Assembly (NCBI GenBank): GCA_964019055.1
Contig: OZ025221.1
Location: 7,408,468-7,472,467, forward strand
Direction of reading: 5' to 3'
Source of the DNA: Anthopleura xanthogrammica
Taxonomy: Eukaryota > Cnidaria > Anthozoa > Actiniaria > Actiniidae
DNA: 64,000 bases
Under the pieces are notes generated by a model. It was not told where the DNA came from. It made no database searches and saw only the letters and a program-made list of their open reading frames with translations. Shown here piece by piece: positions 1 to 64,000 of the stretch (its first letter is position 1; the number at the start of each line of letters is the position of its first letter). A program made the translations under genes and the position numbers.

Positions 1-531
1 TGCTGGTATTTAAAAAATATCAAATTTCACAATAAAAACTGCTATAAATCAAATTATGAGTTACGTAAACAGAAATATTGGGGACAAACTATTTAAAGAT
101 TGTACATTATTTAGTCCTTACTACTACAAATACTTTTACTTAAATAAATATACCTTTTACAGGAAGTCTCGCATTTTAATATAAAATAAACTACTAAATT
201 TATTTCCTCTTTTTCGTCCTAATTGTGCAGAACGAGAGGTCAGGAGGTCATTCCGACATTGAAGTCACTTCAAATTTATTGAAGAAAAACATAAAATAAT
301 CTTATAATTCTACGCTCAAAACTTACCTAAAGAACTGGAAAGTGAAGAAGAACAAACAGACAGACCCTGCAGCCAGTGCTGGCTTTAGTCTGTTGAGGTC
401 TTGTCCCTCAAAACTTTCCATTTTTACGGAACGGAAGTCGGTGTCGTAAAGCTTTCTTCGTCCGATCCGCCATCTTGTTTTCTTGTATAATGGCCTCGCT
501 TCTGTGTTGTTGTGGGATCCAGTACTTTCAC
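1..531. other. Unassigned left flank
   Basis: No gene can be supported. A minus-strand reading frame (323-541) is open for about 70 codons and ends at a good-looking donor (CTTTAG|GTAAGT near 310). Its upstream edge runs into a MITE end, and neither a domain nor a convincing acceptor is visible. It could be an exonised fragment or a missing 3' exon of the receptor gene interrupted by the transposon on its right, since the phase at that donor would fit. The evidence is too weak to call a gene. Confidence 0.3.
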
Positions 532-702
532 TCCAGACCACGTGTCATGCTCTTGAGAATATCTTGAGAATAAGATTCTTTGTAAGATGCATCAAGAGAG
601 CATAAACATTTATGCTCTTTTGGTTGTATCCATATTCATGTGTCTTCTAATGTGCAACCGCTAAACAAAGAAATGATACTCTAGGGAATGACAAGTCTAA
701 AA
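532..702. mobile_element. MITE family A copy 1
   Basis: A short inverted-repeat element. Its left end reads AGACCACGTGTCAT and its right end GGGAATGACAAGTCTAAAAT, a decayed inverse of the left. The interior carries AATAAGATTCTTTG, GTATCCATATTCATGTGTC and AAACAAAGAAATGATACTC, which recur in the copies near 26.5, 30.6, 34.6, 46.5 and 50.3 kb. It has no coding capacity. Confidence 0.7.
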
Positions 703-1672
703 TGGATGAATAATGAATGGGAAAGAACGAACGAACGAAATGCGAACGGATGGATGGATGACAAGCTTGATAGATATATGGATGGACAAATAAATGAACG
801 ATATAATTGATGAAAAATGAAAAGAAGGAAAGAAAGAAAACCAGCAGGTATATAATCCGAACTTCTCCCTGTGTCTTTCTCTCTCTTGGAGTTCAAAACG
901 TTACTCCGTGTCATGCCAGATCCCACTGCACGTCTCTCGTCACTCAAACACAAGGCAAGGAAGTTCAGTAGGGTTTTTGAAAATTGATACTTTATTATAA
1001 ACATCTTTCGTTAATGTTGTTCATACTTATATTTGATATTTGTATTTGTTATATTATTTATTTTTTTGTTGTTGATTGCTGCTGTCGTTTGTTCTTAGCT
1101 ATTTCTTTGGCGGCTAATATATGAACTTAAAAAATAAAATTTGTCTTTCGTTATTTGCGTGATTCAATGAACCTGGGAATTCAGATGGGCAGGAGTCTAT
1201 AGCGATCGACATGTCAAACATAATCTTTAGTCGACGGCAACATGGTGGCTATGACGTCACATGCACCCTAAGAATTTAGAGTGATGACTGATATTTAGTG
1301 ATGACTGATATTTTTGCACAATTTTCATATGAATCAAAGGAAATAATTCTATCCCTGATGTAATAAATTTCAAGTTCTTTACTTCGATCACACGATCTTA
1401 TTCACACATCTTGAAGTGACCGGTCTGTATAATAATGATCATGGTGTCAGGTGATCCTGTTTGCTCACATTATCCTGTTCGGAAAAAAGATACATATTTT
1501 AATGTAAAAATCAAATGAGTGCATTTTCATTTTAATGGGGAATTTCTGGCCGCCAAAAGATGCTGTAATACACGCAACAACATAGTACCAGCGATGAAGA
1601 TATCTGCATGCAGCAACAACTGCAGTCCGCCAAGAAACTTAGGCTACAATACATATGTCACAAAATAGGGTT
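703..1672. other. Non-coding stretch left of the transposon
   Basis: Holds simple GAAC/GGAT-rich microsatellite-like sequence near 720-840 and a short direct duplication (GTGATGACTGATATTT twice near 1281-1312). No coding region, RNA gene or clear regulatory site is visible. Confidence 0.4.
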
Positions 1673-1981
1673 CCGTGGGAATTTTGTGATTAAAGCAAGC
1701 AACAAGTCTAGTTATGTTCAGGGGACCTCATTTAACAAGAAAAGTGATGTTGCCAAGTTTGCAACCTGCACGGAGCCTTTTAAGGGGGGTTTTTGGAAAA
1801 TGACGTTTTTCACTAAGCATGAAAACGAGGCTCTATATTAAAACTCGAGATATCTCTGAAGTTTGGGCCTCAAGCCTCGGGAAACTTACAGGATAAGTTA
1901 ACAATCATCTAACTGGCCAATTGGATGTCACGTGACAGTATTAGCATGAAATCGAGGCTGGCCATATAATTTCAAAAAATC
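1673..1981 (+). repeat. Left terminal inverted repeat of the transposon
   Basis: It reads from CCGTGGGAATTTTGTGATT to GGCCATATAATTTCAAAAA and matches the reverse complement of 7408-7717 almost throughout. Both arms share TTTTTGGAAAATGACGTTT and a palindromic GTCACGTGAC. A plus-strand open frame inside it (1608-1841) is a by-product and not a gene. Confidence 0.9.
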
Positions 1982-2145
1982 CTTTTTTACGAAAAAACGT
2001 TGTCCAATTATATTTTTTCTGTTGAGGAAGACTGGGTAAGAACATGCTATGCAGATGGTCAGCGGTTTCTATAATCAAATATATTGTCCGCCATGTTTTC
2101 TCTGTAGCATCTGTAAGTAGCAATGCATGACTTTTTCACGTTGAA

Positions 2146-5100
2146 ATGGCGGGCAATTCTTCACAGCAACTAGATTTAGATGCATCACTATGTGTTTTAT
2201 GCCAAGAGGTGACCGAAGAAAGATTAGTTGAGAATCCAGTGTCACACGAAAAGCTACTCGATTTTCTTAAAGATTGGAACACTTACGGCGATTCACGATT
2301 TTCTGAAGCTTGGTTCCGTTTAGAAAAGTGTACAACTCAGCAATTATTTGCTGAGCATGCATCGTGGCACAGGAAGTGTTACCAAGAGGCCACGCATGTG
2401 GGAAAGTTGAAGAGAGCAAAGGACAGATACGAGAGAGAGCAGGATGATGCTACTGTCAAGCGGAAATTAACACGATCACAGACATTGCCACTCCACAGGG
2501 ACACATGCTTCTTCTGTGAGCAGGGCTCGGGTTACCGAGAGAATCTCCATTCTGTGAGCACTAGTTCAGCAGGAAAGGCTATTCGTGCTTCTGTAGATAT
2601 TAGTGGAAATGACAAGTTACTGGTCAAGCTGTTGACAGCTATTGATGCTAATGATGCCCATGCCATAGACATCAAATATCACAACAAATGTTACACGAAA
2701 AACGTAACCAACGTGTTGAGACGTAGTTCTAGAAAAGATCCAGAACAGGATGGAACTTACATCGCTGCACAGATTGAATTTTTGGATGTAGCAGGAAGTA
2801 TTTTAAGAGAAGGGAAACCTGTTAGTATGGCAGAACTTGAGGCTATTTACTTAGACGTCATGGAGGAAAATAATGTAGAAACAACCAGCTCCTGTCGAAA
2901 AGCACTGAAGCAACTGCTAGCTGATGAGATATGCGGCATTGAATTCCACAAGCCTATACGTAAGAATGAGTCAGAACGTGTTTCTATTAAAGAAACTAGA
3001 GATGTCTCAATATTATCAATGGAGGAGAATCGGTCTATAACCAGTGATATGAAGAATCTTTACGAAGCTGCTGCAGTGTTAAGAAAGCGCATTAACAAAT
3101 GTAAGCAGTGGGAGTTTAGAGGCAAGCTAGACGACATAAACGACTCGCAATTACCGAAAGAACTCTGCTGCTTTTTCCGATGGATAATTCAAGGACCGAA
3201 GGATTTCGCATCAGGTAAGATAGTGCTCGTTTAACTTATAGTTAACAATAATAAAATCGAGGATATTATTATTGACTTTGCAGATGATAAATCCTCTGAA
3301 GTACATAAACGTGCAGTGAGCCTAGCCCAGAGTACTGTGTCGTTGACTTTGACAGAACGTCAAGTAAGGAATGTGAAGTCTGAAGTAATAAGGGTAGCAA
3401 GAGAAATGCCTCAGCAGCTTGCTGTTGGAATAGCCATTCACCAGGCCATTAGAAGCAAAGAGATAATAAATTTTCTCCATGGTTTTGGTATGTCTGTAGA
3501 ATATAACAGGATCTTGAGAGTCGAAGCTCAGATAGAAAAGGTTGTTCTGCAGCGTATGGAGCAAAATGGTGGAGTTTACCTTCCTCCAGATGTTGTTTTA
3601 GGACGACGTGTGTTCTTCGCGGCCGACAATGTCGATTTTTCAGAGGACACTCCAGATGGCAAACATACTCTTCACGGGACAGCCTTGGCAATATACCAGA
3701 AGACCCACCCTGAAGACGTGACACCGCAGCTCAGGTTGGCATTTAAATCCTTGTCATTCTCAACCTTAATTTTCTGGAAATGACAAAGTGTTTTTCTCTC
3801 TTTCAGGCTCAGTGTCAATTCACGTCAAGTGGACCGTTCCGTTAGAGAGGTACCTGAGGTAACATTGCTAGACTGCCCAAATCCCCCTAAGACCCCCAAG
3901 AGTCCTACGTACCGTTCGTTTAGCTTGTTATCGGATGAAGAGATTCCCGCTACAGTGAAAGATGTCGCTTGGTTGTTGAGTCGCAGCAGGACATGTGCTT
4001 CTGATGAGGGTGCAGCAAGTAACGATGCTACGAATCCTGAAGGTGAACCCTCTCGTAGTACTCCTGTCCCAGTTTGGTCTGGCTATAATTCTCTTATTCA
4101 CAAGGCTCAACCTGCCACAAGAATAGGATCTCCCCCACTAATTGCAGCCCCTGCGCACGAATGGAACACCATGCTCACAGTTTTGATGCAAGCGCAAGGG
4201 ATCACAGCAAAAGTAATGGGCGCCGGGCACAAGACCGTGATATCCCTTGACTTGGGTTTGTACCAGCCTGCTAAGAAGCTACAAATGGCTAGGAATGACT
4301 TGAAGAATTTAATTTTACGCCCTGGAGAGTTACATATCGTGATGGCTCAGCTGCGCACGATAGGCTGCTACATCGAGAACAGTGGCATTGACCTATGTTG
4401 GGTGGAATCCAACCTGTATGGCCCTACAACGACAAAGCAGATCATTGAAGGAAAACATGTAAAGAGGGGAGAGGCCGCACACATGGTAACTCTACAAGCC
4501 CTGTTTGCATTATACCAGAAAGCCTTCTTAGACAAGCAGGATGCGCAGATGGTGACACAAGTCGACACATTTGCAAAGCAGCTTGGGAGTGCGTGCTTAA
4601 GTGGAACCAAGGAGAAGATAATAGAAGCTAGTGCCAGAATGGAGGAAGCTATAAAGTCTCTTGATGTTATTGGCAAGATGAAAACGTTTGATGAAGAGCA
4701 CAGCCAGATTCCAGAATTCCAGATCTTCCGTCACTACATGCGTATGGTAATAGAGATGATGCTTTTCATGAGAGCTGTCCGAACCGGGGACTGGAAACTC
4801 CATCTTTCGTCGCTTACGTTGTTTACCAAGTACTTTTTCGCCAACGATCGATTGAATTACGCAAGGATGATGCCACTGTACCTAGCTGAAATGCAGATGC
4901 TAGAAGCCACAGACCCAGAAGTATACCGAGAGTTTATGGATGGTAATTGGGTCGTAAACAAAAATCCTAATGTTGCGTTTTGCGCTCTTGGAGCGGACAA
5001 TGCCCTGGAACAAATCAATCGCTCAATGAAGGTCTCAGGAGGGCTCGTAGGAATCACTTTGAATCCAAATGCTCGTACAAAGTTTTTTCTCATTGCACCA

Positions 5101-7056
5101 GAGCTTGCCCGTCTAGCAGAGGAAGCGAAAGAAATGGCTGGTAAAACATCAACAAAAGAAGGTACTCATCACCACACCCTGACAGCGTCCGTGATTTCTC
5201 GCGAAGAGAAAAATATCGAGAAGCTGATGACGACGATAGAGAATTTCACTAACCCTTTTAGTTCAGAGAGCAGCGAGCTATTCAACCTTGTCACCATGGT
5301 CGTGGTACCAAAAGACATCAAAACGGATCTTCTAGCACAAAGTGACATTGGTCAAAAGCTCTTCCAATCGTTTGTTGACGACCGAATCAAGTCGGACAAG
5401 GTCAATGTCTGGTCGCCGATGAAGAAGCAAAAGCTGACGACGTGGAAAACCATTTCCAAGAAGGTCAAGGTAGCTGTAGGTGAGGAAACCATAGAGCTAA
5501 GAGAAGATAGGAGCCTATTTGCCCGTATGCTAGTTGTATGCAAGCACCGTCCCGAGATCGACATCAAAGATGCTGTTGGCACGTACGAGTTCTCTGTTGT
5601 ACCTCGAGCAATGTTTGCAGCCGACGGAGCAATGCTTCATTGCTCAGCGAAGAGTGCCCTGATGTCCTTGCTGGAGAAAGTACCGCCGTGCCCCATCAGA
5701 GCAACAAGTGAAGATATCGAAGGCGCATCACGTCTAAGGATTTGTATTATTGATGGAATGGCTGAAGTCCAATCTCTCGACAAGCCAGAGTGGATACGCA
5801 ACTGTTCTCAGCTTGCAGATCACTTCGTCTGTCGAATTTACGAGAAATATGGCCGTGAAAGCGATGAAATCCACCTGATCTTTGATCGCTATGATCTTTC
5901 TTCATCACTGAAAGAAGCTACCCGTGTGAAGCGACAAGGAAATGAAGCTCCGATTCACTATCGTATCACTTCTTCTACTCTCATCACAAAGATACCGATG
6001 AAGAAGCTTCTTTCCCATGCAAACACAAAGAAAGATTTGGCGGAATATTTGGCAAAGAGAGCCCTTGAGCAAGCAGCAAGGAGTAGACGCCGGATAGTAG
6101 TCGCATGGGGTTGTGAGTGCAAAGGAACCCATAAGGATATGACATATCTCAAGAGCAATCATGAGGAAGCAGACACTAAGATTATTCTGCATGCGCTTGA
6201 CGCCACTATCAATGGTGCAACGGAAATCCGCATACATTCTCCAGATACGGATGTATTTATACTGGCTCTAAGGCGTTACCCAGAACTTTGCCAGAAAACG
6301 GTCTTTGTTACTGGCAAAGGACAGAACCACCGTGAGATCTTGCTACAGCCAATAGTCCATGCACTTGGTCCCGTTAAGACAGCTGCACTTCCCGCCTTCC
6401 ATGCTCTGACAGGAGCAGACAATACAGGGTCATTTGCTACTAAAGGAAAGTCCAAATGCTGGGAAGCATTTAATGAAGCAAGTGAAGAAGTGATCTCCGC
6501 CATATCATGCCTCGGGACAAGTGAACTCCCCAACGCAGAGACAGAGATTGCGATTGAGAAACTTGTCTGTCAGTTTTTCTTGCCAAAAACGGAAATCACA
6601 AGTGTCAAGGAGCTCAGATGGTGGCTTTTCAAGAAAAAACAAGCGCGGTCTGAAAAGCTACCGCCCACGTCAGCTGCCCTCAAACAGGCCATCCTTCGCG
6701 CCCACTACCAGCTGCTGGTATGGAATCATGATAACATCGCTATTGTAGAGCTACCATCACCTGGAAGGTACGGATGGACGTGGCAAAACGAGAGATGGGT
6801 ACCTGTGATGACCACACTGTCGCCGGCCCCGGATGCCATCATCCATCTGGTAAAGTGTGGATGCTCCAAGGATAGGTGCACAAACAATCGCTGCCGATGC
6901 ATGAAGGCTGGGCTAAATTGCACCGACCTTTGTGGTTGCTGTGACAGTGATGAAACTGAATGCGAGAACATGACAAGAGAAGATGATGAGGAGCTTATAG
7001 ACGAGATCTCAGACTCGGACTCTGACTCTGACGATTCAGAAAACGAAATGGCATGA
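2146..7056 (+). CDS. Transposon protein with zinc modules, FEN-like nuclease domain and CXC domain (3 exons)
   Basis: Exons 2146-3214, 3284-3734 and 3807-7056 join through TCAG|GTAAG...TTTGCAG and CTCAG|GTTGG...TTTCAG into one open frame of 1589 aa. Two Cys/His modules sit at the N-terminus: C16-x2-C19 with H75-x3-C78, and C121-x2-C124 with H179-x2-C182. The middle (roughly 800-930) has a conserved-looking stretch with D904, E908 and Q909 followed by NR and a GG-x2-GIT segment, a candidate transposase core. Residues about 1150-1385 read like the FEN1/XPG 5'-nuclease fold: IIDGM (D1156), FDRYD (D1200), HEEADTK (E1293, E1294, D1296), SPDTDV (D1320, D1322) and LTGADNTG (D1378), in the family's usual order. 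Residues 1524-1559 form one Cys-rich repeat of the tesmin/TSO1 CXC type, which binds DNA in other proteins. The tail is acidic (Asp/Ser). The start is ATG 2146, just inside the left arm. The nuclease reading is strong by motif order but unproven. Confidence 0.85.
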
Positions 7057-7197
7057 AGTGGTCATTTTAAAATTTCCCCGTGTTTAAAAAAAAAAACGAA
7101 TCACTTGTTAACGCCAGTAGTAGTACATATGTAAATAAGATAAGTAAAGAAACTTAGAAGCAACTAGAAGTCAGCAATTGCATTGTAGAAATAAGGA

Positions 7198-7203
7198 AAT
7201 AAA
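7198..7203 (+). terminator. Poly(A) signal of the transposon gene
   Basis: AATAAA lies 142 bp after the stop codon and before the right terminal repeat, so the transcript can end within the element. Confidence 0.5.
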
Positions 7204-7407
7204 ACGCAAAAGTAGATTATCAGAATTTCTCAGAATTGGGCTCCCTGTGGTTTTCAGCTTTTTTTATTGAATTAAAGTTACTTGCCCTTATTTTCTCATG
7301 GACATAGCGTAAAGTCACTTGTGGTACTCCATTCTAGGTTGCCCTTGTCAAGCCATCGCTTATAATCACATATAAAGTACAATTACACACGAAATGTTGG
7401 AATTTTT

Positions 7408-7717
7408 GGAATTTTTGAAATTATATGGCCAGCCTCGATTTCATGCTAATACTGTCACGTGACATCCAATTGGCCAGTTAGATGATTGTTAACTTATCCT
7501 GTAAGTTTCCCGAGGCTTGAGGCCCAAACTTCAGAGATATCTCGAGTTTTAATATAGAGCCTCGTTTTCATGCTTAGTGAAAAACGTCATTTTCCAAAAA
7601 CCCCCCTTAAACGGCTCCGTGCAGGTTGCAAACTTGGCAACATCACTTTTCTTGTTATTTGAGGTCCTCTGAACATAACTAGACTAGTTGCTTGCTTTAA
7701 TCATAAAATTCCCACGG
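7408..7717 (-). repeat. Right terminal inverted repeat of the transposon
   Basis: Inverted partner of the left arm. It differs by scattered substitutions (for example CCTTTTAAGG on the left against the equivalent of CCGTTTAAGG here) and ends at CCCACGG near 7717. Confidence 0.9.
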
Positions 7718-7875
7718 GATGACACATGCTCCTGCAGTCTCTTAGTCCTACATCCTTGGTGCCCTGAGTTGGACGCTAGAGCGAGAGGACGTCTCGTACC
7801 CATTTCGCTACGCCCGAAACAGGATCTAAGTTTTCTGCTTCAGGTTTGTATGATTAACCCATATCGTTGACTAAC

Positions 7876-10800
7876 CTTTCATAGAGAGGATTTTCAGATT
7901 TCATTGGTTTAGGGTCGTCTGTTTTCTTCTGTATCGTAACACTGTAAAAAAAACATGACATAAAACTGCATTAGAACCTTATTGGCATTATTTTCTTTGG
8001 GGCTCGGGGGTGGAGAAGGTGGTGACAATCCACGATTCACCATGCGCGTAGTCGTGCAAAAGTTCCTGCCAAAAACACCAGTTTTGTTCAAAAATGGCAA
8101 TTAAGTTTTTAAGTATCTTTTCACCTTTCATACAGTGGATTATCAGTTTTCATATCGTCCCTGAAAATGAAGAAATATTGTTTAAATTCTGCATTCAAGT
8201 AAAATACGTTGTCTCCGATCAAACCTATGTAGCTATTTGGATTTTCTGTTCTACAAGCAAGAAAAGTTTTAGTCGAAAATGTATAACCATTTTGCATTAG
8301 TTGTGGGTCCCATATAGAGCGGTTTTCGTATGCATGAGTGGGAAACAACACGGCTAATTCAGTCGTAGCCGTACAGTAGCCGTACCGTATCTTACCGTAG
8401 CCGTAACAACGCGTTGTGATTGGATAAATTACTAGAAGATAATAGGAAGCCATTTCAATGTTACAGCATGTCGTGCCGTGTACGTGCTGTAAGTCAGTAC
8501 CGTTGGTTTCCCACTCACACGAAAACTGCTCTAACAAAATCATGAACAATACTTACGGTGTGGCATAAATTGGATTTTTCGAATTCTCTAATGCATCTTC
8601 TTCGCCGTCGTTACTTTTTTCTTTATCTTTGCTATAAGTAAAAACCAGATGTGAACATTTGAATACGTTCCTAATGAAATTGGTGACATATGCCAACGAT
8701 ACCAAAACAGAATGAGAAGCATGTAATTTCTAAATTTCAATTCAATCATGGAACGAGGGCAACAGAATTGTTAGCCACTGGCTATCAAGTGCTATTCTCG
8801 TAAAAACAAGTACGGTAAGCATCCTGCAGAATTAGCACTACTATAAACATCTCTCTTCAATCCACGTCCCTTCTTCCCGTCGCACCCCTACAAAGGTTAG
8901 GAATTACCTGCATAGAAACACAGAACTACCATATATGGGGTTGTCACTCAGTTGTGATTCTGGGATAATCTCCACGTCTTGACCACTAAATCATTAACAA
9001 ATACAAAATAAAATAAGCCAATGGATTGGAAGTCAAAACCTGGTATCTCAGTACGCGTGTTTGTAAGAAAAAAAGGCGGGAAAACTAAGCAGGCGCGTCA
9101 AAACATGTCAATGTTAAGTGCAAAAGCCATGAAGCTTGAGAGTACTTTGTTAGAAAAAAGGCGGGAAAACTGAGCAGGCGCGTCAAAACATGTCAATGTT
9201 AAGTGCAAAAGCCTTGAAGCTTGAGAGTATTTTGTTAGAAAAAAGGCAGGAAAACTGAGCAGGCGCGTCAAAACATGTCAATGTTAAGTGCAAAAGCCTT
9301 GAAGCTTGAGAGTATTTTGTTAGAAAAAAGGCAGGAAAACTGAGCAGGCGTGTCGAAACATGAGTGAACAAAAGACATGTAGCTTGAGAGTACTTTGTTA
9401 GAAAAAGGCGGGAAAACTGAGCAGGCGTGTCGAAACATGAGTGAGCAAAAGACATGTAGCTTGAGAGTACTTTGTTAGAAAAAGGCGGGAAAACTGAGCA
9501 GGCGTGTCGAAACATGAGTGAGCAAAAGCCATGTAGCTAGACAGTACTTTGCATGCATTTCTTACTTCTACATCTTATAAAGAAAAGAAAAAAAGAATTT
9601 TATGCTTACTATAGTTTGCTTAGATTACCTGTACATGTCTATAGTATTTGAATTCCTTGAAATACGAAGACCACTGGAATCACTACTATATCTGATGGAC
9701 AGCAAACTGCGGTTAAGTTTTACTGCTTTTCCAAACCTACGAAAATAAATGTGTCATTTTAATGGACTCCATGCATGATACGCTACAACAATCTACACAG
9801 GCTTCTTGTCTTATTTTTACCTATTTTTATCATTATGACGTCAAAACTGACTAAGACCTGACGTCACATAAGTGCCTTATCTTACATGAAATTGTTTAGG
9901 AACAGAGGACTAGATGTCGTAGGTGCAAAACCCACAGAAGTAAATTTTACCGATACGGCGGCCATCTTGGATTTTATTGTTTTAAGCAAGACATCATGAG
10001 ATGTTGAGGGGGCAATTATTGGAAAATTTATAGTACAGTATGCACAGCTGTCAGTGTCTTTTTATGTAATTTAACGTTATCCGCTGAGAAGCAAGTCTAA
10101 AAACTAATTCAATTTGCTGGTAGTTGAAGCAATATGTGAAACATGAAAGCGTAAAATTATTTAAGAATGTAACCCCGCCACTCTTTGCTTTATAAATATT
10201 TCCACTTTTGCCCCCTCAGCATCCCATAATTCAAGATGGCCGCCGTATCAGTAAAAAAGGTCTATTGCAAAATCTTTGTTCCTAAATTGCTTGAACGAAC
10301 ATAAAATTATAACTATAAAAATTGGTTTTAATGAAACCTTTTCATACCTGCAATACACCAAGCATCCAGCAGCCACTAACAGACCTACAACAGTTAAGGT
10401 CACTGCAGTAGCAATGACCCATGACTTGGCTTGTGACTTTCTTTGCTCTGCTTCACCTGCAGCAGTTACCAGCAGCTTGATTGTAAAGCTTTTATTCCTT
10501 GCCACAGTTGAACCAACAGTCTTGTCTTGTGTTGTAGTTTCAGTGAGAGGAATAGTCCTTGGAGTACTAGGAATGTCAGTTGTGTTTTCTTTTGTTGTTG
10601 ATGTTGTTGGTGGTGTTGTTGTTGTTATGGTTCGTGTTGTTGTTGTGTTTCTTGTTGGCATTGTCGTTGTTGTTGTCTTTGTCGTTGTGTTTGTTGTGTT
10701 TGTTGTGTTATTGTGGATTTGTAAGTGTGAAGTTGGTAGTGCTGTAGTAGGTCCTAGAAATAAAAAAATTGGCCTTGTTGAGCTCAACTTCTAGTTTCTT

Positions 10801-13800
10801 CGACCTTTTGCGTCAAAGTAGACTAGCTGAACATCGTTAGGTAAAGGACTCTTAAAGTACCCCTTCACCGCGAAGTGGACTCCCAAAAGTGCTAGAGTTC
10901 TATTTTAAGGGAATCTAAAACTAAGGCTAAAGCTATCAGTATAAGATAGTTAATCAAAAATATTGTTTCTGGTTTTAAAATGTTACGTTGTCACATTTTA
11001 TATCAGTATATGGTTATAAAGAAGTTGAAGAAAGTGTAAAGTGTATTAGATCAATGAAGTAAGATTATGGAGCTCTTGCTTGGCATTCATGCCATCGCAC
11101 TAATCGAGCAATACATGCTAAATTACAGCTTCCCACCAGCTCGTAATAGGGAAAAATTAGTGTGATAGGAAACAAAAATTATATATATGTTGAATTTTAA
11201 TTGACATAATCTTACTGCTAATGCGCGTAGTCGTGTAGGTGATCTGAAATCCACGGGCTGTTATTGCGCTATTGGAATGAAACTCAAGGATCACCAGGTT
11301 GGAGTAGGTGTTTCGTATGAGTGGTGGAGCATTAATATATTTCATGCAGTACGTATCGATAATAGTTTTGGACGTTCTTATTATTGTAACTTTGAGCCAA
11401 TCGCAGTAGCAATCCAGGTTACAAGAGAGTGGCGATGACTCCAACGCAAAATCATCAAATTTTAGAGTGATGTGGTAGTTGGTCGGAACTTCAATTCTCC
11501 ATTGGCAGTCAAGGTTGTTAGGATATTTTGATGGGTAGTTTGGGGATTGAATCTTTCCTGATAAAGCAGTGATGTACCAGCGACATGCTGAAATAGAATG
11601 ATTAAAGTATTGTGTAAACTTTGTGAAAAGGGATGGAGGAATAAATAGAAGGACAATGGATGGATGGATGGATGGATGGATGGATGGATGGATGGATGGA
11701 TGGAAGGACAATGGATGGATGGATGGATGGATGGATGGATGGATGGATGGATGGATGGATGGATGGATGGATGGATGGATGGATGGATGGATGGATGGAT
11801 GGATGGATGGATGGATGGATGGAAGGACAATGGATGGATGGATAGCTGCATGGATATGAAAACATATTTAACAAATGAAGAATTGATAGATGAATAATTA
11901 ATTTATGAATATGTATTTATCGGGACAACACGACGGGGGGGGGGGGGGGGGGGAGGAAGGGAAGTAAAGAATGAATGTTCAGAACAGAGGCCTACAAGAA
12001 AAGGAGGAAGATAAAACGATAATAGTCCCTTCACATTTCCCTGCGCCATCTTGAACGGTAGCCTTTGCGTCGAAGCGAGACATGAGGTGACCGTGCAATG
12101 ATAGAGACCTTTTTTTATCACCATGAACAATTTTTCACGTCTCAATTGTTGCAAGGTCACCTCATGTCTCGCTTCAATGCAAAGGCATGGTTACCCTTCA
12201 AGATGGCGCAGGGAGCTGTGAAGGGACTATTATCGTGCCTGCCTGCCTGCCTGCTTGTACTACCCTTACTCACGTGTATAATAGCAGTAGTAAACACGCA
12301 TCACCCTGCTTTCCACTATATAAGGGTGTGGAGAGTACTGATTAGCATAGCCATCAACAGTGTCATAATCAATGTGTTCCAGTGTATTTAGCGTCCCCTT
12401 GACGTCCTGACATTTGGCACTTGTAGTTTTATCATTGGTCATCAAGTAAAACGGTCCATCATTTGGCAAAGTGATGGCCACTGATGGACTTCCTTTGGTA
12501 CTGCAGCAAAAATTAATCAGAGTATTGACCATGTAGATTCCTTTAGGAACTTCACCTTTCTGATAGTTAGAATCAAAGAGTCTATCATTCCAATATAATG
12601 AACCTTTTCGAAGCCCAGGTGGACAGGTTTCAGACTTCATGTACACGCAGTAACTTCCGATCGGCCATGCAGGTCGTCTTTTATCTATGTTGGTCGTATT
12701 TTTGAAGCAGAATGATCGGGCAACGCCGTTAATGGTCGCATTAGCCTGAAAGTGAAAGCTGCTTGGTATGGCGGAAAATGGATTAAGAGCCTGGAAGATC
12801 GTTCCTGTTGCCCAGGTGAAGCCGTTTGAAGTTTTAGGGCAGCCATCTTTGGTCTGGGGTAATCCATACATGCCTGCTGGCCAGAGTGCAGGAGGGGGAG
12901 AACCTAGCATTTTTAGAAATTATATAGAGAAAAAATTTGATTACTTTTAGTGTCATTCCCTTGAGTATATTAAAGATCTTTCTTTGAGTCACATCCGTAC
13001 CTGTGCCTTGTCAAGCATAAATGATAAAGAAAGAAATAATACTCAAGGGAATGACACGTGGCCTGAAATTAAATGGGACCTAAAACGGTCATCACGTCTA
13101 TTTTTAAAATAACTCATCCATTGATCTTCTAGAAGTATACAGAATCAACACTACATGGAATACACTGATTACGTGACACAGTGACTGTAACACAATCTGA
13201 ACTTACAAAACAAAGGCAAACTAATGTCCCTTCTATATATTTTTTAAGAATTTAACTTCTAAAATAGAACTCCAAAGCTGTTAAACAGTTATATATGTCC
13301 ATAGTGTAAGCATATATGAAGCCATAACATAGGATTTTTAGTCGCCCAAACGAACTGCGAAGGGTCGGCGGCCGGGTCAATTTCAGATCGCCACGGAGTC
13401 AAAGGGTCGAAGGTAGAATTTGAATACCAAAAACGTACCTTTACAATCATAAAATAATAAATGAAACACTATAACACAATGCTTACTGAGAAATTCATAA
13501 ATCAGACGAATGCTGACTACAATATTTTAGAAAATAGTTAGTCATCATTGTTACGTCGAAAATGTATATATATTAATTCTTACTCTTTACACAAAACTCG
13601 GGGGGAAAAACCTCACCATTTTTAACCAAAAAGTTTTGCACCAATAAAGTTTTTATCATTAACAAAACTAAATATCCGTTGCTAATTTATTTATTTATTT
13701 GCCTTTGTCGTAATTCAACTTGCATAAAGCTGCTCGTTTAATATATAGTTTGGTGATAAATTAAAATAATTTACATGAAGCCACGAAGCTTTTAGAACAG

Positions 13801-13878
13801 ATTGAAATGCCTACCTGCTACAGAGAAGAAGGACGAGGATAGTTCTAAGGTAGATAAGAGTATCACCATCAAAACCAT
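7876..13878 (-). CDS. SP-ApeC-CUB-Thr stalk-TM receptor with NPxY tail
   Basis: Exons on the minus strand: 13878-13815 (ATG, hydrophobic signal peptide), 12903-12274 (ApeC domain: [18 protein letters not shown] and FCCSTKG), 11587-11216 ([18 protein letters not shown]), 10753-10348 (Thr-rich stalk, then a TM helix from about SWVIATAV to VYC), 9736-9629, 8985-8908 (DNPIYGS), 8631-8557 (KNPIYAT), 8160-8125 (DNPLYER) and 7941-7876 (ENPLYER). All junctions agree in phase. Extracellular junctions are phase 1 and cytoplasmic junctions phase 2. If the TGA at 8121 is used the product is 590 aa. If the donor AAAG|GTGAAA is used it continues into 7941-7876 and beyond, where the transposon now lies, so the true 3' end is unresolved. 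ApeC domains bind microbial glycans in some invertebrate proteins, CUB is a protein-interaction fold, and NPxY motifs recruit PTB-domain or endocytic adaptors. A surface recognition role is an inference. Nothing in the reading frame looks broken. Confidence 0.8.
9062..9540. repeat. Tandem repeat, ~76-86 bp units
   Basis: About six head-to-tail copies, each starting AAAAAAGGCGGGAAAACT-AGC and ending in GAGAGTACTTTGTTAG. The first three units are about 86 bp; the later ones are about 77 bp, having lost a segment. It lies in an intron of the ApeC-CUB receptor gene, and the long minus-strand open frame over it is an artefact of the repeat. Confidence 0.85.
11651..11850. repeat. ATGG tetranucleotide microsatellite
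   Basis: About 45 near-perfect GATG/TGGA units, interrupted by GGAAGGACAATGG at both ends and once inside. It sits in the intron between the ApeC and CUB exons. Open frames on both strands (IHPS, MDGW repeats) are by-products. Confidence 0.95.
12017..12235. mobile_element. Fold-back MITE in receptor intron
   Basis: Ends ACGATAATAGTCCCTTCACA and its inverse TGTGAAGGGACTATTATCGT, with inverted arms that include CCTGCGCCATCTTGAA / TTCAAGATGGCGCAGG and AGCGAGACATGAGGTGACC / its inverse. A lone end of the same family follows the second RasGEF exon near 46887-46924. A run of about 20 G lies just left of it at 11935-11953. Confidence 0.8.
12948..13080. mobile_element. MITE family A copy 2 (internally diverged)
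   Basis: Inverted ends AGTGTCATTCCCTTGAGTAT and ATACTCAAGGGAATGACACG bracket a short diverged interior. It lies in the first intron of the ApeC-CUB receptor gene. Confidence 0.65.
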
Positions 13879-14096
13879 GGCGTCATCGATATAGAACCGG
13901 TATAAATAAAGATATAATATATGGTTGTTGTTCTTGAGTCCTCCCACTGTTAAATGTGTCTCGTGTCATATCTGTATTGTTTTATGGATTATGACATAGT
14001 TGATGACATAGTGATCATCCACTGGTCTCGGGATTTGGCCATCGGAGGGCTCTTCCCACGGAGGCGAGTCGACTCGAGGAAAGAGAGGAAATGAAA

Positions 14097-15066
14097 TAAA
14101 AAAGAATAAAATATAAAGAATAAAATATAAAGAATAAAATATAAAGAATAAAATATAAAGAATAAAATATAAAGAATAAAATATAAAGAATAAAATATAA
14201 AGAATAAAATATAAAGAATAAAATATAAAGAATAAAATATAAAGAATAAAATATAAAGAATAAAATATAAAGAATAAAATATAAAGAATAAAATATAAAG
14301 AATAAAATATAAAGAATGAAATATAAAGAATAAAATATAAAGAATAAAATATAAAGAATAAAATATAAAGAATAAAATATAAAGAATAAAATATAAAGAA
14401 TAAAATATAAAGAATAAAATATAAAGAATAAAATATAAAGAATAAAATATAAAGAACAAAATATAAAGAATAAAATATAAAGAATAAAATATAAAGAACA
14501 AAATATAAAGAATAAAATATATAGAATAAAATATAAAGAATAAAATATAAAGAATAAAATATAAAGAATAAAATATAAAGAATAAAATATAAAGAATAAA
14601 ATATAAAGAATAAAATATAAAGAATAAAATATAAAGAATAACATATAAAGAATAAAATATAAAGAATAAAATATAAAGAATAAAATATAAAGAATAACAT
14701 ATAAAGAATAACATATAAAGAATAAAATATAAAGAATAAAATATAAAGAATAAAATATAAAGAATAAAATATAAAGAATAAAATATAAAGAATAACATAT
14801 AAAGAATAAAATATAAGGAATAAAATATAAAGAATAAAATATAAAGAATAAAATATAAAGAATAAAATATAAAGAACAAAATATAAAGAACAAAATATAA
14901 AGAACAAAATATAAAGAATAAAATATATAGAATAAAATATAAAGAACAAAATATAAAGAATAAAATATAAAGAATAAAATTTAAAGAATAAAATATAAAG
15001 AATAAAATATAAAGAATAAAATATAAAGAACAAAATATAAAGAATAAAATATAAAGAATAAAATAT
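14097..15066. repeat. 14-bp minisatellite, ~69 copies
   Basis: Unit AATAAAATATAAAG repeated for about 970 bp with rare single-base variants (ACA for ATA, GAACA for GAATA). The unit length is not a multiple of three and the reverse complement has no stop codon, so all three minus frames stay open for hundreds of codons. These frames are not genes. Every unit carries the plus-strand hexamer AATAAA. It lies just upstream of the signal-peptide exon of the ApeC-CUB receptor gene. Confidence 0.97.
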
Positions 15067-17803
15067 GCCTCGTGTATTTCAGATCGTAAGTGTGATTTGG
15101 CAACATGGTTAACTTTGCTTTGCTTGGGTTTATCGATAAAAGATTGATAAGCAAAGTTTTAATATCGACTGAAAAGGTGTCCTCAACACAACTGGGCACT
15201 ATGTGTCGGTGATTGTGGTAGTTAATTGGTAGTAGGGTAGGAGGAGGGGGAGGAGTGGATGCCGGCCTACAGAAGCAATCCCACATGCAATTACATGCAG
15301 CATAACTACCCCCCCCCCCCACCCGTTTTGCAGATTTACAAGATTTAAGTTTTCGCTGAGCTTCGAAAGTCAATCACTATCGCTACAGCACTATCGGTAG
15401 CAACAGGGATGCTAAAAGAATAATCTTGAATTCTGACTGCCCGTCAATACACCCTTATCGTTATCATCCTAAACGGATAAAAAAAACAAATCTTGAAGAA
15501 AGTAATGGTTTGCAGTGGTGCACTGATGCGAAAGGAACAAATATACTGACATGCAATGCCAAAATTATTTAACCGGCGATGTCAAAAAAGACAACAATAA
15601 TTAATAAGTATTCCTGCGTAGAAGAAAGGATTTAATTAAGCAAATGGTACGAAAAGCGTTTTTTGAGGTTGAAAATGAACGGCTTTTATGAATGCCCCCA
15701 CCCCCTCCCCCACCGGGTTAAGGCGGGGAATTTTAATTTTAAAACGCGTACTTGCCGTAATCACCGGGGCATCCTAGTATGGCGGGACTTTTAAACCGGA
15801 CGGCGGCATTACTTTATTTTGAAGACTGGGTTCTAGCTATCAACTGCTTGTCAAAGCGTATGCCACGGTGTAGAGAAGAAGGTAAGCTTTCAAACACATG
15901 ACACAGTGGGCACGGAGTAAAGATCGCACCAGAAATAGACTCATTCTGTTTTGTACGAGTCATATTTACATCATAGACTGGTCGCAAGTAAGATACATAA
16001 AATTGTTCCCGGGAACCGAGGAATTGTGCTAGATTTACACTATATACGTAAATGTATTGAGGATTCGACATCGTATTTTGATTAGAATCCCATATCACAA
16101 AATAAACTCGCGCGCTGATTGGTCCGAGATGACGAATATGTGACGTAGATAGCCTTCTTCGCGACTCGTGCGATATCGTTTTTACTTGTGAAATTCATCG
16201 TGGAATTCCCTCGTCATCCAATGAATTTTTCTATAGTATTTCCTATTATTCTGCCAAAAGAATTTTTGAGTTCTATTTTCTTTAAATTAATCGTAAACGC
16301 TAGTCGAACTCATGGCGGAATTTTATTTCGATCAACAAGAAAAATCTACATTGTATACTCGAAAAATGCTCGAAAAATGCTAACCAAAAGTAGTGACCCA
16401 TAATTCCTTTCGGGGAAGGCGATCAACTCAGCTGGTAGTTATGTTACCCTCGAAACCGCCCCTAGACAACGCACATTATTTGAAAAAGCTTAAACTTGAC
16501 AATTTTGAGCGGATTGGCCTGAATATCAGTCTAAACTATTCACTAGGAAACAAAAAAACCTGAATCTAACCAAAATCTAACGAAAATTTAAACGTTTTCG
16601 GGAAACCAAAAATGCCTATTTTGACGTCATTTTCAAAATACTATTCAAAAATACTTTTACACGGTAAAGTTTGGACCTAGTGCTTGGATTTTAATGCATT
16701 TTTTGCGTTCCATTCTTTCTTTCGAGTCTCTCGGTCACTCGGTTCTACTGCCAAAATATCAGCCTTCTCCACGAGCCGTCAAATATTCGAAAAAAATAGC
16801 GCAGTAGGTCCTGGTGTTCATCTATTTACGAGCTCAAAGGATAATCCAAAATTTCTCCGATTTGTAACTGGTACACGATGTACGACATTTCAAGGATAAA
16901 ATCCTTTGCATACTGCGAGTTCTTCGAAATAATGCTAATTTAAGTTAATTTTCAAAAAGCCTTCAAAACAAGCTATCATTGCTTCGTCGAACAAACGGCT
17001 CTGTACTGGAAAATCCTGCCACTGATAGTGAACACTGATAGTATCAATCCAAACTCCAAATATCCAGAAAAACACTGAATAACTTTAAAAATGTACAGGA
17101 AATATTAAATATTAATGTGACACCTTGGCAACGTTTTTGGCTTGGTAGTACTTCTGGCAAAACCTTTGCACTATATGGCATGGCCGGCAGCCAGGTCACG
17201 ATAGACATGCACGGAATATTCACTGGTTTCTTTTCCTCAACTTTGAGGGACACTTTGCATAAATACAATACCTTGTTATCCCTCACTGCAAATGAAAACT
17301 ATTGTGTTTATGCAAAGTGCCCTTCAAATTTTATGATAATTTCCTGGATCCGCCCCTGCAAAGAAACAATTTTCCAGAGAATATCATGTAAACATTACAT
17401 GGTTTGAATTGTCTATTTTTGACTAAAAATATAAGACTTATGATTAGTCGGTCATAAACAGGTTCAAGGTTAAAAGATTAATGATTTCACTGAGCTTGGA
17501 GAGTCATGCAGTACCTTAAGCTTCCCGTATTACTGATCACTCACAACAGAAGTAGTAAAAAGAATGTCTGAAAATAATAACTGTATGGATGGCGTGCACG
17601 CCTATATTCACCCTTAATTAGCTCTCTTTAGGACTGACGGCATCCATTTTGTTGCAAAAGGCTTATATTTTCCGAATAGATTTGGAGTAGAGTCAGATAA
17701 ATTCAATATTGGTCTTCGATAGATCAGTCAATAAAAGATAAAAGTTACAATTACTAGAAACAGGCCCGTAGCGTGCTTCAGAGCGGGGGGTGCGTTTGCG
17801 AAT
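15067..17803. other. Intergenic, no supported gene
   Basis: Contains a C-rich run at 15309-15320 and several open frames of 70-96 codons. None shows a domain, a signal peptide with a partner exon, or consistent splice sites. The minus frame at 15814-16098 has no recognisable features. Confidence 0.4.
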
Positions 17804-17998
17804 AATAGACCTAGTCGGCTAACGCGTTGCTATGTACGATTCAACCAATTGGGCCAATTCAAATCCTCTGGGAATAAGATTATTTGTCTGTCGTATTTCG
17901 ATATCACATGGAATTTTTTGAAACGAAAGTTCTTATTCCCAGAGGTTTCGAATTGGGTGGAAACGTACATAGCAACGCGTTAGCCGATTAGGTCTATT
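17804..17998. mobile_element. MITE with AATAGACCTA ends
   Basis: Left arm AATAGACCTAGTCGGCTAAC continuing to GCGTTGCTATGTAC is matched by the inverse arm ending GTTAGCCGATTAGGTCTATT. The inner arms also pair (CCTCTGGGAATAAG / CTTATTCCCAGAGG). Total about 195 bp, non-coding. Confidence 0.85.
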
Positions 17999-18334
17999 GG
18001 CTCCTGGAGTATGAGTAAATCAACATTTCACTATCACATCAATCCTTTAAACAAACGGCAAAAAATCCTCAAGTGTGTGTGTGGGGAGGGGGGTGCGTCC
18101 GCACCCCCCACTCCCCCCTCTCTCCCCCAGCCACGGTCCTGAGAAAATAGTCAAGGAAAAAAGGAGTTTGGTCTTGGACGAAAGAGCTCTCGCAAGAGCG
18201 TGTTGTAATTCAATCAGTAATATCTCCCACTGTTTCAGCAGTAAATAATCCTAGAAATTAATGTGTCATTGCTTGCTCCACAGTACTGAAACCAGATCTA
18301 AATGTCCTAATATAGATGTTACCAGGTCTGCAGG

Positions 18335-18340
18335 TATAAA
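18335..18340 (+). promoter_or_regulatory. TATA box of the small secreted-protein gene
   Basis: TATAAA stands about 80 bp before the donor of an inferred non-coding first exon, so transcription would start near 18365-18370. Confidence 0.45.
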
Positions 18341-18364
18341 TTGAAACTGACTTTGACTAGTTCA

Positions 18365-19052
18365 GCATTCACCAGGTTTAACTACCTTGTCTACCTTGTT
18401 CCGAAGACCCTGAAAAGGTACGTATCTCTCATCTCTCCCTTCTTTCATTCTCGTTCTCTCTTTATCTCTTTTTCTCTTTCCCTTCTTTCTCACACAATCA
18501 ACTATGGAGCTATTCAGACAAAAACACGTGAGTCTAAGTTCTGAAGATGCTATAAAGCGATGCCGCAGCCCTAGGGACACGGATGCTGGATTAAAAATAA
18601 CGTAGCTGGGGTAATAGATCGGCCAACTGACTATAGCTAGGTAACCCAGGAGTATGCAGTATAGCTAATCGCGGATTCTGGTAATATTACTGTGGAATAA
18701 TTTTAAACTTATTTTCTTACAGAGAATTAAAGCTCAGTAATCTACCATGAGGACTTTTCCAACGTTCTTGGTTTTTCTGTTGCTGATTGTGTATTCATCG
18801 GCGTGGTTTTTTAGCAGCTCTAAAGAGAATGCAGACATCGCAGACAAGAACTACGATGACAGTCCAATTCAAAGATACGTTGCTAAATCATTGGGTGACG
18901 AGATTCCCAAGATGAGGGATGATCTGATCAGGCGCAAGAACAACGGCGAGGGCACTATAATGCGTCACTTGAGGGCGTGGGGGACGGGAGAAAACTGGGA
19001 GGTCGATGAGAATAATGACGCTAAGGAAGCCGCTAACCCAGCAGATGACTAA
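18365..19052 (+). CDS. Small secreted protein, 101 aa
   Basis: The coding region is 18747-19052 in one exon. A 5' UTR exon probably ends at 18417 (AAAAG|GTACGT), with the acceptor TTTTCTTACAG at 18722, 24 bp before the ATG. Residues 1-19 are a clear signal peptide (MRTFPTFLVFLLLIVYSSA). The mature chain is about 80 aa, hydrophilic, with no cysteine and no TM segment. It contains one RRK basic site around residue 63 (a possible cleavage site) and a strongly acidic C-terminus. I do not recognise a family. A secreted peptide precursor or a matrix protein are both possible. TATA box, UTR intron, Kozak-like start and a downstream ATTAAA near 19184 make it a credible gene despite its size. Confidence 0.65.
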
Positions 19053-19689
19053 GAGTAACCTAGAAGAAATTGAACATCATGATGGTATTTGGATAACGTG
19101 TTAAAGTAAAAATGAAATAATGATAATAACTAGTGACAAAAGTTAACATACACTGTAGCCGGAATGTGTTGTTAAGTTATCGTGATTAAAAAGTTTAAAC
19201 AAAAGAATGTCAAGTGTGTTTTTTTTGTACTTTTCACTGTCGTTTTGAAGGTTGAAAACAAATTTCAAACCCGGCCAGGGTTTTTGGGTATATAGCTGGG
19301 TTTCAATCAGCTGATAAAAGTTTTTGAATCTCATTATCTGCTCCAAATGGTGGTCAAACACTGACCATCATGTGCTGTCAGCAAGAAAGAATCCTATTGA
19401 AAACTTGGGATTCAGCTGATGAACATTCCGCACGAAATAGGAAATGACGTCAAGTGAAACCCAGCTATTGGTATCACTGCACTTTTAACCCCAGTATTCG
19501 GTATCTCCGACGACATTTATCGGTATAAAGTATCTTGTGCTAAATTTGTTGGATTATCCAGTGTGTGATCCACCAGCATATCTGACTTCCCGTAAAGAGA
19601 CCTTGCATAATTAGCTGTGACGTCACATATGAGAGGAAAATAATGGGTATATTGGTATCTCGACACCCCCTGGCTGGGTCTGAAATTTG

Positions 19690-19920
19690 AGAGAACAGAA
19701 CAGAAGGAAAGAGGAGAAAAAAGGAGAAAAATCAACTGCCTTTTAAAGAAAATTACATCGTAATGAACATCCTGGATGTGTGGGTCGAACAGAACAGAAC
19801 AGAACAGAACAGAACAGAACAGAACAGAACAGAAGGAAAGAGGAGAAAAAAGGAGAAAAATCAACTGTCTTTAAAAGAAAATTACATCGTAATGAACATC
19901 CTGGATGTGTGGGTCGAATT
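19690..19920. repeat. AGAAC pentamer array inside an 85-bp direct duplication
   Basis: The segment starting GGAAAGAGGAGAAAAAAGGA and ending ATCCTGGATGTGTGGGTCGA occurs twice (about 19704-19789 and 19833-19917), separated by about nine AGAAC units. The short open frames over it are artefacts. Confidence 0.85.
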
Positions 19921-20077
19921 TTAACACAGAAGACAATGATAACAAAATTCAATGAGAGCACCAGAAAATCAGTGTGCTCATGATCATGCCATAGATTCTC
20001 CTTTGGGGCTTAATTTCTGCATGTATGTAATATAGTTTTTGCGAATGATGCCATAATTCATGTTACTTCAGTCCAGT

Positions 20078-20083
20078 TTTATT
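20078..20083 (-). terminator. Poly(A) signal of the Cys-rich receptor gene
   Basis: AATAAA on the minus strand, about 20 bp after the TGA stop at 20104-20106. Confidence 0.5.
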
Positions 20084-20103
20084 GTTTCAGTAGCTAAACT
20101 TCG

Positions 20104-25536
<5,433 letters not shown>

Positions 25537-26090
25537 AATCAAAGCTTGAGCGTTTAGAGCTAGTCTCAAATCACACGAAAACCTTTCAATTGCCAACCGA
25601 TTTGGTCGAACTTTAGGTTTTACTTTTGGAAGACAATGTTCAGTGTCAAAGCTTAAGCGAAACTTGTGAGAAAACAATGGATAGATAAGTAATGTTTTCC
25701 ACCCTATTAGCTCAGCGGGGGCAATCGCACGGGATGAAGTACAGTTTTGACAGCAATGAACTGATACAACTAAACTGACATGAAACACAAAGCGGAAATT
25801 GTGACGAATTCTTCGTAAACAGCCTTATTTCTCTTATTCTTTTTTTCTAATTTTTATTGTTATTCTTTTTATTTATTTATTGATAGCTAGATATAAGGCC
25901 ATGTTAGGGGTTTTATCATTTACAGGGCTGTAAGAGATAATCAGAAATAAGCTTTGAGCGGATTATTGCAGGCGTTCCTGGTTGGGGGCGGGGAGGATTA
26001 GGGCGAAAGAAAGAAGATCTCCGTTCCAACTAGCCTGCGCATGCGTAGCGGCACATTTTGGGAACCGGCTTTTCAACCAAGAACGGCTGC

Positions 26091-26317
26091 AATAGAGCTG
26101 TTAAGTGTGACGTCACTCGGAAAACGACTTCCCGGTCCAAAACGAAAAGCAGTTTTAAAAAGATTTTTTCTTACTTTTTCTTCATGGCACGATTTGTTGC
26201 CCAAAGTTCTAACTGTTTCAGATGGAAGTTAAATCATTGAGAACATTTTTCGCTTAATTTTAGCAGTTTTTGTGAGTAGTTGGAGCCGGAAATACGTCAC
26301 AACTTAACAGCTCTATT
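26091..26317. mobile_element. 227-bp MITE (block copy A)
   Basis: Ends AATAGAGCTGTTAAGTGTGA and the inverse around CACAACTTAACAGCTCTATT. The same element is at 30198-30424 in block copy B, so insertion preceded the duplication. Confidence 0.75.
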
Positions 26318-26430
26318 ACAGGCTAGAATACGTCGGGACTAGGGATATGAGAGATAACTACCCACCCCTCCCCATCGAGCATAGCATTCATCATAAATTT
26401 AATAGAAAACAATAACAACATAACGATGGA

Positions 26431-26612
26431 CCTCTTTAGCTTGGGCGTAATGTTTTCCCATTTTAGGCCTCGTGTCATTCCCTAGAGTATTATTTCTTTG
26501 TTTAATGATTGTGCATGAGAAGACACATGAATATGGATACAACTCAAACAAAGAATCTTATTCTCAATAGAATGACACGTGGTCTGAAATGGGGAAACAT
26601 TACACATTACGG
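26431..26612. mobile_element. MITE family A copy 3
   Basis: Left arm TAATGTTTTCCCATTTTAGG, right arm AATGACACGTGGTCTGAAAT then GGGGAAACATTAC. The core CATGAGAAGACACATGAATA is shared with the other family A copies. Confidence 0.8.
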
Positions 26613-26652
26613 TTTATACACTATTTCTTTTTCCTCGTTCTATGTCTTCTTA

Positions 26653-26958
26653 GTAAAATTCTACTACTATACTATTGCAAATCCTGCATTCTGATTGGCT
26701 AACGTACTCACTATCTATCAGCCGATAGATAGTGGGTAGAGAAAGCCGGCTTTGTTTTGAAAAAATGGCGGCTTTTCCTTCGCGCTTTTGTGAAGTTTAG
26801 TTTAGTTTAGTATAGTATAGTTTAGTTGAGATTTTTACTAAAACAATTAGAAGACTCACTCTCGATTTCTATCGGCTTTGATAGTTGACTCGGGGCCGGA
26901 GCCCCTCGTCAACTATCAGCCGATAGAAATCTCGAGTTCGTCTTCTAATTGTTAATTA
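26653..26958. mobile_element. 306-bp insertion specific to block copy A
   Basis: Block copy B reads TTCTTCTTATTTCCTATC without interruption. Copy A has 306 extra bases between TTCTTA and TTTCCTATC, with TTA on both sides. The insert contains a long imperfect hairpin (ATCAGCCGATAGAAATCTCG and inverse) and TTTAG repeats. The family is not recognised. Confidence 0.65.
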
Positions 26959-27003
26959 TTTCCTATCAACATAGGGATCCCAACTAGCATACTTGCGCCG
27001 AGA

Positions 27004-27809
27004 TTATTGTAAGTTTACGATCCATAGTACAGTGCTCAGCCACGTGACAGGTCCAGCTGTACACACGGTTCCCATGCTTTCCATAGAGAAGTGTGTCGTA
27101 GAAGGCGATGTACTGTAGGGTAGATTGGGAGTCGAAGAGTTAGTGTTGGTTTGTGTCGTTGATCGATTGTCTGCTGGTGACGTAGCGTTTCCAGACGTCA
27201 TTGGTGTCGTTGTTGCTTTTGGTGATGGAGTTGAACCTACGATTGGCAGGTATTTATTAGCCCTTTTTCCAGATCGTAAAACACCGTTTTATTGCATGAT
27301 TACAGACATAAAATATTTACAAAGATCAATTTCTGGTGGTTACTACGAGTTTATATCTGAGATATTTGATAAATCTAGATTTTCAGGAGGTTTTTTTTTT
27401 TTTTTTTGATATTTTATGTACATTTACTATGATATTCATTATTGAGTGGAATAGATAATATCTGTTTCCCGATCCGCCGGGTTACAAAGGATGACACCTC
27501 AGTTTTGCAAATGTTCTCGATTCTGAATGGTTAATATTTTTCCCCCAGATCAGCTGGCTGAAGTTGGTAGAAAAGCAAAGCCCCCTTTTGATGTCCTAGC
27601 GACGGGCCTGCCTACTTAGCTGATCCCCTCCAGTTATTTATTATCTATTACAGTTAAAACGGCTCAAGCGTACCCCCCTAGGCTCCATTAATGATTTCAT
27701 TATTCGAATATTGAGTTGATTATTCACTCTGACTTTTCATTAAAAAATCCGAAGACTCCAAACTTGATATTCATTTCACGAAGATAGATAAGAAGAAAGA
27801 CAGACAGAA

Positions 27810-27844
<35 letters not shown>

Positions 27845-29215
27845 TAACGATGGACTTACACATTAGTAATACTCACAGATGTTTTCTTTACACGGGCAAA
27901 GCCTTCGTAGCGTTGGATTTTCCCCTCTACCACAAAGAGTACGATGTGAATTTGCATTCAGTATCTTAAATCCCATGCAGCGTCCTTTTCAGCCTCCAGA
28001 TATACAGTAGTTTGGATGGTCTTTATAATAATACCAACTTGTATCCTCAATCGTCGTACAAGTCACATTGATAGAGCGAAAGATGGATAATGCATTCGAC
28101 GGAAATGCTCCGACTTCTATACAGGACATCCCGCGGGACGCACAGGCTGTGGTACAATTCTCCGCGGGTTTGCCCAAGAGATAAGTCACTGAAAGTAGAA
28201 AATTAATACTTGTATAAAAACCTCGTAATTTCGAAAACAGATAATATATTACTGACTTCAGTAAACCATGACACAATCGATTTTGAAACGCTGCTCGTGT
28301 TATTCCAAATGTGATCACGTGATGCCCTTTTTGGCAATTCGTGATCGTTTTGTATATTAAATGATGACTCCCCTGACGTCACAGTCATTAGCATATGGCA
28401 TGGAAAAACCTTTATAATTTCAAGACGCATCACTCAAACTATTTTTTTCTGGCCAGTCAACAGCTCACCTCATCAGATGTGTCATAGGCACTTTAATGTC
28501 AATCAAGGTTGAGCTTTCGAGGGAGCAAGACTTTCGCTAGTCTTCTTTGAAGCCGATCTTAGTGTCGGTACACCCTGTCGGTAGGGGAGGGATTGCGAGA
28601 CCGACACTAAAAACGGCTGCAAAGGAGGCGAGACTTTCGCTACTAATAATATAATAGACTGAAAATGTTTCACCAGCTAAATGCGTATTTCCGGTCATGC
28701 TATTGTCACGCTTTCAAAATTAAAAAATCTTTTTTAGTAGAGTACAAACAATATTTCCATGAAACAGTACAATATGACGGACTGCTTTGTTCTGCACTCA
28801 TTAAGAGCAAAATAAATTTTCTACTGAGTTCACGGCCGGGTTAAATGCTTACATTCTCTTGTTTGCGATATTGTTGTTGTTACAAAAAAATATATTTTTG
28901 AATTTGTGATCACGATTTTTAAAATCCTTTAAACTAAACAAATGACGAAGTTAGCATTATTTTTCGTCCAAGTGCAAAAACTATTCAAATAAATCTTCAT
29001 TAAAACAGATATCAAAAACATTTTACTTTGTATAATTATCCCAGAAGACAGAAAAATTGATGATACGCGCGGTGTATGTGTATAAATGAGCTATATTTTG
29101 CATTCCAGCTCAGTCAGTTCTTACCTAGTTTCTTGTCTTGGCTCGTTTCTTGCAGGATACTCAACAATATCAAACAGCATGTCAGAATGACACGACATCT
29201 ATTAGTGCACTCCAT
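27004..29215 (-). pseudogene. Chimeric duplicate: SP + Cys-rich unit (nonsense) + Thr-rich GPI-like end
   Basis: Minus-strand exons 29215-29125 (signal peptide) and 28188-27877 (Cys-rich unit) are duplicates of the first two exons of the receptor at 20.1-25.5 kb. The next exon in phase is 27236-27004, a duplicate of the last exon of the ShKT gene at 30.8-32.7 kb. Lengths 91, 312 and 233 nt keep all phases, so the three would splice in frame. In the Cys-rich exon the Trp codon after NYCISGG is changed to TGA (27989-27991); the other copy still has TGG. The gene is therefore truncated unless the stop is bypassed. The last exon has Thr/Ser repeats and a hydrophobic C-terminus (GPVTWLSTVLWIVNLQ) resembling a GPI signal, with no TM plus tail. 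It could be a recent pseudogene or a transcribed truncated secreted form. Confidence 0.7.
27795..27843. repeat. GACA microsatellite (block copy B)
   Basis: About 12 GACA units, the shorter counterpart of the array at 23165-23285, lying at the junction of the two duplicated blocks. Confidence 0.95.
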
Positions 29216-29634
29216 AATCAAAGCTTGAGCGTTTAGAGCTAGTCTCAAATCACACGAAAACCTTTCAATTGCCAACCGATCTGGTCGAACTTTAGGTTTT
29301 ACTTTTGGAAGACAATGTTCAGTGTCAAAGCTTAAGCGAAACTTGTAAGAAAACAATGGATAGATAAGTAATGTTTTCCACCCTATTAGCTCAGCGGGGG
29401 CAATCGCACTGGATGAAGTACAGTTTTGACAGCAATGTACTGATACAACTAAACTGACATGAAACACAAAGCGGAAATTGTGACTAATTCTTCGTAAACA
29501 GCCTTATTTCTCTTATTCTTTTTTTCTAATTTTTATTGTTATTCTTTCTATTTATTTATTGATAGATATAAGGCCATGTTAGGGGTTTTATTGATTTACA
29601 GGGCTGTAAGAGATAATCAGAAATAAGCTTTGAG

Positions 29635-30053
29635 CACAGGGAGCCCGGCTTTCCTTTGCTGCATTCAATATTCATTATTCTTTACGTAATTGCTTTTTAT
29701 GGGTTTCCTGTGGTTTGGGATTGGTTTACGGTTGACGGTTACACAAGCTGTAATCAGATCTGTACTGTAAATTGATAGCCGATTAAATTGTTGATAACGC
29801 ACTCTCTATAAAGCATTCAAAAGAAGAATGCTTGAATGCTTTATAAAAAGTGCGTTACATTCAAACAAACAGGCAACCCATAAAGAGCACGTTACCAACG
29901 GTTATTGAATTTCAATTTAATCGGCTATCAATTTACAGTAAAGATCTGATTACAGAGGCTTAGCCGAACTTAAACTACAGGAAACCCATAAAAAGCAATA
30001 ACGTAAAGAATAATGAAAATTGAATGCGGCAAAGGAAAGCCGGGCTCCCTGTG
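29635..30053. mobile_element. 419-bp TIR element with CTTTGAG target duplication
   Basis: Ends CACAGGGAGCCCGGCTTTCC and the inverse GGAAAGCCGGGCTCCCTGTG, flanked by CTTTGAG at 29628-29634 and 30054-30060. Block copy A has the empty site, with a single CTTTGAG near 25950. The arms extend inward (CCTGTGGTTT..., CAGATCTGTACTGTAAATTG and inverse). The 7-bp duplication (8 bp if the adjoining G is counted) suggests a hAT-like non-autonomous element. Confidence 0.9.
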
Positions 30054-30197
30054 CTTTGAGTGGATTATTCGAGCGTTCCTGGTTGGGGGCGGGGAGGATT
30101 AGGGCGAAGGAAAGAAGATCTCCGTTCCAACTAGCCTGCGCATGCGTAGCGGCACATTTTGAGGGCCTGGAACCGGCTTTCCAACCAAGAACGGCTC

Positions 30198-30424
30198 AAT
30201 AGAGCTGTTAAGTATGACGTCACTCGGAAAACGACTTTCCGGTCCCAAACGAAAAGCAGTTTTATAAAGATTTTTTCTTACTTTTTCTTCATGGCACGAT
30301 TTGTTGCCCAAAGTTCTAACTGTTTCAGATGGAAGTTAAATCATTGAGAACATTTTTCGCTTAATTTTAGCAGTTTTTGTGAGTAGTTGGAGCCGGAAAT
30401 ACGTCACAACTTAACAGCTCTATT
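30198..30424. mobile_element. 227-bp MITE (block copy B)
   Basis: Same length and ends as 26091-26317, with scattered substitutions. Confidence 0.75.
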
Positions 30425-30537
30425 ACAGGCTAGAATACGTCGGGACTAGGGATATAAGAGATAACTACCCACCCCTCCCCATCGAGCATAGCATTCATCA
30501 TAAATCTAATAGAAAACAATAACAACATAACGATGGA

Positions 30538-30719
30538 CCTCTTTAGCTTGGGCGTAATGTTTTCCCATTTTAGGCCTCGTGTCATTCCCTAGAGTATTAT
30601 TTCTTTGTTTAATGATTGTGCATGAGAAGACACATGAATATGGATACAACTCAAACAAAGAATCTTATTCTCAATAGAATGACACGTGGTCTGAAATGGG
30701 AAAACATTACACATTACGG
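30538..30719. mobile_element. MITE family A copy 4
   Basis: Counterpart of copy 3 within block copy B and almost identical to it, as expected from the block duplication. Confidence 0.8.
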
Positions 30720-30804
30720 TTTATATACTATTTCTTTTTCCTCGTTCTATTTCTTCTTATTTCCTATCAACACAGGGATCCCAACTAGCATACTTGCGCC
30801 GAGC

Positions 30805-32710
30805 TTAGCGTAGTATGATCATTGATTGTAAGTTTACGATCCATAGTACAGTGCTCAACCACGTGACAGGTCCAGCTGTACACAGGGTTCCCATGCTTTC
30901 CATAGAGAAGTGTGTCGTAGGCTGAGGCAATGTACTGTAGGGTAGATTGGGAGTCGAAGAGATAGTGTTGGCTTGTGTCGTTGATCGATTGTCTGCTGGT
31001 GACGTAGCGTTTCCAGACGTCATTGGTGCCGTTGTTGCTTTTGGTGGTGGAGTTGAACCTACGATTGGCAGGTATTTATTAGCCCTTTTTCCAGATCGTA
31101 AAACACCGTTTTATTGCATGAGTTACAGACATAAAATATTTACAAAGATCAATTCCTAGTGGTTACTACGAGTTACTACGAGTACATAAAATATCAAAAA
31201 ACCCTCCTGAAAATCTAGATTAATATTTATCAAATATCTCAAATATTTGATAAATCTAGATTTTCAGGAGGTTTTTTTTTTTTTGATATTTTATGTACAT
31301 TTACTATCATATTCAATATTGAGAGGAAAAATAAAATAAATTGCAAATTTTCTCGATTCTGATAAGTTACCGGCTAATATTTTTTCTCAGATCAGCTGGC
31401 TGAGGTTGGCAGAAAATCGAAGCCCCCTTTTGAGGTCCTAGCATGACTACTAATCCCCAACACACCCTCCCCCAGTCGGTAAATAATGACCAATCATTTC
31501 TAAACTTGAACTGAGATTTCTGACTGAATTCAAATCTTTAACAACAACAAACTCACAGCGATTACAGGTCTTTTTGCACATCCTTAGTACCGCAGGATAC
31601 TTTGGTGTACATTGACCTTTGTATTTGTAGCAATCGGGGCTGTCATCAGAGCATCCATTTAAATCTGTGGAAAAAAACGGCCTGAGAATCACTGAAATTT
31701 AGCCAATGAGAGCGAAGGAAAGTTCTAGTTAATAGTTGATAGATAAAAGATAAGAAACACTAAGTAGAAATAATGGATTTTTCCCCCGAGCTCCTGCACA
31801 AGCTAGTGACTGCTGAATAAGATTTTTAGTTAAATAATTGTTTAGAAATATGACATTGACATTCGTTTCTATAGCAACCATGTTTTTGATATTGTAAACA
31901 TTTAGATATGCGATGATGTTTTTTTCCGTGCTGGAAACTAAAATATCAAAGCCTATGACTAAATCATTTTTTAACTCTCGTTATTTCAAGGAACCAGGAA
32001 AAAAACTTATTTCAGACATTGATAATTAAGTTATCTTGTAATTAAAGGTAATCCTAAGTTATTGTTTAACCATGTTAACCTAATAACGGGACACTCAAAG
32101 TAATTATCATCTATTGTAGATGGATTATATGTTATTGAAGTACAATGTGGAACTAGAAAATACCCTCAAATGAATCAGTGTTAATTAATGTGAAACACAG
32201 ACATAAAGTGTTGATTTTGAGCTAGTTTTTTTTAACATTCTGAAGACGTAAGAGCTCACATGATGCTTGCTCACACTGACTTCTGAGGGAGCTTTTGTCT
32301 TAGTTCACTAATCATTAGGTGATAGCTTTGTAATATTTTGATAAAGGGAAAAAATCTTGTGTTCTAACATAAACGCATCTCCTTTACGATTTATTTTCAC
32401 GTTACGAAATGTTTCAAGAATAATATTGAACTACTGAACCGCTTCAAATTTTTATCATTTGAATCTTAAATGCCTAGTTATCAGAGCTTCCTTATTCTGT
32501 ACCAGAAGCTAAAGCCGATGAGGAAACGATTCTCCTTTAAGGTTTGTAGAGGGCACTGGTAGTAAGACACAAAAAGATTAGGAATCGTCGAGATCCCCTT
32601 GAGTCAAACTAACCTGGTACTAAAGTGGTCGTGTTGTCAGCGCCGTGAGATAAAGACGTCAAGCTCAACAAAACTGAAATACCAAAACTAGCTAGCAGTG
32701 TTCTATGCAT
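30805..32710 (-). CDS. SP-ShKT-Thr-rich, probably GPI-anchored protein, 152 aa
   Basis: Minus-strand exons 32710-32614 (signal peptide MHRTLLASFGISVLLSL, then ADNTTTLVP), 31664-31557 (ShKT domain of six Cys: GCSDDSPDCYKYKGQC... MCKKTCNRC, residues about 33-69) and 31058-30805 (Thr/Ser/Pro stalk and hydrophobic end, TAA). The sum is 459 nt with phases matching; the last ShKT Cys is completed across the junction. ShKT folds occur in potassium-channel toxins but also widely in matrix and surface proteins. Here a stalk and a C-terminal hydrophobic stretch without a cytoplasmic tail argue for a membrane-attached protein, not venom. The upstream ATG at 32800 would lack a signal peptide, so I chose the inner one. 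Its last exon is duplicated into the chimeric gene to its left. Confidence 0.75.
31183..31306. repeat. Local inverted duplication (hairpin) specific to block copy B
   Basis: TACATAAAATATCAAAAAAC and CCTCCTGAAAATCTAGATT on the left are the inverse of AATCTAGATTTTCAGGAGG and GATATTTTATGTA on the right. Block copy A has only the right arm. Confidence 0.8.
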
Positions 32711-34535
32711 ATCGCTACCAAAAGAGTAGAAATATCGTGTAAAGATAGTCTTCAAATACGAGGATGCAGCTTCAGTAAGGACTAGAAACTGAGTTACCAT
32801 GAGCGCCCCCCAAGTTTGACTGATGAAGTGACGAAACCATCACTTAACAGGGTACTGACCTTTGTTCTCTTGAAATTGATATATTCTTCAGTCATTCATC
32901 TATTCAATTGTCATTCAGCGCTGTTTCAAATTAAAAAAAAAAAATTCTTAAAAAATACATTTATGAACGACTATAACAACCAGGCGATCATATACCTGGT
33001 AAAAGGCCTTTCTGCTATGTAAAAGGACCGGGTAGAATTTCTAAAAGTTTGAGAGTAGTATAATCAGTTTAATCGTAAATTAAAATAAGGGAAGAAGAAA
33101 CGAGAGAAACATTAAGAAACAGTTTTGAGTTTCCCTTGAAATCTTGAGATAATTCCAGTCCTTTTTTGGTTATTCATTATCAATAGTTAATTGAAATAGT
33201 AAATATTAAAATAAAATACCGTAATTCGATAATGAGATCGAGATCAGTTTTATTGATTCATGGGACGAATACATGTTGTAAAACCTCAAATTTGTTTTCA
33301 TTTCGTTGACAAATCTGTCTCAGTTAAGTGGGCTTTTCCTCTGACGTACCCTTCCGGTGGATATAGAACACGTCAAGTAAAATCAACCGTATCAAAGTGC
33401 TTGGGATGCCTGTGGTAAGCGCTCGAGGGCTGAGAAGGAATGTAAGACTACTACAAGTGTGGAAATCTATTGTGCGATGATCAAGAATAGGAATTAGAGC
33501 AAATTTTGCCTATTTTGTAGGCATTTTTTCCAAAGACAGAAGAGTTCCCTTGGTGACAGGAACTAACAGAACAACGAAGGAACGACCAGAATTTTATGTT
33601 GGTAACCTATCGATAAGATCTTGACAAGTGACGTCGTTCACTGGAATTATAGGAGTAAGGTGACATGAAGAATGCGCCAAGAAGATCAGGTACGTCAGAC
33701 ACGAGACATACAGACTCTTTCGCCTTAATCCACTAACACGACACGAGTCAGTGAAAAACGTCTGCGCATGCTCAGACGCAAGTTACTGTGCAAATTAGTC
33801 GAAAACATCTTCATAATACTGTCTGTCTAGAAAGGGTAGAAATTGAATTTGGATACGTTTATTTAACCTTTCCAGAATTTTATCTTTAATCTACTTTTGA
33901 AAAATTATTTATTTTAAAACTGAACATTACAGCTAGTCACTTAATAACAACAACATTTCAGTATTTGTCGGAAATTATATTTTCGTTTTTCATTCTACAA
34001 GCTCTTCATTTTAATTTTCAGATGAGTTATCTTTGTGTCCATCGCGTTAATTTCATTTAAATGGGAATTTTGACTTCTCTTTCGCGTTAATTTTCTTCAT
34101 TTGAAAGTATTTTTTAATTTCGTGTAGCGTTAATTGCCTATAATAAGGTAATAATACTTAAGAGAATGACATGGGGGTATGGAATATGAACAAAGTGTGG
34201 ACATTTCTTATAAAGAAGCCATGTCCTTTCTTTATGCCCTATGCATGCGCAAATCCTGCTGAAGCACTAAATACAAAGAAAGCCCAAAAACTAAATTAAA
34301 TTCCAGCAAAAAACTCACAGGTAGCCCAAGCGACAATTATTATCACCTGATACACAGGTAGCCCAATTGATCATTATTGTATACCCAGTATCTCAGAAGT
34401 TATTTGAATGCATTCACGTGAATCTATTTATCCCCATACTTCTCGACACGACCTATCTTCTACCTCAGTTAGATTCATCTTTATAGCTATTACATGCCTG
34501 CTTGCATTATGATAAAGATCTCGTGGCCAACATGT
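32711..34535. other. Intergenic, no supported gene
   Basis: AT-rich, with no exon pairs that pass a phase check. A remnant reading AATAATACTTAAGAGAATGA near 34149 is probably a decayed family A MITE end. Confidence 0.4.
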
Positions 34536-34685
34536 GCAGTTTGTTGTCCCATTTCAGATCACGTATCTTTCCTTGGAGTATCATTTCTTTGTTGCGCATG
34601 AGAAGACACATGAATGTGGATACAACTCAAACAAAGAATCTTATTCTCAAGAGAATGACACGTGGTCTGAAATGGGACAAAACCC
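34536..34685. mobile_element. MITE family A copy 5
   Basis: GTCCCATTTCAGATCACG on the left, AATGACACGTGGTCTGAAAT GGGAC on the right, core CATGAGAAGACACATGAATG. Confidence 0.8.
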
Positions 34686-35015
34686 ACCCAAGTTAAAAAG
34701 GGTCCATTGATTCTTTACTATAGATAGGCCTTGTTTTTTAAAGAGAGTTTGCTAAGTTTTTTGCCATCATGCATATTGAAAAGATGGCGTCTCCTAAAAC
34801 AGTCCCAGGATTCAGCGCGCGTCCTACTCGTTACCAGTTTTCCGCTGAACCTCGGAAAGGCCAATACGTCATTGCAATTTATGTACAGTCATGTCTATTT
34901 TCGTCTTGATATTTTCAAAAAATGACGTTCATTTTAAAACTGTTCTTGGTTAAATAACATGGCCAAATATCAAAGCAGCTTCCTATTGGGTAAGACGCAC
35001 AATCACGTCACACAG

Positions 35016-38000
35016 CTAACCAACCAATCCCACAACTTGACTCCCCAGTATCCATAGAAACACCGCAGTCATAAATGATGTGGGCGCACATCTACACAGG
35101 GATCCCGAATGAGTGTAGGTATTGTTATTTGTATAATAATGTTTCGTAATTGTTGTAGTACTAATGTTTATCAAAGGTGTTGTAGAAAGGTTAGTATTGT
35201 GGGGACTGGTAGTTGTAATTTTTGTTGTTGTGGCTCGCGTAGGTGGGCTTGTTGTTGGTATCGTGCCTGCAAAAGAAAAAGAAATATATGTTAAAAAAAA
35301 GGTACTGGAAGAGGAGGTGGTGGAAAGAAGGAAGGAAGGAAGGAAGCCGAGAAAAGGAAGGAAGGAAGGAAGCCGAGGAAAGGAAGGAAGGAAGGAATTA
35401 TAAATGATCGCCTAATTTGTCTTTGCAGGACATAATCATGTGACTGTTACTGGTTGGGGAAAAAATTGGGTTTCACTTATTTAAAAGAGTATTTGCTGGA
35501 CTACTAATATTATGACAAAAAAGCTTTTAAAATGCTATTTTTCCCTTTGTGACATGCGTTTGATCTCAAAATATTAAGCATTTTCATGCTTCTTTGCTCG
35601 CCTTCACTGAGCCTTCCCCAAGGGACCTTGGGCTGAAGTGATTGGCTATTGATGTAATATATCAGCATGTGACTGTTCGATGCAAGAGACTTATTCATTC
35701 TAATACGACAGCCTCACTTCTGCCTTAAGAAGTCATACTTACAGTTTTTGCATGTTTTCCTACAGTTTTTCAGCATGAAGGTGTATATACAGTTTCCTTT
35801 TTTTGCTTGCTCCTTGCAAGTACTTGAGGAAATAATATCTTTACATTCTGGAAAAAGGAATAATTATAAATAGCATATTAAAAAGAATAACATAGCAATG
35901 AGCAGGTAAAAGAACGAGATTGAATGATCATTTGGGATACGTACACCGCTGACCGAAGTCACACGCGAAAGATTATGCATATTCGCTGAATCACGCAGCG
36001 GCCATATTGGTTGAAATAATAAGTTTTCAGAATCTTTGGGTCCCCTTGCCCTCGTTTTGAGGCGTTTCAGAAAGTTTCAAACAAAGGTTTTTGCTCTTAT
36101 AGGAATGAACATGGCCGTCGTGTGATTAAAGGCCATTAAAATGCTATTTTATGTGGATAAATCCGCTGACCGTAGTCACATAGAGACAGAAGCAAAAGGG
36201 CTATTAAAATGAGCACTCGAAATACGCCGCTGACCACAAATTGAAACGAGAAGGAAAATGGGCCATTTGGAAAGAATTTTTGAATTACACCGCTGGCAAA
36301 TTGGAGCAGGACCAAAGGGCTCTGATTCGGAAGGAAGTTTTGGGTTACACCGCTGACACAGTTAAATTAGAGCGAAATTGGATTACACCGCTGACCATAG
36401 TCAAATTGGAGCAAAACCTGGAACTAGTCTCCTTTGAAAACGCATAAAGATAACTCGTTTGCTGTTGTTTACTATCTCGGGATTTATGCTGCCAATAATT
36501 CACGATATTTTAATGAGCTCGCTATAAAAACAGGTCTTGTTTTATAATTATTGATTTATTACATGATTATAAACTCTCCGTTCGTTCACTGCCATCTCAG
36601 TAACCAGCTGTACGAAAAACTATGAGCGAAAAGGATTGTTGATTTAACTCGAGCGGCCCTTGTCCAAGTCTTAAAAGTCATATATCTCACAGAATTCAAG
36701 GAGATGGACGGCAAAGATTTACTTTAATTTTTAAAACAACATGTATACTTCAACTTAACTTTTTCTCTCTAAATTATTTGAAACGCGTGTTTTTGTATTG
36801 TGAAGAGACTTGGAGCAAGGGCTGCTTGGCTAAGCATCGAAGCGCGCTGTGATTGGACGGTTCGTGCGTGCAACCGAACACCTGGAAGCTCGTTGTTTAC
36901 AAAATACTGACGCATATACCGCCAAAATTTTCGATTTCTTGATTTCCATTGGCACAAGATTCTTTATCTTTTATCAAATTTCATTTGTTTTTCTTTCTAA
37001 TTCTTTATTGTGAAATAATCAACACTCCAACTAACGCATTTTCCACACGTATTTTAATACACAAATTTGAAACTGAAATCTTGGTCTACAAGGTTTAATC
37101 TTCTCATATACCCACCGTTTGTTTTGAAGTATCAGCCATGTCATATTCATTTAGTGCTTCATTCACGAAAATGCAACAACCCAATGATAAGTTAAGAATG
37201 TTTGCTCACAGGAGACGCAAGGCTGCTACAAGATTTGGGTGTCAAAAAGACGGGATTTTAAGATTAAACTGTTATAAGGAAAGTATTTCTTTGATGCTAG
37301 GTCTAATCTGGTTAAAGTTTCTGTGCAGCAATTGGCTCAACTTCTCAGATGTTTTGGAGCATCATTATAGATATTTAAAGAAACTTTTGTGTAAACTAAT
37401 GCATGGCGTAATGGCGGGGGATATTGCAAACATATTCAATTAACTAGGAATAAGATAGTGCCTTAAAAAATGTGAATATAGAGTCGCTTGTCAGTTGTCT
37501 CTCCTGAGTTGGAGGGTTTTTCCGGGTTCTCTGGTAATTTCCTTCATCAGGAAAAATTCCCAGAATTTCAGGATTAGTCATGATCACTTCATGAAAATAC
37601 TCGCTAAAACTCGATTTGCATTGAGTCTTAGACAAGATGCAAAATACTGCCAGTGCAATATTCTTCGGTAAAGCGAAAAAACTTTAATTTCCATGAAAAT
37701 ACTTGCCAAAACTCGATTTTTGTCAAACGATGTAGCTTACTTCAATGTTAGAATATTCAATTCATCTCCTGTTTGGAATCAAAGTAATCATTCTACAGTG
37801 CAAATCGAAAAACCGTGGGCACCCAGAAATATTTCAGGAATCGTTCAGGAATCGTTTATCAATAATCTGAAGCAACTCCCTTTTGAACTGCAATAATATC
37901 AATGAACTTCTTGTAGTTAGAGGGTCGTTTCAGATTGTTCAACGAATGAATATACGACTTCTGAACTATTTCTGGGTGTTCACGGTTTTTCGATTCACAC

Positions 38001-39404
38001 TGTAAAAATGTTTTTTGATTTCTCAGTCCTTGTGAGACTAGTCGTTTTTATCCAGGACAAAAAGTAATCATTCCGTTATGATATGGATAATGATGTTTAA
38101 GCATGATAATATACACAGGTTAAAAACCAATTGCTGTACGTTAAATCCCATGATGTTGGGAGGAAAATATTTTAATCGACAGCAAATGCTGCATCTTTTA
38201 TTAACTTTTAACACATAGAAAATAGATTAAAAGGATGCGATTGAATCAAGTGTGGTTCACTTTGGCGCCATAAGAGTCACGAGGTATAATTTATACCTAT
38301 AATACTTGGATTCGTAACATTTTAAAAATTGAAATTATTATAAATATTTTGTCTTTTTAACACAGAACTACCTTGGAAAAAAATATTTCAAATACAACAC
38401 AGTTTCAAAAATATTTCTTTAGTAAACTAAAAGATAGCTATATACCAAAACGTTTCCAGCTGAATATTATATTTGCCTTTGTTTCTCTCTTTTCCTTCTT
38501 CTTTGGGAATTTTTTTATGTTTTATCCATAAAACTCTAGCCCTTCACTTCATCAGTGATCCTAAGTAAGTTTATATAATATTTTATGATTTTATCTTACT
38601 TCGTTAGTTTAATTACTACGTGTGGAATTATTTTTGTCATGACTTAGTTAATAATATTGTTTTTTTTAATAATTTCTATAAACTTAGACCTATAAACTTT
38701 TCAGATAATTTTCAGGATTTACTGAGCTTAAAATACCATAAACTATCAGTGGAATTATAACACTATTGTTGAACATTTTTCGTTAAGTTCATGTGATTAT
38801 ACTAAAGTCAGAGAGTCAGTAAAATTATGTACAACAGTAGACAATGGCCAGGCCTTGCAATGTCCAATCTTTGATACCAGAACATTGGTAAAGTCAGAAA
38901 GAGTACAAGAAAAGAGTTGAATATAAGATTAAAGTGGAGTAATAGGATAATAAGTAATGCGCTATAGATATAATCCCCAGGATAATAATGATATTATATA
39001 TACAAAATAATCAATTGAAATCAGAGTAATTTAGAATAATTTTTGGAGTCAGGCAACTTCTACTCGAGCATATCTTTTCTGACCCTTTTTCCCCTCAGAA
39101 AATTTGTCTGTTGAAGAAGCAATTCTTAAGTCCTGTCTTGGCATAAAAACTAAAACTTTTTGAACTAAACTTCTACATAAACTTTAGCTTACAACTCTGA
39201 AAATAAACCATCAGTACAACTCGTCTTGAATTTTGTAATTTAGGGCATTAGAGGATAGTGTTTTAGCTTGAGATAAACTTAGTCATGAAAACAATGAAAA
39301 ACGTAGGGATTACCTTCTAGGGCGATTACTTCCATCGGTTTACACCACAGTATAACAAGAACAGCTAAACAAACGAACAGAAAAGGACCCTTTCTTATTA
39401 CCAT
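35016..39404 (-). CDS. SP-ShKT-Thr-rich, probably GPI-anchored protein, 148 aa
   Basis: Minus-strand exons 39404-39314 (signal peptide MVIRKGPFLFVCLAVLVILW), 35847-35743 (ShKT: ECKDIISSSTCKEQAKKGNC... NCRKTCKNC) and 35266-35016 (Thr-rich stalk, then CAPTSFMTAVFLWILGSQ and TAG). The sum is 447 nt, all phases agree, and the last ShKT Cys is completed across the junction as in the gene at 30.8-32.7 kb, so the two are paralogues by structure though the protein sequences have diverged. The hydrophobic C-terminus with no following polar tail suggests a GPI signal. The first intron is 3.5 kb. The extracellular partner is unknown. Confidence 0.7.
35325..35400. repeat. GGAA microsatellite
   Basis: GGAA/GGAAGCCGAGAAAAGGAA units in the last intron of the ShKT gene at 35.0-39.4 kb. 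Confidence 0.85.
35935..36425. repeat. Degenerate tandem repeat with TACACCGCTGACC motif
   Basis: At least seven irregular units contain (TA)CACCGCTGACC followed by AGTCA-A-TTGGAGC-like sequence, spaced roughly 50-70 bp apart at the right end and further apart at the left. The open frame over 36241-36447 is a by-product. It lies in the first intron of the ShKT gene. Confidence 0.65.
36426..39313. other. Rest of the first intron of the ShKT gene
   Basis: Strongly AT-rich with no further exon that passes a phase check. The plus-strand frame at 37138-37443 has no recognisable domain. Confidence 0.4.
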
Positions 39405-42400
39405 GCTGCCAAACGGAAGAAGGTACCTCTTCGAGAGTCGAAGTGCTTTCTTTATGTTACAAAACCAGGAGGTTTTTTTGGAGAAGTGGAAAGGTCTCTT
39501 ATCGCCTCATCCTGCAGTATGGAACTTCTGTGTTTAGCGATGTTTTATAGTCTGACCTTCAGTATTAAGATTTAGAATTCTTGCGACCTTGGGTAAATAC
39601 CGTTATTATTCTCCCAAGTAAATTAGTTGCGTCACTTTTGATTGAATAGAGGTTTGTTTATTCTAAGAGCGGTTGGATGGCATGTTCTGTGACATGTCTA
39701 CAGCATTTTATGATTGGACTTGTTTGAATTAATTACTAATTCAGTTGAATTACCAAATAAATGTTATAACTCGAAACAAACAGCTGTCATTTTGACGTCA
39801 GGAATTTATAAAGTGCGTCCAAAATATCGTCATAGGAGTAGAAAATATGTCAAGACGAAAATACAAAAATGTTGTTAAATTAGGTTTCTTGCGTGATTGA
39901 TTGGTTAGCTTTGTTGCTATGGTAACCGTGGTGACAAGCTAATTCGCGCAATTTCTTACGAAGTTTACTCGTTGCTTTACCCTATTGTTCTCGGTCAATA
40001 GTTTAGCCTTGAAGATATTAATCAGAAACATTAGCAAATAGCTTTAAGACTTACCCTTCCTGTCTGAAGAATATTATGGCATTTGGTCACCACCCTGCGA
40101 TGGGGACCCTGTGGTTTTCTTGCAAAGGAACCCAAGATTAAGCATGAATACTTGAATGCGAGGCTTATGACAATAGAACAAAAGAAACACTCTCGACAAC
40201 AATCAAATAGTATCATTTTCTTGGTCGTAACTTCCAAAAAATTGAAATTTATTCTTGCCTTGGTAACTTACCAAAACGCAACATTTCTAGCTGAATCCAA
40301 GAGAAATTTTAGAAAGAACAAATCTTAACATATATTTTTGACTGTAGAGAACTTTGCCAGATGTATTCCCGCCTTCACTACTGATGACGCAATAACCAAT
40401 ATGCATGCCTGTGCGTATTCCAATTAGGTTAGGATCTGACTGGACTAAACTCGTGTTGGAACAAAATGGCCGGACTAAAAATATCCGTGGTAAAATAACA
40501 ATGGCAGTTTGATACATATAAAAAATTCGCGCGGGTGCGTTATATATGAAATGGTTCACTTCATGCTTAAGTCTGACTTCTACCCGTCCATCGTGGTCAT
40601 CCTGTAGATTTTTAGACCCAGTTCAAACGTTGATCTCCTCATGAGCTGAACCTAATGACATCAAAAAAGACCGTCTTATTATCAATTGTTTTCATTGCGT
40701 TCTGCTCATGAGAAGATCGACCGTCGTTTGTCACGAATAATTCTAGCGCACGCATTGTCATGTTCGTGCACATTGCGTGTGATAGTAATTGCTTCACGCT
40801 TTGACCACGAGGCTCAACAGTTATGCAGGAAAAAGTTCCACGTCAGCACTGCCTAAAAATAGACGCCATGATATTCTTTTCTGAGATGTTAAATATAGTC
40901 ATCGTCAATTGAGCGCAATTAAGGAATCTTATCAACGGTTCGTTATCGAGTTAAAGCAGGAAAGGATTAGCTCAGCCTGGATCGTGTTTTATTAGTGAGA
41001 AACTAAGCCTGTGTATAACCGCTACCCAACCCTCCCCTGGGTCGGAAAAAGGGTTTGTTCATAACAGGAAAATTTATAGTGGAGTGTGATAACACTCAGA
41101 GTAATGAAGACAAGAAAGAAAGAAAGAAAGAAACCCTACCTTCCCCTGGATGGGGAAAAGGGTTTGTTCATAACAGGAAAATTTATAGTGGAGTGTGATA
41201 ACACTCAGAGTAATGAAGACAAGGAAGAAAGAAAGAAACTCAACCCTCCCCTGGGTGAGGGAAACAAGTTCATATACAGCTATTTCAAAAAAGGTTGGTG
41301 AAGGTTTTGATGCATGTTGCATATTTTGCTTATACCAAATTTGAAATATATGATCATATGTTAAGATGTCAGCACGAAGAATATATGCCATAAAAACGTG
41401 CAAACAAATTTCAGCTGGTATAATTCTATACTGTAGAAAAAGAAAGCACTGATGTTATTGATAGCTACAGTGAGCTGCGTCCATCATTTCCATGATAAAA
41501 TACCTAGCAAATGATGCCAAAGGATGCCGATTCCTTGATATCATGGGAAAGATCGACACTTCATATATATCTGTCGTTTATGATATCTGGCATGCTGAAC
41601 TCTGGTGGACTCGGACATCACAGCTGAAATATAGTTTTTACCGCATAATAGTGTAAAAATATTTTTGTCTCCAAATTAAGTTGAATTGAAAATTGCAGCA
41701 AAGGAAAGCAATGCAATCTGTGCAATTTCAATGGACCATTTAAGACCATATTTCAAATCTCTTAAGTACTATATCTTTCTTTTTCATTAAACATTAGAAA
41801 TACTCGAGCCATATTCCCCAAAGATATGCTTCAACTGAAAAACCATTAAGGCGAAAAACGTCTTCCTTGTTAATAAAAATTCGCCGCAAAATTACATGTA
41901 ACTTAGAACGTGACCAATTCATCCAACGTTTGCCAAGCTAAGCAGCTGGTGCATCCCAAGAATCTGCGGTGATCTCTCCTTTTCCTCATAAGATCCGGCA
42001 AACGAATGTCAGTCTGATTCAACAGTTATCTTAATGACCTTGTCATTTTCTCACCAAATATTACAATGAGAATTTTTTCACTTGATTAGCTGTTCATGCG
42101 CATTTTTGTTCGAGTTAACCTCAATGCTCTAGCTGCCGAATGATAGGATGGATGGCGCTTGTCTAGCTAGTGAACTGAGTACAATAGAAGTTAATGTGTC
42201 AACGAGTTATTATCACACTTAAGTATCTTAATGAAGAGGACCAAGGTTGACTACGGACCACATTCTTTCTGGTGTAAAAACTCAGACCGTCCTTGCGCAC
42301 AAATTAGTGTTTTTACTACTCCATTTGTAATCATAATTACAACTACAGACCCCAGAGGAATGGCACATCATAATTATCAGATGATATTTTGTTATCAGAC

Positions 42401-43138
42401 CACACAAGATTAATTTTTGTTGACCATATCGATTGAAACAAATTCCATATACTGTATTTATCATTTGGCGGAACATGTTGAAAGGTGCTTCCAAAATCGC
42501 GTTAGTTTTCAATAAACACTGGAAAGTGTAAATGGAGTGATAAGTTAGACAATTTTCTTCAGATCTGCGCTATCGAAAATCGGATCTTTCGTATCGAATT
42601 TTCCCAAGACGCAGTCAAAACATACAGTCAAATGTGCTTTGTCGATAAGGAATGGAATAGCTAAGAATATCAAATACATCTCTAGAATATTAGAGGCGGA
42701 ATAGTTACATTTTTAAATGTTTAAGTTTGTTCGCGTGCTAGTTTGCTTGTGAGTACAACACGTGGGTGGTACCAAGCCATCGACACTAATTTCGCGTCAT
42801 GCACGGCTCATCAGGGCCATATTTTTCTTCGCGTTCCTCCTTGTCTACTCTTAACATCAAAACGAGCGAATTCTCTAGTATAATGCAACTTAAAAGTTTC
42901 AATCCTGAACACTAAATGCTTCGTTTGAGGTAAACTGTCCGTGATCTACCACTTAGGGCATTAATGTGATTAAACAGTTTGATGAAATGTATTAACTTAC
43001 GGGTATATTAAAAAAAAGCACTCGTGGAATGCTCAAGTCCTAACGTGCTTACTAGTAGGCTGGTGGTCGTTTAATGTGTACTGTAACATTTTAAACCATT
43101 TATTTGATATGGAATGTTTGTATACGCCTTTTACTTAC
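39405..43138. other. Intergenic, no supported gene
   Basis: Contains the duplicated segment at 41030-41255. The minus frames at 40287-40559 and 42282-42512 lack a domain and splice partners. Confidence 0.4.
41030..41255. repeat. Two-copy ~120-bp tandem duplication
   Basis: GGGTTTGTTCATAACAGGAA to AGTAATGAAGACAAG occurs twice in a row, each time followed by GAAA units and CCTCCCCTGG-like sequence. Confidence 0.9.
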
Positions 43139-43208
43139 CAGTGTAGTTCAAGCAGACGATCCCCACATTCCCTGCGCTGAAAACTAACAGGAAAGCCATC
43201 AGATTCAT
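43139..43208 (-). CDS. Orphan signal-peptide exon
   Basis: Minus-strand ATG at 43208 opens MNLMAFLLVFSAGNVGIVCL and ends in a consensus donor (ACTG|GTAAGT) after 70 nt, phase 1, the same design as the other first exons of the cluster. No downstream exon was found before the ShKT gene. It may be an alternative first exon of that gene (phase fits its ShKT exon at 35847) or a relic of a lost member. Confidence 0.45.
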
Positions 43209-45306
43209 GTTAATTTTCCCTTGTCTTCCTAAGAAGCTTCCTCTACATTTTTTCCACGATAAATGGTGTTTAACTATCAATTCAGATGCAATGAATTCCT
43301 CATTGGTTCCAACCGCGGGGGTTCAAATGCTCGAACGTCTTTGACCCCGACATGGAAACTAACTGAGGGTCTTTAAACTTGCTTACTTAAGCCATATGAT
43401 ACCTTACAATCATATCTGCACTCCTCTCTTTTCAGCGCGCGCGCGGGCTACTATCTTTTCATCTCCAAACCTTCTTCAAAACAGAGAATAGAAGGTCGAA
43501 ACCGAAGCCTCACTTGACCGCATTCGTTTGCTGTCAATCCCAAAGTCTGTTCAGTCATAACTCTCTCTACTAAAGTCTCCTTCAAATTAATTTTTGCGCA
43601 ATTCTTTGTGAAGGAATCGTACTTTGATGAGCATTCAAAAACACTGGATTTCTTATAGATATTCTAGGGTAAGCGTGATGTATTTCCTACGCCATATGCT
43701 TCAAATCTAAACTATTTATCCGTTCTGAGTCGGTTAATTTGTTGGTCTGTAATACTCAAGGTCACAAATATCTTTCTTTATCTAAATAATTTCCGACACA
43801 GCGCGTCTTGGTTTTCGTCAAACGCAGATACCGTGCTTTGATTTGCAGTTTAACTTTGGAGCCAACGTAGCGATAATAACAGAATTCATAGGAAAACGAC
43901 CACTAACATTTGAAATTATATACCTATATTTTTATTCCTAGATTTGATGACAATGGTAACCATAAGTTTTCTTTAAGAGCTTTGCTTTTTCTTGATCTTG
44001 ATAAAAAAAACTGACTAACTAATCCCTGATTTAAATCAAACTGCGAGAAAACACGAATTAACACGAAAGCGCTTACTGCGCAGCCGCAACCACGTGATTA
44101 AAAAGGGCGCGCACGATTGAGCCCTGTGATAGCGATGATGTCAATAGCTCCTTGTGATATCGTAAAAAACTTGGTGTATAATCCTTTATTACTGAAGTAT
44201 TGTTCTATTCAAATTAAAGAACAGCAACCTTTTGTATTCCTATTTAAGAAAAGGAATTTAATTTTAGCGACATAACGCGCAGTGGAAGAACAAGATGACG
44301 TAATTAAGTTGTTTGGTTTCGTGGCTCACGAAGTGCGTCGAGTCTACAGCTGCGAGTTTCATCGCGCAGAGGCGCAGTGAGAGAACAATGAAAAGAAAGG
44401 CAACATTTCCACATCACCTTTCTTCTCGAACATCCAATATATTCGAGGGAGTAGATGGCGAGATTGAGGGGAGAAAAGTTAAGCATTCTATTTTTTATCG
44501 TCGATCAAATTCATTCCACTGAATTCATGCATTCAACGACATCCTTTAGATACAACTATTATTTCTATATTTTTTTATTAAGGAAAAAAAAAAACCCCAC
44601 GAAAAGTTTTTGAATGAAATGCGGTGTAGCAGAGCTAGCTACGGAACTACATGATATGGCGGAGTAATCGAGTGCACGCGTCCACTTGACTTAATCCTTC
44701 CGGTCAGGAACTACCGTGTGTTAATGAAGTCAAGTTTCGTAGGGCGGTCACTTGGAAGAAAGAAGTTCTGTTCGTGCCTTAGGTTCACAGAGCAAGAACT
44801 CAAGTCATGTATGTATACAGCTAATTCAACTAACGCTCATAACGGGAGATCTAGAATGGTCGATCTTAGACCAATAGGAATTGGTGGGTGTCAACATGAA
44901 TCTTCGTGAATTAATGCGATAAGTGACACAAATTATAAATTCAATAAAATTCAAGCGTGATTACAACTATGTATAGTTGTAATATTTATGAGATGAGTAT
45001 TCAGCCTCCCACAAGTCCTATAGGTCTCAGATTGACCATTTCAGATCTCCTGTTATCAACGTTAATTGAAATAGGTGTATTATGACAGAAGGTAAGCACA
45101 TTGTACTATAATGAGCGCGCGCTTCTTTCCGTGACGTAACATTCGTGATTTAAAAAACTGTTATATATTTATATCGTGTGGAGTCAATCCACTAATAAGA
45201 GAAAAAATAAAAACATTTTACTTTAAAGCTGGATCGTGTTAGTATCTTCCCAACAAAATGGATAATTAGAAAAAATATTCAAGAAAAACACGAAGTTTAA
45301 AGTAGT
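43209..45306. other. Intergenic, no supported gene
   Basis: Short open frames at 44313-44522 and 44718-44909 show no domain or signal peptide and no consistent splicing. Confidence 0.4.
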
Positions 45307-45675
45307 ATTAGGGACCTTAAGCACCAGGACGGGAGGACGAGGACGGCGAGGTAAAGTCTGAGCCGTGAAGGACTAAATCGAGATCGCCGTCGGTTTTCAC
45401 AGAACGTAACACTTAAGCACCAGGACGGGAAAACAAGCAAAAGTTCGCAAATCAAAATACTAACTTGACGCCAGCACGTTTTCAAGACGGTTTTTCGTGC
45501 GCGCGCCGTCGTCCTTGCAGCTGCAGTCCTCGCTAGAACGTGAAAAAGCACCAAGTGACGTTCAGGAGAGGACGGCAAGGCAAGGACGACGGCACGCACA
45601 CGAAAAACCGTTTTGAAAACGTGCTGGCATCATCGTTCGCCGTCGCCGTCCGCTCCCGTCGTGGATCTTAAGTGT
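45307..45675. mobile_element. Fold-back element with GGGACxxTTAAG ends
   Basis: The left half (CTTAAGCACCAGGACGGGAG, GCACGTTTTCAAGACGGTTT, CTCGCTAGAACGTGAAAAAG) and the right half are approximate inverses. The outer end on the right reads CGGGAGCGGACGG-type sequence, then AAGTGTCTCTATT. Non-coding. Confidence 0.65.
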
Positions 45676-45797
45676 CTCTATTAACATGCGCGCGCAGACG
45701 TCATACTTCAAGTTTATGACGTAGTCACGCTATTATGATGTCATCACAGACTACTTAAATCATTTTCAGTTCAATGCTTACATGACTTTGGTCTACG

Positions 45798-47687
45798 ATG
45801 TTCAGAAAAACTGAGCTGTCAATGTTTCATAAAGAACGACGTCAAGCCAAACTAAGTATTTCGAAACAATACGACGAGACGAAGCCTGTTCTGGCAGAAG
45901 AAACATCGGTCAAAACACGTTTGAGGGATCGCTTTCCAAGACTGTTCGGCAGCAAGAAAAATAACAAGATTATCCCAGTTGTTAAAATCGACATCGAGGA
46001 ATATGTCCCCACGCGGTTGCTGGACATCGATACGACTGTGTTTGCGCATGAACTTACTATGCTCGAGAAAGCGATGTTTTGTAGTATAGAACTGAAGGAG
46101 ATTGTCAAGGGAACATGGAAAAAGAAAGATCAAGTGAGCTGATTTATTGGGAATATGAAGTGGGAATATGATAAACTGATATAGGCGTGACACACGGTAC
46201 TGCAATATTGCGCGCAATATTACAGGCAATGTTGCTGAGGTAGGATCTTTTTCTACTTCAGCAACTTTGCTTGGGACAAATTGCGTCCTGTGACATGGCT
46301 CACAATATCGATTGCCTGCAACATTGCGCGCAATATTGCACCGTGTGTCCGTAGCTTTTGAATGCTGGTAGCAATGCAAATGCCAATGCAATAGGCCTCT
46401 TTACCTTGGGTTTAATTTTCCTATTTCAGACCACGGTGTCATTCCCTAGAGTATCATTTCTTTGTTTAACGTTTGCGTATGAGAAGACACATAATGTGAA
46501 AACAACTCAAACAAAGAATCTTATTCAAGAGAATGACACGTGGTCTGAAGTGGGAGAACATTATGCTCAAGCCAAAAGGGATTGTTGACAATAATGCAAA
46601 TGCTTATATCTGAATTCGCCCACTTTCGACGCTCCGCAGAAACAATGGAGCATCCTTTGTGCTCCAGGAGCCTGGTGTGTGCCCATATTGTAAGTGGGCT
46701 ATGCATTTCTGTTCACTCATGATTACTTTTCTGATTTTTTCTTCTTCGCAGCCGTATTTATCCCCCAACGTTACAAGGATGACAGATTTCCATTCCCGAC
46801 TTGCTGGTATCATAGCAACTGAAGTGGTAGCCCAGAACGAGCCTGTTGCTAGGACACAAGTCATCGCTAAAGTCATCGAGGTAAGAATTCAAGATGGCGC
46901 AGGGAACTGTGAATGGGACTACTAGAAAACAAAGAACGAGAAAAGAAATGAGCAAAAATCCGTGTTAACATTATCCATATAGTTTTTCTATTTCCTTTTA
47001 GATTGCTGACTGCTGTGCTAGTCTTTATAATTACCATGCCGTTAAAACTCTGCTTGGTGCCCTTCAAGCTTTTCCTGTTGCTAGGTTACTAAAAACATGG
47101 AGGAAATTACCAAGAAAGAGCAAAAGGTAAAGTGAAAGAATTCTTGAAATATCATCTTGACATTATCAGTATCCACGAATATCTATGTCAGATTTCCAGC
47201 CGTCGGGGTTTCGTACGCGCCCGTGATACTCTCTCCCACGTGTGTTCCTGAAGCACGAATGAGTGTATATAATATGAATTTTGTCTCTTGATTCATTTGT
47301 TTTCTTCATTAAAGCCTTCTTCGCCAGCTCATCGTTCTATCATCTGGGAACCAGCATGCCTTATATTTACGTCACAAAATAGCCTGTGAAAACAGTGAAA
47401 ACTCACTGCAATATGTAGGTGACGTCATGACGCAAATGAACTACATTGAAGATGTCGTGTATCATGACGTCGACAAGCAATCCAAATCAGCTGACAACCA
47501 AAAACTACACGAATTACAAGACTTGCTTTCGAGTTATGAAAAGGCTGCTCGGGGATACTGCTTTGAGCGACATCCTGCAGTCGCGAAATTTCTTACCAGT
47601 TCAGCTTCTGTTAATTCTGTGAATGAGAATCTCGAACTGTCGAAAAAGAGGGAGCCAGACTCGGAGGAAAAGAAACTCTTCTACTAG
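45798..47687 (+). CDS. Compact RasGEF-domain protein, 320 aa
   Basis: Exons 45798-46133, 46752-46880, 47002-47126 and 47315-47687 join in frame through CAA|GTGAGC, GAG|GTAAGA and AAAAG|GTAAAG (963 nt with stop). Residues about 65-270 read as a RasGEF catalytic (CDC25) domain: YVPTRLLDIDTTVFAHELTM, ELKEIVKGTW, then TDFHSRLAGIIATEVV, ADCCASLYNYHAVKTLLGAL and VGDVMTQMNYIEDVV. Such domains release GDP from Ras/Rap GTPases at membranes. The segment between GALQAF and the VGDVMTQ stretch looks shorter than usual, and no REM (RasGEF-N) or other domain precedes it. The ATG follows an in-frame TGA, so this is the first available start, although a 5' exon is possible (TTTTCAG at about 45768). It is the only multi-exon plus-strand gene inside the minus-strand cluster. 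Activity is uncertain because of the short form. Confidence 0.75.
46188..46346. mobile_element. Fold-back MITE with GCAATATTGCGCGC arms
   Basis: ACACACGGTACTGCAATATT and the inverse AATATTGCACCGTGTGT close a palindromic element with GCAACATTGC-like inner arms. It lies in the first intron of the RasGEF gene. Related sequence is at 20575-20690 and about 54440-54750. Confidence 0.75.
46391..46590. mobile_element. MITE family A copy 6
   Basis: Left arm through CCTATTTCAGACCAC and GTGTCATTCCCTAG, right arm AATGACACGTGGTCTGAAGT and GGGAGAACATTATGCTCAAG. Copy in the first intron of the RasGEF gene. Confidence 0.8.
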
Positions 47688-48104
47688 TTCTTTTTTAACA
47701 ATAAGGAATGTTGTTCCGCGTGCACTTGTAATTATTTTAGTTTCTGTTTTTTTGTCTTTACATTTCTTCTATACATTTACATCTATTTCTAATGCACTCG
47801 TGTATTTTACAAATCTTATCGATCATAGTCTATTTTGTGTAGAAATCTATGATAAAGCAACTATATATTAAATGGGCTTCAACTCTGAGCCAATCACAAA
47901 CGAGAGCTCGGGCTCTCTTCTTATGTTACTTTTCTGTTATGAGGACCATATGTTAGATAACTCTTTGTGGTTAATACGTCTTTACCCTCTTTAAATTAAC
48001 GCCTATTTTTTCTTGCATCGATAAAATATTTACATATTCTTTGTCATTGTGATGCGGTTCAAAAACTTCTCTTTCTATCATCCATGCGCTCTTGTCGCGT
48101 TATT
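47688..48104. other. 3' flank of the RasGEF gene
   Basis: AT-rich. An ATTAAA near 47866 could serve as its poly(A) signal. Nothing else is seen. Confidence 0.35.
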
Positions 48105-48450
48105 CATGAATGCAATAGAACCACGCCTCAACAGTCACGTTATTAAGGCCTTGTCACCATATCACGTGATAATGTAATCGCCTTGGCAGGTCACGTGATT
48201 AAGGCCTTGTCTCCATATCACGTGATAATGTAATCGCCTTGACAGGTCACGTGATTAAGACCATGTCACCAAATCACGTGATAATGTAATAGCACCATGC
48301 CTCAACAGTCATGTGATTAAGGCCTTGTCTCCATATCACTTGATAATGAAATCGCCTTGACAGATCATGTGATTAAGACCATGTCACCATATCACGTGAT
48401 AATGTAATAGCACCAGGTCACGTGATCAAATGGATCACGTGATCAATATA
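48105..48450. repeat. Tandem repeat with clustered TCACGTGA palindromes
   Basis: About five units of 50-60 bp with the shape TCACGTGATTAAGGCCTTGT, then CCATATCACGTGATAATG and TAATCGCCTTGACAGG. Eight exact TCACGTGA sites lie between about 48165 and 48450, with a few decayed versions. TCACGTGA is the palindromic E-box bound by bHLH-Zip factors of the USF/MITF/TFE type. It lies between the converging ends of the RasGEF gene and the ApeC-Sushi receptor gene, so it could be only a satellite. Confidence 0.8.
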
Positions 48451-48649
48451 ACAGCAGCAGTGACCATATTGCCCACCATTATACACTCGATATTCCAGTC
48501 ATTTTCACCGGTACAAAAAATGCAATTTGTCACGTAAATGAACCACTGCTTGTGCTGACATTGAATTTACAATTTAAAGAGTGGAGTACACGCCATCTTT
48601 TTATACCTGTGCATGGCTTCCAAGGGCTTTTACAAATATCCGACTAATA

Positions 48650-51600
48650 TCATAATGTTGTTGGATGGTAGTTGAATGGTGGTAGCTCGTTTTGTCCCGT
48701 CGCCGTGAACGATGGAAGAAGAGGAGAGACGCTGGAGAAATGAAAATAAGCTTAGAAATATGAAATAGTGTGAATGGAGGAAATGCACTCTTTGCTTAAA
48801 ATCTCAGTTGATAAAATGCTAAGCTCTTGGTGAGCTATTATTCATCCTGTTGTAAGATTATGACAGAGGCACTCGGGTTCTCCACCAATGTTCTAAATCC
48901 CTTAAATGCTGTTGCATAACACTCTGTTGTCTTATCATGTACCCTTAGTTCGTTTAATCATCGTTTGCCTATCGTTTCTGCTTCACTCTAAAATCGCTTA
49001 CCTTTCGTAAAGTATGTTATCTGTCTTTCTGTCTGGTGGATTTGATAGAGTCGAGCAATCATAACTAAAACCAGAAAAAAAGTTATACATTTACGCCACA
49101 TTTCGCTGTCGTTTCATGATAAATAAATATAATGGTTTTCATAACGTATAACCACTATTACAGATATAAGTGTAAGAGCGTAACTTGCTATACGAATGCA
49201 TTTCGTCAGAATGGACCCCATTATGCGGCAGCCATACTTATTCCGAAGCGCTTTTAAGGAAAAGAGGCAAAAAAAAAAGGGGGGGGGGGGGGCTACACGG
49301 GGAAAAAATCTATTGTTCCAGCCAACATGGCCGCCGACTGAGATCATCGACATTTGCCCTAACAGGCAGTAATGTGTACCTTTCGTAGAGAGGATTTTCA
49401 TCTGTTTTTACTGTGTATTCGACTTGGCAACTGACACTAAATAAACAATAAAGAACAACGTCAACACAGTAGTCATTGCGCTTTTCTCTTGAGAAATATA
49501 AAAGAGCTAATAATAAAACGTTAATAGGTAAGAGCGTGTGAAGATCTGTTGTGAGCTTTAGCTGGTCGCAAATTAAAAGGAAATGAGTAGAGCTACTGTA
49601 CATTGGGCATGTAGTTAAACGTGGAAAAACTTTTTGTAAAAAATCGAATGTGTAACTTACGGGTCTGCGTAGATGAGGTTCTCTTCAGATACAGACCGGT
49701 GCATAACCCCTCTACAGTAAGAAAAACATACAACAATACGTTAGAAGGAATAGATGCTTTTATCAAGTTTTGCAAAAAACGGAATCAGTTAGAAAATGAT
49801 TAAACAAACGCAGAAAAAATATAAAAGAAAGAACAAACAAGCAAACGAATAAAAGAAAGAAAGAAAAAAAGAAGAAAAGCACGAGCTAATGGATGAATGA
49901 ACGAATCAATAAGCTATGGAAATAGAAAAGATAGAATGAAAGAGCAAGTGAATAAATAATGAGATAAACGTCGAATAAAAATGTAAAAAAATTGTCATGT
50001 ACAGGCACATCATCACAATGAAAATAAAGGTGAATAGTTTGTCAGTCATACCTGCCAGTCACAAGCTCTTCCAGTGATTTAGACTTGTCTAAAGCTAACG
50101 CCCTGTTAAGAAATATATCTGTTGTTACAAAGGGAGGAGAGGAAAACAGGAGAAGGGCAGGCAGGTGGGCTTGAGGAAGACGTGGGACTAGAACCACTGC
50201 ACGTAATGCAGCTCAATTTGGAGGACAAAACATTAGGTTCCACTGAATTCTTAAACAAAGAAATGATAGTCTAAGGAATGACACGTGGTCTGAAATGGGA
50301 AAACATTGCGTTCAAGCCGAAAAGGTCAATATACTAGCTTTATGAAAAGCGAGAAAAAAAACCCGGCCGGTAGCCATGTTTATTCGATCTCATGAGAATA
50401 AAAACGTTTGTCTATACCTGCGTAAGCTCATTCGTAAGCGCTTGAATGCGAACCTGAACGTGGGAAAAATCTATTTGGTTCCAGCCAACATGGCTACCGC
50501 CTGAGAAAGGTCCATGAACGGGGTAAGAACAGAAAGTCTTCAAACGTGGCTCGTTACAAAACGTACCTCTTTCTTTCTGTTTCTTTTTTCTTTGAACCTC
50601 CTCTCCTGCGAAATAAAGTTTAGAACAAAAAATATTATTACCAAACTCTACATGTAATGCATCTAAGCGGGTCTGAACGTCTTAGTAAGCCCTCCCACCT
50701 CCCTGACTAAACATACGAGAGAGCCTTCGCGATTTACTGGTGGAACAGGGTGCCAGGTCCCTCCTGTTGATGAACGATGAACGGAGGTTCTGTCTTAGGT
50801 TATGCAGGGACCGTGGGCACACTACATGTAATGTTCATTATGAAATAACTTTTATAAATCTCACTTTCTGATTGGTGGGGAGTGCATGCTGTATGAGAGC
50901 ACACAGTACGCGCGCACGTTCCCTATTTCTACAAGTTAGTGCTGTCACTTAAATTCACCTATGTTCAATATCGTATCATGAAAGTCGAGGGGAGAATTAG
51001 GCTGTACATAGCCCCACCTAACAGCTACTCTTTTATTTTCCACGGTACGTTGCTGTAAGCGAGGTTGAATCAGTGAATCCCTTACCAAAGTTTTGGCGGG
51101 ACCGTCCTAGCTATAGACAACTTGCACCTGACGTCAAAGCAGCTCAATTTGGAGGACAAAACATAAGAATTTTAATCTCCTGAGAATTGAAACCTATTGT
51201 TTGGCCCTCCAAATTGAGCTGCATTCTGACGTGCTGCAAGGGGTCTATCTTTAAGATTGTGGGAAAGGAGATTGGGCACTCTGAGGGTTATAGTGACGGA
51301 AAAGAAAATCTACCCTAGAAACCAGGGGGAAATTTCCCCTGCTGAAAATTTAATAAAAAAGAAAATCCAGATGCACCTACCTACAAAGCGAAACACAGAT
51401 GATAAAAATAACACCAAACACGACTACAGCACCACTGATCGAGCCAGCAATAATACGACCAACAGAGGTCAACTTCAACTGATCTTCAGCGAGGGCTTCA
51501 GTCCTGAAATCTTGCTCTCCATCCTTGGTGTTGATAACAGAGGGCCCCACGGTGGAATGATCGCTTTGGTTTGATTGTCGTAGAGTAGTTAGTCTATCAT

Positions 51601-54600
51601 CGACTCCAGTTTGATGGTGTGATTCAGTTGATGAATAACGTGTTGTTGAGATATTACTCGTGTGTGGTTGTGTTCTTGGTGTATTCTGTCGTGTAGTTGG
51701 TGATGTAGTTGTTGGGATGGCTGCAAGATAAATGGTCAATAGAATCAATGAATGAAAACGAACTTGTCTTCCACTACATCATGTCGACGCTATAAACATT
51801 GTTTATCTGCGCAAAACAGTTGTAGGGATAATTATACAGTGATTACTTATTAACCAGACATAATTCCCAACATAAAATCCATTTAGGTTTTTACAGTCAT
51901 TCCTATTAGCTGTTGTTCATAATCTCCGTCCTCAATAAGGATGTCGCGGGAGGTTAAGCGATGACACTGAAAATGGCCGCAAAGAAGAATTCAACAACCG
52001 GAATTACTGGTCTATAAAAAAGAAATAGACAACGCGCGCGCGTGCTGTGCATAGTTATAAAGCACGCAGGGATTGGAAGAACATGGAAGAAGTGTTAGGA
52101 GACTTAGCATGCTGCGTAAAAACTGCACAAAGCACAGCAAACAACATGATATCAATATCAATTCTAGCCACAAATATACGTACGCAGACAAGTAGCTACT
52201 GGAGTAGAATTCCATCGTCCGTTCTCGCCACAAACGGATACCGGTATGAACGAATCCCGCGGGATATACCCGGGATTACAGCGGGCTGTACACGTGTCGT
52301 TGAATACATTACTGTTGACTTGACCACAGCGAGGAGGATACACGTGACCGTTGAGGAAGTTCGAGAGAGAAGGGCAGTATTTTGCTGTTAAACAAAGAGA
52401 TAGAAAAATAGTTAGTACAAATGATAATGGAATAACGGCGAAAACCAAATCGTGTAAGTTGCAGAGTGATTGTCGCTTGTATTACCACCCCGCGCACAAC
52501 AAATTTTCTTTGTTGCAGAGAGAAGAAAGAGCTTCTACTTCTGCAACAAAGACGCGGAACACAATTTTGTTGGTGGTAATAATACGAGCAACACATTCGC
52601 TCTGCAACTTGCAACGCAACGATGTCACACGACAAGTTGTACGATTTTGTTGCTCGTATTACCACATCGATTAAATTCGGTCACGAATGATGACAAGAAG
52701 AAATAGTCACGCCCGTTGTTTAATTTAATTTGAAATTCAGATTGAAGGATTTGGGATCTTGTTGCGCGCAAACGATATGAAAATGTATCGCGTGTCTATC
52801 TTGACCTTTTGATGGCTGCCAAGGTGGAAGGAGAGCACAGGATAAGGATAAAAGGAGTCCCGGAAAGGAGTTGCGTATATACGCCTGTAATACAAGTAAT
52901 ATAGGGCGTTTCCGTACTTTGATATCGCGATGATTGTCAAGGGGTCACGCCCAGTGCGAGAAGAGCAAAGGGTAAGGATAAAGGAAGTCTCAAAAAGAGG
53001 TGCGCATAACACATACGCCTGTAACAGGAGTAATGTACCACAGTGTAAAGATAAAGGAAGAGTTAAAAATCGAGACATGAACATGATTGCGCATTAACTT
53101 TACGTCTATAATAGCTCACTGGAAAAAATCGTGCGCGCTCTAAATAATCATGGAAAAATGTTGGAAGTGGCGAATTCCAACATATTTCCATAATACTTCT
53201 AACATATTTCATGATTTTTTCATATCATAGAAGTGTCCAAAAGGTTGAAAATTTGACTCCCAACATAACTTCCAACATATATCCACATCAATGGCCTCAA
53301 TTCGATTGATTTTTCCCGTTTAGTAGTGATATATAGTGAGTCAATATCTTGATTACTTGGAGAAGGGGTGACCTAGAGTGGCACTTGACGTGCGATGAGA
53401 TCACAAGGCGAAGGATAAAGGAAGAGTCGAACATCAAGACATGATTACAATACTGCGCGCACGTACATATATATAATAGCAGTAAAATCAGGGTTCGTAC
53501 CACTAGGAAATTAAAAAATTCCAGGTGTTTTCCAGGAGTTTACCAGGGTATAAAAACGCAAAAAGAAGTCAACGATTTTTTAGTTTTCCGACTATTTAAC
53601 TTAATATTTATAGAAAATTCAAGGAGTTTTCAAGGAGTTGGTGTAAAAACTTAAATTTCCAGGAGTTTTCCAGGGCCCTGGAAGAAATTTTCCAAATTCC
53701 AGGAGTTTCAAAGGAATTCCAGGTACATACCAAGAGGTATGGAAGATCGAGGAACACGCCCAGTGCAACGAGGTTGAGAATAAAGATGCAGGGTTGTACA
53801 ACAAGAGATGTTTACAATTTTGCGCACATACACATATATACCGTACTTACGTCTGTAATAGCAGTAATATATAGTATGTCCATATCTTGACCGCGTCACT
53901 TGATAAGGAGAAGCACCACCATAATCATTCTTTGTCACCAACGTATAGTACTCTGTTTCATAGTATATGAACTCTCTAGTAGCCGTGGCCCCCCGGACAC
54001 CCTGACACGAACTACCTCTATATGCTATGAGGAAGAAAGGAGATGCCAGGGGGAGGTCGATCTCCTTCGTCTTTCTACCTTTGGTGCTACAGCAAAAGTA
54101 CATTTTCCTGTTGGTGAAAATCAAATCACGTCACAGATGAAATCAGAAAAAAAAAACAGTGCTTGAAAATTCTTCGATACCCTGGAGTTCAAAGGTTCTT
54201 GTGGCGGCGTTCGTTGTTTTGAAAATTTCGCGCTCCCTCAAACCTGCCCGAGATGAATTAGAACACCTGGAAACCAGAGTAGGTATCGCAAGAATTTCTA
54301 ACCGTTCTTTTTGTTAGACTTGCAAATTTATTGCAACGGTTAACTAGGTTCTTAGAGTTTGTTTTTAGAGTTGTCATTTTGGGTGTCATTTTCACCCATA
54401 TATACTCAGGCAAGTGCGAAGATACAAACACAGAGAATGCCGCTCGGATGTACGGTGCGACTTTTGCGTTGCCGGCAACATTGCAGAAGTACAATCGAGA
54501 TCTACTTCTGCGATAGTGTTGTGCGCAACAATTTTTGTCGCATAAGCACGTCTGCAACGTTACTGACATTGGCCTGGTGTGTGCGATGTTTCCAGCCAAA

Positions 54601-57106
54601 GCTAGAATTAAGAAATGCGATTTTTATGTAGCGCTGGCCAGAATTGCGCAGCGTTCCTTGATTCAGTTTTGTTTCGGGGAAAGTTGCTGCGTGGGTCATC
54701 CCTTGGAGACTCTCTGACCAGCAATGCATGGCGCGCAAAATTTGCACCGTGCCCTTAATGTATATTGGAAACATATGGGTGTCATGGGAGCATCTATACT
54801 TACGTATTGCGGTCATATTTTCCTTTGGGTAGTGTTCCATTCCATGAGTTCTTATTCCTTCCTATCACTTCACTTTCATCGTCCCAAACAACCCAACCTG
54901 ATTCCAAGCCTCTAGGACACTTCTCGCCTTTCTGATAAATGCAGTACTGCCCAGAGGGCCAGGGGGGGTTAGCGCTGTCATTGATCGTATTCGTCTTGAC
55001 GCAAAACTCCTGGAACACATCGTTTTTCACATACCCCGCCAAGTGAAAGCTTGGTGATCTGCTTGTTTGGGGATTCGTGTCCTCACAGTCTTGGAAAAGT
55101 GAGCCTGTTTCCCACGTGAATGAACTGGACTTTGGACAGTCATCGATGGGTTTTGGTAAGCCGTACTGACCTTCCGGCCACGAAGACACTAAGGAATACC
55201 AAACAAAGTGATTTGATAGCTATTTGCGGTCACTGGGAATTAATCTAATTGATCTAAACGATTTCAGTGCCAGAGGCACTACTTCCATTGATTGATGGAT
55301 GTGATGTAAAGGTAAAAGGTAAAGTAATTTGTTTAATGTCGGTAGTTCCTTCAGTGACGTGGCTTGTATCCCAGGAAGCCGACGGTCCACACTTTACCCC
55401 CTCTCCGTCAGTGCTCTGTTTTAAGAGCATTCAAAGCGGATTAGAGAGAAGTCGAAACAAACGTGGAGAAATCCCCCCGAGCAATCCTCTCTGTTCTGTT
55501 CTGCATGACTATTTCCGTTTTAGAATTAAAAAGGGAAACGAAAGGACACCTTCAATGAAAGCTACTGTCTTTAGTATTATAGCAGTTGTGTAATGTTTCA
55601 ATTCGGAGCATATATGATGCTTAAACCTGCCCCAGAATTAAGAGACAAGTGCACTAACACCATATAACAATAAAAGAGGAATTGTTGGCGAGCATAATAG
55701 GCAATAGTCCAGTAATAATACCGGTAAGGGATACTACAACGGAAAACTGTGCTGAGCTAAGCGCTGGAATAAGTCAGCTATCAGAATCACTTAGCGCTCT
55801 GCATGATAGAGGGCAAATAGAGTCAGTGCGTGTTTGGACTCATCGACACTGATACCTTCGCGGTAGACCCTGTGAACATACATCCAGCATCCACGCTATC
55901 AAACAGCATAAAAAAAACGAAAGAATCGTGGAATTCAAGCCAACAGAGGAAGCAAGAAGGAAGAAAAAATGAAAGGGCGGGAGATGAAAGAAAGGCCTCC
56001 ATGAATTTCTCACGAAAAATGTTTCAGTGAATTGTCAAAAATTATTAATGATTCCGGTAGATATATTCAGCCCTTCATTAAGCGCTGTAATTACGAATGT
56101 TTTAAGAAGATAAGAACTACATCTGTTTTGGAGTGATTAAAGACGAGGTCACTGATAGTCTTTATACAGCGTACCCAATGAAGAAACAAGACTATAACCA
56201 ATAGCTATAACTATAACTCTACTATATAAAACTTCTCTGCTCTGGTACAAGTTCGCTCACGCCCAATCAATTTATAAAACAAACGGACTCTCAAGAATAA
56301 CAACTCGCAAGTCGTAATTACATGTAATTATTTTTTAAAGTAGATATTTATCTTGGTATTATCTTGCCATGGACTCTGTCCAGCATTATGTTGCTCTGCT
56401 CAGATGCTCATCATTCTCGCACACGGAAAGAACAATAAATAAGTTCATCTGGGTGAAATAGTGGTTATACAGCTTCCTGTACGTTTATATACCAAAGAAA
56501 CTCGTACAATAATAATATAGACTATTATTCAATTCTTAAGAAATATTTTGGGATAATTAAGTTATCGATTTTCTAATTATTTCAATTTCACGAGGATGGG
56601 ATTATGTGATAAATGACGTCAATGTGGTTTGATGTTCAAGAGCAGCACATAACTCGACGACAAAAATAATTTTGAGCATTTTCAGTCAGTTTTATGACCG
56701 ACTTTTAACTTAACGTATCAGAGTTCGTTCGCTCATGCTGCGCTTTGAGGTCGAGTTCGTTCACTGTTGAATGAATGAAACGAGTAGATTTTCTCTTTGG
56801 TTTTAGATTATGGCGTGACTTAAAGTACAAATTGTTTTAAAACTAAATTTCCCTCGAGTTATAACTTGAATTTCATTCATAATCCTAGAACAGAACTGAA
56901 TTCGTAAACAACAAAATGGCAGCAAAACTTTCAAGCTTTTTTTTAGCTGGTTTCACGGGTTTTGGTCGGTGAAGAAATTACAGTGTGGATCAGAAAGGAT
57001 TAATATACTTTGGTATTATTCTAGCACCAGGGTAGCACCACTTACCTCGTTCAGCAGAAGTCCTTGGGTTAACCAAACAGAACACAAGTCCAAGAAGAAC
57101 GAGCAT
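48650..57106 (-). CDS. SP-ApeC-Sushi-stalk-TM receptor with multi-exon NPxY tail, ~528 aa
   Basis: Minus-strand exons: 57106-57046 (signal peptide MLVLLGLVFCLVNPRTSA), 55188-54804 and 54107-53851 (ApeC split in two: WPEGQYGLP, WPSGQYCIY, then YFCCSTKG to YYCYYR), 52384-52184 (Sushi/CCP), 51720-51381 (Ser/Thr stalk, TM around AGSISGAVVVFGVIFIICV), 50605-50567 (basic, KKKETERKR), 50102-50052, 49711-49661 (ENLIYADP), 49436-49380 (DENPLYER) and 49064-49002 (DNILYER). A likely last exon is 48731-48650, with a good pyrimidine tract and TGA. The sum is 1587 nt with all phases consistent (1 outside, 2 inside). It parallels the receptor at 7.9-13.9 kb, with Sushi in place of CUB. ApeC is associated with glycan binding and Sushi with complement-like interactions; the NPxY tail suggests endocytic or tyrosine-kinase signalling. 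The role is inferred, and the last exon is the least certain part. Confidence 0.8.
50208..50340. mobile_element. Fused fragments of MITE families B and A
   Basis: GCAGCTCAATTTGGAGGACA (family B arm, 50208-50247) runs straight into TTCTTAAACAAAGAAATGAT and AATGACACGTGGTCTGAAAT (family A right half). One insertion interrupted the other and parts were lost. Intronic to the ApeC-Sushi receptor gene. Confidence 0.65.
51112..51248. mobile_element. MITE family B copy 2
   Basis: Arms AGCAGCTCAATTTGGAGGAC and GGCCCTCCAAATTGAGCTGC, outer TATAGACAACTTGCACC and GCTGCAAGGGGTCTAT. Intronic to the ApeC-Sushi receptor gene. Confidence 0.8.
52440..52670. mobile_element. Imperfect inverted-repeat element rich in GTTGC
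   Basis: GTTGCAGAGTGATTGTCGCT, TATTACCACCCC and AACAAATTTTCTTTGTTG on the left find approximate inverses on the right (GGTGGTAATAATACGAGCAA, TTGCAACGCAACGATGTCAC). Non-coding, intronic to the ApeC-Sushi receptor gene. Confidence 0.5.
53495..53730. repeat. CCAGGAGTTTTCCAGG-rich repeat
   Basis: Repeated AAATTCCAGG-GTTTTCCAGG-AGTTTACCAGG-like words on both sides of an AT-rich centre. Probably a degraded interspersed repeat in the intron between the ApeC and Sushi exons. Confidence 0.45.
54440..54750. repeat. GCAACATTGC-type repeat fragment
   Basis: Contains TTGCCGGCAACATTGCAGAA, TGTTGTGCGCAACAATTTTT and GGCGCGCAAAATTTGCACCG, related to the fold-back element at 46188-46346. Intron between the two ApeC exons. 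Confidence 0.5.
55189..57045. other. First intron of the ApeC-Sushi receptor gene
   Basis: The plus-strand frames at 55267-55593 and 55830-56030 have no domain. Nothing else is recognised. Confidence 0.4.
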
Positions 57107-57862
57107 GATTCTTGAGGTATAAAGGAGAGTCATTCTTCCACAATGAGAGCTGGGGTTTGTGCAACGATAAGAGAAAAACAAATCAATGTCATGACGATGT
57201 AACACGATCTGGTGTGTTTGGATTGTGTTTTGGGGTCAAGTTGTGCGAAAGCAACTCCTTGGCAGCTGGTAATGGAAGTCATCACTCAACAGTTGCGAGG
57301 CCATTAATAAAAGTCAATACTGAACTGAACTGCGTGGCATATGCTTTGTGTGTTTGATGGTTTTAGAACAAGAGAGAAAGAGGAAAGCAAATGGAAGGCA
57401 AAAGGAAGAATGGAAAACTAGCCAAGGTCCTTTCTCTTTCCTATTCTGTTATTTCTGAAATTACGATTGTTGTGTGCTAAATTTGAAGGAAAGAACTGCA
57501 GAATGGGATTCAAACCTGTGTAAGAATCGAATGACAATCAATTCATGACATTTGAACAATCTTCTTTTAATGCCTTGTATCCCATACTTAAAATTCGCAA
57601 AATAAACATTTTGAGCAATTAAAACTTTGAAAACTTTCCAAGAGGAAGTCCGATGCTCCACGTGTCGGTATAATCGAGTATTAATCGATACATTCGTATA
57701 GTGGCTTCGTGCAGGAGTCATTGAGCACGTGGATTACGCACACGGAGTCTGCACGCAAGTCCTGGAAAGCCTTATAATATCGTCACTCTCAAATAGTTTT
57801 CGTTTACTGACAAACCAATCAAATCTGCGCATGAAAATGCGCAACATCCCGAACCACGAAGA
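57107..57862. other. 5' flank of the ApeC-Sushi receptor gene
   Basis: No exon, TATA box or repeat can be supported here beyond the expected promoter position for the minus-strand gene. Confidence 0.35.
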
Positions 57863-57867
57863 AAGAG

Positions 57868-57906
<39 letters not shown>

Positions 57907-57980
57907 AAAACAAAAAACAAATAAAAAAGAACGAGAAAAGAGAAAAAGAAAGGAAAGGAAAGGAAAGGAAAGAAAAAAAA
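57863..57980. repeat. GAAA/GGAAA microsatellite
   Basis: Repeated GAAA followed by GAAAG-G units. Open frames on both strands over it are artefacts. Confidence 0.95.
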
Positions 57981-58289
57981 AATTTTTTTCCAAGCTCACC
58001 TTTCCCAAATCTGATTATCTTCATCAACTATTACATTAGTAGCTTGCATCATGCCTTTGTTACATCATCACAACAGTTGGACATACAGCCGGACTCACAC
58101 TCTTATCAGCAAAGGCCAGAAATCATCGTGAATCTTGCATATGTCTCGCGGGCGCCGCGTTCCACACAACTTTCAGATAAAAGTTTTAGCATGCAACACT
58201 GAGTACCTTGGGAGAAACAAGAGACAATCTAGTCAGTACACTGAACGACATGTAAATCATAATCATGATATTGCAAAGTTAACATACCT

Positions 58290-59060
58290 TTAAGTCAGTT
58301 ATTAAGTCATGCAGTCGGTACAAAAGTTGCTGACTCGTCGTGGGAGAGTCAACAGACAAGTCACTGGTACTCAATATGCACACAAATGATAAGCCATGGT
58401 ACAGAAAACTGTGCAAGGCAATTACACCGGCTTTCAGCCAGTCATGCGATCGGTACAATTTGCTAACTCGTCGTGGGAGAGTCAACAGGCAAGTCACTGG
58501 TACTCAATATGCACACAAATGATAAGCCATGGTACAGAAAACTGTGCAAGGCAATTACACCGGCTTTCAGCCAGTCATGCGATCGGTACAATTTGCTAAC
58601 TCGTCGTGGGAGAGTCAACAGGCAAGTCACTGGTACTTAATATGCACACAAATGATAAGCCATGGTACTGAAAACTGTGCGAAGCAGGGTTACATCGGCT
58701 TTCAGCCAGTCATGCGGTCGGTACAAATTGCTGACTCGTCGTGGGAGAGGCAACTGGCAAGCCAGTACTCAATATACGAATGATAAGCCATCATACTGAA
58801 AAATACATCTTTTGCCTTAGCTTTCAGCCAGCCATGCGATGCTGACACGCTGCGTGGGGGAGAGGGGTGTACCAGAGAAGTACACTCTACATACGAATGA
58901 TAAAGCATCAGATACTGCAAAAGATATCTGTCAGCGTTTGCCATAGCCTTCAGCTAGTTATGCAGTACTAATGGTGGCTCGCCACAGGAGAGGCATTTAA
59001 CGGTAAACTCAACATGTAAAAAAGTGATAAGCCAATATAACTTTATAGTATCTCTTTTGG
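58290..59060. repeat. ~133-bp tandem repeat, five to six copies
   Basis: Units begin around TTTCAGCCAGTCATGCGATC and include AACTCGTCGTGGGAGAGTCA and AATGATAAGCCATGGTACAG. The middle copies (58438-58570, 58571-58703) are nearly identical, while those toward the right decay and shorten. The apparent open frames of 60-84 codons repeat with the unit and are not genes. Confidence 0.92.
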
Positions 59061-60077
59061 CCATAGCTTTAACCGCGTCAGTCGCGCGTGGTAAAACTGC
59101 AAATATCGTTAGGAATGGATAGATCAGTTACAGCTAGCTCCCGTTACAGACTCGGAAAAGCATCAGACAAGAAAACCCTTAATGATAAGCTATGATATTA
59201 TACTGGACAAGGTATCTGTGTTTAAGCTATCTCTCACTACCATGCACTACTGACTCGCTGTGGGTGAACTGACTCGCTGTGGGTGAAGGATGAGCCAGTC
59301 AACTCAACGAATGACCTCTTCGAAAGGAACCTCAAGCAGTGGTTGCCGTCATCTCGTCTCCGCTAATTAGAAAACTAATCGGGGATTAAAAACTGAACGA
59401 GTATTAGCTCAGTAGCAATTACCATCACAAAACGATGAAGGATGTGAGGATAAGATTAAGGAAGGGTCAAGAATAAACTGAGCCAGAACAATATTATGCC
59501 TGGTGACTTATGGATAATATCAGGTCACGCAGTAAATAGACTCAGAACACGTGTAGGAGGGCAGGGCAGGGAGAGGAAAGAGGCCGGAGTGATGGAAGAA
59601 ATCTAAGCTCTATCAAAGAAAAGAGTGTAAAAGACAAGGGGATAGGAGAAATTTCAAGAAGAGGAGGAAAGGGTAGTGACGTGAGAATCTGTAAGGATGA
59701 GAGAGGGAAGGACAGGGGGAAAGGAGAACAAAGGGTAGAGCAAGGAAAGGGAGGAAAGTACAAACAGGGGAGGGGGCAGCTGGAAAGGGGAGTTTGGCAG
59801 GCCATTCTAGCAGGAGGTGGAAGGGGGGTGGGGGCGAGGACAAGTTGGAAAAGGACCAAAGAATGAAAAGGCAGAAACAGACGACAAATTGTTGTCCATA
59901 AGATCTTGCTTCGGTTCCCAAACAAATTTGATCTCTGATCCCAAAATCTTAAAATTAAAAAGGGGTTTATTTGATTTCTTTGGGGTAAACCATTGGACAA
60001 GCTTTCTCCTCAAAAAATGTTTTTTCTATCTCACAATAATTGACATATATTTGCAGACCTTGAAATCTTGGGATTGA
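59061..60077. other. Purine-rich intergenic DNA
   Basis: CTGACTCGCTGTGGGTGAA is duplicated near 59252-59289. From 59540 to 59880 the plus strand is strongly AG-rich, giving long but meaningless frames on the minus strand. Confidence 0.5.
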
Positions 60078-63000
60078 TCAAGTCTCAAGGGATTGTAGTA
60101 GTTCTTTCTCAACATCAGACCATATATCTTTTCCTGTCTCCAAACAATCAATCAGTATGCTAACCTTTTTGTCATCAAGACTTGGATCCTGAAATAGAAG
60201 AGGCCGGATTGAAATATAATTAAAAAAAAAAATGAACTTGTTAGTGGGGTTAGAGGGTCCTGTTTTTAAATTAAATTTTTTTAAACCCAAATTAATGCTG
60301 ATTTGAAATCAATTAAGAAAAAAAGGATGTCCCAGGGTTGTTTTCAAGATATCCAGTTTTTTTTCACATGCACATTGTGGCATCAAATTGCTTGTTTCAT
60401 GGCGACATTGAGATTGCAAAGTAGCGCGCCCAGTAGCTTCATTTCTCTATGGTAGGCAGCCACCTTAAGAAATAAATTTGAAATGCAAGGGTCTTGAAGA
60501 GGTCACATGCTTGATTACGGAGACACAGTATTTAATTAAAAAGAAGCTTCAACATGGCCAATAAGAAAAACAATAAAATTGCAAAATGCAAAATCCTCAT
60601 TTTACCTTTTTTAATTTATTCAAGTCATCAGAAAAGTTTGAGGTGATCATCTCCATGTAAAAATCCCGAAAACTTTTCTTTGGTTTTTCTGCAGTATCCT
60701 GTGTCTTCAAATAAAATGTTTTTTATTAGGCTGGGGCAATAAAGATATATAAATAATAAAATATATATAATATTGTAAATATTATACCGTAATATTGTAA
60801 ATAATATACCGTACAATAGGCTTATAAACAAAAGCAAAAATGACGCCGAAGCGGCAACGCGCACTAATTAGATCAACACTAATTAGACGCTCACTAATTA
60901 GACCTACACCGCCCATTACGCAACACCAGGTAATTGTGCTATTGTGTATCGTGGCAGTATAAATATGACCTATCTGACTTTATCCTTCACTTGACTCTGA
61001 AGATGACTTCCGCTCAGGTTGTCGAAACGTCAGTCACATCAAACAGTCGTTCTCAGGACTACATCCACCCGGATGATCATAATACAAATATTGTTTCTTC
61101 GACAAATATTGTTACTTCGATATATATATATATAATATATAGACAAGGAAGTTAGTTGAAAAAAGTAGGAAGGACCACATAAACTTACACAAATATTTGA
61201 TGAAAAAAAATCTGAACATCTTAATTTTTTTTACACCCAAGGCATCAGAAAAAGTAAACGGCAAAAAAAAGAGTGAACAACTGACCAAGGGAATGCATAA
61301 ATGTAAAGAGAAAAAAAACGAGAAAAAAATTAATGAAAATATCCAAATATTGTATACATCCAAAAAAAAATGCCAAAAAGAGCAATCGAATGACCAAAAA
61401 TAAAAAATAAAAGAAAGAAAGGAAGAAAGAAGGAAAGAAAGAAAGAAAGAAAGAAAACGCCTAGAATATAACAAGATATCTGATTGGTTCGTTGAAATGC
61501 GTTTCTAAACCAATTAGAATTCAGTTTAGATATCCTCGCTACCTTCACGTCGGCCATGTTGTTTTAGTTTCCACGAGGTTTGTAAAATCGTATTCTGTAC
61601 AAATTAATGTCAAAATGTCCAAGAGAAAAGTTCGTTTTGGAGAAGATGAGCTCAACAAGAGTGAAGAAATGGAGGATAAGGATTCAGCTAAGCGTTTTAA
61701 AGCTAAACATTCGCTAGACAGTGACGAAGAAGAGGATAACGAAGAAGAAGTGAAGAACGATGCCTACGTCTTGACAGAAGATGACGTTGAAGGACAAGAA
61801 GATTCAACTATAGACCACGATGGAGAGATTAAAATAACGCCTTTTAACTTGAAGGAGGAGATGGATGATGGCTATTTTGATTCAGAGGGGAATTATTTCC
61901 TTAAGAAAGAAAAAGAGATACGCGATGACTGGCTGGATAGTATTGACTGGGGAAAAGTTCAAGAGAAGGATAACAAAACCACAGATGAAAAGATGGAATC
62001 TTCTGATCAGTTTGAGGATGCTAGTGAAATAAATACAGCAGAGTTTTTGCAGAAGATCGTTGCAATCCTTAAACCTGGAGAGACTATTTTAAGTGCTATA
62101 AGACGTCTTGGGGGGAAGACAAAGTCGTTGTCTGCATCTGCAAAGCTGAAAGCTAAAAAGCAAAAACAACAAGCTAGTGAACCAAAAGATAACGAAGAAA
62201 ATAAAAAACAGCTACTAAGCTTAACAGAACTTGCAGATACTCTCTTGCAGGGTGGAGATTTTGGTATTTATCAGGATACTTATGAAAAACTGCAGTATAA
62301 ACTGAAAAAAGTAACTGAAGAAGCAAAAAAGTTGGATGATGATGATGAATTAGAGGCTGCATTTCGTCAGTCTGAAGGCAAAGCCGAGGAAAAACCACAA
62401 GCCTCATCTGGGAGCAAAAATATTGCAGATGAAAATGGGGTATACTGGCAGTATAAGTGGGATGATTCTAAAAATGCTGAGATATTTGGGCCCTTTACGT
62501 CATCTGAAATGCATGATTGGACTGAGCAAGGTTATTTTAAAGATGGTGTTTTGGTGCGCAAGCTGGCAGACAAGAATGAGGAACCTGAGGGACAGTTTTA
62601 TACCTCTAAGAGAATCGACTTTGAGCTATATACATGAAGATATATGTTTGTTATGATTAAGAATGCTCTGCAATACATGTTAAGGTGCATTAGCTACTGC
62701 TCAACTTCATAATATTATATGCACAATCATAGGGGCAGCTACACTTAAACATTAATTTGCAGTAGTAATATGGTATTAATGACATCCATTGAACCAGCCA
62801 AGCAAGTGCAATCACTGATCACCCAATCACAATGCTTAATCTTCTCATCCAACCAAAACACTTCATCAATATGACACTTTTCTGTTTTTTTCTGGTCAAG
62901 ACAAGACATCCCTAGTGATTTTCAAAGTCATATTATGTCTGTCTCTATGAGACATCCTAAGAGACGATATCTCAAGGTTATGGCATTATAAATAGATCAT

Positions 63001-63868
63001 AAGTGGATATTTGACATTATTAACCATGGGCCTTTGCAGAGGTACACTTAAAGAGGGTTGAGAACTCAGCTTCTAAGTATACATGCAGAATGTGTGGTTA
63101 GAAAAAATATCCATACCTCCACATAAAGGAAATCAGAAATTCCCAGGGGGTGAGGGTCAGAGGAAAAACAAAATTACAAGGGTAGTATGGAAGAAAATTG
63201 GAAATCCCAGAGGAGTGGGAAAATCCTTTTTTTTTTTAAATATCCTCCATGGTGGAGTATGGATAATTTTTGGGACCACACAATTGATGCAAGAGTCTAA
63301 AAAACTTACAGATACAGGTTGTAGCACCAACAGATTTATGTGTACTTATTAATTATATTTGTGTGGACTTTTTTGTTGTGTTGTTAGGATTTGCTAATAT
63401 CCCAAAATTATTTACCAATATTTATTTATGGTATTTTTGCATGCCTCTTCCCTTACCTCATTTCCTGGGGTCTCCTCTGACTCTTCGCCATCCTAAATAC
63501 ATAAAGAGTGACTGATTTTAAGTCTAGATTGACAACTTAAGTCAGTGTCTTTCAATTGAAACTCAGTTCCACTGTATTCCTTTATCCCCGGTTTGATTTT
63601 ATTGGTGCATAGACAGACTAATATACTGGAGAACTAGTTCCTAAATGGCTAAAGAATAGTGCTCACATTGTGAATAAAGTAAAACATGGCATTTAATTCT
63701 TTTGCTGGCAAGCATTCTTACCTTCTCACAGTCATTCGACCCATCATCCTGTTCCTCCAGTGACTCCATTAACCTCCAAACATTTTGATTTACTTGCATT
63801 ATTTGTTTCCACAAACCCATTTCACAATATCTCTCAGGTATTGGTAGTAAAGGGTTGGTTTTGAGATC
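60078..63868 (-). CDS. Rsa3-like ribosome-assembly protein, 3' part (runs off the right edge)
   Basis: Minus-strand exons 63868-63722, 63492-63457, 60698-60606 and 60188-60078 (stop TGA) are all phase 0 with clean GT/AG borders; every one begins with a GAT or GAC codon. They give 123 codons: a Trp-containing segment ([14 protein letters not shown]), an acidic linker ([18 protein letters not shown]), then [20 protein letters not shown] and a helix ending ELLQSLET. The last 65 residues have the pattern of the Rsa3 domain (SFR-FYM--(V/I)T--F--DL...-IL(I)--L--G), known from a nucleolar factor of 60S subunit assembly. The N-terminus lies beyond the window. The assignment rests on a short motif and is moderate. 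The 2.76-kb intron between 60698 and 63457 houses the CD2BP2 homologue on the other strand. Confidence 0.65.
60850..60910. repeat. CACTAATTAGA short repeat
   Basis: CACTAATTAGA occurs three times within 60 bp. It is preceded by two copies of AATATTGTAAATA-TATACCG. Confidence 0.7.
60985..61100 (+). repeat. Possible retroelement 3' fragment
   Basis: CTGAAGATGACTTCCGCTCA, GGTTGTCGAAACGTCAGTCA and ACTACATCCACCCGGATGAT resemble a segment that recurs near the ends of retroelements in anthozoan genomes. That identification is from memory of the pattern only. No coding body is left. Confidence 0.3.
61415..61456. repeat. GAAA microsatellite before CD2BP2
   Basis: GAAA/GAAG units about 160 bp upstream of the CD2BP2 start codon. 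Confidence 0.85.
61615..62637 (+). CDS. CD2BP2: CD2BP2 homologue (GYF-domain U5 snRNP protein), 340 aa, intronless
   Basis: The start is ATG 61615 ([12 protein letters not shown]); 41 upstream codons stay open but belong to the 5' UTR. The N-terminus is acidic with a nuclear-type basic stretch (AKRFKAKH). The middle carries [20 protein letters not shown] and [13 protein letters not shown], which are hallmarks of CD2BP2/Lin1. The C-terminus (about 273-338) is a GYF domain: [30 protein letters not shown]2BP2 is a 52K component of the U5 and tri-snRNP; its GYF domain binds Pro-rich ligands and it leaves before the spliceosome is active. Length is typical of the family. The gene is a single exon within an intron of the Rsa3-like gene on the opposite strand, which suggests origin or replacement by retroposition, although the frame is fully intact. 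Confidence 0.93.
62638..63456. other. 3' flank of CD2BP2 / intron of the Rsa3-like gene
   Basis: No further exon is seen. The frame at 63083-63352 on the plus strand shows no domain. T and A runs near 63226-63238 are unremarkable. Confidence 0.4.
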
Positions 63869-64000
63869 CTATTGACAGAAACAAGAATAAACTATAATCT
63901 AACACATTCCCAACTCCAATGCTGTTTCCAGAGGTTTCATTTGGGATTTGGTTACCTAGGATAACATTGTATGGGGAGAGGGAGGAGTGACAGATTTCTT

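Follow-up and report, generated by a model that had tools for sequence, protein, structure and literature searches.

A likely AcademX transposon of Anthopleura xanthogrammica, with a predicted protein that joins a transposase-like core to a FEN-fold nuclease domain

Within the Academ superfamily of DNA transposons, the AcademX lineage carries a nuclease of the XPG type. In the part of the published description at hand, Kojima gives target duplications of 3-4 bp for AcademX and of 9-10 bp for AcademH, and relates these lengths to the nuclease encoded by the former and the helicase encoded by the latter (PMC10045372). The eukaryotic DDD/E transposons KolobokD, KolobokE, and KolobokP also bear a nuclease, but in the portion of their description consulted these are DEDDh, lambda-exonuclease-like, and His-Me finger enzymes rather than enzymes of the FEN fold (PMC9587614). 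No account of the role of the Academ nuclease, and no mention of DUF6589, was found in the literature searched, to which the main AcademX/AcademH description does not belong. The window analysed here is a stretch of 64,000 nucleotides from A. xanthogrammica. Its initial annotation described one protein joining a transposase to a flap-type nuclease and took the combination to be new. The joined domains have held up; the novelty has not, as Academ elements that encode a nuclease are already known from the AcademX lineage, according to the available part of its description (PMC10045372).

The element occupies about 6.1 kb and has long terminal inverted repeats, within which lie copies of a sub-terminal motif:

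1652..7734, forward strand: element as present in the window, the stretch common to sibling copies (blastn against sibling loci; flank comparison)
1673..1982, forward strand: left terminal inverted repeat, ungapped 310-bp core, 98% complementary to 7408-7717 (inverted-repeat search)
7408..7717, reverse strand: right terminal inverted repeat, ungapped 310-bp core (inverted-repeat search)
1816..1832, forward strand: sub-terminal motif AGCATGAAAWCGAGGCT, copy 1 (motif search)
1943..1959, forward strand: the same motif, copy 2 (motif search)
7431..7447, reverse strand: the same motif, copy 3 (motif search)
7558..7574, reverse strand: the same motif, copy 4 (motif search)

The motif, which matches four times in the window and not once in 100 shuffles, is also found at both ends of a second family in the genome (family 2), and is a candidate binding site for the transposase. 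Flank comparison with the siblings indicates that the window copy has lost 11 bp from its outer left end and 5 bp from its outer right end; no target duplication was found by this comparison at these eroded ends. (The case for a longer duplication around the window copy was weak and was set aside, with 21 of 500 shuffles scoring equally well.) Target duplications of 3 bp are present at 7/7 sibling copies and 6/6 family-2 copies examined, counts that leave out the diverged copies L016-L020, the family-2-like loci L034 and L042, and a third family. The termini TAGTC[C/T]AGGAGC are common to both families, with variation at one end of L015. Two siblings at separate loci are 100% identical over 3,994 bp; in family 2, four copies are likewise identical across 5,379 bp. 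Only one near-full-length match to the exact window family was present among the scored candidates, and several related families in the same genome have open frames of about 1600 aa.

Some siblings are palindromes of about 4 kb with an open nuclease-CXC frame and no core; in five such copies the nuclease frame is open and the core frame is not. Across the final 362 codons, 0-3 changes separate them from the window copy, and they are too young for the kept nuclease frame to carry meaning. The window-family palindromes are the only solo-nuclease case seen. An earlier idea that several families have solo-nuclease derivatives was dropped, because the matches with a 741-aa frame are collinear with a longer copy (98.9% over the 3.7 kb compared), which makes them copies whose frame is interrupted, not core deletions.

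Removal of two predicted GT-AG introns (3215-3283 and 3735-3806) yields a protein of exactly 1589 aa that is free of internal stops:

2146..3214, forward strand: predicted exon 1, frame open from ATG, GT donor at 3215
3284..3734, forward strand: predicted exon 2, AG acceptor at 3282-3283, GT donor at 3735-3736
3807..7056, forward strand: predicted exon 3, stop codon included, AG acceptor at 3805-3806, frame open to 7056

In this protein IIDGM starts at residue 1154, FDRYD at 1199, HEEADTK at 1292, SPDTDV at 1318, LTGADNTG at 1374, and CGCSKDRC at 1524. The splicing and these positions confirm the product length and motif order originally proposed, and the motifs exceed chance. Conservation was counted over the letters aligned in each column among 120 listed homologs of 161 matches (the first set), and again in a second set from a separate homolog search.

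The central part of the protein has features of a putative DDE transposase core:

3625..3627, forward strand: D471, proposed first catalytic Asp (DNVDF), 49/49 in the first set (120 listed of 161) and 74/74 in the second
4249..4251, forward strand: D655, proposed second catalytic Asp (SLDLGLY), 71/71 and 85/85, respectively
4729..5148, forward strand: stretch matching Pfam DUF6589 (PF20231)
5008..5010, forward strand: E908, proposed catalytic Glu (NALEQINR), 103/104 and 88/88, respectively

The DUF6589 match falls short of the cut-off when exons 1 and 3 are scanned with Pfam (E 1.7e-5, 24.1 bits versus 27) and scores 27.2 bits for the window protein in the genome search. The model topology has an RNase H-like order of strands and helices, with an all-helical insertion preceding the Glu. 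In the P0057 model, the equivalent of D471 (D31) is on the first strand, that of D655 (D247) comes directly after a core strand, and that of E908 (E500) is on a helix following the insertion. Hermes, a hAT transposase, carries an all-helical insertion before its Glu, and hAT target duplications are 8 bp. The modelled core would resemble Hermes in this insertion, but the structural match is weak (E 0.18, prob 0.12; RAG1, E 2.0), and the duplications here are 3 bp. The 50 listed structural matches of the full homolog model all fall on the nuclease domain, so the absence of transposases among them is uninformative. Together, DUF6589, the conserved triad, and the topology support the transposase-like core first noticed by the initial annotation.

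Behind this core lies the domain for which a FEN1/XPG-type fold had been suggested:

5647..6798, forward strand: FEN/Exo1/XPG-fold nuclease domain in the predicted model, residues 1121-1504
5752..5754, forward strand: D1156, nuclease acid 1, 118/118 (this and the following counts from the 120 listed of 161)
5884..5886, forward strand: D1200, nuclease acid 2, 113/115
6163..6174, forward strand: E1293, E1294, and D1296, nuclease acids 3-5, 113/115, 113/115, and 114/114
6244..6252, forward strand: D1320 and D1322, nuclease acids 6-7, 112/114 and 111/114
6418..6420, forward strand: D1378, nuclease acid 8, 108/109

In the second set E1293 is the lowest of the eight acids (74/82, with Ala in 5), and the other seven are at 94-100%. 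All 43 matches of at least 1400 aa in the second search, query included, carry the nuclease profile. The FEN-type fold appears in the predicted model of the domain and again in the model of a homolog, and these models, with the Foldseek matches, support both the fold and the FEN order of the motifs. TM-scores are modest (among the ten best, 0.30-0.35 when normalised to the model and 0.40-0.54 when normalised to the target), and identity to Exo1, FEN1, XPG, and GEN1 nucleases is 9-16% among the structural matches listed. Taken with the order of the motifs and the positions in the secondary structure, the fold suggests that the acids would cluster in space. Structure was the only route that revealed this domain: FEN was not detected by phmmer of exon 3 against PDB, by the family profile search against PDB, or by Pfam scans of nine homologs and of exons 1 and 3. 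No confident structural match to a known transposase family was found across the whole C-terminal half; such a match, with the acids unclustered, is what the initial annotation had named as counting against its reading. FEN1 and Exo1 start with their nuclease domain; here, as compared with Exo1, FEN1, XPG, and GEN1, it lies inside the protein and follows a transposase to which it is fused.

Within the protein, the core and the nuclease domain are flanked by putative DNA-binding modules:

2191..2379, forward strand: zinc module 1, C16-x2-C19 ... H75-x2-C78, conserved 34/36, 35/36, 35/35, and 36/36 where aligned (120 listed of 161)
2506..2691, forward strand: zinc module 2, C121-x2-C124 ... H179-x2-C182, conserved 34/35, 33/34, 40/40, and 38/40 where aligned (120 listed of 161)
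6856..6966, forward strand: putative CXC (tesmin/TSO1-like) domain, residues 1524-1560, from Pfam TCR in homologs and a LIN54 alignment (E 0.018)

Conservation of all eight zinc-module residues, at least 94% in the 34-40 rows aligned of the first set (120 listed of 161), bears out the two N-terminal modules. The CXC domain is supported more weakly, by TCR in some homologs (of nine scanned, two reach the cut-off, four fall below it, and in three it is unseen) and by the LIN54 match of the family profile against PDB; in the window protein, the scan of exons 1 and 3 gave no TCR match up to an E of 1. A cysteine pattern devised here is present in 18/43 proteins of at least 1400 aa (second search), and among long homologs CXC cysteine patterns are found in 20/75 (stricter) or 67/75 (looser). 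Judged by titles and the starts of abstracts, no transposon with a CXC domain was found among the papers listed by a literature search.

These features make it very probable that the element belongs to AcademX, the nuclease-bearing type of DNA transposon in the Academ superfamily, matched by published description on the features that could be tested. A transposase, a nuclease, and short duplications are present in both (3 bp here; 3-4 bp in the available part of the description, PMC10045372), as are terminal inverted repeats, and the comparison, made on features with Repbase sequences outside it, shows no difference from AcademX. The length can be set beside a mean of 5,565 bp for Academ in bivalves, as far as the portion of that report at hand indicates (PMC10294476). 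The conserved triad and DUF6589 point to an Academ-type DDD/E transposase, judged without an Academ reference sequence; DUF6589 is common to this protein and to a helicase-neighboured frame in the same genome. At that locus (L067) a long DUF6589 frame adjoins DEAD and Helicase_C frames, the arrangement expected of AcademH, which suggests an AcademH element. AcademH thus probably has the same transposase family as the window element, but it has a helicase in place of the nuclease and, in the part of its description available, 9-10 bp duplications (PMC10045372). Here the duplications are 3 bp and Pfam found no helicase in exons 1 and 3, the 150-residue exon 2 lying outside that scan.

In the mechanism proposed, the N-terminal zinc modules probably bind the sub-terminal repeats within the long inverted repeats. 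The RNase H-like DDE core (D471, D655, and E908) would cut the 3' ends of the element and join them to target DNA at positions staggered by 3 bp. The C-terminal nuclease and the CXC DNA-binding domain would then act on the remaining strands, the nuclease most likely cutting the non-transferred 5' strand or removing 5' flaps at the joined ends, which would let the 3-nt gaps be filled. Each catalytic and binding step is inferred. An AcademX element working in this way is, overall, the likely best explanation; a 5'-strand role for its nuclease is plausible but put forward tentatively.

The initial annotation had also raised the nuclease as the actual cutting domain. In its strong form, with the FEN-fold domain as the sole DNA-cutting enzyme and the DDE core as a dead scaffold, this would fit the near-invariance of the nuclease acids in both homolog sets and the palindromic copies that keep the nuclease frame but not the core. 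However, those palindromes are too young for frame retention to count, and D471, D655, and E908 are conserved as strictly as the nuclease acids, which makes the idea very unlikely. Short, uniform target duplications are what DDE strand transfer leaves, and the uniform 3-bp duplications fit it. It is scarcely credible that the locus is a domesticated host gene. The single near-full-length match of the exact family and the eroded ends could be read in that way, but against it stand the inverted repeats, the near-identical siblings flanked by target duplications, and the several open-frame copies that related families have in this genome.

A different possibility, rather doubtful though less so than these, is that the nuclease is unnecessary for transposition itself and serves excision-gap repair, the host response, or DNA binding only. 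The palindromic derivatives would be accounted for if gap repair through the long inverted repeats had been interrupted; yet the catalytic acids, and not the fold alone, have been kept, and the domain is in every long protein of the second set. A narrower form of the 5'-strand role draws on Tn7, in which labour is divided between TnsA and TnsB. By that analogy the fused nuclease might be a dedicated second-strand cutter, with the DDE core acting on the 3' ends and the nuclease on the 5' strand; this is unlikely as it stands. If it were true, the 4-kb palindromic siblings would be non-autonomous elements still able to supply nuclease.

This genome combines open-frame families of about 1600 aa, copies identical over more than 5 kb, and a DUF6589-helicase locus. 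Because these occur together, it is a natural place to compare the two lineages and to ask why a single transposase family is paired with a flap nuclease in one and with a helicase in the other.

The 1589-aa product is encoded by positions 2146-7056 (+) in three predicted exons, separated by two GT-AG introns of 69 and 72 nt that are predicted from the sequence; this splicing is supported because related copies in the same genome keep a single unbroken 1593-aa frame. The initial annotation had described zinc modules, a transposase-like core, a FEN1/XPG-type nuclease domain, and a CXC domain. That observation is confirmed: the motif residues it named fall in the same places in the spliced translation, and its reading of the nuclease fold was correct.

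The acidic residues of the core are nearly invariant. Among the matches listed in the first homolog set, D471 is kept in 49/49 aligned proteins, D655 in 71/71, and E908 in 103/104; in the second set the corresponding counts are 74/74, 85/85, and 88/88. In the structural model of a homolog, P0057, D31 (equivalent to D471) lies on the first strand, D247 (D655) just past a later core strand, and E500 (E908) on a helix that follows a long all-helical stretch. Strands and helices in this order, with D, D, and E so placed, are characteristic of RNase H-like transposases. Transposase-type structures in the PDB are matched weakly among the 50 matches listed (Hermes, E 0.18; RAG1, E 2.0). Residues 815-954 match DUF6589 with an E-value of 1.7e-5; the score of 24.1 bits falls short of the cut-off, which is 27, and the genome search gives 27.2 bits.

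For the second set the core of P0099, a distant homolog, served as the query and gave 99 matches including itself; named sources include Branchiostoma, Holothuria, Anneissia, Porites, Exaiptasia, Nematostella, Actinostola, and the fish Epinephelus. A nuclease profile made from the first set, to which five of the 99 belong, is found in 88 of them and in all 43 that are at least 1400 aa long. The remaining 11, the Epinephelus protein included, are 910-1211 aa; seven stop within 190 residues past the core, P0138 stops inside the first nuclease motif, and P0137, P0189, and P0192 continue for 241-265 residues beyond the core with no nuclease profile. The pairing of core and nuclease looks like a stable family trait rather than a private fusion.

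The two N-terminal C-x2-C...H-x2-C modules are conserved wherever they align in both sets. The CXC domain aligns to LIN54 (E 0.018) and exceeds the Pfam TCR cut-off in 2 of 9 homologs. An ad hoc cysteine pattern occurs in 18 of the 43 long second-set homologs; of 75 long homologs from both sets, 20 have a stricter pattern and 67 a looser one. The tyrosine of KNYCEC in LIN54 contacts DNA. Because it is absent from the window protein (NNRCRC), the DNA preference may differ from that of LIN54.

The gene is a transposon gene, flanked by long inverted repeats.

Terminal inverted repeats of the element (arms 98% complementary)
1673-1982: terminal inverted repeat, 310 bp
7408-7717: terminal inverted repeat, 310 bp

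One arm finds 25 matches in the whole genome (289.8 Mb, 125 contigs). The seven sibling copies inspected comprise five that are 3,998-4,203 bp long and two shorter ones, of 2,974 bp and 449 bp; all seven have TAGT...AGCAT-type termini and perfect 3-bp target duplications (AAA, TAC, CAA, AAT, TTA, TAT, and TAC). In the window copy the sibling-shared sequence runs from 1652 to 7734, the outermost 11 bp (left) and 5 bp (right) being lost, and comparison of its flanks with the siblings' reveals no visible target duplication. Although this copy is eroded at 1652 and 7734, its last 362 codons are nearly the same as those of the siblings. The 449-bp copy (L015, 818-1266) is a non-autonomous relative with the duplication TAC.

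Searching this genome with the protein gives at least 57 matches. One related family, 34-35% identical, has 1593-1595-aa frames at six loci; four copies are 100% identical across the 5,379 bp compared, and all six inspected share the terminus TAGTCTAGGAGC and are flanked by 3-bp duplications. Four matches to a sub-terminal motif, AGCATGAAAWCGAGGCT, lie in the window, every one within the inverted repeats (0 in 100 shuffles), and the motif is also present on each side of this family. With mismatches it is present at five other loci (L016, L017, L034, L042, L049); it is absent from the searched sequence of L018, L036, L043, L044, L050, and L053, where the element ends are not fixed.

The five ~4-kb siblings (L009, L010, L012, L013, L014) consist of the element's right half present twice in opposite orientations, forming arms that are 1.65-1.76 kb long and >99% identical. 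They lack the transposase core and carry an open 610-aa nuclease-CXC frame that ends in residues 1074-1589, with element sequence from about residue 1081 onward. Two, at separate loci, are 100% identical across 3,994 bp. Such palindromes could arise from interrupted gap repair that switches between the long inverted repeats; their mobility should need the core in trans, and they are too young to reveal selection on the nuclease frame. The 2,974-bp sibling (L011) has a rearrangement unlike the palindromes. Elsewhere in the window lie two tandem arrays, one at 14101-15066 (69 copies of a 14-bp AT-rich unit, 97% matches), which coincides with a local GC drop, and one at 9060-9551, whose 85-bp units turn into 77-bp units. 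A 381-aa frame at 61492-62637 has a C-terminal GYF domain (E 1.1e-14) and presumably represents a CD2BP2-type host gene.

The initial annotation suggested that a fusion of a cut-and-paste transposase to a flap-type nuclease would be mechanistically new, but this kind of element is already known, as the AcademX lineage of the Academ superfamily. The X of AcademX stands for XPG, and the source paper for AcademH and AcademX is reportedly Kojima 2020, Mob DNA 11:15. The Repbase entry for Academ dates to a 2010 report (PMC4455052). Work on bivalves yielded 100 Academ consensus elements, and the mean length of Academ elements was 5,565 bp (PMC10294476). Target duplications are given as 9-10 bp for AcademH and 3-4 bp for AcademX, a difference seemingly tied to the encoded helicase and nuclease (PMC10045372). 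Tying duplication length to the nuclease meets an objection: trimming of 5' ends after joining would leave that length unaltered, since the gap is filled by copying the strand that stayed intact, and it is the transposase that should set the stagger. In the most likely mechanism, the DDE core would cleave the DNA and transfer the strands, staggered by 3 bp, and the FEN-fold domain, in its candidate role, would act either on the opposite strand or on 5' flaps where the ends are joined.

The best DUF6589 match in the same genome (L067, 1842-3602, 124 bits) adjoins frames on the opposite strand that match DEAD and Helicase_C above the cut-offs and RecQ_Zn_bind below its cut-off; the locus as a whole (1842-5999) comprises a long DUF6589 frame and RecQ-like helicase frames. 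This is the composition expected of AcademH. Because its DUF6589 frame sits beside helicase frames, this single locus suggests that DUF6589 is common to the AcademX and AcademH lineages.
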